Positions 1 through 64,000 of a stretch of 64,000 nt of DNA are shown piece by piece. How positions within the stretch are numbered: the first letter of the stretch is position 1; each line of letters begins with the position of its first letter. The DNA comes from Amblyornis subalaris (taxonomy: Eukaryota > Chordata > Aves > Passeriformes > Ptilonorhynchidae): positions 2,232,001 through 2,296,000 of the forward strand of contig JACAXG010000124.1 in NCBI GenBank assembly GCA_018881555.1. The letters are read 5' to 3'. The notes beneath the pieces are model-generated. The model was given only the letters and a program-made list of their open reading frames with translations, did no database searches and was not told the DNA's origin. The position numbers and the translations under genes are program-made.

Positions 1-1495
1 CAACAATTTCTTCATCTTTTACCTTTTTTTCTTGCTTTGTTGCTGTAATGAGTTGAGTGGAAGTTGCATTCTCATATTCAACTGGAAGGACACCTGAACA
101 TAAAGGCTGACAAGGAGCGTTACCATCACCAAGCATTTCTGCACCTTCAGCTTTTTTACATGAGTTCATATGCAAGGATGAGCCTTCACATTTTGGATGA
201 CTCTGAATAGAAGCAGGCTCTGCACTCTCTGAAGATACCGGCTTCCCTAGATTTAGAAATGTTTGGTCAGGAGATTTCATCTTTTCCTTTCCCATTTTTT
301 CTGTTTTGTTCCCAGAAAAAAACATGGAAGAAGTCAGCAAATCAGAGGTATTTCTGACAATACCTCCAAATGAAAATACTGGTGAAGGCAATGGAAAGCT
401 ACTTTTGAAGGAAAATGCACAATTATTGGTGAGCAGGGGGAACTCGGAGGCACCATTCACCCCAGCTGCAGTGTTGGTTTCTGAAGTGCTGCAAGCTACA
501 GTTGTGCTGGATTCTGAGGTGTGAGGTTTTTCTTCCCCTAAGACAGATGGTTTCTGTGTACCAGATCCTGCAGTTTCCTTTACACAAAGTGTTTTTTCCC
601 TCATGTGAGATAACGTTTTTTTGTCAGAGGGCTTCTCAGATCTGCTAAAAAATGAGGATGATGGTAAAACCTTAAATGAATTGCCGACTCCAGATCCTGA
701 ACACCAATCTCTTTTTGAATTGCCAAAGGGAAACAAAATGTATCGTTTCTCACTTTCTGCTGAGTCCAAACTAGGACTGGTTGAAGCATCACAAACTGTG
801 TTTTTGGTTTCAGGACTATATTTATCCTGGTTATTGACTTTATTCACATTATCACATCTCCCTAGATAAAAGTGAGGGAAAGCACACTTCTTGTCTTGCT
901 TTTTAAAGGAAAATGTACCTCTATCTTTAAAAAATCTTGGTAACGAGTTGTTAGATGCACTGAAAGTAAAAGGTACACCTGAAGGTCTCTNTGCAGAAAC
1001 ATCTACAGGTTCTGAATGTGAAACAGTAACAGCCACTGTTGCTGCTGGCTTCAGGTCCGATGAAGCACTAGAATTTGAGTCCATTTCATTGGAAACAGTA
1101 ACTGCTGATGCCTGCAGTGGCAATTTCGCTTTAATTAACAACTCTGGCGACTTTTCTGACAAGGCTGGAGTGGATATTTCCTGGGAACTTCCCTCATGAA
1201 ATAATTTTAAGTCACCATTTGTTTCAGAAAAGACTGTATTTGTGGATGGGATGCTGTGAGCACTGCTTCCAGAAGGGTTTCTTTTGTCAAAGCCACCTGC
1301 TCTTTGCAGGGTTCTCACTTTTATTTTATCTGTGTTATTTGCTTTGGTAGGTGAAGATACAAAAGAAGTTCCTGAGGACTTATCCTTGGAGGCCTCAGCA
1401 GTTACAAATTTATACTTTTTATTTGCAGGGAAATTTTGTATCTTACACACATTGGTGAGCTTCTGAAGTTCCATGTAGTATTGGTAACGTAACTC
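1..1495 (-). CDS. TRIM-like gene, coding exon 8, Ser/Thr-rich FG-like tail (open at window edge)
   Basis: Acceptor TTTGTAG, then 498 codons with no stop to the left edge, which is far beyond chance for this AT-rich DNA. The product is rich in Ser, Thr, Lys, Pro and Glu, low in hydrophobics, and predicted disordered. Phe motifs include PFTF, GTFSF, LFPFG, CAFSF and PVFSFGG. No B30.2, TM segment or zinc finger is visible. One codon holds an N (position 991, codon NAG). Confidence 0.83.
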
Positions 1496-4400
1496 CTACA
1501 AAGACACCAAAAAAATCACATTATCTAAAATGGCATTTGTGGATTCAGAGGTTACAAAACTCACATATGCCTAAGACTGAAGGAAAGTTTTCATATATTC
1601 TGTAGTATTTATAATGTATTTTTCCATTCCTACTGGAAGGCAACAGAATATAAGTCATTACAGAAAAAATTGATTTAAAAACAATTGAACAAGATATACA
1701 CGGAACCCTGATGACAAAGTAGATTTTGAAAGAGGAGACTACAGAAAATTTTATTTAAAGTCACTATCAAAACCAGAAATAGATAAAAATACTAGCATAG
1801 ATAGTAAGTGACAAATTCTCAAACTGTCATGAAAAATAGCCATCTGAAATCAAGTTAGGTCGTGGGGTTTTTTTAATATATAATTGCAGTCTTAATTGCA
1901 ACAGAAAACAGGCATTTTCTAAAATAATACAGAAAAAAAATTTTCTACATTAAAAGGACCGAAGCAATTTATTCATTTGATCATCTGCCACTGGTATTCT
2001 CAGAACATGCATAATGTGATTCACTGCCAGCCATGCTTCACTAACTGTAACTAGAATCATTTTGTACAGAACAATACTCAGTCACTCACATGGAAGTGCT
2101 AGTAAGTAAAAAAAAAAAAAAAGTAAAAAATCTAGTTGTATAACTACATCATTCGAAATGAAACAAGAGATTGGATTCAGTTTTATGTCAAATTATTATG
2201 TGGTCTTACAAGATGGAACTCTATTATCTTTAGAAAACAGAGTACAGGCAGATGACTTCCTCTTCAAATAAGACACTAAGGAAGTTTATTTGGATTAGAA
2301 AGCTACAGATGTGACTCAAAAAGCCACGCTAAATATAAAAGTAAGTATTTGAAGTCAGTAATAAGATTAAGTTTCAGCTTTCTGAAGTAAAAAAAAAGTA
2401 GAATTCCAACAGCTTTAATACCTAGTCAGATTTCATTCTTGAATTGGAAGGGTAATTTTCTACTAAGAAAACTGAAAAACATTTAAAAAGCTTATTTAGA
2501 AAGTTGCATCATACTTACAACAGATGTTCAATCATACCTCATGACTCATATTCTGAAATGCTGACATTTCCGATATTGACATAAAGCGAGTAGGGATCCT
2601 GCTACCGTCTGCTTCATCCTGTCCTGCTACAGGCTGAAAAATGTTTTGCAGCAGATATTATATTTCATTTTGATAAGCCAAAACAGACAAAATAGTACAG
2701 TGTTGTAAACCACATAGTCAAAGACTTACAATAAATGTGTTGTGTATATTCTTCTGGTCCTGCCACTGCTTTATGAGATCTTTAAATGGAGTCAAGTTCT
2801 CATTTCCTTCATAAGGTAGATCTATCAGAACACAAGAACAGTGATGGAGAATATATCAGATATGGAAAACACTGAAAGGTTCCTGTGCACCTAAGCAGAT
2901 TCCATTTAAGAACAAAAGTACATTACCCTAAGTGAGACCCTAGTTCTTGCTGAAGTTTCTGTGATATAAAGCAAAAAGCCCGTGAAATACATTTTTAAAA
3001 ATGCCTGGAGATGCCTGCTCCAACAGAAAACCTAACACATTCTCCTGTGAGGTAAAGGTGTTTGATGTAAGCACAGCCAACATTCATGTGACACCACAAG
3101 AAATGTCCATCTAGTTCAGCAACACTTCTGACAGTGGCAATACTGGCTGGATATGAAAAGTGCAATACTGCACCCAGATTCCAAAAATACAGCCTAGGAA
3201 CTTCCTAGGGAATGCACATTCATAAAACACACTTAAAAACCCTCAATGAATTTATCATTCATTTAATTTTCTCAGATGCTTTCTTGCATGTGTTTGCCAT
3301 GCAGATTGTTTATTAGCAGTTGGTTCCACAAGTTGCAAGTTTCTAGAGTGACTTCCCAAATCTTGTCTTAATTAAGTCCTTCTTCCATACCTTTAACAAT
3401 GCCTGCATTAACAGGTGTTAACTCCAACGCTAAGATTTCATTAACCACAGATTTGATATCTATCTTCTTTGGCATATACACTGGTGGTTTTTCCCAGCTG
3501 GATGCTATATTCATCACATCAAGCTGAGTTTTCATTCTGAAAAAGGAAAAAAAACAAACCATGAACCAACTTGAACATTTTTCTTCATGTTTACCTGTTA
3601 ACTAAATTACATCTGCCTAATACTAAAAAAAAAAAATTAAAAAGAAATCACAAGGAGGGAGAAGAAATCAGAAAAACTATGTCTTCAATAAAATGTCACG
3701 TTCCCTAGATTTTTTTTCTTAAAACTTGTTCACTCAAATTAGGTTTCATACACAATGAAAACTGCAAGAAGTTGTGCTGGTAGGTCACCAAAAAATTACC
3801 CCTCTCCACTTCTCTCCGTGCATGTTGCCTGAATTGAAATCATACTTCTTCTTCAGAGAGCATTGCTAATGTTAGTCTAAAACACAACATATTTTGAAGA
3901 ACTTCATTTCCAATATTCTTTCTTAAATGCAGGTTAAAAAGTTCTAAGAAACGTAATTAATAACACTAAGAAGAAATTACAGGCTATGTGCACTACAAAC
4001 ACAAGAACAAAGATTCTGCAAAATCTCCACACACACTCTTCCACTGAAAGTTTTCTGTAAAAGCTTCAAGCATGCTTCAGTGTTCCTGAGCTTAAATAAG
4101 GTATCTGAAAGTATCCAATCACCATGTATTAATGAATTTCTATATTCGCTTTTTATCAGGGAAACAATTCAAAAAGCTTGATTATCTCTAATCCCAGATA
4201 GTACATCACTAAAATTCTTGACGTATTTTCTAAAATTTGGAGTATGGAGCATCCAAAAGTCTGAAAGTATTATAATGTCTTAATTCCTCCATACTATTTT
4301 CATTTAAAATTGCTTATCTGACGATATCCAAAGTAAGTTTTTTTTAATTTTTAATCTTAAAAATCTAAAAGAACTCTAGAGAACTAACAAAATATGAAAA

Positions 4401-7400
4401 AAATACATATACCTTGTATTCAAGCCACAGGCAACCTATAAACAAAACAAGAATTTTTAAGATATAAGCTTTTATCTTGTAATATTTTGTGTTAAAGACA
4501 AAAAGAAGAGCCAAATGAAGGCATTCAAATCATGGCCCGTATGGTTACCTAATCCATTTCAGATGTTCAGATATTTGTAAACATACAAAGTAGCTTTTCA
4601 TTTGTATTTCTCGGAGAGGAAAGCCTCTATGTGCTCTAAATATGCTATTACACTATTTAAAAAGCTGTCTTTTAGTCTTAAATCAGGCAGATAACGTGGT
4701 AAGAAGTGCACTGCACTGTAGTCAAGTGACACTTCCCAAAAAATGTAACGAAAAATGAAAAACCTGACTGGATTATAGCTGCTTCCCTATAAAAACCTGG
4801 TGATCTCCCTATACCAGATCTTTAAACAACAAAAACAACATACTGTGACAGACGGCAGGCAGGGAGGTGCTAAGTTAAAGAGGAAGAGAACAAATAGCAG
4901 GAAGAGGAAGTAGGAAAAAGATGAAGAGGGTAAGAAGGAACCAAAGGCGAAAGGGGTGGAAGAACAGAAGGCATAGGAGAAACAGAAGGAACAGGTAGAA
5001 TATGGAGCAAACCAGGAGATACAGGAGGAAGAAGATGAAAACAGGATAGGGAATGAGAAACAACAGGAAGAAACAGAGGAAGTTGAGAAAGAGATATGTG
5101 GAAGTGAATAGTGACATACTAATCACTGGAGGCACAATATTTCTTCCAGAAGTGCAAGNTGCTTTTACTTCAAGTGAAAGTTAAATTTTCCTTAACCAGT
5201 TGTTACCAGACACTCAGTCAAACTCTATGTACTTTCTTAGCTTCCTATTTATCTGAAGGCAGAAAAAAGGCCCACTGCAGAAATCAGCAGTATGCTGTTT
5301 CTTAGGAAAGCATACAACAAAATCACTGATAAGCTGCAAATAAAGCTTCTTCAAACTTTTCTAAAAATGAAAAACATTGTTATAAAAAAAGGACGAAGTG
5401 TTAACTAATTTTAGTCTGTATTTCTAATTTGTTGACTTTGTTTTTCCTGATCAATCATAATCATAATCTACAATACAGCAGGCTCTACTTGAGTTCATTT
5501 TTCAACTGATATCAAAAACAAAAGGCCATCACCTCCAGGAAACGCTGAGGATCACACTCATGGACAAGCTTTTCACAATCCTTCAAAAAATTCTCAATGG
5601 TCTTCTTGTGAGTTTCTTTCATTTTCTTCCAAATCTGAAATTCTTTCTCTTTTTTACCTCTTTGATTTTCAACATCTTCTAGTAATTGCTGTTTTTTCAT
5701 TTCTAGAGTTTTGAAAATTTCTCCAAATTTCAGCTCAATTATCTCCGTATCATTTTTCAGCATCATCTAAAAGCACGAGAACATAAGAACAGACGCAAAT
5801 ACAATAGCAATGTCCACACAGAGTCACTTCTCTAAGTAAACTCAGAGTGCAACTATGCCACAAGAAGTACCTTGCAAGCTCCAGGCTGTGTTTAAACTAT
5901 CATGAGAAGAGAAATAAAGCCACACACACATAATATCTGTAACTCACATCTGTATCATTCAGTCGTTTTGAGATCTCATTCACCAGCTTCTCATTCATTA
6001 TTCTCATTTGTTTCAGAGTGCTGAAGAAGGTTAACTGCAACAAAATTGAAGCACTTATTACAACTTTATCTATTCCATAAAATAAATACATTTCAGTGCT
6101 TATCTACAATCAGATCACGACAGACAAGTAGTTACTGGAGANCGTCCAGTGGAGGGCCTCAAGGATGATTTGAGGTCTGGAGCATCTGCCTTATGTGGAG
6201 AGACTGTGGGAGCTGGACCTGTTTAGTCTGGAGAAGATTGAAAGGGGATCTCATTAACACACATAAATATCTCAAAAGTGGGTGCCAAAAGGAGGGTGCC
6301 AGACTCTTTCCAGTGCTGCCCAGCAACACGATGAGGAACACAGGAAGTTTCATCTCAACATGAGGAAGAACTTCTTTACATTGAGGGTGGCAGAGCACTG
6401 AAACAGGCTGCCCAGGGACGTTGTGGAATCTCCCTGTCTGGAGACATTCAAACCCCACCTGGACACATTCCTGTGTCACCTGCTCCAAGTGACCCTGCCT
6501 TGGCAGGGGGATTGGACTGGATGATCTCTCAGAGGTTCCTTCCAATCCTCTCAATTCTGTAATATTCTGTACAGTATAGTAAAAAAGCTTGTGATTCAAA
6601 ACATCACTTAACATTTAATGCTTTCCTGGATCAGTACACAAACTTTCTTCTGCTGTTTCTCAAAGTAATGTTCTTAAGCTCATCTACAATGCATACTGAT
6701 AGAATGACTACTTTATGGTTAAAACATTGTTTTCCTCAGGCTTTTTTTAACCTCTCGCCTCACATACATCTATCACAACTTAAGTTTTAATGCTGTTATT
6801 TCAGTTTGACTAAAAACTGTGTGATATTCACTCTTTTTTCAATGCCTCATATTGCTAAAATAGAAAGCCGTTCATAATCAAGATATCTCTGTTTGGTTTT
6901 AAACCAATATTATCACAGAGTTTTCGTCCTGTATTTCTCTAGTGTCGCTACTTAACATTACGTAGTATGTCTAGTGCAAAGGCTGTTTTCTCCTGGTTTC
7001 CCAAGTGCATGCAACTGGTGATGGGAGAGGCAGGAGGAAAATCAGTGTAAAAGCAACTTTTGTCTTAAAGAATAATCAGTGCTGTATTTAACTTTTCTAC
7101 TTGTACTTTTTATCACTGCCCTGCAGTTGTTTCCATTACTGCACAACAGTACACCAGGAACTGCCACCCTGCAACCAACGTGCACACGGCATGAAAAGCT
7201 TATTCTACCCAAATAGTAACTATTTTGTTAAAAATCACGACTTCTACAACCAGCCAACCGACCACTATGGCAGGCACTTGCCTTCTTATGCAAACTGGAA
7301 GGCATCTTAGTTTTACATTTATTATTACTCACCCAAACTATCTATCCCTAAATATGTAATTATCTATGACCCAAATTACCTATGGCAGCTCAGAGAACTT

Positions 7401-8392
7401 ATAAACAAAACATCTGTGGGTGGGTTTTTGGTGTTGTTTGTAGATCTCCCTGAACTTGGAAAAACAACAATAAAAAAACCAAACATCCCCCTCCTCCCTC
7501 CCCCCGCATCAAACCAAAAAAACCCCTCGACACCACCCCAAAATCAACTCTCCAGGTCCTTCGGTAAACTAGGTTCAGATCTGTTGCTACTGTAATACCG
7601 CCTGCTCCCCTGTGTGTGGTGAAAGCAGTCTGACGGCAGCAGGGGAAGGCACACCCCGGCAGTCCACAAACAACTCCTGACTCTGCCCCAGAGCAGTACA
7701 AGCCTTCTGCCTCTCTCTTGCGCACCACGCCTCAGTTTTTCCTGTCTTTCTGCGTAAAAGCAACCCGCGCCCGGNGGGATCTCCAGTGGACAGCCCGACC
7801 TCCCAGCCGCGCCCCTGGCGCGGAGGGGGAGCGCCGCGCTTACTTTTTCTTCCTGGTACACCGTGTCTATGAGGTTGACAGAGTGGAAGATGCCCTGATG
7901 CTCCTCGGAGACGCACTGCCCGCACCCCGCCTGCCGGCACATGCGGCAGTAAAGCTGCACCGGCCGGCTCGGGTGTTTCTGGCAGCTTCCCCCTAGCGCC
8001 TGCGGGGAGAGCAGGTCGGGCCCCGGCCTCGGCCCCGGCGCCGCCTCCCCGGCCGTGGCGGCGCCCGCCGCGCCGGAGCGGTAGAGCTTGACCACCTCTG
8101 CCAGGGTGGTGTTGACAGGCAGGGCGGCGACGCCGCCGCGGGGCAGCAGGCACAGCTTCCTGCACAGCGGGCACGGCACCCGGGCGCAGGGCGAGCCCGG
8201 GCCCGGCCCCGGCGCCCCCCGGCCGAGACGGGCCTGCCCCGGGCCCCGCTGCAGCTGGCGCAGGCGGGCGGCCTCGGCCGAGGCCAGGCACTCCAGCACG
8301 CAGCCCCGACAGAAGTTGTGCGAACACAGCGGCAGCGTCACCGGCTCTTCCAACAGCGAGAGGCACACGGCGCACGTCAGGCTCGCCTCCAT
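1..8392 (-). CDS. TRIM-family RING/B-box/coiled-coil E3 ligase with a long nucleoporin-like tail (partial, 8 exons, 3' end off window)
   Basis: Joined exons on the minus strand are 8392-7844, 6034-5948, 5766-5533, 4435-4413, 3536-3391, 2821-2730, 2633-2538 and 1495 to the left edge. All junctions have AG acceptors and GT donors, and the phases agree. The frame gives 907 residues with no stop. The RING C3HC4 is C7, C10, C23, H25, C28, C31, C74, C77. The B-box is C137, H140, C149, C152, C157, C160, H165, H170. Charged, Glu/Lys-rich coiled coil spans about 184-300. A linker (about 300-410) precedes a Ser/Thr-rich tail (410-907 and beyond) with FTF, FSF and FSFG motifs. TRIM proteins of this layout are RING-type ubiquitin ligases that dimerise through the coiled coil. 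The start was chosen for its strong Kozak context (GCCGCCGATGG) and for placing the RING at residue 7, as in other TRIMs. No B30.2 domain is seen up to the window edge. I do not recognise a named orthologue; family membership is secure, function is inferred. Confidence 0.85.
2538..2633 (-). CDS. TRIM-like gene, coding exon 7
   Basis: 96 nt, phase 0, between TTTTCAG and GTATGA. Ends with residues FQNMSHE, which continue into ELRYQYYMEL at the start of exon 8. The joined SHEELRYQYY resembles the short S-x-E-E-L-R-x-x-D-Y motif of NUP98-type nucleoporins; this is a visual resemblance only. Confidence 0.78.
2730..2821 (-). CDS. TRIM-like gene, coding exon 6
   Basis: 92 nt between TGATAG and GTAAGT; the first two bases complete an Asp codon. 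Encodes an acidic-to-polar linker (DLPYEGNENLTPFKDLIKQW and onward). No domain recognised. Confidence 0.78.
2900..3290 (+). repeat. Probable ancient degraded interspersed repeat in TRIM intron 5
   Basis: The stretch around 3108-3170 (tctagttcagcaacacttct, then gacagtggcaatactggctgg) resembles an old, widespread amniote repeat that reads roughly 'tctagtccagtatcctgt...gacagtggccag'. The family is not named with certainty and the ends are guesses. Confidence 0.3.
3391..3536 (-). CDS. TRIM-like gene, coding exon 5
   Basis: 146 nt between TTTTTCAG and GTATGG. Encodes a conserved-looking linker containing SSWEKPPVYMPKKIDIKSVV and a following hydrophobic helix. No domain is recognised. It occupies the place where classical TRIM genes have the linker between coiled coil and B30.2. 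Confidence 0.8.
4413..4435 (-). CDS. TRIM-like gene, coding exon 4 (23-nt micro-exon)
   Basis: A 23-nt exon flanked by TATAG and GTATAT. It encodes VACGLNT plus two bases that complete an Arg codon with the next exon. It is too short to find as an ORF and was found from phase and position: a 23-nt exon directly after the coiled-coil exon is characteristic of many TRIM genes, and including it keeps the frame into exon 5. Confidence 0.78.
4873..5106. repeat. Purine-rich (GA) tract in TRIM intron 3
   Basis: About 230 bp in which the plus strand is overwhelmingly A and G (aggaagaggaagtaggaaaa-type sequence), so the transcribed minus strand is a long polypyrimidine run. It is an irregular low-complexity tract rather than a simple repeat. 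It lies about 440 bp upstream of the 23-nt exon. Confidence 0.7.
5533..5766 (-). CDS. TRIM-like gene, coding exon 3 (main coiled coil)
   Basis: 234 nt, phase 0 at both ends, acceptor CTTTTAG and donor GTGATG. Encodes 78 residues dominated by Lys, Glu and Gln (LEMKKQQLLEDVENQRGKKE), a clear coiled coil. Its size matches the roughly 231-nt coiled-coil exon of classical TRIM genes. Reading through the donor reaches a stop after a few codons, so retention of the intron would give a truncated protein of RING, B-box and coiled coil. Confidence 0.87.
5948..6034 (-). CDS. TRIM-like gene, coding exon 2 (start of coiled coil)
   Basis: 87 nt, phase 0 at both ends, acceptor TTGCAG and donor GTGAGT. Encodes 29 residues with a heptad-like pattern (STLKQMRIMNEKLVNEI). 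TRIM genes of the B30.2 class commonly have an exon of about 96 nt at this place. Confidence 0.85.
6139..6572 (+). mobile_element. CR1 LINE, 3' end fragment
   Basis: Shows the CR1 3' terminal sequence: gtccagtggagggcctcaag, a diagnostic 'ggctgcccagggacgttgtggaat' style segment near 6410, 'ggattggactggatgatctc' near 6510, and the degenerate end repeat (aattctgtaatattctgta). Sense on the plus strand, antisense in intron 1 of the TRIM-like gene. An apparent minus-strand ORF of about 150 codons across it is a shadow of the repeat. Confidence 0.88.
7844..8392 (-). CDS. TRIM-like gene, coding exon 1 (RING and B-box)
   Basis: 183 codons ending in TAC CAG GAA GAA AAA before the donor GTAAGC. It carries the complete RING and B-box. 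The RING loop between C31 and C74 is a 42-residue Gly/Pro/Arg-rich stretch, longer than usual. Very GC-rich, unlike all later exons, because it lies inside the CpG island. Confidence 0.88.
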
Positions 8393-8714
8393 CGGCGGCA
8401 GCGAGGAGACGAGCGGCCGCCGCTCCTGCTGTTGCTCCGGACCCGGCTCGTCCAGCTGCCCCGCCGCTTCCAGCTCTGCGGCACCGGGGGTCTGTGCCCG
8501 CGGCCGGGCTGCACAGACCCCGCAAGCGCCACGCTCCAAACACCAATTCCAGCCGTCAACTTCCCAAGAAGTGGCGCCCGGTCGCGGGGGGCGGGGCGAG
8601 GAGAGGCGAGTTGGCGATAGGCGGAGGGGCGAGATTGACATAACCCTGCTCCAATAAAGGCAGGCAAAGGCAGGAGGGCGGGGCAGAGCTGTTTGGGCCC
8701 CGGCCCCCTGCCTG

Positions 8715-8774
<60 letters not shown>
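8715..8774. repeat. (GCGCCC)10 hexanucleotide microsatellite in promoter
   Basis: Ten uninterrupted copies of GCGCCC (GGGCGC on the minus strand), followed by GCGCGC. Each unit contains a GGGCG core resembling an Sp1-family site, and the G-rich strand could form non-B DNA. It lies about 325-385 bp upstream of the chosen ATG. Confidence 0.92.
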
Positions 8775-8778
<4 letters not shown>

Positions 8779-8900
8779 GCCGAGGCGCCCGCGTGGTCCT
8801 AGCGCCGCCGTAGCCATTTTGTGACGAGCCCTGCCCGGAACTCCTGCCCCCCGTGCGGTGACGGGAGCTCGGGACCGCATTCTGTGGGAAGCGACGGGAG

Positions 8901-10600
8901 CTCGGAGCGTTTGCAGTCGAGAGAAGTGTCGCTGTTCCTTTCTGCAGGCCTGCAGAGTTAAAACGAAGTGACTCTACGGTGCCGAGGTACGGCTGTTGGC
9001 AGCTGCCTCCAGCTCCAGTTGCAAAATCAGAACATAACTTCGGTTTAGGTTTATGTTAGTGCTGAGCAATTGGGACAGCACTCAGCTCATTCCTTCCCTT
9101 CCCCCCTACCCGCCTCCCTCCGTTTTGTTTATTTTTACTGCCAGAGGCGTTCTTCCCGAAGTTCTGGCTTAACAATTTTATTATCCGCCTGAGATGTTTG
9201 GAAATGAGTCAAACTCAAGGGAGACTCGAATGAAATTTTAAGTTTATTATAAACGAATATGTTCATAACACGAAGTCAGTACTTGAAAAAAAGCCAGATA
9301 CGCTGTAATTACTGTTAATTCCAGAGGCTGAGGGAAGGGGCAGGTGCGGACGTCACAAAAGCAATGGCGTATTTTTACCTTTCTGTAGCACTGTTTTACT
9401 CAGTCACACGGAGATGCAGCTGCAGAAAGGGCCTCTCTAAAAACATCTAGCAGGTGTCTGTGTCCCTGTGTCCAGTTGGACACCTCGTGGCTGTGGGAGA
9501 AAAGCCACGGGCAGATACTTCAGTGAACATTACCACACTTTCCCTCACTTTTGTCTTTCCGTGGGAGGTGACAGGAGGTACATAAACACAGGCTGGGAAG
9601 TCTCGTGGATAGGCTGCCCCGAATAGACCCGGGTATTTAAAAGCAGCGGCACGTTTATGCTGAGGGACGAGGACTCGAGGCCGGGCTTTGCCACCTTTTC
9701 TCGTTGCGGTGGTAGTTGCTGTCAGATTGTTTGTTCACGGATATTCCAGGGAGCGTGGCATCCTTCATCCTCACTTGGAGGTGCAGTGTTACCTACTAGG
9801 AGTCAGTGCCTGAATTATATCACCTAGGGCATCCCGGATATACCTGCATGCTCTGAGGGTCAGTATTCAATTAACGATTAAAATGGATAGGCACAAATGG
9901 AATTCAGAGTTTAATCCTCTGGAACTTCTCTGCTTAAAGCTAAGTAGTGCTTCATCTTCCAGTTTTTCCAGTGTGTAGCACTGGAATGAATAGGGTACCT
10001 GATTCTAATTTTTTGTTTTGTTTCAGACAGAATAGGGGAAATGCCATTAAGTATGTGCACTAAATGAAAGAGAATACAAAAGCACTCTGGTGAGTAACTG
10101 ATAATAGATCGGGGCAGATGCTTAGTCTGGTAGTAACTAAAACAATGATGTTTGAGAGCATAAAATATTAGCTATAAGAAGTAAGAAAGAGAAGAAAAAA
10201 GTTCCTTGAAGGAGAAAATCCTGTTGCTAAAAGTAAGTAAAGCAAAAGATTTTTTCTTTCCAGTGTGGAAGTGAGTAAGTTCTCCCAGAGCCTGCTGATA
10301 ACTGTTTGGGACACTAAATGATAAACAAATGCTTACATGGGGTAATTTTAACACTTGCTCCATTAATTTACATTAATCATAAAACCCATAAGTATTAATT
10401 ACAACTAGGCACGAAACCATGTTTTTGCCAACATTTTTTCCTCTCTCGAGAAAGTTTTAATATTAGCAAATGTATAATACTGATTTTTCTGTCCTCTTAT
10501 GTAAAATAGGGATCTCTTACTGATGCCAAAGAGATTTTTGCTTTTATATTTTGCATACATTTGTAGCTCTGTGGCCTATTATTGTATAACTGTATAGATT
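8901..10600. other. Intergenic region between the TRIM-like gene and the ANXA10 3' end
   Basis: No exon is recognisable on either strand. GC content falls away from the CpG island. A TATA-like box (tatttaaaa, 9634-9642) sits on the plus strand, with no convincing reading frame downstream. Confidence 0.5.
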
Positions 10601-10635
10601 GTATAACTATATAGCTAGCTCCTGTAGTACTTTTC

Positions 10636-11035
10636 CTATCCTGTTAAACAGAAAGACAAAACACATTCCTGAGAGCCTGTTCTAATCTTGGTTCTTTGAG
10701 AACCAAGGACTTTCACTGTCCCATGTCTCATAAAAATGTAAACAAAAGTAGGCTAGAAGCTAAGTGGGGGGGGCTTCAGTAGGAGGTTGAACCAAGGGGT
10801 ACAATTACTTCATTACCTGAACTTCTGATTGGGAGATTGGGGTCAATTATGCTAATTTGTTAAACTTATAAAAGTGCCAAAGTCCTGTATCACATGTGCA
10901 TTTCGGGTGTGCATGTTGTGTGCATTATTGCCATAAATGTACCTGGAGGCTTTCAATAAATGGCAACTGCTTTATCACTTTAATGTTGTTTGGCTTCTGA
11001 TTTTAGGTGGCTGAAAAAGGCATCATTACATTACA
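10636..11035 (+). mobile_element. Probable solo LTR of an ERVL-like endogenous retrovirus
   Basis: Has LTR-like architecture on the plus strand: a TATA-like cttataaaag near 10867 and a polyadenylation signal (caataaatgg) near 10957. The sequence gtgcatgttgtgtgcattattgccataaatg is similar in style to avian ERVL LTRs. No internal genes are next to it. The ends are uncertain because no clear target-site duplication was found. Confidence 0.55.
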
Positions 11036-11106
11036 AGTTAGTGCCTTGCGTATAGCTTAGATTTCTATTTCAAATACGTTTGCACAGCCTTCAGAGTTCT
11101 TCTTAC

Positions 11107-11175
11107 TTAATAATCTTCTGTATCACCAGCACAGATAGCAAGTAAAGCACTTTCATAATGCCCTGAAGCAAAATG
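11107..11175 (-). CDS. ANXA10: ANXA10 coding exon 12 with stop codon
   Basis: 69 nt after acceptor TCTTGCAG. Encodes [18 protein letters not shown] and TEDY, then TAA (human ends CAGDAEDY). The LTR-like element begins about 70 bp beyond the stop, antisense to the transcript. An ATTAAA on the minus strand (10984-10979) is a weak candidate polyadenylation signal. Confidence 0.94.
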   Translation of the reverse strand, partial: HFASGHYESALLAICAGDTEDY

Positions 11176-14100
11176 CTGCAAGAAAAAAAAATAAAAAAAA
11201 AAATCACCATTTCTGTGACTGTATGTTTTCCGAATTTTTATTTTCTTGGTGTATGACAAGACTAGACTGTTGTAAGATTTTGTAAAACATTACACTGTTT
11301 TCATAAGGGTTCTAGGCTGATATTTTTTTTTAAGTTCGTATGCCTTGGCCTTTGGTTGCTTGGGCACCTAGAAACAATCTACCTTTGAAAGGCTGGATCA
11401 AATCTTCTTATTCCTTTTCAAGTTCAATACCAAAAATTCATGAGCAATTTTGTAAAGTTGCTGCACATGTTGCAGTTGGATTATAGCAACATAACAAATG
11501 TAGTGTCTTAGCAAGAATCATTTTTTTTTACAATAAACAGTCTCAAAGTTTTAAGATACAGACCACAAGTATAAGAGGAATAGGTTTTGTGAAGGTATCA
11601 GCTAAGCACAAGGATAAAACCAGATATTTATTTCAGTTTTGCACAAAAGTGGTATCAGCCTAGCCTTGCAGAACAATGTGAAATAAGATGTTACCAATTA
11701 GTGTAGAAACCATTCATACAAACTCCTGTTCAGCACACACTGTCATGCCCTGTTTATATACACCTCTTGCAGTGGGGAGGGGCAAAATCACAGAGAATGA
11801 GTTGGAAGTCACTGCTCACTTAGTCAAATCGAACTGAGACACTGAAAATGCACTATTGTTTTTGCACATTGCTGTTTTGTTTTGTTTTGTTTTAAACCAA
11901 TTGGTTAAACAGAGTGGCACAGTCTGTGTGATACTAGTGCTGAATACATGCAAAAGTTTGTAAAAACTTACTTTAATGTCATGGAAGAGTGATTTCCCAT
12001 ATCTCTCTTTGTATCGCTGTCGTATGTTCATCAAGTCAATCTCACTCCTGGCAATGAGAATCCTAATAACTGTTTTATTGTGAAACCCAAAGTCCTAAAA
12101 TGAAAAAAGATGAGAAGAAACTTGACAGTTGGACAACGTGTTAGCCTATCTGTGTATGCTCATATTAATGTTTAATAGATAAAGAGAAGATATACCCATA
12201 TAGGGTATATAAGTATATAGCGTATATAAGATATACCTATAAAGGTATCCTAGACTTTAAAGGAGACTAAGCATGTAAGGATTTTATTCTAGAGAGTTTT
12301 CATGTGCTCAAATAATAGAATTCGTGTTACTGAATAACAGGGGGTCACCATATGCCAGTGATTTATCCATGCACTAAAACTTTTAAAAAAGGAAAATCTG
12401 ATGAACTTTTGTCAGTATTCTTAGGAATTCAATTTTAGGTAGCAGTTGTGACTGTCATTGTGGAGTCCATTCAGACTATAATGAGGCCAATAATCTTTTA
12501 CAACAACTGCTGCCTCGTGAATTCAGGGACATTTTTAACCATGGATTTAGAATTCATCTCCCTTGTGTCCAGACATGTTTTATTTTGACTGTTTCTAAAT
12601 AAATCTTCATATTGTAATTGTGTGGAGAATGGGGACATCTAGTGGCAATAAAAGTAGTCAAAAGAAGTTAGCAGTTACACAAAAATTAAAATAATCTGCA
12701 TGAAGTCCTACAAAGAAATATGACCATTTGTCTTTATGCAACATTAATTCATTATTTAATTTTTAGCTATACTTATTAAATCTCTAGAGACAAAAAATTG
12801 TATAGTAAGAAAAGTGCCCATTGAGTTCTGCATGGCAGGGGGAAATATCATCCATGGAAAAGAAATGCCTTCAATTAAAAAAAATTGACAGTTACCATAC
12901 AGATATTTTTTTTATGGTATCTAAATACTTAACCTTTTACTTTTACTGCTGAATTCTAACAAGTTGCTTAGGCACTACTGCTCTGAAATTTATGTAGGTA
13001 GCAAGAGTTTTAAAACATGCAATCACACCCTTAAGATTGAAGAGACTGATTGTAAGTGCTTGTTTAAGATCAATCAAACAAACAAATAGAGAAGCTGCTT
13101 TTTATGACATGAAGAAGAGTGACTACTTACATGAATGGCATTATAAAGTCTGTAAGCAAAGTAGGAAGGCTTGTCACGAATGCAGAGAACTAGGAGGGAA
13201 GAGTTGCAACAGGTAAACAGAAGATGATTATAAAATAATTTCTTGTGTCTTTGGGCTCCTTGAAATATAAAGCTGGGTAGTGCTGTCCATGACTCGGCTT
13301 AAAATTAAGCTACCAATGTTCACTAACATAACTATATTTATAATTTCAAAAGTTTAGTACTTGTTTTGGGTGGGTCCTCATTGCTGTTGCATCGAAGGGC
13401 CTATAAAATATCAGTGAATACACTTACATGACCTATTTGTAGAAATATTATTATCCTTATTCTATGAAGGACATGAAATGTACATAAAGCTTGAAACTTG
13501 TTTGTATACCACTGAAGTCCTGAAAACTTTTCTGGTTATTTAATATGTATAAAATCAGTTGGAAATTCAGTTACCATTGATCATACAAAATTTTTTAACA
13601 AGTAAAAAGTAGATATTGGTTCTGCTCAGTCAGAAGCTAATGCTCCATAGATACATTTTTAGATTTACACAAACATGGGAAAGTAGTTAATATATTGTTT
13701 TCTAATTATCTCTGAAAATTTAATTGCACAATATAGGAGATTAAAGTGGATAAAATATCAGAAAAAGAATATTCTTGATGCACAAGAGATAACATACTAG
13801 ATACTTATGAAGAGATTACTGGTAGTAAAAATAATATCTTTACGTTACCTATTGCAACGAGTAATTCTTGGAAGTATCCATCGTAACATTCATTAATGGC
13901 ATCTACTATGTCTTGCCCAGAGATATTTTGGAACTCCTGGAAAACTTGGGGGGAAGAAAAAAATCTTGGTTTATTATAGTTCATTAATAATGATCAACTT
14001 GATTTTTTTGTTTTTTTTCCTTCCTTCTCCCCAGTATTATAACTATTGAGTTTATTTTTTCCTCTTATTATTTTCAGTGTTTCATGATGTTTGTATTCCC

Positions 14101-17100
14101 CAGGTAAGGCAATCTAAATGAGTAGCCTGAAACCTGCCTTCCAGAACATTCTCCTCTGGGTTCTTCAGTCTGCATGCCACATGTCTAGCAACATCTGTTT
14201 ATGAAACTTCCTTGCTCGGCTTGGCTAAAACTGGCGAGAGATTCACGGATTGTGGCAGGAAACTATGGCTTGCATGACATGCACACTCTGCATGATGCAG
14301 GTATCCAGACACGCAAATATACAGGGTGTGCTTTCTCCATTAGGGAACAAGTAAAATTTTTTAGCTCACTGCTTACCACAAAACTTATGGAGTACTACAG
14401 TACGGGCAGAGCCCTCAAATCTCAGGCAGAGAGCAGAATGTAAAGCAGGTGTGTTAATCTTGTCATCACCAGATGAATGAATTTGTTGAGCCATGATAGC
14501 GAAGTAGTTTTAAGCTACTGTTAGAAGTTGACATAAGAAATACAGCTGGCTGCACAGTGATAAACTTGTCAGCAGAGAGTTTTTCCACTGCAGAGCAGAA
14601 ACTTAGACTTGTCACCAAACAGATACAATGGGTTTCTTTTTTACAATAGAATATTTGGATAAGCTCACATAAATTTCTTGCAACCTGTAGTTATGTCTGA
14701 TTTTCTATTTGAAACAAAAATGGCCCTTATGTTTCTGTGTGTATGTTCATTACGGCAGAGTGGATATGACCACTGAAGTGCTCCCATCAAAAACTTCTAT
14801 GAAACTTCTGGGGAAAAGCTTCAACACAGCAATGTGTTTTCACATACAAATATTTTTTGAAAATACTCCATCCAGCTCTCCCAAGGTGTTTCCCCTCATA
14901 GGAGTTGCTTAGGAAAAATGAAGAAAATAGTTAAGAAAAATCTCTCTCATTCTGTTGTGTCGTGTAAACTCAGTGCAGCCGTAGCATTTGCCTTTCTTTG
15001 GTCATGCATTCTTCCCTGGGTTATCAGACATCCTGATGCCTGTCTCTTCTGTCTACAGCTGTCAGGATTCATCAGGCAAAGTTCAGTTGTGCATTACTTC
15101 CAAATTCCCATTAACATCAGCGGGAGTCTGAGAGCTCCAACAGTTCACACTTAGGTTTCAGGCTAATGTCCTGCTGCACACTGACCATCTTGGTATGCAA
15201 AGCATAGCTTTATTAGCAAGTCAGATTTTTCCTTTCCACTTTATGTTCAAACAGCTGAACTGCTGGATTACCCATCCACAACTGCTGGTGACTCCTGTTG
15301 CAGAGAATCATTTGCAGCATGTTTTTGTGTTCGCCTGTCTTCTGCTGACATGCTTCCCATAGAATCTAATATATCAGGAAAAGGAAAAAAAAATGTGGAA
15401 TATTTTATGTCCTGAATTGCTTTTCAATATTTGTTTTTATTTTTGTTTTTTTTTAAATGTTCGAGAAGTTCACATTTGAGCATATTTACCGTTGCATCCT
15501 GAGCAGCTGTAGAAGGGTCTGCATATCCTTCCATCCTTGTTCCCTGAGGGAAAAGAGAGATACATTTTCTTCAAAAGTTATATGCTAAATCACTGTAGGA
15601 ATATAAAGTTCTCTGTATAAAGCTATGTTGAATTTCTTGAGATAACATATATAGGCTTTTAGGTTGGATCACTATATTCCATGGTTGAATTTGCAAATGT
15701 AGAAAATAACTTCGTCACATTATGTCTTAATTTTCTTTAATAAGAGGAACTCTGGAATGACAAACGGTCTTGTGAGAGGAAAAAACAGGGGAAATGGATA
15801 AGCCTATCCCATTTTTAGTCTCATTTTAAATAAGCTTTCACCTGATCACCACAATCCCACCACCATTTTCAGACTTATGGATGTTATATTGCTTACTCCA
15901 ATATGTAAGTCTGAGGGGAAAACAAGGATAAGAGTAACATTTGCCATTCACTGATTAGTTCTTATCAATATGCATATTGCCAGAAGAATCTTTTCTCAAT
16001 TTTTTTTTTCTCTCAGCACAAGCTCTTAGGAGCAAGCTCATCAAATAATGGAGATTTTGCTTGCTCATAATCATTGTCTAAAATTGACATCCATGACTAG
16101 GAAATTTCTCGATGACTTTGATACACGAACTACAGAAGAATACTTCTAATTTTCCCATACATTTAATAGCTTTTCAGTTACACAAAACAAGCTAAATTTC
16201 ATAAGCATACTATGATCTGAATTATATAGTTAGAAAAAGAGAACACACTTCTCTCGAAATTGCTTTTTTAACCACAGTCGTCTTGTATGGGTACAAATCA
16301 GCCTTGGTTGCAGAACTCTTAAGAATCTCTAGCTCATGTAATCACTGCTTTAATCGTATGTGTTTGAAGCAATTCAGTTTAAAATTTGCAGTCATGTTAC
16401 CTTATATTTAAAAGGGAGGGTTAAAGTTAGGTATTGGCTGTCAGCTTGTAGATTGACTGATTTTTAGTTCTTTTTTGTTAAAAATGTTAATTTATATTTT
16501 AATTAAATTGTGAGAATTTCACACAGTGAAATTTCTAGTAATAAGATAAATTATTTGAAGCATTTTAGTGAAGCATAATTTGAAGCATATTATATGACTG
16601 CATAAAATTGCATACACAAGAAAACGAAGGAAATAAAGACAGGCAAGTGAAAAATAAAGTAACTTTAATAGTATTCTACATGAGTCAAATGCCCACTTTC
16701 CCCAGTAACATTTGTGTAATTATATTTTAAATTGTAGCAAATTATCATATTTCAATTAATACCTCAAAAACGAGAATTAGANTAAAATCTGTTTGTCTCA
16801 GACTAGAATATTAATTAGCCCGAATTTGAAACTCTTGTAACTCTGTTAATTTCTTTAGGAAGGACTATAACTTCTAATCTGCCTCAGGCTGGACATGAAA
16901 ACCATAAATACAACACTATAGCAATTGAACAATTTGCTCGGCATATGCGTAGCATGTTTACTTCTCTCTGTAGTCTGGTGTGTGTCATCAATCCCAAAAC
17001 TTAATAGAAATCAAAGCAAAAGGTTTCTGCGAAAAAGCATTAAAGGATGCGTTGGAAGTGTTGCGTGGTTAAAGAACTAGAAAGGGTGTGTTTTGATGAA

Positions 17101-20100
17101 ATATCACTGAGTTTTAATATAAGATCGTATCCAAACATGAGTAATTTGACTAACAATCTTTAGAAGTATACAGTATCACCGAGTGAAGTTGAAATTTCCT
17201 GCAACTCTTCCTTATCTTGAGAAAAACAGCAGATCTTGTTAGCTAAGATGTTGCTGATTTCAGGCCTCTTTATCAATATCTGAGGTTTAAGAAAATGAGG
17301 ACTAGTCATGTATAATCTGAGATTATTTTAAATTTGGTTCATTTGATGGGTAAAGTATGTCCCATTGTTTTAATAAAGATGAGAAGTGAGGTTGCTTAAC
17401 CTCTAGCTCTTCATTTATAAATAAGGAAAAATTTTCATTATTAGGGAAAAAACATCCAACTTGAGAAAAAATATTTCCTGTTTATATCTTCTACTTTTGA
17501 AACTTCTGCCCTTTGAGCCTTAGTGAAGCGTCCTGCTATTTCAAATTTTTGTAGGAACTTTTTCCCCAGACATGCATGTACATAAAAATACAGATATACC
17601 TTATGTATGGTGTTATCCCCTGGCAATCCTTTTGTCATTATTTGTTACTCTGGTTTACAAACGATGTTAAAGATACTGAACACAGTGACTACAATGAGAA
17701 TGGGAGCTTGTGATCTGACAAGGATGACCACTTCGTTGTGTATACTACAAACTGGTAAAACTGCAAAAGTTGGTGTGTAAAAGTGACACTTTGCAAAGTG
17801 CAAACATGCTGTGATTTAGCATATGCAGTAGCACAAAGAGCATCATATTTTAAACAGAAAACTCTTTAATACTTTATTTCTTAGTCAAATGTGAATATAT
17901 CTCCATTTTCACGATGTTTTGAATGGATTATGATAAATTCTAATAATGGAGAAAACACATGCTTTAAAAACAACAATCTCATTTGTACATGCAAGTAAAC
18001 TCCTTTTGAGATGAGACAGATGGAGCAGAGGGTCAGCAGTTGAATACTCAGGGGACTTTATGAAATAATCTGTTTACCTTTGCCTCCATCTGATAGCCAA
18101 AGTCTAAATCAGAGTACCTGAAGGAATTCAGTTTCTCTTCCTCATCTGCTTTCCTCCTGCCTCTTGTTCAAGTGTAGCACTATTGAACTAGCTTTAATCA
18201 CAGTCACCTTAAAGTGTAAAACTTATCAAATACTATCAAAAGTCATTATGAATCTTTTAGAAATATAGGTCATGCTGCTTGTTTCTACAGTACCTGAGCA
18301 AGGTTCATGAGTGTATCTCTGAAGTGCCCTGAAGTCTCAGAATCGATATCTTGTTGAAGATCAGTATTATATTCTAGGTTAAACAAAAAACATATAATCT
18401 AAATCACAGATGAACATGCTCTGAATAGTACAAATGAAGATTATCAAATAAAGGATAAATAGGTTTCAAATACTTGTTCATTTTCTCAGGTGTTTATTCC
18501 ACTAGGCAGGTTCTGCAGGGACCTGGCCGTGGGGCTGGCATGTCTGTCTGGCCCTGCTGGGGGCCCTCAGCTGCTGTCCCCACTCAGCTGCCCATCCACC
18601 CACCTTGCTTCAGCCTTTTGTATATAGTTATGGGAGAGGATGGGGTAGGGAACTAGTCGGTACTGAGGAGTCATTTTTGTAGTTCTGTTTGTTCATGTGT
18701 TCTAATACCTCCAGAACACACATAGTACAACAGCTACTGTGCACTGGTTAAAAAACATTACGCATTAGGTAGGCTTCTTTCATCTGGAAGATCTCCATAT
18801 TTGATCTTGAGGCTAATATNTCAATTAGACATTTTTCTTCTGTGTCTACTCCCTGTGTGGAAAGAAGTAAATATGAAAAGATGTTATGTAGTAGAAACCA
18901 CGATTTTAAGAAGAAAGCCATGCTGTCCTTATCAGCACTAACAAAAGAATAGCAGTCTCTACTGGAACAGTGCAGAGTGTACTTTTGCATAGTCTACCTA
19001 CTTAAGTAGAAAATGACTTTAACAATAAATCCCTATATTTCAAAAGTATTTCTGCTTAATTTGAATTTCAGCATGTACATTAGCAAGTGGGGAATGAAGC
19101 AGGACTAGTGTCGACAGAAAAATAATGGGAATAGTTTTAGAGTTTTAGTAAGAATTTAGGGTTTGCTGAAAGAAATCAGGTTCAGAGATTGAGCATATGT
19201 TCCCGGCAAGTGTTCAGGAAATCTGAAGTACACATGAGCAAAGCTATTATGTTTGTCTTCTATCTTGTCCTTGCTTCTTTTCCTTTCTTCTTTTTTTTTT
19301 TTTTTTTAAATTTATTTAGGAATGCTACAGTCTGTAATGTCTACCATAGAACTTAGTATTAAAGGAAAACGTCATGGCCATACATGCAGTGCTGCCAATC
19401 ACTGTATTTTCCCACAGGATTTGAATTAACTTTGTAAATTTCAATTGACATAAGATGCAGTGCATATGCTGCTTTTGATATGTGCATGTGTAATGCAGCA
19501 TTTGGGATAATGGGAGAACATTAGAGCCTGTAGATACAGATGGCCTATTTTTTTTACTTTGACCGTAAGAATCCAGGTCAGGATAGAATACTGTATGAAA
19601 GTTCAACTTTGAGCCACATTTAGAAAAAAATAAACTTTGGCAATCTTGTCAATAATGTTAATAAAAGACATTATTCCTTTGTTACCAATGATATTTCAGA
19701 ATCCTTATAATCCCAACTATAATAATGACATATCAGTAGTTCTAAAAAGTACATTAATTTAAGTGTCTGAAGAACAAGAAAAAACTGTTAATATCTTTTT
19801 TGCAGGGAAGGAATTCTCAAAATTGGCAAGATAGATCATCTTGCTCAAAGTCATATAATGTCTCTTGTGACAGTGGACAGTAGCAAATATTCGTGGAAAG
19901 AAAAGGAAAATAGTGTTGAACTCTGATATGCTTTCCTATCTTACAGGAATTGGCAAATCAGGAACTTCCTGGGAAGGATTATTATTTTCAGTAGCCAACA
20001 GTGAACTTATTTTCAAATAATTTTTTGAAGTCCCTTATGAACTAATTTGTGCTTTTGGTCTCCACAATGCCCTGTGGGAATGAATTTCCCCATTTAATTA

Positions 20101-23100
20101 CATGATGTTTGAAAAAATGTTTTTGTTTGTTCCAAAACTTCAGTTGCATGAGGATCACAGTCTCAGGTCCTGGGATGAAAAGGAAATGGGCAATCAGTTC
20201 TGTTTGAGTGGAGTGATCATTGCTTTGTCACAGAGTAATTTGTAAGTGTTTTTGCAAAGACATGTTCTGCTGAAGAAGTATTGGTCATTTCAGAGGTGGA
20301 GTCTTAGTACATAGCACTGGCTGTGGAAGTAAATTTGTTTTGTAACATACATAAATGCTTGCAGAAACAGCACCTTACATATTCCTGTATAAATATTTCT
20401 TCATTTACTGAGTTTACCATGGGTGTTCAATGGGTTGTATTTGTTACATGACAAGGATATTATTTATGCTAGTTTTAGCATACCAATGAATAACCTTAAA
20501 ATAGCATTGTATTTCTAATGACTAGTGGACTACTTGATAGTACACTACTCCAGTGTACTAACTTTTAGTAGTTTATCAACCAATCAAATGTCAAAAAAAT
20601 TAATTTAACATATTTTCAGTACTGTAATTAATGACTGCAACTCTAAGCAATTCTGAATTTGACAACGACCTTCAAGGCATGCCAGAGCTCGTGAGCATCA
20701 TAGGAGGCAGGTGGATACATCAAGCCAACCATAACTTCTTTGAAGTGATGAGAGAGATTCTCTTTTAGGTCTGTTATCAGATCCTGGAGAAAAAAAAAGA
20801 AAATGCATAAGCAGGATTATTTCAATAGTCACCCTTTATTAAGACAGTTTAAAAATTATAAGTGGTTTTCTCTGTAAATGATTAAGGGTGAACTGTTGAA
20901 GATTAATTCTGGCTAAGCTTAAGTAAAACCAAATTCTTTTAAATAGTACCTGCTTGTTCTACTATTATGAGCAAGATGAGAATTGATGCACAACCCAGTA
21001 GACCACAATGGATTGTTGGTTTTTGGTTCATTAGAATAGAGAAGAAAATGCAAGTGTTTAAGTGCAACTATTACTTAAAGTCTTGGAAAACTGAATATCA
21101 CAACAGAGCATCTGCAGCTTCCCTTAACATATGCCCTGTGCAACTCTGTGGGAGGCAAGCACCTTTGGAAGATGAATCTCATAGAACACAGGTGATTTCT
21201 TGTGCTTTTTTCCGTGTTACTCAGCATGCGAATAATTTAAAAAATCATCTGTATTGCTCCTAGTACATAAAAATATCGGCTTTGGATTGCTGGAAGGTTA
21301 TGTGCTTCAATTTAGGTATATTTTACATTGACACTGAATTCACTATTTTTGACAGATGCTGGATTAATAATAAGGAACCCATTCTTTCCCGTGTCATGTC
21401 TCAGTTCTTGCTTTTCAGGTAGCTGAGTAATGGATCAGTTTCCTCCCCATTTTCTCTGTTCCTGGTAGCATCCTTCAAAACACTGCGAATGCCAAAGGCT
21501 TGTTAGCTTACTGTTGGTGTTTCTGATTGAGGATACTTGTGCACTCTGTTTAATATTTTGTGTACAGAACTAGACACCTGTCAGATATGTTCTGGTCTAT
21601 GTCTGAATTGAAAGAAGTGCCAGAAACAGTTCCCATGGAACAGTTTCTCATGAAAACTATTATGTTTTCAGAGCTGCATCTTTTTCAGGCCTGTACTTTG
21701 ATTTTGATACATTTCTGAATATAATTAAATTAATAGCTAGAGTAGCAATGAAGGATGACATATGCACATTTAAAATTAAATTTATGACAAAGAAACATTC
21801 ACAGTCTTCAGTGAATGCACATTAGATGCATTTGACAACCACTAAATCACACATGGAGTAGAAATTAATTCATTAAGACATTTCACTTCTGACAATATGC
21901 TTGTGGAAAAATGGATTAATAATACAAATGGATACTACTTAAAAATTACTCCTGCAATCAGAGCTAAGGGAAGTGAAGTATTGAAGTATTGAAAATAAGA
22001 GAAGACAACTCTAAGCTGTAATTATTTTAGTTTCCTTATCATCTTTGCTGTATGAAATCCTCGAAGGCTAATTGTTAGAAGGAATCTTAAAGCTTCTCTG
22101 TATGTCTGAATCATGCAGCTAGTTCAGGTCTTCCTTTTCTTTTTTTTATATTTCTCTTCTTCTAATGTGTCACAGTTTACATTTGTCTAATGAATGGGCA
22201 TAGTGGCTACCATATTGAGCAGACTGAAGTGAAATAAAGAGGGAAGAGGATTGGACCAACAGGTTTGCCATAAATTGAACTGAGAAGTTTAAAACTGCTG
22301 TAGACTTGCCATGTATCTTCTCTGTCCTGCGGTATTTACGACTCATAAACTGAGGCTGCCAAATGGCACATTTGCTCAATGTGGTATAACTAGTAGGACA
22401 GGTGACAGCCAGGGAAATGCTATGTGTGCTAAATCAGCTTTCAAAGCACACACTGCAGCAATTCAAGGCAAGATACATCACACTCTTGGTGCGTTTTTTT
22501 GTAAACTGTCAAGAGTATCATGATGTATCTTGCACTGTAAAGTATACCCAGTACTTAATGAATTAATTTAAATTAAATTTATGTGTGTATTGCAGTACGT
22601 TCCATGAATTTCAGAATATTCTGTAGCCCATTGCTGGAATACGAAAACAATTTTCTTGCCTTTCCCTTCTATTATTATTCATAGATTTAGAGACTGATAT
22701 TCTTAAAAAGGACATCTGAGGTTTTCTTTGGCTTTTTTCTTTCTTTCTTCTAGATCTTTAGATCTGTGGCCACAGGCTTTATAGCACTTTTGGTTGACTC
22801 AATATGGCTGACAGAGGTATGAATTTAAAGGTGATGTTCTTTCATAGGGATTTATTGATTTGTTTATATTTTTATTTTTGATTTGAAAAGAAAAACCAAC
22901 TACATCAGTGGTGAGCAAGTCAATAATTATTCTCTGTGAATATGAAATAACTCCATTCCTGAAGGACATTTGCCAATTCTTTATTGCAATATTGTAGGTG
23001 TTATTTTTAGATCATCTTCATGTATCAGAGGGCAGAAATTAAAGATAAAAACATGATACGGAGCTTTTAAATGTTTTCGCTTGTTAAAATGATAGGTCCG

Positions 23101-26100
23101 GTTGATACACTGTAGAGAAAAGGTTAAAACAAACCAGGCAGCTGCTGTGGATGGAGAAGAGAAGGACTGTCCGGTGGTGAAGGTGGTAATTGAACACTTG
23201 GAAAGAATGGGCTTGGGTGCTTTACTGTCACAGGCACCTTTGGGGGTAGCTTCACATACTTTAGTTTTCTATAAGTAAAATTAAAACTCAGTGAGGAATA
23301 TTGCAAGGATAAACAGTGAACTTGTGTGGTTTGCATGTATGATGGTAACCTAATAAATACCTCATAACAGAAAAAACATTTTCAATAATTTAGGTGCACT
23401 GATTTCAATCATTGTCACAGTCTTTGGTAGGTGGATAGCTGTGGTTCCGTTATTGTTCTTTTATGGTCTATTTAAAACATACTTATCCATTCAAGGCTAT
23501 CTCTAAAATATCACTATTATTTTGTGTTTGATTTTTTCTAACAGTCCAAATAAAGTCATTGATCTCCTAGAGATGAGTAACAACACAAAATCAACCCACT
23601 ACACTGATTAAATCCAGCTCTTTTTCCTCCAATTCTAGGAGAGTAAGTGGGTGTTTGAGTATATTTAGGAGTCAGTGGTTTTGAGATATTTTGGTATAGA
23701 GTTGGTACAAAGGTTGTCTCTAGAAAACTTCTTGGCTACCCAAAGAAAAAAATACACTGTTCTGCTGGTTAATGAACTGGTGGTGTAACGGCACCACATC
23801 ACGTGGATTTTTTGAAGGAACCATTTCTAGTTAACCCTAATTAAGAGAGATGGCTCTGTGGTAGCATTTGTGCAAACTCACTCTTCTCACTCATGCTGAT
23901 CGATTCAAAGGCAAGCAGACACTGACCTTCAAGGAATTTTCCAGTGAGGCCTTAGTTTTACAGACTTCAGGAAATGAAGAAAACTCGATTTTGTTTTAAA
24001 TGTTTGTCTGGCTTCTTTCAGGGGAAGGGGATGTCTAGTCAATTTAATTCAATAGTATCTAGTTTCATACAGCGCTTTTCAGCACTTTCAGGAATTTTGT
24101 GAAAGATGTTGCTATTATTTTTGTCCTTATATTGCTGTAGTAACTAAGGAAAATGCGGGCATTGCAACTTTCCCGAAGTTACTTGGTTAGGAATAGTAGA
24201 TCTGGAAATAGAATGAGGATGTCTATCTCTGTGTATGTTTAAGAACTCGTATAACAAAAATTACACTGTTATATACAGTAAGTATGGATAAAATAAATTT
24301 GAAAAAAGTAACTTTTTATATCTTAAAATTTTTTAAACACCTTTCAAAGATTAAAAAAATTAACATTAAGCAGCTCAGGTGAGTATTGTGCTTAGAGTAT
24401 GGATGGAATTACAGGGAACAAGGTGTGAGAACGTCAGGGCTTGAGATGTGAACATTTATCATTATGTGAGTAAATTAATTGGTATGGTGTTTTTCTTTGG
24501 TTACAATACTATTTTATTATTTATACCAAAGGCTTGAAAAACCTAATTCAGAAGCTCCCAAAAGCACATAAAGGAAGAAGTCAGTCTTTTCAGAAATTTT
24601 GGTTTGGTCAATAGAGAAGAATGGACTATGGAATAAGGAACTTTCTGTGTCCTTTTCTAACTTTGTGTGTGGCAGATGTACTTCCACTGCTGTAGAAATG
24701 ACTATCTGATACCGTCAGAGGTATCAATAGCCAACGAGCAAAGTTGTGTGCCAACCTGTTGTGCCAGCCAGCTGTCTGACAGGCTTTGGTTCCAGTCACT
24801 GACCTGAGGGAAGGGCTGACAGCTGCACAGGAGACAGGAGAAAGAAGTAATGAAAGTACAAAGTGCTTCTGTCATACCCTGCCATACATGTCTCTGTATG
24901 CCTCGGCAATCATGAGCCGCTGTGAGTTGCAACGCTGAGTTAGGATATCAATCAACACATCTTTTTCACAGCCTGAAAAGGAAACATGACACAGACTCTA
25001 AGTTAACAAAGTCATGTTATTTACTTACATTTGTGACTGTTCATGTTTTGTTTGAGAACATTATACTAATTTCTTGAAAAAATTGATCAACAGACTAATA
25101 TCCCACTAGTATTTACCTACATCAGTTGTATTTACTGTGCTTATGTATCTTGTGCTTGCTGGTGTCATACCATCAAAAAGTGAAGCAGTCTGTTACTACC
25201 AGATGCATCATCACCCCTCACAAGCTCAATGGATTTGAAAGCATCAAGAAAAGAGATAGAGGCTTTCATTTATTCAGAACTGGGCCCAGTAGCAGGAATT
25301 GTGGCTGAGTCTTGGTGTGCTTTGATAATATTGATTAAATTGTCATTTGAGGATTAGGGATCTCTTTTATGGGGATGACAAATTGCTGTTAGACCATTCA
25401 TTGAAAAGCTCAAAGTTGTACTTTCAGAGGAACTATATAAAATAAGTTATAAAGTTTTAAAAAACAGTATTTTACCCCATTTCCAAGTGCATTTTACTGA
25501 AGGTTACCTACGATGGTTTGCTTGATAGCGAGAACATGCCACTAAATTTCTATAATGAATCAGTATTTATCGCTTATGAAAAATAAGATTATTAGCATAT
25601 TCAGGAAATTACTTCAGAATTTAAAAATTGTTTTTGCATCCTAAGTGTTGGAATACAGTACATAATGATTTCTTTTTACTTTCCAGAAAATAATTATCAT
25701 TAGGAATCTTTACAGCTTACATAGTGTCTATAATAAAAACTAAGAAGGATCCAGATCCAGGAAATATTATAAAACATAAATATAAAACTCTATTTGCTTG
25801 TGTAGTACCACTGGTATCAGTGGAACATCATCTGTGACTGAACATCCTCATAAGAATGAATGCCATGTGGAGGATTCAGGGTCAGGGTGTCAGTGCCTGT
25901 AAAGGATATGGTGACTTTAACTCCTCTGAAGCTGAACTGTTTATTTTGTCAATTATCCTTTAAATTAGAACTCTGTTCCATATACTTTGATAGGAAGATT
26001 AAAAGTAAGGTTAATGGGCTTGTACTTAGAGTATTAAATGAAGAATATCATCTCTATATTTTCATGTTAGCAACATTGCATTAAAAGTATTGTTTGAAAG

Positions 26101-29100
26101 TTAGGAAAATGTTTAAATCTTTTCATCTGTAGCTGACTTAGTCATAATGATACTTCAGATTCCCCTTGATCAATAATGCTCATTGTGGTTCATTCAACAT
26201 TAAGTCTAAGTCCTCACATTTGCATTAAAGCAACTGAAAATAGAATGCAAGATTTGGTGCTGTACAACCTTGTGAAAAGCCCGAGGGGTATAAAAGCTCT
26301 GATAAAGAAAACCATTTTAATGTGAGGAAAATGTTTCAGATAGCAAAAAAATAGATCAATATTCTGACCCTCAGCGATACCAACAAGGTTCAACAGGAAA
26401 ACACAAAAATCTGAACAGAGAAAAATGCTTTTGTGAATAAATGGTTTTTGGTACATACACTGAAAGCAAAAATTGCAAAGATAATAAATGCTTTAAACTT
26501 TCTGCTCCATTTATTTTTATTTCTTGATGACTGACTAAGAGACTTAGCAGACCTTGGTAGGAGTTAATTGTTGAAGTTACAGCTAAAAACCTTTCATTTC
26601 TTGGCCCTCACTCTAGTGATATAACACAGAATTCTGTTTTCTTTTTCTTGTTTTCTCAAGGAAGTGTTCATTCGACTTCTCAAGGAAGTGTTCATTTCTC
26701 AAGGAGTGTTGGTATGGATTTTGGATTAATCTTGATCAACTCTTAGTTCCTGTAAATGCAAATGATTTATTTGGACATCATCAGTGTGTTGTCTTGTGAT
26801 TCCTTGAAGAATCAACAGATAGGTGGTGACACTTAATTTTATGAGTTTTTATTTTTCCTAATGCTTGTTGTTTTATGAAAGCGTTCTGAAAAAAAGGAAA
26901 TCAGTGTTAGAATCAGTCAAGATACTCACTAATTCCCTGCAGGGCTCCTCCTAGCAACTGGGCATCCATTATAGGGTTAAAATTTGGAGCAGGAAGAATC
27001 GTTCCTTGTGTCTGCAAAAGGAAAAAGCAGACTTTAATTGAGGTGTAATTCTGTTGAAAACCAACAATCATAACTTTAAATATTCTTTGCTTCATGGGGA
27101 GCAAGATGTAAAGGTTTTAATTTCTGAAACATTTATTTATCTATTAAACTTACAGCTAACCCAAGGAAGACAGACCATATTTGAGGAAGTTGACCCTAGC
27201 ATAAGTTAGGCCTGAATAGGAAAAAAAAATATGGTGAGGATTTGCATTAAAATATAACCACATTTTAATGTCTATTGCTTTGCCAACCTTTTTTGAAAAT
27301 ATTATTTTATATTTCAAAGTTAATCCATGATATCCCTGATAGTCTTCAGTACCTATTCCTCATGGTATTTCTAATTTGAAAGTACTAGTGAGAAAATGAT
27401 GAATGAGATCCATAGGTTGCTTACAAACCCAGCGATTATTAAAGCAATGATGTTACTGCTAAGTGTGAGGTGGCTTTGTGATGTGCCATGTAGAAGGCAG
27501 CACCATTTTTCTACTTGCTTTGTACCTGATGAAATTACTATCAGCTCATTCTCGTTGATACTGTATTTCATGTATTTTTTCTTATTCTTTTTAAGAAATC
27601 TGTGAATAATAAACAGAACTAATTTGAATAGAATCACAGATCAATACAAACAGAAGAAACTAACTGAGGTTGACAGATCCTTAGCTCTCTCTCTCCTGGT
27701 TAACCTCTTTAGTTCATCTGAGAATTCTATCTACTTTACCCGATGTACCAAGTATAAAGGTTATCTTTTATGATGATTCCTGAGCTCAGTCAGTACAACT
27801 GATTAAAATGACACCGTTAACTTTATATTTACATTTCAAAGAAAAATGGGATATGTTTTGTAAGTAAAAATGGGGTACTTTTACAAATACTTCTTAGAAA
27901 CAAGCAATTATAGGGATTGCACTAATTAATTGGTTTGTTTGCTTGCTTGCTTTACATACACTTGTAAGTCTTTTGTAAGTTGTGCCTTCAGTAGTAATGA
28001 CATACACACAGGTTTTGTGCATGGCCACTAATCCCGCTTCTCTGGCTTGCAGTCTTAGTAGAGGAGTTAAAAAGCACCAAAAAACAATTGTGTAATTTAG
28101 ATGAGAAGGACGACACCATTTCTTAATATGTTTGATCATTGCTTTAGACCCACCAAGCAAAGGGAGGAGTAACAAATTGTCTGTGGTTAAGTGAGGAAAG
28201 GAGGGCATGGTCAGAAATTTAAGATTTTTGGAGGAGTTACTTTAAAAAGCACCAATAGGGCAGCATGCCTGCACACAAAGAAGTACTTACCAGTAGACAG
28301 ACATCCTTCTGCAGTTTGTTCATCGTTTAAATACACAGTCCAACTTTTACAACTGAACATAAAGTATATAGGGCCTTTACTCATAAAACAATTGGGGAAA
28401 TGCTGAGAAACAATGTTTTGTAAATATGGAGATAAATATTGGTCATAGAGGACACAATGACACTTATGCAAATTTTTGTGGATTGATACATGTTGTTGTA
28501 TCTGAAGTAAATTGCAGGCTCATCCTTAAGATACGCTGCATCCCATATTCCTTTGTAAGTGTGAGAATTGTATGTGTATCCTGGGCCTCACTTGGCACTT
28601 AATGCATACCTAGGATAGGGATCCACAGATATTAGCTTTAGAAACTGAGATTGCATAAAAGCCCTTGCTGGTCAGAAGGGTGGCGGTGAGAAGGAGACAA
28701 AATGTAGGACATGTGGATTTATTTGAATCTAGTTTAAAATACTGGTGCTGACTCTTCATCTCTGCATCAACTTTGTACGGGTTCAATTTCTGTAAAGATT
28801 GCTTATCTCAAAGTATTTCCTTTCACATGTCCAGGTTTGTGGTGTTACAAAATGAACAGCTAAATCACTGATCTTTTCAGCATTTATGATACTTGCACTA
28901 AAATCAGACATAAGTGATTAACTTAGTGAATCCTTTAAGGGTAGATTCCTGCATAGTCCTTGGAGTGTAACATTAGTAAAAGTGGTTTTCAAAGTAGATA
29001 TCACCTCTCAGTCTGAATGGAGGTAAATATTAATAATTTCTAAGTATGTATCTTTATTCATGAAACAGTAAAATAAAAAAAGGGCTTTGCATGAATGCAT

Positions 29101-32100
29101 AATTGCAAAAATATAATGGAGGAACTGATCAAAACTGACCGTTTTGAATATAGAGATTTGCAGACTTGTAAATTTTTGACCAAAAAAGGCAACACAGCAC
29201 TTGTGCTATATCTTTCTGGCAAACTAATGGATTTTTGAATGTACTGTATTCTCCCTTGATTCAGCAGAGTTGCTGAACACTTCTTTGATAAAGTATTCAC
29301 TATCTTATTATTTGAGGCTCACCATCAGTAGATTAAACCTTATGCCTATCTCCTATCCAGGATCTAAAACATGATGCTTTTAAGTAGAGCCAGATTAAAT
29401 ATGAAGGTTCAGGTAAAAATTTTTAGAAGATACAGTGCAATATAACTTTCTTGAATAAAAGTGAATAAAATAAATTTGATTAAAATTTTCTTATACTGTA
29501 CACATTGTACTTGACTTCAGCTTCCATCTCACAGAAGACATTTTTGATAAGGATTTTCAATGTACCTTGTATTTGGATTTTCAATGTACCTTGTATTTGG
29601 ATTTTCAGAGTGGTTTCTCAGCAAATTCAGCATTCTGCCAATGTATATCAGTTCTCTGAACTGAGACCTAGGATTTACAGCATCCATGCTATCAGGGGAC
29701 CAGGAGGGAATTTTTACCTATCTAGTGGTGTCTTCCGGCTGGCGTAGCTCCAGAGTTATTGTTGCAATGTTATGTACCCTGAAGAAAGTGCTTTACTACT
29801 TTGCAGTGTTTACACAGTCTGACCTTTAGGAAGATTTATCCCATCACGACCCATGTCAGTTTTTTCCTGTAATCTCTTTCGTAGTTTCTGTCTTTGACTA
29901 GCCTGCAGAAGTATCCCTTCTTTATACACTTAATTTCAAAATTTATTAAACTTATTCCACCTGTTTTCATTGAATTTCTGAAATATGGGCTCTAACAGGT
30001 CTGGCACAAATCTCGAGAGCTGAATTCTGAGAATTTGTGGTGATTTAATTCAATTGAATCACATTGAATTCAATGTGATTAGTTTTTTTTTTTTTTTGTC
30101 CAGTATCAAATAATTTGAGAGTGCTGTGCAATATTTGCCATGGAAGTCAAAGCCAAAGAAATTTACTGTAGACAGTTCAGTGGAGATTCTAGGATGAGCA
30201 GTGCTGTCTGTGCCTCTCTGAATTAAATGCTGTGCAGATGATCCACACACCTATCACAGAGGATGGGTCCTTAGTGCTGTGAGCACTAAGGCAGCTGGCA
30301 CTGATATCAAGCCGCTAAAGATTTGAGCTCCTCAAGACTTAAACCAAACTTGCAAATTTCTTTTTCAGTTGTTAATCAACAGCTAGAGCTGGACAGTTAT
30401 GATTAAGGAATTGCATTGTGAATCTTGCATGCTTGGGTAATCTTTGGTTTTAATGAAAAGGGAAAATAATCCNGAAATGAACGGGCTGTTTGGATGACAG
30501 CCACCAGGAGCGAAGTCAGCAGAACTGAGCAGTAACTGGAGGAAAGGTAATTCTGGCAGTGGGAGTTCACAACCACCAAGACATTTACGACCTACCCAAA
30601 ACAAACCCCAGACTCAAATGGAGGTAAGAACTGCACATGTGGACTAATTACTATGAGAAGCAAGAGGTGTAGCTGCAAGTAGGGGTTTGACTACTAATTA
30701 ACAAAAAAGTTATGTAATTTGTAACCAATGAATGCTGATGTCTTTGTTTGTTAAAATATATTAATAGTGTAAACTTCTGATGATCAGGCAGCTGGTCTTT
30801 TGTGGGTTACCATGTCGCTCATTACCTTGTGCAAACTAGGATAAAAAAATAGAAATACCTCACCTGTGTGTGAATTGGTGTTTGCACACCAGGTAATGAG
30901 CCAGCATTTGGGACAACAACACTACTGTCCTGAGGTGACAAGATGCTACACAGCAGGTGAGAAGGAAAACCTTGCTTCTAAAGTAATGCAGAAATTCAAG
31001 AAGTTTACTTTTCTGAGCAAATGACCACTCTAGTGCACTTTGGTATAGTTATATGGGGAGAAGGAAAGGTGGTACAATTTTAAGTTGTTGAGCAAGACTG
31101 AATGCTTACAATAATCTCCTGTACTGAGACAAAAACTTGAATGTTGTGTAAGGCATTTTGTTTTGCAAAGATTTGTTACAATCTTGTCATACTTTAGAAG
31201 CATCTGGTTACAACGTTCTTTTGCTTGAAATACCTGAAGAAATTGAGGAAATATGTCAAAACAACATCATATTGGGATGCTGGGGTTCTACTTCCAGAAC
31301 ACAGGGCCCAAGGTCTAAAATAATGTTTTCCCCCAACATTATATAGGCTTGCTATGCCTAAACGTGCCTACGAAATGTCTAGCTAGCAGCAGTTTTCATC
31401 ACTACACAAACTGAGGGAGCAGAGCAGTAGAGGCATTTGGTAACTGAATGAAATTACAACAGATTGAATTTTGANCAGGGAACAGGCAACTACATGTGAA
31501 TAGACTGTTCTTTTCTGTTATTTTTGGCTAGAGAATTTCTACTGCCCTGTTTTGAAGCAGGGCATTTTTTGGATTGGTTGCACACCTGAGTGTAGTTATA
31601 CATATTGCTATTTCACTCTGTTCATTTCCACTAAAGTCAGCTGTGACTCATCCCTGTAATAGAAGGCGGCTCAGTGGAGCTGAGCAGGAGCAGTGTGCCC
31701 ATGGAGTTCAGGGAAAAATGCAGGATGTGGCTGACCACAGCTGTTGCAAAGAAAACTTATTTTATCTCAACACAAAGCAGACTGAATGTTGCTATCAATG
31801 TTTGAGAGGATGAACCGGTGGTGTAAATGTTTATACCTGACTTCATTAAAAGAGTGTGAATGTCTTCCTGATTTAGCCAGATCAGCATGAGGGGAGTGAA
31901 TACCTAAGCCCAGCACAGAGTATGAATACTAAATGGGTAGTAGAATAATTTGGAAGAGATTGAAGGGCTTGAGCTGACTTAAATCCATGTATTCCTTCCC
32001 TGTGACACCCAGCCTTGCAGCAGTGAGCATACCATGGAAAGCAGTAATGCAGATCTCATCAATATTACATTTGTGTTATGTTTTCAATACATTTTGTATT

Positions 32101-35100
32101 ACTCTGCTAGAAAACCCTGTGTAAAATCAGTCGACTTGATCTTTTACATTACAGCCTCTATGGGTGAAATATCTAGAAGAACCTAGTGAGAGAGTATTGG
32201 ATTCTGACATCAGGATGACCAGTTTTGAGTCTATGGCCATTTCTGTTTTACTTATGCAACATCTTTTTCTTCCCTAAGATCTGGAAAGCATAGGAGTATT
32301 ACTAGTATGATCTCTTTCTTCTACGTACCTTAAGAGAGTTTGCTATAGGGATGAGCAGAAATTGCTCTTCATGGCAAAGCTAAATCTACAGCAGTGAAAG
32401 TTGCGTTGTAGTTTGTCTTGGTGATGTCAGAAGAAGAGTTTGAGGGTATGTTCACTGAATGTCATTTCTCTAAATACAATGCTCTCCAACCCATCCACAC
32501 AAGTAAGACAAACTGTGGTTGCAAAGTAACAGAAATCTTTTTGTAAGTTGAGAAGAGCAGGGACATTTTTGGGTTACTTAACATTCGTATTACTAGAAAT
32601 TTGTCCAAATTTCACCGATAGCATCCATGGAGGTATTTTTATTGATTTCAGGGAGCTTTTGGCTCATGTCCTTAATGAGCAAAACTATTTTATACCTTGC
32701 CGAGGAAAGTAAGGAGAGCTTGTTTATGGACAGCAGGGGGTCTCCAAGATGGTCAAAAGAATGGGGCATTTGCCCTCTGAGGAGAAGTTGAGGGCATTTG
32801 ACTTAGCCTGGAGAAGGGTCAGCTTTGGGGGGACCCAACAGCTGTTCTGCAGTGCCGATGGGAAGACCATCAAGGACATGGAGCCAGGCTCCTTACTCGG
32901 CTGCATGAAGAATAAAAGGCAACATTGTAAAACAAACCAAATAATGTTATGGCTGAATATAAATATGACATTTTCTACTATGAGGATAACCAAGCAGTTG
33001 AAGAAGTTGCCTGAAGAGGTTCTGCAGCCTCTGTCCTCAGGGGTTATAGAAACTGAATTGGGCAAATCTCTAACCTCCTTTGTCTGAATTTAGTATGAAC
33101 CCTGTTTTGACATGGAGGTTGGGCTAGATGACCTACCAACCCTTTATTCAATCTAATAATTCTATAATTTTTTTCAAATAAAGAAATTAACAGGAATTTC
33201 TCCAATAAAATTTTAAAAATAAATAAACATTATCAAATACCCATTAGTCTCAGTACTCTGGCATTGTGTGATAAAGAAACTTGCATTATGCTCTAGGTGT
33301 CAATCCATAGGGTGTTCACCGGTTCCAGACACACACTTTGAGGAATTCTAAACTTTTCTCAGGATCAGCCACAAACTCTGAAATTTGTATTGGTGATCAC
33401 TGGTTTACATAATTTTATTATTTGAGTGGAAAGAATTGTGTACATTGTCAGTACAAAACCACTGTGAAATAAATGTGCAATTTATTTATGCATTTTCATT
33501 TTTCCAAAAAGGAAATTAGCAAAGGTATAATGAACAAGGAACCTAGGAGACTTGACTATTAGAAGTTACAGACTTTGATATTTGCACAGAAAATAAAGTG
33601 GTTGTTTTATGGATATTTAAATGTTTAAACATGTTGTTTACACGGAGATGTGGCACTTGGGGACATAGTCTGGTGGTGGATTTGGCACTATTAGGTTAAT
33701 GTGGTCTTAAAGGTCTTTTCCAACCTAAATGGTTCTGTGATGTTAAGTGAGCCTAACTCTAATGTCTGTTTGGAAGCTACGGTAAGCCAGTTTATCAGCC
33801 ATAAGTCAGTCACATTAAAAATATTCCTTCCCTAAATGGGTTTTATTTATAATAATCTAGGACAGATTCCATAGTAAGTAAGGTGTTCACTATTTCATCA
33901 GTATGTGAATGTCTCTACATCTTTCCAAAAGGTATTGGCATACATTGAAACTGCAGAGCTGAACTCCTAAGCATCTGGAATAAGATCAAAATCAGCGCAG
34001 ACAGCTCATTATTAATCTCTTTCATGCCAAATATGGTAAATCATTAAAAAATAAGGGAGTAGAGGGGGATATCTAAATATTGCCTTAGGTAAATGCTGAC
34101 CTAAATAGCACACAGAAGAAATAAGGGCAGGCCCTCAATTGGTGTAAATGTACATAACTTTGACAAAGTCAGTGAAGTTTTGTTTTATACAAGATGATGG
34201 TTAAACAGATAGTCTCCTAACTCTTCTCTTATCCAGATATCCTTCAAATATCCTAATTACTTATAAAGTGCATGTTGCCACTACTTTCATAATGAACCTT
34301 GTAAAAACCCATGAATTTTTTGTGTCTCTGCCTAGATTTGCATATCCATGTATGATATATATGATATATATTATATATTCATGCTTTCATTAGGTGCGGT
34401 GAACAGGATACAGAAAGCTAAACATTTCCTTAAAGTTGTCTGCACTTGCAAATCCTCAAAAATTCACACGCAGGTGTTTTGCTTGCCATACAATGTCAGA
34501 TTCAGTTACTCAATTTGAGTGCAAGATTGTGGATTTTGTGGATATTAGGAGGGTGTATTGTTCTGAAATACACAACAATATATGTTCAACGTTTTGTGAT
34601 GCAACTTGTTCTGTGAACGCTGCAAATAAAAACAACTGTTTTTTTTTTTTCCTAATTGTTTTGACTCTTTTCCTACTTATGTACAGTTAATTTCCCCTCC
34701 TTGTTCCATCTACAGTCACTAGCCATCAGGTCCTTTCCGAGAAAAACACTGGCTAAGTAAAATATGGTTTGTCCCATGACTGAGTCCAAAGTATGGATGT
34801 ACTGTTTGGCTAATGCTAGGCCAGTGGAATAAATGACTGTTGAGTTTAAACCACTGTATTTTTTTAACTGGTAATAGAATTTGGTACCCTCACCCCCACT
34901 GAGCAGTGTTTTCACAAAACTTCAGAAGAGATGGCCAATTCCTCCGCCAATATGATAGAAAGTCACTATAAAGTTCAAAGTTACTGGTAGGAACAGGTGG
35001 ATTGACAAATACACACAAATAGAGCCAAATTTTCTTAAGAAATCAGGGGGAAAACGTATGGTATAGTCACCGAAAGGGTGTGAAGAATTGGACAATTTAA

Positions 35101-38100
35101 AAGACTTTCAATTTTGATATCTGAATTCTAGCATCCCTCATGACATATTCACCCTTTTGCTGGAGCCCTCACTGTGAGCTTAGGATTCAGTATGGCAGAG
35201 CTTTCTGCATTACGAAGAAAATGCCTTCAAAGAGCATCTGAGGAAAGTGATTTCCAAGAGCAATTTGGCCTTTTTATGGGTTAGTTTAGACAAAATGCTG
35301 TATGCGAACATGGAAAAATGATTTTCATACTGTCTTTCTCCTGCAGCGTCCTAGTGAAGGGGATGTCTTTTTCAGAAGGAAGAAAATCAACAATATTTTC
35401 CTTTTTGTCTCTCAAAGTGTCCAAGCACTTAAAGATAAGGCAAAAAAATCTCCCGAGGTGATTCAGTGATTTTTGACATTAAGGTGTTTATTCCTCTTTC
35501 TGATCTCAGGATACCCTCATGTTCAGAAATACAGATCTTTTTCCACAAGGTGGCCCAAATGGGCACTCTCTACATATCCTCTGCATTTGCACATGTTCTT
35601 TTAATTTTCCTGTAAGGAATTATTCCAAAATCAGCTGAACAGACAGAACAGGTTTATGTGATGTTGGTGGAATGAATCAAAACAACAAAACAGATTGGAA
35701 AGGGACTGAAAAATTTATAATAGTTCTGAAAAATGATACTTGGAATTTACCTTCCTTCTGTGCAAGAGCAAGAAAGTAACAGGTTTTCCTGACCAAAGTC
35801 ATAAGCAGCTCAACAAAAATACCAGTAAAAGCCAAGGCTGCTTTTATCAAATTATGATGTGTAAACTTCAGGCAATTCAGTTGTGTGATGGAAAAAGCAT
35901 TCTGAAGTACAAACAACCTTCTAGTAATATTTGTTCAGTAAGTCATTCTGCTGATAACAATCAGTCAAAGTCAGACTCCTTAGTCTGAATAGTTCCTGTA
36001 GGGAATGTCTACTAAAATAAAAAGCTTTCTTTATTAGCTCACTACATGCTATGAGCTAGCTATACTTTTGCAAAGATATCCTTTGTGTGCAACTTTATTA
36101 AATGAAAATTTCATGAGTAGTTTGATTTGCTGTGAATTTATTGTATGTGTTACATTTAATTTCAACAATATATGATACAGTAGTGGAAGGGGTACTTCTA
36201 AACAGAGAAAATTCTTTCTCCAAAGTCTCCCGTCTCTCCCTGTATATGTATTTCAGAGACGTCACAGATGTCATCTTGTCTAATTTCTGGCAGTTTTACC
36301 TGTGGTACTGTGGGGAACCATTTTGTGTTAATATCTGCTAACGATGATGCCTTGCATTGCAGAATTGCCCTGCATTGTGGCAGGGCTGCTGCTATTAACA
36401 GTTTGTACATCTCATTCTTTATCTTGCAGGATTCCATCCTATCTGGTTGTTCATAGGTAATGTATGTAATTACTAATACGGGTAGCATAAAATAAAAAGG
36501 AAATCATCGTGAAGAACCAAGCACATTTTGAAAGTAATACTTCCAGTTATTTTTTTTTTCATGTTTCTTATGCTTCTGAATTAATGGTATATTCACTGTT
36601 CTGGGATTCCTTGAAAAATATCTTGAAGTTTAAAGTGTACTTTTAAGACTTTTTTTCAATCTAAAACTGAGTTTATGAAGAGTAGAGAAGAAATTAATGT
36701 GACTGTCTCACCCCTCAGTCCTGTATAAGCCCTGCTTTCTTGCTTGAGATTTGCTAAAGTGATTTTTCTGCTATTTTGTTGCTGAGTCTTCTCAGAGGAA
36801 ACTGCCACTGCTCCATGGCCAACTTTATCTTGAAGAACCAGCAGGCATCCAGGGGAGAATGTTTATGTGGGGCTCTCTGTTACATGTCCCCATTCTGTCT
36901 GGCTGCCTCAGCAGGGGAAGTTTGTTCCTAGGATCCAGTGATCTAGTTCATAAAAATCCCTAATTTTTCTCCGTTTCCATCCCATAACACACGGAAATGG
37001 GAATAAAGAATAAAAATTTACCCAACCTGAGAATCCATCCCAGTACTTTTCAGAGAAAGCCTGTAATCCAGTTTTCCTGTCTTTCCTGAGACCAACATGC
37101 ACCCATTGTCTATAGTTGCTTCTCTGCTCTCTTACTTCTTTGATTATGAAAAAACAAATGGTTTATCCATGTGCCTTTTTATGTTTAGAAGAAGAGGGAA
37201 TAAAGAGATAGTATTAACACCATTTATTTTGGAGTATTTTGATGTAATTCAGAGAATCAGAATTAGGAACTTTAGTGTCCTCTCTGCTCACATAGTCCTA
37301 TAGGCTGACTAATGTGTAATGGTTACATTATATTAAGCCTACATAGCTGTTGTAAACATCTGCCACAGTTAAGAATTGTCTAATCTATCAGATCTTCTTT
37401 ATAATGCTAACAAAATATTGCATTATTGTTACAAATATCATAATTGCCAATTGTAACGACTTAAAAGCAAAAGAATTTCTTCTGTAAGTTATTTTATAAT
37501 GTACCACCGTTAGTATCAGACAACATATTATATGCAGATGCAGTGTCAATTATTTAAATACAATTAGTCTCAATAAATCAGTAAAAGAAAAGAAACTGAA
37601 TTTCTTGACTTCTCCAACTGAAGCTGATCTACTACCTTTTTCAGGTAGAGTTATTCTTTCTGTCTTCCTTTAATTATCAGGAATAGATTACAGGATCACT
37701 GTAACTAAAAGAGAAAAAAAAAGAAACAAAGAAGAAAATCCCTTTTAAGTTCTTAACTCTCTAGTAAAGGATGCAAGATCCCAAACTGGAAAATGAAACA
37801 TATTACTAAACCTGATTGAATAGCTATTACTTTAGAAAAGGAAATATATGCCATATAATTTTATCAGAAGAAATACTTTACTGACAAGATTGGAGTAATT
37901 AGTCAATTGTACTTTCTATCAAAATAAGTAAGGAAAAAATTTTTATCCTTTAGAAAATTCTATATTGATTTGTAAATTTGTTGGGAATGTACATGCAAAA
38001 AGCATTTGAGAGGAATGAATCATTATCCCTACCAATAATAATTAGAAGAAAGTCTTTAAAGAATATAATTATCAGTATATCAACTACAGAAAGCAATTTC

Positions 38101-38803
38101 ATATTTCGTTGTCATGAAATAGTAATTCTAATAGCTTACAGAATAGAGATTTAAAATTGCACTGTAAACTTCTTTTTCTTAAAGAGCGCTACTGAGGCAA
38201 TTTAATATATTGTACAATTTTTAGATGGAAAACAATCACTGATAACTCTCCCTGAAAAACGGCTCATGTGGAGGTAGCATTTCTTTGCTTTAAAATATTT
38301 TTCACACTATGAACAAAACCAAATATTTATAAATGCTAAAGCTATTCAGTTACTTTATGCAGCTACAGATGGTCTTGTGAAATTACAACCCCCCAAAAAT
38401 AGTGCCAGGAATAGGTATCTTCTGAAAAAATTCACATTTTTATTTTTAATACAGTTAGATGATAGTATGTAATTTAGTTTCTTGTGTAACAGCTAAGTGC
38501 AAGCATAGAAAACCCACAAACAGAACCTCACAAGGAGGCTTGTTTTTTCTTGAAAGGTATAAAATTATGGGACAGGAACTGATAATTCTTTATATTTTAA
38601 TCTTCATTTCAGACTCTTGATGTATATTGTAAGTAACTCAGGATTAGACCCAAATCACAAATAAATTTACTTCACCTAAGATTAATTTCTACCAATGAAG
38701 GGAAATGGATCCCAACACATGTGATGACAGCTCAAGAGGAATTAAAAGTTTTGAAAGATTTCAGAGAACAGATCATTATACTCACATAATCTCCACAATA
38801 CAT
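11107..38803 (-). CDS. ANXA10: Annexin A10, complete, 12 coding exons
   Basis: Exons on the minus strand: 38803-38786, 27011-26930, 24972-24878, 20783-20670, 18852-18762, 18373-18294, 15543-15490, 15365-15272, 13944-13849, 13189-13131, 12094-11972, 11175-11107. They total 975 nt, that is 324 codons plus stop, equal to human ANXA10 in length, and every phase matches. Diagnostic peptides include [49 protein letters not shown] and [14 protein letters not shown]. Four annexin repeats are present. Annexins bind membranes through Ca2+; ANXA10 is known to have lost most type II Ca2+ sites. Here repeat 1 (GISCEKD), repeat 3 (QKTGEHK) and repeat 4 (GFHNKT) lack GxGTD/E. Repeat 2 reads KGVDTEE, so its loop Gly is also changed. 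Identity is very secure. Confidence 0.97.
11972..12094 (-). CDS. ANXA10: ANXA10 coding exon 11
   Basis: 123 nt, phase 0, between TTTTAG and GTAAGT. Encodes [20 protein letters not shown] and [21 protein letters not shown] of repeat 4. Almost identical to the human exon. Confidence 0.96.
13131..13189 (-). CDS. ANXA10: ANXA10 coding exon 10
   Basis: 59 nt between TCCTAG and GTAAGT. Encodes [19 protein letters not shown] at the start of repeat 4. Confidence 0.94.
13849..13944 (-). CDS. ANXA10: ANXA10 coding exon 9
   Basis: 96 nt between CCCCAAG and GTAACG. Encodes [20 protein letters not shown] and [11 protein letters not shown], nearly identical to human. Confidence 0.95.
15272..15365 (-). 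CDS. ANXA10: ANXA10 coding exon 8
   Basis: 94 nt between ATATTAG and GTAATC. Encodes [20 protein letters not shown] and [10 protein letters not shown]. It is not an obvious ORF from ATG and was found by homology and phase. Repeat 3 has no Ca2+ loop. Confidence 0.93.
15490..15543 (-). CDS. ANXA10: ANXA10 coding exon 7
   Basis: 54 nt, phase 0, between TCCCTCAG and GTAAAT. Encodes [18 protein letters not shown], the linker between repeats 2 and 3 (human GTREEGYTDPAMAAQDA). Confidence 0.93.
18294..18373 (-). CDS. ANXA10: ANXA10 coding exon 6
   Basis: 80 nt between AACCTAG and GTACTG. Encodes [18 protein letters not shown] and RDTLMNLAQ at the end of repeat 2. Confidence 0.94.
18762..18852 (-). 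CDS. ANXA10: ANXA10 coding exon 5
   Basis: 91 nt between CCACACAG and GTAATG. Encodes [10 protein letters not shown], an ambiguous Asp/Glu codon (N at 18820), then [19 protein letters not shown]. Human has GVGTDE at its start. Confidence 0.94.
20670..20783 (-). CDS. ANXA10: ANXA10 coding exon 4
   Basis: 114 nt, phase 0, acceptor TCTCCAG. Encodes the end of repeat 1 and the start of repeat 2 ([16 protein letters not shown] to [10 protein letters not shown]). The donor is AAG|GTCGTT, a GT site with poor +3 to +5 bases. Confidence 0.94.
22468..22533. other. Hairpin-forming inverted repeat in ANXA10 intron 3
   Basis: Left arm 22468-22488 (gcaagatacatca, c, actcttg) pairs with right arm 22510-22533 (caagagt, atca, tgatgtatcttgc): 13 bp plus 7 bp separated by a small asymmetric bulge. 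The loop is 21 nt. Size and shape resemble a short miRNA precursor or a miniature transposon stem. Confidence 0.6.
24878..24972 (-). CDS. ANXA10: ANXA10 coding exon 3
   Basis: 95 nt between TTTTCAG and GTATGA. Encodes repeat 1: [20 protein letters not shown] and so on to YRDMYGR. The canonical GxGTDE Ca2+ loop is replaced by ISCEKD, as in other ANXA10 proteins. Confidence 0.95.
26653..26712. repeat. Short tandem repeat, 24-bp unit
   Basis: ttctcaaggaagtgttcatt followed by cgac at 26653, repeated at 26677, with a third, shortened copy from 26696. Lies in ANXA10 intron 2. Confidence 0.75.
26930..27011 (-). CDS. ANXA10: ANXA10 coding exon 2
   Basis: 82 nt between TTTTGCAG and GTGAGT. Encodes the conserved N-terminal segment [20 protein letters not shown] and the start of annexin repeat 1. 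Confidence 0.95.
29551..29609. repeat. Short tandem repeat, 24-bp unit, about 2.4 copies
   Basis: ggattttcaatgtaccttgt followed by attt at 29551, an identical copy at 29575, and a partial third (ggattttcag) at 29599. Lies in ANXA10 intron 1. Confidence 0.85.
30057..30080. repeat. Perfect 24-bp palindrome
   Basis: aatcacattgaa followed directly by its exact reverse complement ttcaatgtgatt, immediately before a poly(T) run. Partial copies of the same words (tttaattcaattgaat) precede it. Confidence 0.9.
30817..30901. repeat. 20-bp imperfect inverted repeat flanking about 43 bp
   Basis: gctcattaccttgtgcaaac (30817-30836) is matched by gtttgcaca, cca, ggtaatgagc (30880-30901) in reverse complement, with a 2-nt insertion. 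It could be the remnant of a small inverted-repeat DNA element or a foldback in the intron. Confidence 0.65.
32700..33175 (+). mobile_element. CR1 LINE, diverged 3' fragment
   Basis: Shows CR1 3' segments in order: gggggtctccaagatggtca, ttagcctggagaagggtcag, the 'ggttgggctagatgacctac' segment near 33118, and an end with attctataat. Overlapping ORFs of about 112 codons on both strands are repeat shadows. Confidence 0.8.
33641..33745 (+). mobile_element. CR1 LINE, short 3' tail
   Basis: gatgtggcacttggggacat, then tggtggatttggcactatta, then taaaggtcttttccaaccta and ggttctgtgatg: the typical CR1 3' end with its terminal ATTCTRTG-like repeat. Confidence 0.85.
38786..38803 (-). CDS. ANXA10: ANXA10 coding exon 1
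   Basis: ATG plus five codons, encoding MYCGDY, then donor GTGAGT. Human ANXA10 starts MFCGDY. Only 18 nt are coding, so it was located by joining it to exon 2 (TQGTILPAP) in phase 0. Confidence 0.92.
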
Positions 38804-39004
38804 TTTGATACGAGTCTTCAAGTTCTGTTGAGATAAAATAGTAGCTTCCCTCGACTAAAAGTAACAGTAAACTAAATTGTTATAGTTAAGCTTTGTTCTG
38901 TTTTGGAGGTTTGAGAGAAACCGTCCAATCAAACTGACACCGAGTACATTAGGCTCCAAAGTAACAATGAAGCAGAACACCTCTTTGTACCTTGTGTCCT
39001 TGGG

Positions 39005-39012
39005 TTTTATAG
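39005..39012 (-). promoter_or_regulatory. ANXA10: TATA box of ANXA10
   Basis: CTATAAAA on the minus strand, about 200 bp upstream of the ANXA10 start codon. It predicts a start site near 38975 and a 5' leader of about 170 nt, if there is no extra upstream non-coding exon. Confidence 0.5.
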
Positions 39013-42000
39013 ATTCACTGTATACTTAGTCATTAATCATGTATCGAATAAGTGTGATTATAATGTAAGTAAACAGAGTCATTAGCACGACACCCTCTGN
39101 TCTGCTGTGTTGACTTTAAGAATCAGAATTCAGCTAATCACAGAATGAAATGCTCGCCTACAGAAAGTGCTTGTGTTAATGATTTACTTTTCAGATTGGG
39201 TTTGGTCTAGTTCCTTTTTTTCCTAGTACTGAAGTCGCTCAGCTCATCACTTGTTCTAATAACTATTTGTAGCTCGCCTGCATAGAAAGATGCTTTATAG
39301 CCTTTATATGTCACCCAGAGTAATCAGGTAGCCTCAAGGGAATTGTGTAAATGAGGATCTTTTCGTGCAAGTTACAACTTGCAAAATCCTGCAAAGAGTT
39401 GATAAAAAATCCTGTAACATTGCTCTATTTGAGGACTTATACAGAATCCAAACTATCCAACTGACAGTAAACCTGTATTTTTCATAGCTAATAATGTACT
39501 TTTCTGCTCAGGAAAATTATTATTGTAATGAAACACTGATAAAATACAAAGTTTTCTCAGGAAAAAGAAAGGAAAATAAAATAGAGGAACATAAAATAGA
39601 GGTGCAGAATCAGTCCGTATATCCTCTACTACAACTTGAACGGAAGGCATAGGCTACTGTTATCATGATTGAGTCCGTTATAGAGGGGTAATGTTTTTCC
39701 AGTAGTTGTACAGTAATAGTAGCTCAAAATCTGAACTAAATGGCTCCAAATTTTCTTGGTTTTCTTAATGTATCCATCACAGGCTTTGGAGCACTTATTA
39801 AAAGCTGCATTTTNTTTTCTCCTTACAATTTAGGAAGACTTTGGAAAGAATAAAAAAAATACTTTATTTTGTAGCTTTAATACCTTAGCAGCTCTTCTAA
39901 TCATTTAATGCTATCTCTGGGCTTGTATAAACTCAGCAGTATTGATTTGCATATAATCTTTTGCATGTCAGCCTGTGTTATATGTAAAGGCTACATGTGC
40001 AGTGGGAAGAGTTTCACAGAGAAACATGTGAAACGTGGGCTTCACAGTGGCATGTCTTCACTTTTTCTTTTTCATTAGGGCTGTGGTAGGTATTTTACTT
40101 TATTGTAATTGTACCAAGTAATTACTTTAATCTCTATATCTCCAGTGTTCTTTGAGGGTGGCCGGGGAATGTAGTCCCACTGTACAGGTAAGAAAAATGA
40201 TCCATAAAGAATCTGGTCTGGCTGGTTAAAGGATGGCACATACGAGTTGCCGAAGGTGGTGCCTAGAGTAGGCTTCAGTCTCCAGATGATACATGTTTTA
40301 AAGCAATGATAAGAATATGAGAATATTTTAAGCCTCTCTTTTTTACAGACTCTTAATTTTACGTGTATTTTCTTGCTGTGATTAAAATGTAATACGGCTA
40401 ATCTTCAGTACAACAGAAAATGGATTAAGTTTACGGGGTTATGTTAATGTTTTAGTCTGCTTGTGTCAAAATCTTCGGGAATCATAGTATGTAAATAAGT
40501 AGTCAAAACCGTTGTCTATGAAATATTCATACCTGGCATATAATGTGATGAAAGTATTTAATTGATTACTGAACTAGATTCTGTTTGTAATGGAACTTTC
40601 AGAGAAAAGCTGTGAGAGAGTTTAGAGAAAATGGGAAAAGTGTTTCAGCCTGCTTTTCCGTTTGAATGTCCTTTGGCTGTCCTTTCCTGCCATCTCTCCC
40701 TCCAGGTGAAAGGCAGGGCTTACCAGCAAGGAAATGAGTAACATATTTGTCCATGTAATGCTCAGCAAAATGGATTCAGTGTTTGTGTACCAGAGTGAGC
40801 CGCACCTTCACATTTTGTTCCAGACTCAGTAGGTCAGAGGTGTAAGTCATTTCTAGGGGGAGAGCTTATCCTGTCTTAGGAGAAAGCCAAAGAAGTTGTG
40901 TTCCAAGGGGTTTTGGCAACCTCACTTTTGGAAAAAAAAATGGACTACTTGGAAATACTGAAGAAGAGAGAAGCAATAATTACTTATGTAGAAAGACAGG
41001 AAACACTCAGGTTTTTTAGACTAAAGAACAGTGAAGGAGACTTTAAAATTTGAAGAAAATAAGAGATGTTGCAAGGGGAAGGGAAAAAAAATAATTTGTT
41101 TTCAGTTCACAATGAACTGGACAGATTAAAGCCTATTTTTCAGTTTCACCTTTATTTAATCTTTGCAATTCTCACACAATTATCAGGTGAGATTTTCATT
41201 ACTGTTCTGGGTACTTGATTGCTTTCCTCCTTCTTTTTCCTACTAAAAAATTTCCTGTTTCTATTCCTACTTAATTTTCTCCTCCCTCACTTTGTTACCT
41301 GTTGTTCTGTTTTGATCAGTCTTAATTCTTTTCTGTTGAAGCAAGGAGGGGTTGGTTCCTCTACTTCAGGTCTCTACAATCAATGGAATTTCTCACCTGT
41401 GCTAAAGGTTCTTCCTCAAACTTCTCCTGTTCTGCTANTTGATATGCTTAGGCTTAGACTTTGCAACTGACTATTTACATGTTATTCTAATGGAAACCTT
41501 GTGTACAAATAATGAAACATAATCAATTTTTATTAGGGATACATCTAAAAATGATTAATTAAAGTGAGAACATTTTTAAACATGAAACATTATTAAATAT
41601 GAAATTATTCTATTTGTTTTCCCAGAAAATTAGCTTGCAGTATATTAGTTACATATAAATTAAAAACAAAATTCACATTATGGATATAATAATCTTCAGG
41701 TATTGCTCTAGAGTTTCATCAAATAATTGAAATGTTTGTCTGGTATTATTGCAGTTGCAAGTAGTCATGTTTTAAAAACATGGGACTTTGCACTGCTGAG
41801 CATATGGTTTATGTGGTGGAAAGAAAATCTGAATATAATTGGAGCTGGTGGAATTTCTAGCTCTCACCAGAGTACAAAATGCGTGAGCACGCTATAGAGG
41901 TCAAGAGGAAGTGGTGGAAAGGTAATCTCTAGCTCTGGTGTAACAGTAACAGCCTTGAGCAGTTGAAAGTGTAGAATGTGTGGAGTATGTGTAGAATCTT

Positions 42001-45000
42001 ACTCACCATGATTAAATGAAGTATTTGATGGTAAATACCTTAATGCAATGAATCACTGGAGGACCTATGACTCAAATTTTAACTTTTGCAACTTCCAAGC
42101 CTGTATTTATATTACAAAAAGAACTTGGACACTTATCTACCTGTCAATTCCCTTTAGGGTTGCAAGAGCCAAGTTCTGCCTTCTTTCTGAGAAGAGCTCT
42201 GAGCATGATATGTGTACACAGGAGGCAATTTGAGATACTGTGAGGGCTGTGGAGCTGGTAATCTGCTTGGGAGGGTGACTGCCAGTTCCCGTTTGGGATA
42301 TAACCATCGACAGAGGGCTGACCACGTGAAGCGATACAGACTACTGGAGAAGAGAATAGGATTTGAACGAGACGGTGGGTAGTGAAACGTAGTAGTGGGT
42401 GTAGCTTTATAGAAATAGCAGAAGAGCAAGTACTTAGTGAGTGCAAAATTCTGGTTTCACTGTTGTGTCAATATAATTTAGAATTGCGGTTTCTGGTTGT
42501 TCATCAATGAAAGAAACTGAAAAAACTTGGGCATACAGAGTGCTTCTCAGTTCTGAGTGTCACTGAATTGGATACTGCGGAATTATGCTAAGCTTGCACT
42601 GATGTTTGTGACTTTGTGGAATTGCTCTAGCTCAGAGTTCTAGACTGTAAAGTACTCCTGAGTTTCACTGAAGTAGTGGTTGCTTCTGAGTCTTCTTTGG
42701 CAACAGCTAACACAATAGTTTTCAAAATAACTGCATACTGGTCACTCAAAACTAAACAGTGACGTGTGGCAAAGCTCTAATTCTCCAAATTACCAACTTC
42801 ACCACTGCCTTCATTTCTAAGTATCAGTTAATAGATTAAAGTTAGAGGAGGTACCGTATACCTTCCTTTAATTTTTCAGAGTGCTTACTGTTTCCCACAA
42901 AAAGTTGCAGGGTTTTTCCACAATACAAAGCATAAAGCCCCACAGCACACATTTCATGACACCCTTTCATGCCACCTCAAGCCATGAGGTGGCTGCAAGT
43001 CTGCTTAGCTGCAGGGGAGAGCCAACACCATCACTGGCACCATTCATAATTTTGGTGCCCCAAAGAGAGATGCTGAAAGCAGAGGTCCAGTGGATCTTCT
43101 CTCTTTCCTCTTTCCTTTTTCCTTTTTCCCAACCTGCCATGCCAATACAGAGACAAAGCCATCAAGCACGTTCAGGTCTTTGAATCTCAGGTGATGTCCT
43201 ACAGGGAAAATATAGTTGAAAGGAGTTAGGGATTGCACCAGCAGCTTTGTAGGCAATATTTATTATTCTCTGGAGCATGTGTGCTCTCTAGCACCCCGGT
43301 CATGCTGGTCCCCTGATTATCCATACTGAGTGGGTACCCATTTAAACTAGATGTAAGGGCTGAAGGAGCAAAACGTGCTGGATTTTTGTTCCCTTCAAAG
43401 CTGTGGTGTGATAAGATTGCTTGTCTCTACCTGGGAACTGGGTATGGCCAGGGATTTTTCACTATAATAAAATTTCCCAATTTTTTGCCTAAAAAAAAGA
43501 AAAAAGAAAAGGAGGCAGCCAAGCTTAATTAATAGCATCAGCATGCAACTTCAATGGCAATGAAAATGTAAATGCTGGTAGAATGAGAATCGGGCATTGG
43601 TAGTGTCTTCCTAGAGACATTTCATTTTCTCACTGTGCACCTTTCTGTGAAGCAGGTTGTCTATGCCAAACAAGTAAAATACATATTTCTTGAGTCTTTG
43701 CTATTACCTTGGCAAATGGTAATGGGTTTTAAGAATTATTTCACTTATAAACAGAATTGATTTTTGTCCTGTTCAGAGAAGATGTTTTGTTTACAGAAGT
43801 AAGTTTAAAATGATTAGTCATGGATAGCATCATAAATCACGCAATACAGATGTAGAAAAATGCCATTGTTATTGTTTTTATGATTTTAAATAAAATACAT
43901 ATTTGTTATACAAATGCGTAGCACTTATATTGCCTCAAAGGTCGAGTGTACAATAAAACCATTCTGCTTTGTCTAATTTATTATTCCTTTAATTGGAAGT
44001 TGCCTTTTTTTTTTATTTTTGCGCTTGACAGTTTATATCTAATCCTGTTTCCCTTGTTTATCTCTCAATTGTTGTATTTCCCAAGATTACAATAAAACTG
44101 AGCAAAAAATTAATTAGTGGAAAGAATATACCTCCAACTGAGCAAATTAAAGGCAAAGTCTTTCCACAACCACTTATTTACAGATTGTATCTCACCTTAA
44201 ACTCAATGATTAGGTTTCAAATTTTGATTTGTCATATGCTGTCCACAGAAAACTAGGATTATTTTCTTCTTTCCCAAATGAAGGAAATAGTGATTAAGCA
44301 ATTTAAAGAGAAGTTCAGTAAACAGAGTTGTACTTTGAGGCATAAGGAGCCCTGGTAAGGATCCATATAAAAAAAGGCATCGTATTTGCTTCTTTCGCCC
44401 TTAAAATGTATGCAAATGCTTGCTTTTAACTTTGTTTCCTATGAGTTCTTCTCTTAGCAATTTCCCTCTAACAATTTCTCTTTGAAAACTCGAAAGACTA
44501 CAGTAAGTAGCAAGAAAAAAGTAGGCTTTAAATATATTCACCANAGAAAGGAAATATTTGTATGAACTAAGATAGATTTCTGCTGACATAGAAAAATTGG
44601 CTGTAGTCCAGCACTACAGGGACTATTTCTTTATTGACTTTTTTTAATGAAGTTTAGGCTATTCATAGGGTGGTTGGGCAGGAGAGTTAGGATTTTTTTG
44701 TGGAGAGAATTAATTTATGCCTGAAACAAATGTAAACTTACAGAATAAACAGAATACAGAATATATCTATGATATATTCAAGAAGTTACATGGTGAGGTA
44801 GTGAAAATATGGGTGAGTGGAAATGAGTCTTCCCAGGAGTTTTTCCTTATGCTTAAGCAGAATTGCTGTGAATACTGCTTAAAATATTGTCCTGGATGTT
44901 TCTCATAGTGTTCAAAGATGCCTTGTTTTATTAATTTCAACAAAATTAACTTTTTCTAGAGAGCCATAGCAGAAGAAAAAGGCATTCCTTTGAGAAAAGA

Positions 45001-48000
45001 CACACAGAAAGGAAAAACTAATAAGAAGGTTCAATAAACTGCAAAATTATCCCAGCAGTAAGGTTCCTAAAGCTGCTGCCTAAAATATTATTGCAAAATG
45101 AATAGGAAACAGGTACTAAATTTCTTCAATACTAATTTGTGTAGATGGCAGTAGTGTTTCATAGCAATCTTGATACAATGGTGTTCCAGTTTAAATTTAA
45201 TATGGTTTTCTGAAAATACAGCGATAGAAGGAATAACTTTTTGTTCTGATTAACACAGTATTTTATTGTTAGCTTTTTTAATTTCATGGCATATAAATCA
45301 TAGACATGTAATCTTTCTGATAGTTTAAAAAATAAATCAGATAATTACACATATATAATTTACTGAAAGCATTTGAGGATATGTTTTTGNGAAGAACATT
45401 TAAAAATTACTTTATTTATACAAGTGTGCTCACTGTTCTCCCGTAGATAGCATGTTACTTTTTAAATGAAATGTATACAAATAAAATATAAAATATTGTG
45501 AATTTAGGCGATTTTTAAGCCCAGCTATGTTTGGAAGATGTTGCTATAACTTTCTACATTAATGCCTGATTTAAATGTTGTTTAGTCTTGGCATGTGTTG
45601 TGAATTATGCCAAAATCAGCGTATACGATGAATTAGTGATTATAGACCACTGATTTACAGGGACACTTGTAGACATCTTAATGAATGTATGTCTCTTCTA
45701 TGCTGTCAAATTACGGCCCTGTTTCCATTATGCAAGCACATGATCTTGCAGATGATGGAACATTTCTCTGCTGCATGTTTGTACTGACAGTGGATATTGC
45801 TCATTTCCCATGCAAGTTCTCATAAAGAAGCAAAGTGACTGTGGGTGTGTATGTAGGGCAACTATGATTTAGCTGGAGAGTGTAGCTTGTTTGTGAGCTT
45901 TTGTTTCTTGCGAGGGGCTCTTCTGTTGTAATGACTTGCTTAAATCCGTTAGCACGTCTCTCACCATAGACTGAGAAATACAATTAGCAAGTTGTTTACA
46001 GCAGAGCTGCTACTGCTGTCACTAAAGTGTTATTGATAGAGTGAGTGAAGTTCTGAGAATTGTTTTCCAAAGATTACTTTAATAAAGGTTTGATATGATG
46101 CTATAACTTAGCCTTTATTAGTTTAATGTAAGGCTCGATATTATTTTTTCACCATCTAATTGCTTCACATAAAAATGACATGATATTTTGCCTACATTAT
46201 TCCAGATAGTTAAGCCTGTTCTTATCACTTTTAATCCTAGCAGTTCTACTAGCCTTGGAGACTGGAAGCTGCTTGATGCTAAGCACTGTTGAAGTTTCAT
46301 TTATTTGGATGCCTGGATCTGAAGGAAGGAATGATAATAACTTCCGTACTTAAGCTGGAACAATTTTCTGCTAGGGAGTGAAGTCAAAAGGACATAAGTG
46401 AAATGTGATGCATACAGCAGAAGAAAGAGTAAAATTAATGCTGTCTGTTTAATAGCCTACTGCCAGTCATCTGTTTTTAAATTCTTTGCCAATGCAGATA
46501 GTCACAACTCATGCATAAACAGGAGCTGATTTTATCTGGCTTGTGCATTTCGTGTGCGTGTTCTCCTTGTTTCCCTAGTAACTGGAGTAAGGTGGCACTA
46601 GCATATGCACTTTCATCTGAAAAAAATAATTATTTATGCTTACTGTGCCTAAGGAGGAAAGCTTAGAGACATAGCCAGTAACTTAAGCCTAACTTTTCAA
46701 AGTTGGCCATGAACAGAAAGAATCATCTTAAACCCCTCCCCAATGTTGAGAACATGGCTCTTTTCTTTGATAGTTTGAAGTTATGATTTCTATATTTTGG
46801 TCATAATTTTCAGTGTTGTGAGAAAGATAAAAAACCCTTCGAACTTTGGGATGCCTGGTTTGTGTTCTTAAGACATGCAACCAATGGGCCGAAGCCCCGT
46901 GGGAAAGTTAACTGCCCTGTCTGTGCCTCTATCTTCCCTCCATTATAGGGTATAACAATACCTTTTATAAAGTTACTTAGATGCTGTTCATAAAAAGCAT
47001 TAAGTAAGAACTGATACACGTGTCTTTATCTTGTATGTAAGATATTATTCTGTGAGTATTAAAAACTTAAAATGTGGGAGACAGGAACTACTACACTAGG
47101 CTGAAAACAGCATGAGCTAGATTTCCAATATCTCTATGGCAAAGAAGGTAAGAGTCCCCTTTCTTTTGTTGTTTGGAGGCAAATGGAGGCTTCACTTATG
47201 ATTGGTTTAATCTCTGTATGGAAAGATTACCATTAATTTTTGCACACTTTCAAAGGCAAAGTAGCCTCCAGACTGCAGAATTTATGTACACCCAAACACA
47301 ATTTTCATTGTCCTCTGTATGTGGAATCTTATATTTAAGCCTGAGGTTGTACACTAATGTACAGAATTTTTATCTTGTAGAAACTTGCACAACTTGGATC
47401 ATACTTCCTTCTCGTTCTTTCCAAGCCATTACATTTTTATCAAAACTGCAGTATTTAGGTCCTTCAATGAACATCTCTTCACAAGGAATAACCATTACTA
47501 CATGATGCTGGGAAACCTACTTTCCAGGTGTATTTAATCAGTATTTTATAGTTATTCTTTTACACTTGGTGTCTTTTAAGGGTTTAAAAACAATTACACA
47601 AATCCTTTTGTTTATCTATCAATAAGAAACCTACTCAGTAACAGTGTCTTTGCATTTTCTTGATGCTGTGCAAAATCTCTACATATGACACATGTAAACA
47701 TTTCAGCCTTGAATATTATAGTTTGTGGTTTTGATTCAATATCCATGTTCTGACATTTTCCTCATCATTGACTGATTGAAGATTTCACAGAAGAGGCTAT
47801 AATTTCAATACAGCCTTGTGTTTACACTCAGGATAGCTGTTTATCTTTGAACTTCAATTGACCAAAACTTTGATTACAGGTGTTTCCATGTTTCTCTGGC
47901 CCTAGCATATATGAGTCATGCGTTAACTTTTCTTGGCAAAGCACAAAATTCAGGCAGGATGCAAAGAAGTGACTTCACATCCTTCAAGAACACTCCTGCT

Positions 48001-48480
48001 TTTCAGCATACAGTGGGATTAGTGATTCCAGTCGATGAGACAAGTTATGAGAAGACTGTGAGCCTCTGCAGGTTTGTGCCGGTGGCTAAGGCTGGAGGTG
48101 AATTTAACAGGTGTGGACACAGGGGTGTTACTGGCTGAATCAATCTGCTGATATACTACTAAGTAGAAGCACAAACATTCAGCTGATATAATTAGATTTT
48201 AAAGAACAAAAACTAAGATGATGCTCATCTTGGTTTAGGCTGTTCCTCTAACATACGAACAAAGAATGAAATTTTGAGATCTGTAGGGACTTTGACTAAG
48301 TAATTTTACTATTGGGGTGAATGCCTTAGCCACGTTCCCAGGTGCCCTGGCATAATGGGTATGAGGATCTACAAGCAGAACCGAACAATGATTATTAACA
48401 AGGATGATTGTTCATTTAGCTTGGAGGTGTCACCGAGTTAAAGTTGCCCTATGCTCTGCTTCAAAACTGCTCCATAACAA
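39013..48480. other. Gene-poor region upstream of ANXA10
   Basis: AT-rich sequence without a recognisable exon, RNA gene or complete mobile element. ORFs of 60-110 codons occur on both strands but are compositionally random, start inside low-complexity stretches, or overlap one another. Confidence 0.55.
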
Positions 48481-49495
48481 ATGGGTCATGGTCAAAGCAG
48501 AATCCCTTCTGAAGGGAACAGGAAGCCCTATATGCAGACAGGGAAGTCTGCTGGCTGCCTGGGGCCCAGGCTAAGGATGTGAAGAGAGAGCTTCCTGCCC
48601 TGGTATGGCCCTCAGATTATTATCCGTAATAACAGGAAGAAACCTGAGGGCAATCAAGAGAGGTTTTAGGGCCTCGGGACAACTGCTTAAGAGATGAGGA
48701 CAACAAGTAGTGTCCTGCTCTGTCCTTCCAGGTACAGTGAAGGTTGGAGAAAACAGGAAGAGCCAGCAGATCAATACCTGAGTCTAAACTTGTTTTCACC
48801 AGCAGAATTTTGGGGTTTTTGATCCTGGGTCAGTTTCTGCAACACCAAGCCTGGAGGTGGCAGGTGGACTACCACTGTCTCACTAGCTTAAGATTTAGCA
48901 GGGCTCATTGAAAGAGCTTTAAAATAGGTTTGAAGGAGGAAAAAGATAAAACAAGGCCCAGTAGAGGTGTGCGTGGAGGCAGAAAGTCAAAGCTTGAGGG
49001 ATGGTGTGCTAGCGAGGTCCTTCAGTTTGCTGTCTCAGTGGAGATAGGGGATGGAGATCCATGAGGCAGCAAAGGCACAAGGAACCAGGAAACCACAGGC
49101 CTGTCCTTGGTGCTGGGGAAGGTCGTGGAGCAGATCATCTTGAGTGACATCATGCAGCGTATATATAACAAACAGGTGATCAGGCCCAGCCAGCATGTAT
49201 TTATGAAAGGCAGGTCCTGCTTGATCTTCTGTAACAGAGTGACTCACTTAGTGGATGGAGGAAAGGTTGTGGATGTTGTCTATCTGGACATTAGTAAAAG
49301 CCATTGACACATTTCACATGGCATTCTCCTGGAGAAACTCGCTGCTCATGGCTTGGATAGCCACAAACACATGTAGGTGTGGTGCTTAGGGATGTGGTTT
49401 AGTGGAGTTGGCAGTTTGACTTGGTTACCTTAAAGACCTTCTTAAAGGTAAATGATTCTATGAGTCTATGATTCTGTGATCCCATGATAGCAGAA
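48480..49495 (+). mobile_element. CR1 LINE, internally deleted copy
   Basis: Three collinear CR1 pieces. 48480-49090 has a CR1-like 5' part with segments such as gtctgctggctgcctggggc and cctcagattattatccgtaa. 49095-49380 is a reverse-transcriptase fragment, containing translated words LGKVVEQIIL, PSQHVFMKGRSCL and VVDVVYLDIS, interrupted after 'SK'. 49380-49490 is the 3' tail (tagggatgtggtttagtgga to attctgtgat). A full CR1 is several kb, so the pieces between are lost. Not coding now. Confidence 0.78.
49107..49360 (+). pseudogene. CR1 reverse transcriptase fragment
   Basis: About 66 codons in frame match the CR1 reverse-transcriptase finger/palm region. Beyond VYLDIS the frame is broken, and the continuation (ILLEK-LAAHGLD-like) lies in another frame. 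The catalytic YADD box is absent. Confidence 0.75.
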
Positions 49496-51600
49496 GAGGT
49501 ATTATGGTTTTCAAAGGCATTTGGGAAAAAGATGCTGAGCAATAAATTTGGTATGGACAATTAAAATTCACTTCATACTCACATGGTAACTGAGAAAGTC
49601 CTATCTGGTAGATGTAGGGCAGCACCTTGGAAAAAATGCATTAAGTTTTGCACTGCTGAACAGCACTTCTGACATCATTTTGTATAATGATATTTCTGAA
49701 TATTTTTAGATACTGCCTGGTGAATCCTGTTAATTCTGGCAAAAAAAGGATGTGAGGACAGTACAGACATTGATAATCCCATAAGTAAAACATTAGAAGA
49801 ATTATGTTGTTCTTAATTAACAATTTACTGTTGGTCCATACCAACCAACATAATGGATTTGATCTTCCTATGGCTTGTACTAGGCCTACGGCTTCTTATG
49901 GCTCCTCTTTCCTCAGAAAAAAAGAACTGAAAACATTAGGAATTCTGTGAAACAAGATGCTGATTGAAACTCAGGTTTGCTTAAGTCCTTCTGTGTGTCA
50001 GAGGATCCACTAATTTTCCTCTGGAGTGTAAAAATTGCTGACTCTTTTGCTGATTTTTTTTTAGGCTAAGATCTGTTCTCTTGATTTTGGCTTCTGAGTA
50101 TGTATTTGGTCTCAGCACATTCGCATTTCTAAATGGCTCATCAGACAGTCAGTTCTGTTTCCTTGTAATGAAGGCTACAGGCAGGAGGTACAGATGGCAA
50201 TCCTGTTTCATAATACAGCTGAAGCCAGGTCATGAAGGAAGAAGTAGGTGACAAATCTTTTCTCTTTCAATAGTGATTCACAGGTTTTTCAAGAAATTAA
50301 GCTGGATGGGTATCTTTATTGTATTGGAATTCTGGAATTAAAAAAATAAGTTTAAACAAACAGCACGGAAGGTGATTTATAGCCAGAGGTATAATTTGCA
50401 CCAGCTTGCCTGGGGCCACTGAAGTTGCTTTTGTCTGCCTGGCACAGTTCTTGTCTTGCCTTGGTGGGAGAAATAGCTGTGTTTGATAACACTTCTGCTT
50501 GTTAGTGGAGTTAAGTGCCCTGAACAGTAAGGTAGCACTGGCTGGCACTGCTGTGAGCTTCTCTTGCTCTCCTGTGTTTTCATGTCATGAGAGCATTTTT
50601 TCCCTTTTGGGTTGGTACATTTGGGTGTCTTTAGCTGGTGCATATACAGCTCAAAAGCGTAAAGCAGTCTGAGTTAAGGAGAGGCAGCTGTGTTTAGTCA
50701 AACGTGGGCCTTGAATTTTTTAGGCAGCTGACCACCAGGATTATAGGTGGTGAGGAGCAGACAGCAAGGATTGCAGGGCAAGGGCTACAGCCAGACCCTT
50801 GTATCCCCTGAGCCTATCTGGATGTGGGGTGCTGCGACAGCAATTCTTATGTTGAGAAGTACTGTATAGTGTATTATTTAGATCACTGAGAATAAATTAT
50901 AATGTTAGACCAGGTTTAACCATGAAAGAATGGTTTTATTTTATCCTGTTTATGTAAAGATGAAAACATTTCTGTGAAGATGTTTATGAAAGGAGAGCAC
51001 ACAATCACATTTCAGAATATATTTTGCAAGCATATTTGTTTGCTTTATTTTTAATTGTTCTTTATTTGCTGCAGTGTTTTCATCTTCAGGAGGATGACAA
51101 TCTAAATGCACTTTTGTATCCCAAGGCTGGCATTGCCTGTGAAATTCTCCCCACCCTCCCTGCTTCTGTTGCCAAAGTACTTTCTGCTGACCTCCACTCA
51201 CTTTACCTGGAAGTGTGTGCAAAGAAAAACCAGCTTAGTAAACCTTGTATTTCTTGGTCATCTGTAAAACATGAGCTTCCTTTCCAGTCCTGTAAAGGAT
51301 TTTCATTTTTGTTCCCCCAGCAAAAATCGCAGGGTAATAGAACTCTTCTGTTCAGCTGTTAGTTCTGCCCCTCATAATGAAATCTTCTCAATTAACTCTT
51401 CTGTTGTGTCTCAATTAGTACACATTTTTCAGCTTGCTGGCTGCTTCTGTTACAACTCTCTGAAGATACAATGGTAAAACTTTGTAGTAAAAAAGGGCTC
51501 GGGTGTCTGGCCGCACTCCTCCCAACGCCAGGAGCTGAGCCGAGGGACTCTGTCCACTCAAGGCAGGGGTGGGTGTCTCACCCTGAGATTTCCTGCTCAG
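49496..51600. other. Intergenic region between the CR1 copy and the antisense LTR
   Basis: No gene or recognisable repeat is seen. ORFs of about 110 codons near 51024-51362 show no family motif. Confidence 0.5.
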
Positions 51601-51608
51601 TCAGAGCC

Positions 51609-52113
51609 TGTCACCACGACGCCGATGTAATTAGGAGCCCACACAGGAGGTGAAGGGTACGGGAGCGGGGTCTCCTCACTCTCTCCTTTATTATGGGAGC
51701 AGGAACGAGAGTCCGAGCAAGAGAGATTCTGAGGAATCCCCCGGGANCTCAGCGTGCACAGACTTTTAAGGGACAGGGAAAAGGGGAGGAGAAAGGGAGT
51801 ACAACTAATGGAGAGAGGGGAAAGGGGAGGATCTGAGGGCCAACGAACCAATCAGCATGACACAGGGGAGGGTACAAAGAACTACAACCAATGGGGCGTC
51901 GAGTACAACAGAACTTTCTGAACAGGGGATAGAACTTAACACAAAACTGACAGCTTGCTCCCTGCTCTAATTCTCTGAGCAGGAGAGAGAGAGAGGGTGG
52001 GGATTAAACCCCTGTCCCCTCCTCCGACTCCTCCTCCGAGAAGGAGAGATCAGCATCGGAGGTGATGTCGTTCAGGCTGGCCATGGCAACCTGTGGGGAA
52101 TCACCCACCACAA
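51609..52113 (-). mobile_element. Solo LTR of an endogenous retrovirus, minus orientation
   Basis: About 505 bp bounded by TG and CA. Read on the minus strand it has two CCAAT-type boxes (ATTGGTT near 51890 and 51850), a TATA-like TTAAAAG near 51766, and AATAAAG (51692-51687). No gag, pol or env sequence adjoins it on either side. The right boundary (near 51609) may extend to about 51480, where GC-rich sequence continues. No clear target-site duplication was seen. Confidence 0.65.
52004..52084 (-). CDS. 26-codon acidic ORF at the 5' end of the antisense LTR
   Basis: ATG in a strong Kozak context (GCCATGGCC), 26 codons, then TAA. The product is rich in Asp, Glu and Ser (SFSEEESEE) and has no membrane segment. 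It sits at the U3 start of the LTR. It may be a relic or chance ORF; no function is known to me. Confidence 0.25.
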   Translation of the reverse strand: MASLNDITSDADLSFSEEESEEGTGV

Positions 52114-55100
52114 AACTTCATAATCACCTTACCTGACTCGCTCATTCTTCTTTGAAAAGACAAATATAGCACCATGGATAATTAAAGGGGGAAATATGAT
52201 GTTGACACCCATGTCCAATTAGCTTCACTGGGATCTTTTCTGAGGACCCTGGTGTGGTAACATATTCCCATTACTGGAAGTTTAGGAATGGTCTATGTGC
52301 CTTATGCAGATCACTTGGAGCCAGGATCTTTCTACTCTCAGGGGACAGATCAAGATTGAGAACTCTGGAACTACATTTAAGAAGATGAAGCCAGTTCCAG
52401 TTAAAGCAAGTTGCTCAGCCTTTTCCAGCCAAGGACAGCCACCATTCCCAGCACCCCAGTTAGCAGTTGACAGTGTAGAAGACTCGTGCTTTCTGGCCTG
52501 CTGCACTGTGAACTTTCATGCAGATCTCGCCTATCATCCTAAAATTTTTCAGCTGCTACAGATTGTTCCAGAAATGCAGTGCAAACCCAGCCCCCATCAG
52601 CATTATTTCATGAGTGTAGAAAGAGCATGGCACTTTAGCATGGCACAATAGTAAAATTAAATTTCTTTCACAAAAGACTGTCCTTATCTTCCTTACTCAC
52701 TGATGATGTAGTTATCATCAGGGCCTATGCTGCTGACAAACGCCGTGTGGGAGCTCCTTACATGACCTAATACACAGCAACTGACTTAGAAATACAGTTC
52801 TGAAATTACACCTATGTATTTATGATGAATAATATTACCACTGAGCCTAGGTCCTTTTGTCGATTATTCTATGTAGAAGCATCTTGAAACAGCTAAACAG
52901 GATTTAGAATAGCAGAAGAATTGAGAGACTCTGAACTTTCTTTTAAATTTCATAATTATTTATATTTGGCTTCTTCTACAATGGAATGATTCTTATAGTT
53001 TGAGGGGAAAAGGCCTGGAGACATTATGACTTGATCTTCGTTAAGAGACTCTTGGTTGTGCGCCTACTGACACACTGATCATTTAAAAGCAACACTTATG
53101 TGTGCTACAAGTCAGGGGAATTTAGTATGTTGTCAGACCTTAGGAAAATATAATACTTAAATATGCCTAAAAATTTTTCATGAAACAGCTTTCTTGGTAA
53201 AAGAATTTCCTTTTAGGTTTTACTGGGTACAGTAGTTAGGAAAGGAACATGTTTAACATAGTCATTCTACAGTTTTACTTCCTTCTTTTTTTTTTTTTTT
53301 TGTAAGAATTATTTACAACTCATGCCAGCCTAGTTCTGATGAATATGCATTAGCTTAAATTTGATTACCTGCAGGAAGGATACAACTTTACTGGCTTTGG
53401 AACAGAACTCTGGAAAAATAAACACCTGAATAGCATGCACTTGCAGAGTAGCAGCTTCCAAACCTGTCCAGCTATGCAGCTGTGTAGAAACACATGCTGT
53501 ATTGTGTGCAGTTCAGCAGATTGCTAAAAATGCAGTGTTTGGACCTGCTGTTAATGCTGTTAATCTCTGTTAATAATGCTGTAAAAATCTGCCTAAATTT
53601 TTAAAGTGATATGCACTGTATATGAAGTTAAACTGGTTTTATAATCATATGCACTTTGTGATGATCTGGGCAGTGCTTTAAAAGAAAGAAAGTTATCCAA
53701 GATGATCCACCAGCCTGTTTATTAGATAATTACACACATTTTGCTAGTTAATGTACAGTAGTTCATTGGGGTTTTTCTGGCAATGCTTGTGGGTTTAAAA
53801 AGAATAAATGGAAGCTGCTGAATTCTTAAAGGTTGAAACACAACATGTGACAAGTATTGTCTCTGTCCTCCCACACCTGTGTAATTATGAACACTAAGTA
53901 TTGGAAAGGAGGATAAAGCTACTTCACTATTCTGTTAACATCCCACTTCTTTTTAGTATAGGAAAAAAGTGTAGGCAACTGAAACAAATCTTTTGTTATT
54001 TATCTTAAGGGGAAATGGTACTGGGGGCTTGTAATTATGCTCCCATGATTGAGTCCTTGGCTACAGCGACAGGCTGTACTTCCACTATTTGCAGTACTGA
54101 AAAGAAGGGAAGGTAAAGAAAAGAAGAAAATTGCTTTTAGGGGACTAGCAGATAGGCTTGTGGGTTTTTTTTCGCTTTCCAAATTTGGAGTATTTCCAAC
54201 TACTATTTCTTTAGTTGTGCAAGCAAAGTTGGGAGGGAAGGAAGTAAAAAATCCAGCAGAGCAAATAATCTTTTCCTTGGGTACAGTAGAGCTTCCATGA
54301 GATTTTTGGGGAAAAACTCCAGAATTAGATCATCAACCAACTTTCAAGCAGACCCAAACCCACTGTGCTGACTGTTTGTGTGTTTTTCTTATGCTTCTGC
54401 AGTGTCTGAGTAGGATGAGGAGCAATATTCAAGGATCCAAAATACTTTCTTGTATTCATAAGCATTTCGAATGGTGTGTGTAGATGAAGAAATAGCAATA
54501 AATTACAGCATCAACTGCATAGGTATCCTTTCTATGTAGAGATATGTCACTTGAAACCTTGCCTGACAGGCTAAGCCAGAATTCTGGGTATTAATGTCCT
54601 AAAATTTTGAAGTGAGAGCAGCTCACATGGGTCTAATTAAAAATTTAAAATCTTGTGCCTTTTTTTTTTTTCCACTATTCTCATTTATGGTTCCCAAACA
54701 AGTAATTCTGAAAATCTTAATCTTAACAATGTTATCATGAAGCAGAACCCTGATATGAGATTAATTTGATGCTATACCAGTGAATTTTGTTTCCAAAATT
54801 TTGGGACTGAATATAGCTCCCAAATCTCATTTTCATGCCTAGTTAGGTATCCTAATTTTCAAAGTTCCTTCATTTCTGACATCTCCCTTCAAATCTTGGC
54901 AGGAGCATGTATAAAATAATGTAGATGAACCACTCTTCTTTTTAAAAACCTGGCCTCCACCAATTAATTACTTGGTTAAAAAAACCCAAACTAAAACACA
55001 ACTATCAAAAAATCTTAAAGCTGCAAATAACTACAGTTTTGAGTCTGCAGCTAGCAGGTTTTGAAGCTTAAAATACCGAAGCATGTAGCAAATAGTAATT

Positions 55101-56150
55101 TTGAAACCAAAAGTTTTTGTTTCCTATTGTAAGTACAAAGTTTAAGCTGAACTTTTATAAGGTAGAAATATCTTACAAGTATGATGAGATGCCATTGAGC
55201 TGTGAACCTAATCCTAAGCATCTAAAATGTTAAGTGGAGCTGCTATAGATATAGTAGGTAGGATTCTAATTAGTCTCTCTTCTGCATAGCAATGAAGAGG
55301 TGACATAATCTTCTGATGCCTCTAGCTAATCAGGAGTTTGAAGAAAGAGAAGTCAATAAACCCAAACCAAGTGGGTGCAGGGGTTTACTTTAGCTATTCA
55401 CAATCGGCATGTAACCTATATTGAGTAATGAGGTATAAATCCCGATGGGCAAGAAGATACAATGGCTGCCCTTGCAGAGTTTTAATTTGGAGATTGTCAG
55501 TCTGTGGAATTTTCTGCATTTGGAGTAGAAAAACTATAAAATAATGGAAGCTTTCAAACTGGCAGAAAGCTTTGCAAGAGAACATAATCAAGAGACTTGA
55601 GATCCGCTATGACAAGTTTGTTAAATCAACAGCTACTCTTTTTATGTGGGCCTAAACAAAAGAGAAAGCTGGAAGCCATTTGTTTTGAGTAAGCACTTAC
55701 AAAACCATACATATCACTTCTTTAGGGATTAATTTAGATACTCAGTTTCATAGAATTCTTTAAGTTTTGGTTTACATATGCAACATGTACATCTATAATA
55801 CGTGAATAAATAGTTTGCAAACTCACCTGTATTTCCATCACAACTACTTTGGGAGTCAAATATACAGGATTAGTAATTCTGACAGTGCCAAGCAAAATGA
55901 CAGAGAAAATAATTACTTAAGAAAGATGAGTGGCTTTAAAAATTTTTATAAGCAACCGGTTTTTTTTTACCATGACTGTAAAAGCATGTCAGACCAATTG
56001 TGTATCTAAGACAGTTTCCCGACTCTGAGAATGGCCTATAGTAAATGCTTGGAAAAGAATGCAAAAGTAGTCCAGGAATACAGCAGGTTTTTTTCTTGTC
56101 AAATTCTTTATGGATTTTTTCAATATATTTTTTCTGCTGTTTTTTTTTAA
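52114..56150. other. Intergenic region between the two LTRs
   Basis: AT-rich, with no recognisable exon, RNA gene or retroviral internal sequence on either strand. Confidence 0.5.
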
Positions 56151-56161
56151 ATGCAACCATT

Positions 56162-56822
56162 ATGTCTCACTTAGACAGAATGTGGGCTGAGGAACAGAGG
56201 AAGCTTTGGGAGGCTGGAATGGAGGTCTGGGAAAAGACTTGTAGGGACTCTGAGGGTCTGCTGGAAGAACATGAGGGAATCTGTGAAGCTCAGAAGTGAT
56301 GCAAAAACTGGCCAGTGGGTCATGGTGGGCGGTCAGAGATTGCTGGTGAAGTGGGATTCTTGGTAAGGAAGGTGAGCTGGCAGTGCTCTGTAGAGGTAGC
56401 TGAACCTGCAGCAGAGAGTGCTGCAGTGTTTGAGCCAGCTGCGGGAGTGACCAAGCAGCCTATTATTCCTTGTTCCCTTATAAGGTTCAGTTCTAGAGTG
56501 TTCTGCCTTACTCAGCATCCCATTTATTCCTGTACCCCACTCCTCCCCTCGTTTACCCCTATTGGTTGAAGTTGTATTACCCTGCCTTCTCTCTGCCCCC
56601 TGACCCTCAAACCATTGGTCCCTGTTGTCTCTCCGCCCCCACTGCCCCTGGGATAAAACCCTGACCCCTCCATTGTTCTGGGTTCTCTCCTTCCCTGACG
56701 ATTCATGGAATAAACGTATTTCATGGAACACATAAGGAGAACCCCTCCGACTCTTTGTCTCAATTAAGTACGCCTTTGAGTGTGCGTGTGCGTGCGTGTG
56801 TGTGCACTGCCGAACGTGTCAT
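56162..56822 (+). mobile_element. LTR of an endogenous retrovirus, plus orientation
   Basis: The plus strand shows LTR signals in order: two inverted CCAAT boxes (ctattggttg near 56560 and accattggtc near 56611), a TATA-like box (gataaaa, 56652-56658), a polyadenylation signal (aataaa, 56709-56714), a GT-rich U5 stretch, and a possible end at gtgtca followed by tggcaccacc. The 5' end is uncertain (56162 is the earliest plausible TG). No gag-like frame follows, so it is probably solo. Layout and promoter words resemble the minus-strand LTR at 51.6-52.1 kb. Confidence 0.6.
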
Positions 56823-59800
56823 GGCACCACCAGACAAACGCCACGCTTTCAGGAAGACTGCAAGGGACCCTAAAACCCATCCAGGATTATTATTATTATT
56901 TTTTTTATTTATAACAACAGTGCTCAGAGGATCTTCAAAGACTGAGGAATGGTTTCCTTGTCTTGCTCTCAGGCTGACCTGTTCCTCTCCAGTCTCCTTC
57001 ATAAAAACCACTATACCTCCACTTGCAGTGACCTTCTCCGTCACCATAGGAGGATGCTCGTGTCTCCCAGCAGCAGCCCTTGTGTCTCCTGGGTGGCTGC
57101 TCGGGGAGGGAGCAGCCTTCCAGATGGAAGCTTTCCATAAGGATTCTATAAGGAACCCAGGCAGACATTTTCCTGATGCTGCCAGGAGGGCCTGGGGTAT
57201 CAGCTCTTCCCAAAATAGTATCTAGCTCTGAATACAACTTTCTAACACTGATCCAGAGACTGCTGAAGGACAGAGGCCAGCTGGGCCATACATGGCACTT
57301 AACAGCAAATCCCTATTTCCTTGGTACAGGTGAACAGGTCATCTGTATTTGGCTTACTTTAGCTCAGTGTGGCATACGCTTTCTCTAGGAACATAGATTT
57401 TTATAGCTTGATCTGATCTGAATTAGCGAGCAGTAGTAGCAGAGTAAAAGTGATTACCTTGACAAGTCTTTATTTGCAACAGGCTGAAAAAAAAATTAAT
57501 TCTAAACTGCTGCAAATTTTGGTCATAAGCATATTGTCCAGAATAAGGCAGGAGTAAAAAGCGATTAAAATATTTTGCTATATATATACTTAGGTTTTTA
57601 TATATTTTTGTGTAGGTCTGCATTAGTCAGTGCACAATATCAGCTTAATAAGAGACTCAGTAGGCACTGATAGATTTTAAACAAAGTATATGGTCTTCAC
57701 GAGATCTAAATAGCTGAGTAAGAAGTGAAAATTCTGGCATACATTAGCAGAAGGGGTTAAGTACAAAAGGGTCTCCATCTGTTTGCTGCATTTATTTATC
57801 TGAGACAAAAGTGGAAATGAGGATAAAAGAATCCTATCTGCCATGCTCCATGGCAGGCACAGTCTGTGATGCTCACAAAAGATAGAAAGAACAGGTTTTT
57901 GCAATATAGATGATATGCGACCAGTGCCCAAACAGTTCCTGTAACACTACATTGGAAGGCTGTGAAAGCTGAGTATCGCTAACAAAATTCATGTATTGAT
58001 CAGAAGAAAATGACAAATCTTTCAGCCTAATCTTTGCTTACATTGTAGTGGTAGCCAGTGGATCTACTTATGTAAATATAACAGTTTATTGGTACTGTAG
58101 CAACATGTAAGAGCTGTAGCAGAGACCATGCAAAACCAAGGAAGTTTACTCGCACAGTATTTCCAAAACACTTGGGAAATACTGCACGTGGGTGAAAATC
58201 AATTCTCTTTGTCCTCTTAGTTTCCAGTTTGTATGGACTGAAGTGACCAACCTGAGGCATCATTAAATCCTATTCACCTAATTATTTGGCATTATCTACT
58301 TTGCATGTTTCACTGGTTGCTTAATGGTCTATAAAATGATGACATTGACATTTTCTGTGGGTGTTACATGATGTATTTTTTACTTCTACAACACCAGTTT
58401 ATTATCAATGTTTATGGCTTCTGAATTGCTGGAGTTCTACTCTGTTACTTTCTGTAAGAGCTGCATAGGTATAAAATACAATCCGTAACTAGGGAAGTGT
58501 TATTTTGCTTAGGCTTACAAATGTCGTGCTCTGCTCTTGCTTTCTTGTTGTTAAATATTTGTACTGTGTTTGAGCTGATTCTGGTTCATTAAGCCTCACT
58601 GGCCCATATGCTGCTGCAGTGTCCACTCATGTCTGGATTCCCCAGGAGTGGAGAGGGAAGATGGTGTTAGTGGTGAAACTGGTTTTGTAGAAGTGGAGGA
58701 TTTGCCTTTGCAGGAGTCCTCTATGGGCCAGCTATGGTCAGCTGACTGCACCGTATGAGAAAACAAACTAAACTAAAGAAAGCTGGCAAGTAATGCTCTT
58801 GGTTCTTGTTAGGAATGTTGATTATAACTGCTTGATAGCAATAGTAATGACTAACTAATGTGGCTGGAGAGTGAGGAGGGGAAAGGAAACAACAAATTTT
58901 ACAAGGATTCATATAATTTGTAATATTGAAGAGCAATATGCTTTCCTTTGTATATGTGTGGTGGGAGTGGAGGGACAAACAAAATCCGTCATAAAGGTAG
59001 CTCCCAAATACTTTTTCTCTTTAGAAAGTCTAGAAAGAAGTATTTCCGATATCTGTAGAATTCTGTGACAGTGTGTTTGAAATGCATCATCCACCCAGGA
59101 TAACTAAAAACATTATGCAACTATATTTTTTTTTCAGTGTTTTGACTTTGCAGGCATCTTTTATGACCTGACCCTGTGCCAGAAGTGAGAGCTTATAGCA
59201 TTAAACACTGGAGTTAAACTCCTTATTCTTCTGTCTTGTCCTCAGTAACCAGAGAAGACCTTGTGAGCAAGTCCTTGTATCCCTTGAACTGATCCAGACC
59301 TATTATGTACTTCTCAAAATTTTCTTTAATTTTCGCAGAATTTTTTTTCCTGATATTGACCTTCATTTGCTCTGTTTGTTCAAAACCTAATTTAGTCTGT
59401 TTAAGCAGTAAGAATTGAGGCTGTGGGCAATTTCAGGGGATTAATGACTGATTGAGAGGGTTGATAGCCTGAGGCAATGACTCAGGGCCATTAACTTCAT
59501 CTATGGAAAATGTATCAGGAAATGTTTTAGACTGAAGTTGTTGCTTGGCAGTCTGCAGCTGTGCCTGACTTGAGGGAGGGTCACTCTATGGCAAAAACAA
59601 TTGCCTATAAAGTCTGAATGGGTTTATTAAAAGATACTATTACAATTTTGTTTTATAGCAGCTGAACTAAAATGGAAATAAAGCAGGAAAAGGGAAAGGT
59701 TTGTTCTGCAGTGTGCTGTGCAAAAACAAGGTAATGGACAGTTCCTCTCAAGAGGCTTTTATTACCTTTTTGAAAAAATAAGAACATATTGTAGAGCTTC

Positions 59801-60060
59801 ATAAAGCAGGTGATTCCAGCTTCTCCTATGATTTAAAATATTCTCCAAAATGGATCTTTAAATGAGAATTGTCTTACAGAAGTATTTGATATCCATGACC
59901 TTTTCAAATTAGGTTTCCAAGTTCTGAAATATTAGCAGAGAGATATTCAAATGGATGACAATTAGACACATTGATTATGTGTGTATGTAGATCTCCTAAT
60001 CAATGTAAGTATGTGTCATAGGCACTGAATTTATTCCTGTAAAACTGCTTGAAGTAAGGT
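56823..60060. other. Intergenic region after the plus-strand LTR
   Basis: No recognisable gene. The first 450 bp are less AT-rich and hold overlapping ORFs on both strands (up to 156 codons, running out of the LTR) without family motifs; they could be degraded element sequence. Confidence 0.45.
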
Positions 60061-60134
60061 TGTGTCCTTACTCCAGTTTACAGATGGTAGTCAGAATTGT
60101 TTGAATGACCTGCCAGAGGTGAAAAAAGTTACCT

Positions 60135-60296
60135 GCAGAGCTTGCAAAATACTCGTCCTTTCCAAATCTTGGCTGGATAAGACCCTGAGCAACCTGCTCT
60201 TACTTCAGAAGTGGCTCTGCTTTGAACAGAGGCTTGGGCAAGATGATTTCCAAAGGTATCTTCCAACCTGCATTGCTCCATGATTCTTTGCTTCTA
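60135..60296 (+). mobile_element. CR1 LINE, 3' tail
   Basis: tggctggataagaccctgag, cagaggcttgggcaagatga, tttccaaaggtatcttccaa and ccatgattctttg form a short, diverged CR1 3' end. Confidence 0.75.
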
Positions 60297-63270
60297 TGTA
60301 TATGTGACAAAGCAGGAGTGGAAATTTAATCCTATTGGTCCAACAGGACCTTGAACAAAACACTATATAAAAATAAAAATCTTCTTTAAATCTCTGACTT
60401 CCAGTGGGATACGGGCTTCTAAAGTTTTTAGCACATTTTGAAATCCTTCCCTTAGGTGTTTTGCTTCTTTTTTAAGCTAAGGAGATCATGCAAAACTAAA
60501 GTTAGTGGTTATACTGATGTTTTTGCTTTTGCTGGTTTTCATAGTTAGTGTTGGCATCTTCCTTTATTTTCAAAATTTGTCTTCACTGCAGATTCTCTTT
60601 CGGGACAAATTACTGTATTTGATAGCTGGTCATGGCAGAAATGTTAAATTGCTTTTTTCAAAGTAAATGTTCAAAAGTGCATTTGGAAATATTTCTGTGT
60701 GCAAGCACTGAGTTTGCAGTGTAGCACACCTCCTCACAAGGGTGACATTTCAGGTGTGCTGCCACAAGCCAGCCTCTTCATGTAGAACATGAACCGTTTG
60801 CACTCCAGTTCCACAGAGCTGCTTTTCTATTCTTATGCTTCATATTCTCATTTCTCTCACGTCATATCTTTAATATACTAGGTTTTCTGTTTGTGAAGCC
60901 TGTTACTTTTGACCTGGGATAGGTGTTACAGCTGAGAAACATTTTCAAAAAGTGGGCACAAGGATTTAATTAAAACTTGGGTTGGGCCTGTGTACATTTT
61001 AATTTGATTTTCATTTTTTGGTCTTTTTGACTTGATTTGAAAAGGGACACAAACATTAGGAACACGTATCTTGTATGAAAGAGCCATAAGTATCTGTACA
61101 GAGGAATTTCATGCCTAGGTTTTTCATGCGTTTTTTTTAACTAGTACTGCATCCACAAAACTTGGATGAATACAGGTCATCAACCTGTTTGCTGCTTGTC
61201 CAAATCAAAGCCTCAGCTGAAGATTTTGCCAGGTGTTCAAGAATCATAAAAGTGAGTTATTGTGCCTCTTTCCTCCTTTGTTAACACACACTTAAAAAAA
61301 TGAAGAAATGTATTACATCAGTATTTTGAGTTTTCTACTCTTTGAGTTTGCAGCTTTTCTGAAATTTCATCCTTTCCGACTTTGAAATGCAGCATTGGCA
61401 TTTTTAGTGTCGCTTTTCGTTATATTTTTGAATAAGAAAAGACAATATATTGAACATCAAGCTATGGAAATATTTCTTTCCTGACAGCACAAAGAATTCA
61501 TTCATTGAAAGAATTATGGATACTTTTACCTATATTATTTTGAGTGTCTTATAAATCCTTAATGATACATGTGAAGAGCAAACAACATAAGGCTGGTCCA
61601 CATACCATCTGGGTATTTTTTAGAACTAAATCACTGCAGTAAGTTAAAAAAGTAGATACAAAAATCTGGGAGAAGTGATCCAAAGTTAGTGGATTAATCT
61701 TTATTTTTGACCCAAAAATGTTTTGATGTGCCTGTTTAAATAGGGAAGCTCTTTCTAGTTTCTTAGTGTATCTTCAGTATTTAGCAGGTCAGCCTAGTCC
61801 TGAGTGATTATGCAGTGTTGGATGAGGAACATTCAATGATTGTTGTCTCTTATTCCTTTGCTGGTTTCAGCTGTAGTAATGTCTGTCACATCAAGCTGCA
61901 AGATATATTTCTATATGGGTTCTACTGAAAGGCAGACAAATTACATATATTTGTAGATTACGACACTGTTTTGTGTCTTCTCTCAAAACATCACCTGCCT
62001 GTATTTTAGTGTCAGTGTGGAACACAAAGAAAGCTGATAATATTTAACTAAATTTTACCATAATCAACAAATGGAGATTTGTCAGTACCACTGCCTTTGT
62101 GTCTGATACACCTGATGATTTTGCATTCCATTCTCACATTTTCTCCTAAATCTTCTGGAGTTGTACTTTGTTTTCTTATCAACTTGGTAACTGCAGGTTT
62201 AATTCTACAGGTTCTTGTGTGAGCACACCGGGTCTGCAAGCCCTGGTCTTGCTGAGGCGTGGAATGGTATCTGTGTTTGGCAGACAACAAGCCTGGGTTC
62301 ATTGTGCAGCTATTGAACGAAGGTATATCTATTTCTCTCGAGGGACACAGTTTTCTAGTTTCTCTGTTTCTCTGCTCTCATAAGAATCTCAGGCTATGTT
62401 GGGCTGCACAACAGCACATAATGAGTTTTGACTGCATTGTTTGAAGAGTAAGTTTCTTTTTCTGGTTTCAGTTGTGCCAGGTGATGGCAGTAAAGGACCT
62501 TTGCTCTTTCAGAATATGCTATGAAGTACAGAAAGCATTCAGACTCCTAGGCCACCTCCAAGCGAAAGGACTCACTTATTTCATTCCAGTTCCTGCTTTG
62601 AAGCTCGTTATGATATCCATCATGAGATGAAAAAAACAGCATGGCTTGGATTGTAGGCTGTTTGGGTTGTTTTCTCCTTCTTCATATATAATAAATGCAG
62701 TATCTGTCTTTCACTTTCCTTTCTCTGTATTGGCCTTCTCATACTGTATATTCTAGTATAAGCTTTCAATGTATTCCATACAGTGTAAGCTGTAGTGTTT
62801 GGTTTTGGTCTGAAGATATTTAAAACTGCCCTTAGAACTTTAGCATAGATTGCGTGTTAAGGGACAGAGAGTGTCCCAATCAAGCTGTTTATCTCGGATT
62901 TGTCACTCAAGCAGATGGTAACATAGCGATGTCATGTCAAAAACGTTTTCAAAATGAAAAGCCTTGCAGTGAGCCTGGAGTGTACCTGCTGGAAATGGAA
63001 CAAGTCAGCCATTCACAAGTAATGTTTTATTGATGGTCTAAAGGAAAGAAGGTGGAAAAAGAAGGCCAGACCCAAAAATACAAATTAATGCAGCTTGGCC
63101 TTGAAACTTCCTTTCTTAGGCTTATATTTAATGAGCATAGGGTGAGATAGAGAAGTGGCTAGCTTACCACTTCTCAAACAAGCCACAGCAATGTCTGTTA
63201 ATAGGGCATGTGCTTCACCTGTGGTTTTGATTAGTGCTGTCATGCCATGGATGGGGGAGTGAGCTAAATG
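60297..63270. other. Intergenic region
   Basis: AT-rich, with no recognisable gene or repeat on either strand. Confidence 0.5.
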
Positions 63271-63366
63271 TTTTTCTTGTGGCAAAACTCATCGCAAACT
63301 GGGTGTAGCTTAAGACCGTTTTTCTTGTGGCAAAACTCATCGCAAACTGGGTGTAGCTTAAGACCG
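63271..63366. repeat. Perfect 48-bp tandem duplication
   Basis: Two identical 48-bp copies (63271-63318 and 63319-63366), each starting tttttcttgtggcaaaactc and ending gtgtagcttaagaccg. No further copies flank it. Confidence 0.95.
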
Positions 63367-64000
63367 TCAGTGCTGTAATGAGAACACTCTCATGTTTTAA
63401 TTCAGATAGAGAATGAAGCTTTGTAGCAAGTGTCCTGGTTGTGTCCTCTTACTGAGCTTTGGATTGCATTGCAGGGCAGTCTCCCAGAGTGTGGACTGGA
63501 TTGATTTTGGACAAAGCTTAATTGGAAAATATGTTGTAGGACTTCATCTAAATGCACTCTGGCCACAACAGAGTTGGGCTACTTTCGTTCATCTTTTTCT
63601 TCTGCAAAGATGCTTCACAAAGTTGGTGTGTGTCCACCAGATGCTGGACCAGTCCATTAAGATCTCTCCTTTTTCATATTCAAATGATGTTATTATCTAT
63701 GCTTCTAGTAGAAGGTTGTATGGGAAGCTGCTAGCTTCCTGTGCTTGTGTTTGGTTGTGTTAGATCTCATTCAGCTTGTACTATTTCAGTTTTTCAGGCT
63801 GCCTTTTTTTTATTTTTCCCCAGCATATTCCTGCTTTCCTTTGTATCCTTGTCAACTTTGTGCCACTAGTCAACCTCTTTAGTACATATCTACTCCTCAA
63901 GCCAAGGCCATGAGTGGTAATATTAAATAAGACTGTTCCCTAAACCAACTGACTAGGAACTTCAGTAGCAACATTTTTCTAGACTGAAAATTTGCATTTT
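63367..64000. other. Intergenic region to window edge
   Basis: No recognisable gene. A plus-strand ORF of 116 codons (63413-63763) has no family motif and a composition typical of chance. Confidence 0.45.

What the first reader, a model, noticed from the sequence alone, without database searches (positions are those of the whole stretch)
1..8392. TRIM-type E3 ligase gene whose B30.2 exon appears to be replaced by a nucleoporin-like tail
Seen: an intact RING, B-box and coiled coil, with exons of 87, 234 and 23 nt after the RING/B-box exon, followed by a tail of at least 498 residues in one exon, rich in Ser/Thr and with F[ST]F, FPFG and FSFGG motifs. Known: classical B30.2-type TRIM genes share exons near 96, 231 and 23 nt. 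Inference: this gene descends from that class but acquired, or evolved, a disordered FG-like tail. A TRIM ligase with pore-like targeting could act at nuclear pores, possibly against nuclear-entering pathogens.
Basis: partly seen in the sequence, partly recalled or inferred. Interest (0 to 1): 0.75.

Follow-up and report, generated by a model that had tools for sequence, protein, structure and literature searches.

The report
TRIM ligase with nuclear-pore binding motif
An unnamed gene of birds, reptiles, amphibians and the coelacanth joins a TRIM ubiquitin-ligase head to the short motif with which the nuclear-pore protein Nup98 grips its partner Rae1, so the ligase is probably aimed at a transport factor that several viruses also attack.

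Summary
The gene model is real. Eight minus-strand exons (7844-8392 down to the left edge) with standard splice sites encode RING, B-box 2, a TRIM coiled coil and a long disordered tail. Relatives occur in birds, turtles, crocodilians, squamates, amphibians and coelacanth; none of 33 scanned lists a B30.2 domain. A 17-row profile finds Nup98 GLEBS in the PDB at E=3.8e-11, and two frog proteins pass Pfam's cutoff. The Nup98 glutamates that salt-bridge Rae1 are kept in 142 of 149 models with a GLEBS match. In birds the tail is not an FG-repeat domain (FG at chance), but FxFG exceeds chance in the window and is commoner in coelacanth and caecilians, so an FG-like tail has probably eroded. Exon 7, the GLEBS core, is an in-frame cassette missing from 14 models. 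Likely mechanism: a dimeric ligase gripping Rae1 in competition with Nup98. Rae1 binding, ligase activity and any antiviral role are inferred. Ten paper searches, lists partly capped, showed no description.

The parts
7844..8392 (-). exon 1 (549 nt): start codon, RING and B-box 2
   Evidence: model; Pfam
8162..8374 (-). RING finger, residues 7-77
   Evidence: Pfam; Cys/His columns invariant in 24 orthologues
7877..7987 (-). B-box 2, residues 136-172
   Evidence: Pfam E=6.7e-8
5948..6034 (-). exon 2 (87 nt), coiled coil
   Evidence: helix in models of orthologues
5533..5766 (-). exon 3 (234 nt), coiled coil
   Evidence: TRIM chains matched by the model of frog orthologue P0159
4413..4435 (-). 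exon 4 (23 nt)
3391..3536 (-). exon 5 (146 nt), end of coiled coil and linker
2730..2821 (-). exon 6 (92 nt); its end begins the GLEBS motif
2538..2633 (-). exon 7 (96 nt, phase 0-0): GLEBS core up to the first glutamate of the EE pair; in-frame cassette missing from 14 orthologue models
1460..1495 (-). start of exon 8: second glutamate and closing helix of GLEBS (ELRYQYYMELQK)
   Evidence: helix in models of orthologues
2..1495 (-). exon 8 (at least 1494 nt): Ser/Thr-rich tail, predicted disordered, continues left of the window
   Evidence: pLDDT under 50 from residue 425 on in orthologue P0001
722..733 (-). FxFG motif FPFG
365..376 (-). FxFG motif FSFG

Best explanation
The gene encodes a TRIM-type E3 ubiquitin ligase whose substrate-recognition part is a Nup98-type GLEBS motif followed by a disordered, formerly FxFG-richer tail. 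Inferred mechanism: the coiled coil pairs two chains, each GLEBS hairpin clamps the top of a Rae1 propeller through the two conserved glutamates, and the RING ubiquitinates Rae1, its bound RNA-protein cargo, or proteins that seize Rae1. Because it should use the same Rae1 face, the TRIM must compete with Nup98 for Rae1. Alternative use of exon 7 would switch Rae1 binding on or off while leaving the ligase intact. Shown by sequence: the architecture, GLEBS homology, the conserved EE pair, and the cassette exon in gene models. Inferred: Rae1 as partner (about 0.8), ligase activity (about 0.85), control of a Rae1-dependent step such as mRNA export, spindle function or defence (about 0.5).
For: The unselected Pfam scan of the window protein lists Nup98_GLEBS (E=0.022, below cutoff). 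Profile A2 (22 rows, window included, no amphibians) against 177,635 PDB sequences: 8 of 9 hits up to E=10 are Nup98 chains (one is titled 'Peptidase S59 domain-containing protein'), best E=5.9e-4. Profile A3 (17 rows, window included, with amphibians and coelacanth): best E=3.8e-11, Nup98 chains are the first 8 of 14 hits, the next is SKP2 at 0.4. 0 of 300 column shuffles reach the real score (at most 6.7 vs 44.1 bits). With the unselected full-length profile A1, Nup98 GLEBS constructs appear at E 0.014-0.022 among RING/TRIM chains (60 of 80 rows shown). Pfam's gathering score of 27 is passed by P0155 (29.7) and P0164 (27.2), 2 of 9 scanned; 5 more match below it and 2 not at all at E up to 0.1. 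15 of 35 amphibian-like rows carry PF21240 as precomputed (threshold of that annotation not stated). The motif's EE falls, by count along the alignments, on Nup98 E201/E202, the Rae1 salt-bridge residues (PMC3783196, passages), and is kept in 142 of 149 models with a GLEBS match. The motif is more conserved (0.62) than its flanks (0.49, 0.39) over 64 proteins. TRIM fold: the model of frog orthologue P0159 matches TRIM72 best (2.7e-4).
Against: No binding or activity was measured. In sauropsids the Pfam match stays below cutoff: 6 of 24 proteins match at E up to 1, and of 10 GLEBS pieces 4 match (E 0.0006-0.008) and 6 do not. The window's motif alone finds nothing in the PDB by phmmer up to E=10. 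GLEBS motifs also bind Bub3 in other proteins, so Rae1 is not proven. Seven of 149 models with a GLEBS match lack an adjacent EE pair. Models without exon 7 could be annotation artefacts in part.
Confidence: 0.68

Rival explanations
1. The GLEBS binds Bub3 rather than Rae1, making the protein a mitotic-checkpoint ligase.
For: Bub1 and BubR1 GLEBS motifs bind Bub3, and in yeast complexes two glutamates make the salt bridges (PMC3061984, passages).
Against: Profiles from this gene hit Nup98 chains and no chain titled Bub1, BubR1 or Mad3 up to E=10. Mouse Bub3 is reported to lack affinity for the Nup98 GLEBS (PMC3061984).
Confidence: 0.1
2. The protein is a competitor rather than a ligase for Rae1: its GLEBS strips Rae1 from Nup98 and so dampens mRNA export, the RING serving self-turnover.
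For: Overexpressed Nup98 GLEBS causes nuclear poly(A) RNA accumulation (PMC12666860, passages; PMC3783196, passages). By homology the motif uses the same Rae1 face.
Against: The RING and B-box Cys/His columns are invariant in 24 orthologues, which suggests a needed catalytic head; this does not exclude self-turnover.
Confidence: 0.2
3. One reading: the disordered FG-like tail itself brings the ligase to the nuclear pore.
For: FxFG motifs exceed chance in the window (2 vs 0.09) and more so in coelacanth (FxFG 4 vs 0.08; FG 7 vs 1.74, p=0.001) and in both caecilians (3 vs about 0.1) (uncorrected p-values).
Against: FG dipeptides are at chance in all 17 bird rows counted, window included; FG and FxFG are 0 in 5 of 5 turtles, and FxFG is 0 in 8 of 9 squamates and 8 of 9 frogs counted, although the gene is kept.
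Confidence: 0.2
4. The GLEBS resemblance is convergent or chance, and the tail recognises other substrates.
For: Pfam scores are below cutoff in the sauropsids scanned, and the window motif alone finds nothing in the PDB.
Against: E=3.8e-11 for the tetrapod-coelacanth profile, 0 of 300 column shuffles near it, and two frogs over the Pfam cutoff.
Confidence: 0.03

Closest known systems
Nup98 GLEBS motif (residues 157-213, Rae1-binding; PDB 3MMY)
   Same: Aligned over nearly the whole motif, with the EELR core; the two salt-bridge glutamates are kept (PMC3783196, passages).
   Different: It sits behind a RING-B-box-coiled coil instead of inside the FG-repeat region; no other Nup98 domain is listed for the 33 proteins scanned with Pfam.
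TRIM family, class C-V (RBCC with unclassified C-terminus) and class C-IV (B30.2)
   Same: RING, B-box 2 and coiled coil; small exons of 87, 234 and 23 nt.
   Different: No B30.2/SPRY found; a GLEBS and an FxFG-bearing tail, not among the C-terminal domains named in the figure legend read in PMC10445537 (passages).
Duck/chicken TRIM215 (PMC10445537: abstract, outline and passages)
   Same: A bird TRIM without mammalian homologue, said to be distantly related to TRIM59 and TRIM13; several orthologues here are named TRIM59-like.
   Different: Filed there under C-XI. Whether it is this gene could not be checked (supplement not readable here). The main text has no occurrence of 'nucleoporin'; I did not search it for GLEBS.
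PHR ligases RPM-1/Highwire/MYCBP2 that bind RAE-1 (PMC4806438, passages)
   Same: Ubiquitin ligases that recruit RAE-1 through a small conserved motif.
   Different: A different ligase family with its own domain set; whether their motif is related to GLEBS was not tested.
TRIM34 (PMC13189347, passages)
   Same: A TRIM that co-precipitates with RAE1 and contacts transport factors, in an antiviral setting.
   Different: [quoted passage not shown] 'GLEBS' occurs in that text once, in a reference title.

Membership tests
TRIM (tripartite motif) | RING | tested here: met
   Two RING families above their cutoffs in the window protein (PF13445, PF00097); Cys/His columns invariant in 24 orthologues
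TRIM (tripartite motif) | B-box 2 | tested here: met
   Pfam 6.7e-8, above cutoff
TRIM (tripartite motif) | TRIM-type coiled coil | tested here: met
   TRIM_CC E=0.09 in the window (weak), 8 of 24 orthologues at E up to 1 (best 0.00042), 7.8e-5 in P0164, below the curated cutoff of 30 bits where bits were shown; Foldseek TRIM72 2.7e-4 and TRIM28/KAP1 6.7e-4 for the model of P0159
TRIM (tripartite motif) | ubiquitin ligase activity | not testable with these tools
   needs an assay
TRIM class C-IV | B30.2/PRY-SPRY domain | tested here: not met
   No SPRY/PRY family listed for 24 full-length orthologues (25 of 31 families shown) or 9 further proteins. The window's own gene runs off the left edge.
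   87/234/23 measured; no reference genes compared
GLEBS motif proteins | sequence homology to Nup98 GLEBS | tested here: met
   the window protein alone is below Pfam's cutoff
GLEBS motif proteins | glutamate pair that salt-bridges Rae1/Gle2 | tested here: met
   142 of 149 models with a GLEBS match; window SHEELRY
GLEBS motif proteins | binding to Rae1 or Bub3 | not testable with these tools
   no assay; no complex prediction with Rae1 was made
FG nucleoporin | many FG repeats, above chance | tested here: not met
   Window 2 FG vs 1.57 expected (p=0.47). Of 47 tails counted, 4 have FG p under 0.05: coelacanth P0177, caecilian P0168, salamanders P0179 and P0180

The most novel reading that the evidence does not exclude
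A standing TRIM trap for Rae1 hijackers: the ligase carries its own GLEBS so that TRIM-Rae1 offers viral proteins the same Rae1 pocket as Rae1-Nup98 (the pocket entered by VSV M, sarbecovirus ORF6 and herpesvirus ORF10), draws them off the pore and ubiquitinates them, with exon 7 as an on/off switch. It would be an integrated decoy in a vertebrate ligase, kept since the coelacanth-tetrapod ancestor; no mammal showed up in my capped lists.
Probability: 0.15. Interest if true: 0.92.

Novelty: new variant of a known kind. Interest (0 to 1): 0.74.

Why it matters
It is a fusion of two well-studied modules, a TRIM ligase head and the Rae1 grip of Nup98, conserved from coelacanth to songbirds under names such as 'uncharacterized' or 'serine-rich adhesin for platelets'. 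It predicts one binding partner and two critical residues, so a single pull-down can test it. If right, it adds a class of TRIM proteins whose recognition part is a nucleoporin motif, ties ubiquitin directly to a transport factor attacked by several unrelated viruses (PMC12666860, passages), and raises the question of whether and why mammals lack it.

Tried and rejected
B30.2 or another known domain further left: rejected from orthologues (the model shows no confident fold after residue 425). FG-repeat domain as such in birds: rejected. Single-sequence phmmer of the GLEBS region against the PDB found nothing up to E=10; the profiles do. A second copy in the window: tblastn at E up to 1e-3 found only this gene's exons. 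The first AlphaFold model was poor (mean pLDDT 36.9) and was not used for fold search; the second, of P0159 (62.0), matched TRIM chains for B-box and coiled coil by Foldseek, but in VIA-align those were tied in Z with unrelated helical chains. No Nup98 or Rae1 chain is in the rows shown of those two lists, which proves nothing. Papers: a search with Glu201/Glu202 returned 0; six LOC names returned 0. Rfam had no match in the window. Six of the 11 other long ORFs were scanned and had no credible Pfam match. Mammals and ray-finned fish: none among the rows shown, but lists were cut (120 of 171, 120 of 139; 36 of 36, with a length filter), so absence is not shown. Against the decoy reading: one structural paper found no interaction between the ORF6 tails and the GLEBS itself (PMC9376891, passages).
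Full report
What is there. The minus strand from 8392 to the left edge holds eight exons (549, 87, 234, 23, 146, 92, 96 and at least 1494 nt), with AG acceptors, GT donors and one open frame of 907 codons. Pfam finds RING and B-box. The window looks like a passerine bird: the closest named rows are songbird proteins at 84% identity (one unnamed row 85%), and a two-residue gap inside the motif is shared with passerines. The species was not identified.

Orthologues. A search of 5.8 billion proteins gave 171 hits, 120 shown; the named ones are birds, turtles, crocodilians and squamates. A turtle query cut to 406 residues gave 36, all shown, and added a frog (P0134) and a coelacanth (P0133). A frog query gave 139 hits, 120 shown; 35 are amphibian-like (two of unnamed source) and include caecilians and salamanders, and the coelacanth protein P0177 (1071 aa) is there too. 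The longest sauropsid model is 1185 aa; the frogs run from about 400 to 770 aa. Source names are 'uncharacterized', 'serine-rich adhesin for platelets-like', 'TRIM59-like', 'TRIM75', even 'alcohol dehydrogenase 1-like'. No mammal or ray-finned fish was among the rows shown; two lists were cut, so this is a lead only.

The GLEBS. Pfam's Nup98_GLEBS appeared below cutoff in the window protein (E=0.022, residues 388-414) and in 6 of 24 full-length sauropsid orthologues at E up to 1. Of 10 pieces cut around it, 4 matched (E 0.0006-0.008), 1 had another weak family only, and 5 had none. The window's piece alone found nothing in the PDB. A profile of 22 rows, window included, found Nup98 chains at best E=5.9e-4; the only other hit of nine is EVM001 at 0.35. 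Adding amphibians and coelacanth (17 rows) gave E=3.8e-11, with 0 of 300 column shuffles near the real score (44.1 vs at most 6.7 bits). P0155 and P0164 pass Pfam's own gathering score, 2 of 9 scanned. Without choosing any region, the full-length profile still lists Nup98 GLEBS constructs (E 0.014-0.022), the only family below E=0.2 there that I do not take for a RING or TRIM protein (60 of 80 rows shown).

Why it should bind Rae1. [quoted passage not shown] changing the yeast pair is reported to impair Gle2 association (PMC3783196, passages). By count along the alignments these fall on the EE of SHEELRY. A model of the 17 rows matches 149 of 186 proteins at 25 bits or more (185 fetched plus the window; 17 of them trained the model) and 142 of the 149 have the adjacent pair. 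Of the other seven, five end, diverge or are cut inside the motif and two carry an insertion. The 37 without such a match are models lacking exon 7, fragments, rows covering only the start of the protein, and one lizard just under the threshold (P0184, 23.8 bits).

Exon 7. It has 96 nt and phase-0 borders, and encodes the GLEBS core up to the first glutamate. Fourteen models lack this piece: P0031, P0042, P0043, P0056, P0086, P0106, P0109, P0174, P0175, P0176, P0178, P0179, P0180 and P0185 (contexts; scores; a few other short rows were not inspected). Twelve of them carry an isoform label. Alligator has both forms (P0106 without, P0123 with). The same border in frogs, salamanders, a caecilian, birds and reptiles suggests an old splicing switch, but gene models are not reads.

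The tail. It is predicted disordered. FG pairs are at chance in all 17 bird rows counted, window included, but FxFG motifs are above it (p under 0.05) in 15 of these 17; the coelacanth has FxFG 4 vs 0.08 with FG 7 vs 1.74, both caecilians FxFG 3 vs about 0.1, while the 5 turtles and the quail have none (p-values uncorrected, orthologues not independent). A once richer FxFG tail that decayed is the simplest reading. Birds, turtles, crocodilians and squamates in the sample printed share an acidic Ser-rich end (SDSD..LSQ..S..SSASEYFSVAED-like), missing from two songbird models.

Expression. Contigs of 2,678 and 3,375 bases from an unnamed source encode 643 and 811 residues across the exon borders, so spliced transcripts, or intronless copies, exist in relatives.

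Mechanism. The sequence supports a dimeric TRIM ligase that holds Rae1. GLEBS occupies the Rae1 face that Nup98 uses, so the two should compete, and overexpressed GLEBS is reported to block mRNA export (PMC12666860 and PMC3783196, passages). Ligases that recruit RAE-1 by a small motif are known in another family, the PHR proteins (PMC4806438, passages), and human TRIM34 co-precipitates with RAE1 (PMC13189347, passages). Several viral proteins bind Rae1-Nup98, mainly in a pocket of Rae1 (PMC12666860), which makes the decoy reading attractive but unproven.

Novelty. Ten paper searches (most lists capped) listed no paper whose title or abstract start describes a TRIM with a GLEBS. I saw passages of seven papers, and for one of them (PMC10445537) also abstract and outline. 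TRIM215 of duck may be this gene, which I could not check. The architecture is a new variant within the TRIM family.

Noticed in passing
window 8715-8778: Perfect GCGCCC hexamer array, 10.7 copies, about 320 bases upstream of the start codon in a GC-rich region.
   Followed up: no
window about 6160-6600, minus strand: A stretch in intron 1 that looks by eye like an avian CR1 retroelement (recalled, not searched).
   Followed up: no
window 63270-63367: A 48-base unit present twice in tandem at 100% match.
   Followed up: no
C-termini of P0018, P0049, P0066, P0090, P0106, P0110: Conserved acidic Ser-rich stretch with a SASEYFSVAED-like core at or near the end, missing from songbird models P0001 and P0005.
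   Followed up: partly
window about 991, exon 8: Single N inside the coding exon gives an X in the protein; the window holds 14 N in all.
   Followed up: no
P0121, P0129, P0130, P0133: Models that stop or diverge right after exon 7, in a turtle, two snakes and the coelacanth, giving short forms without the tail.
   Followed up: partly
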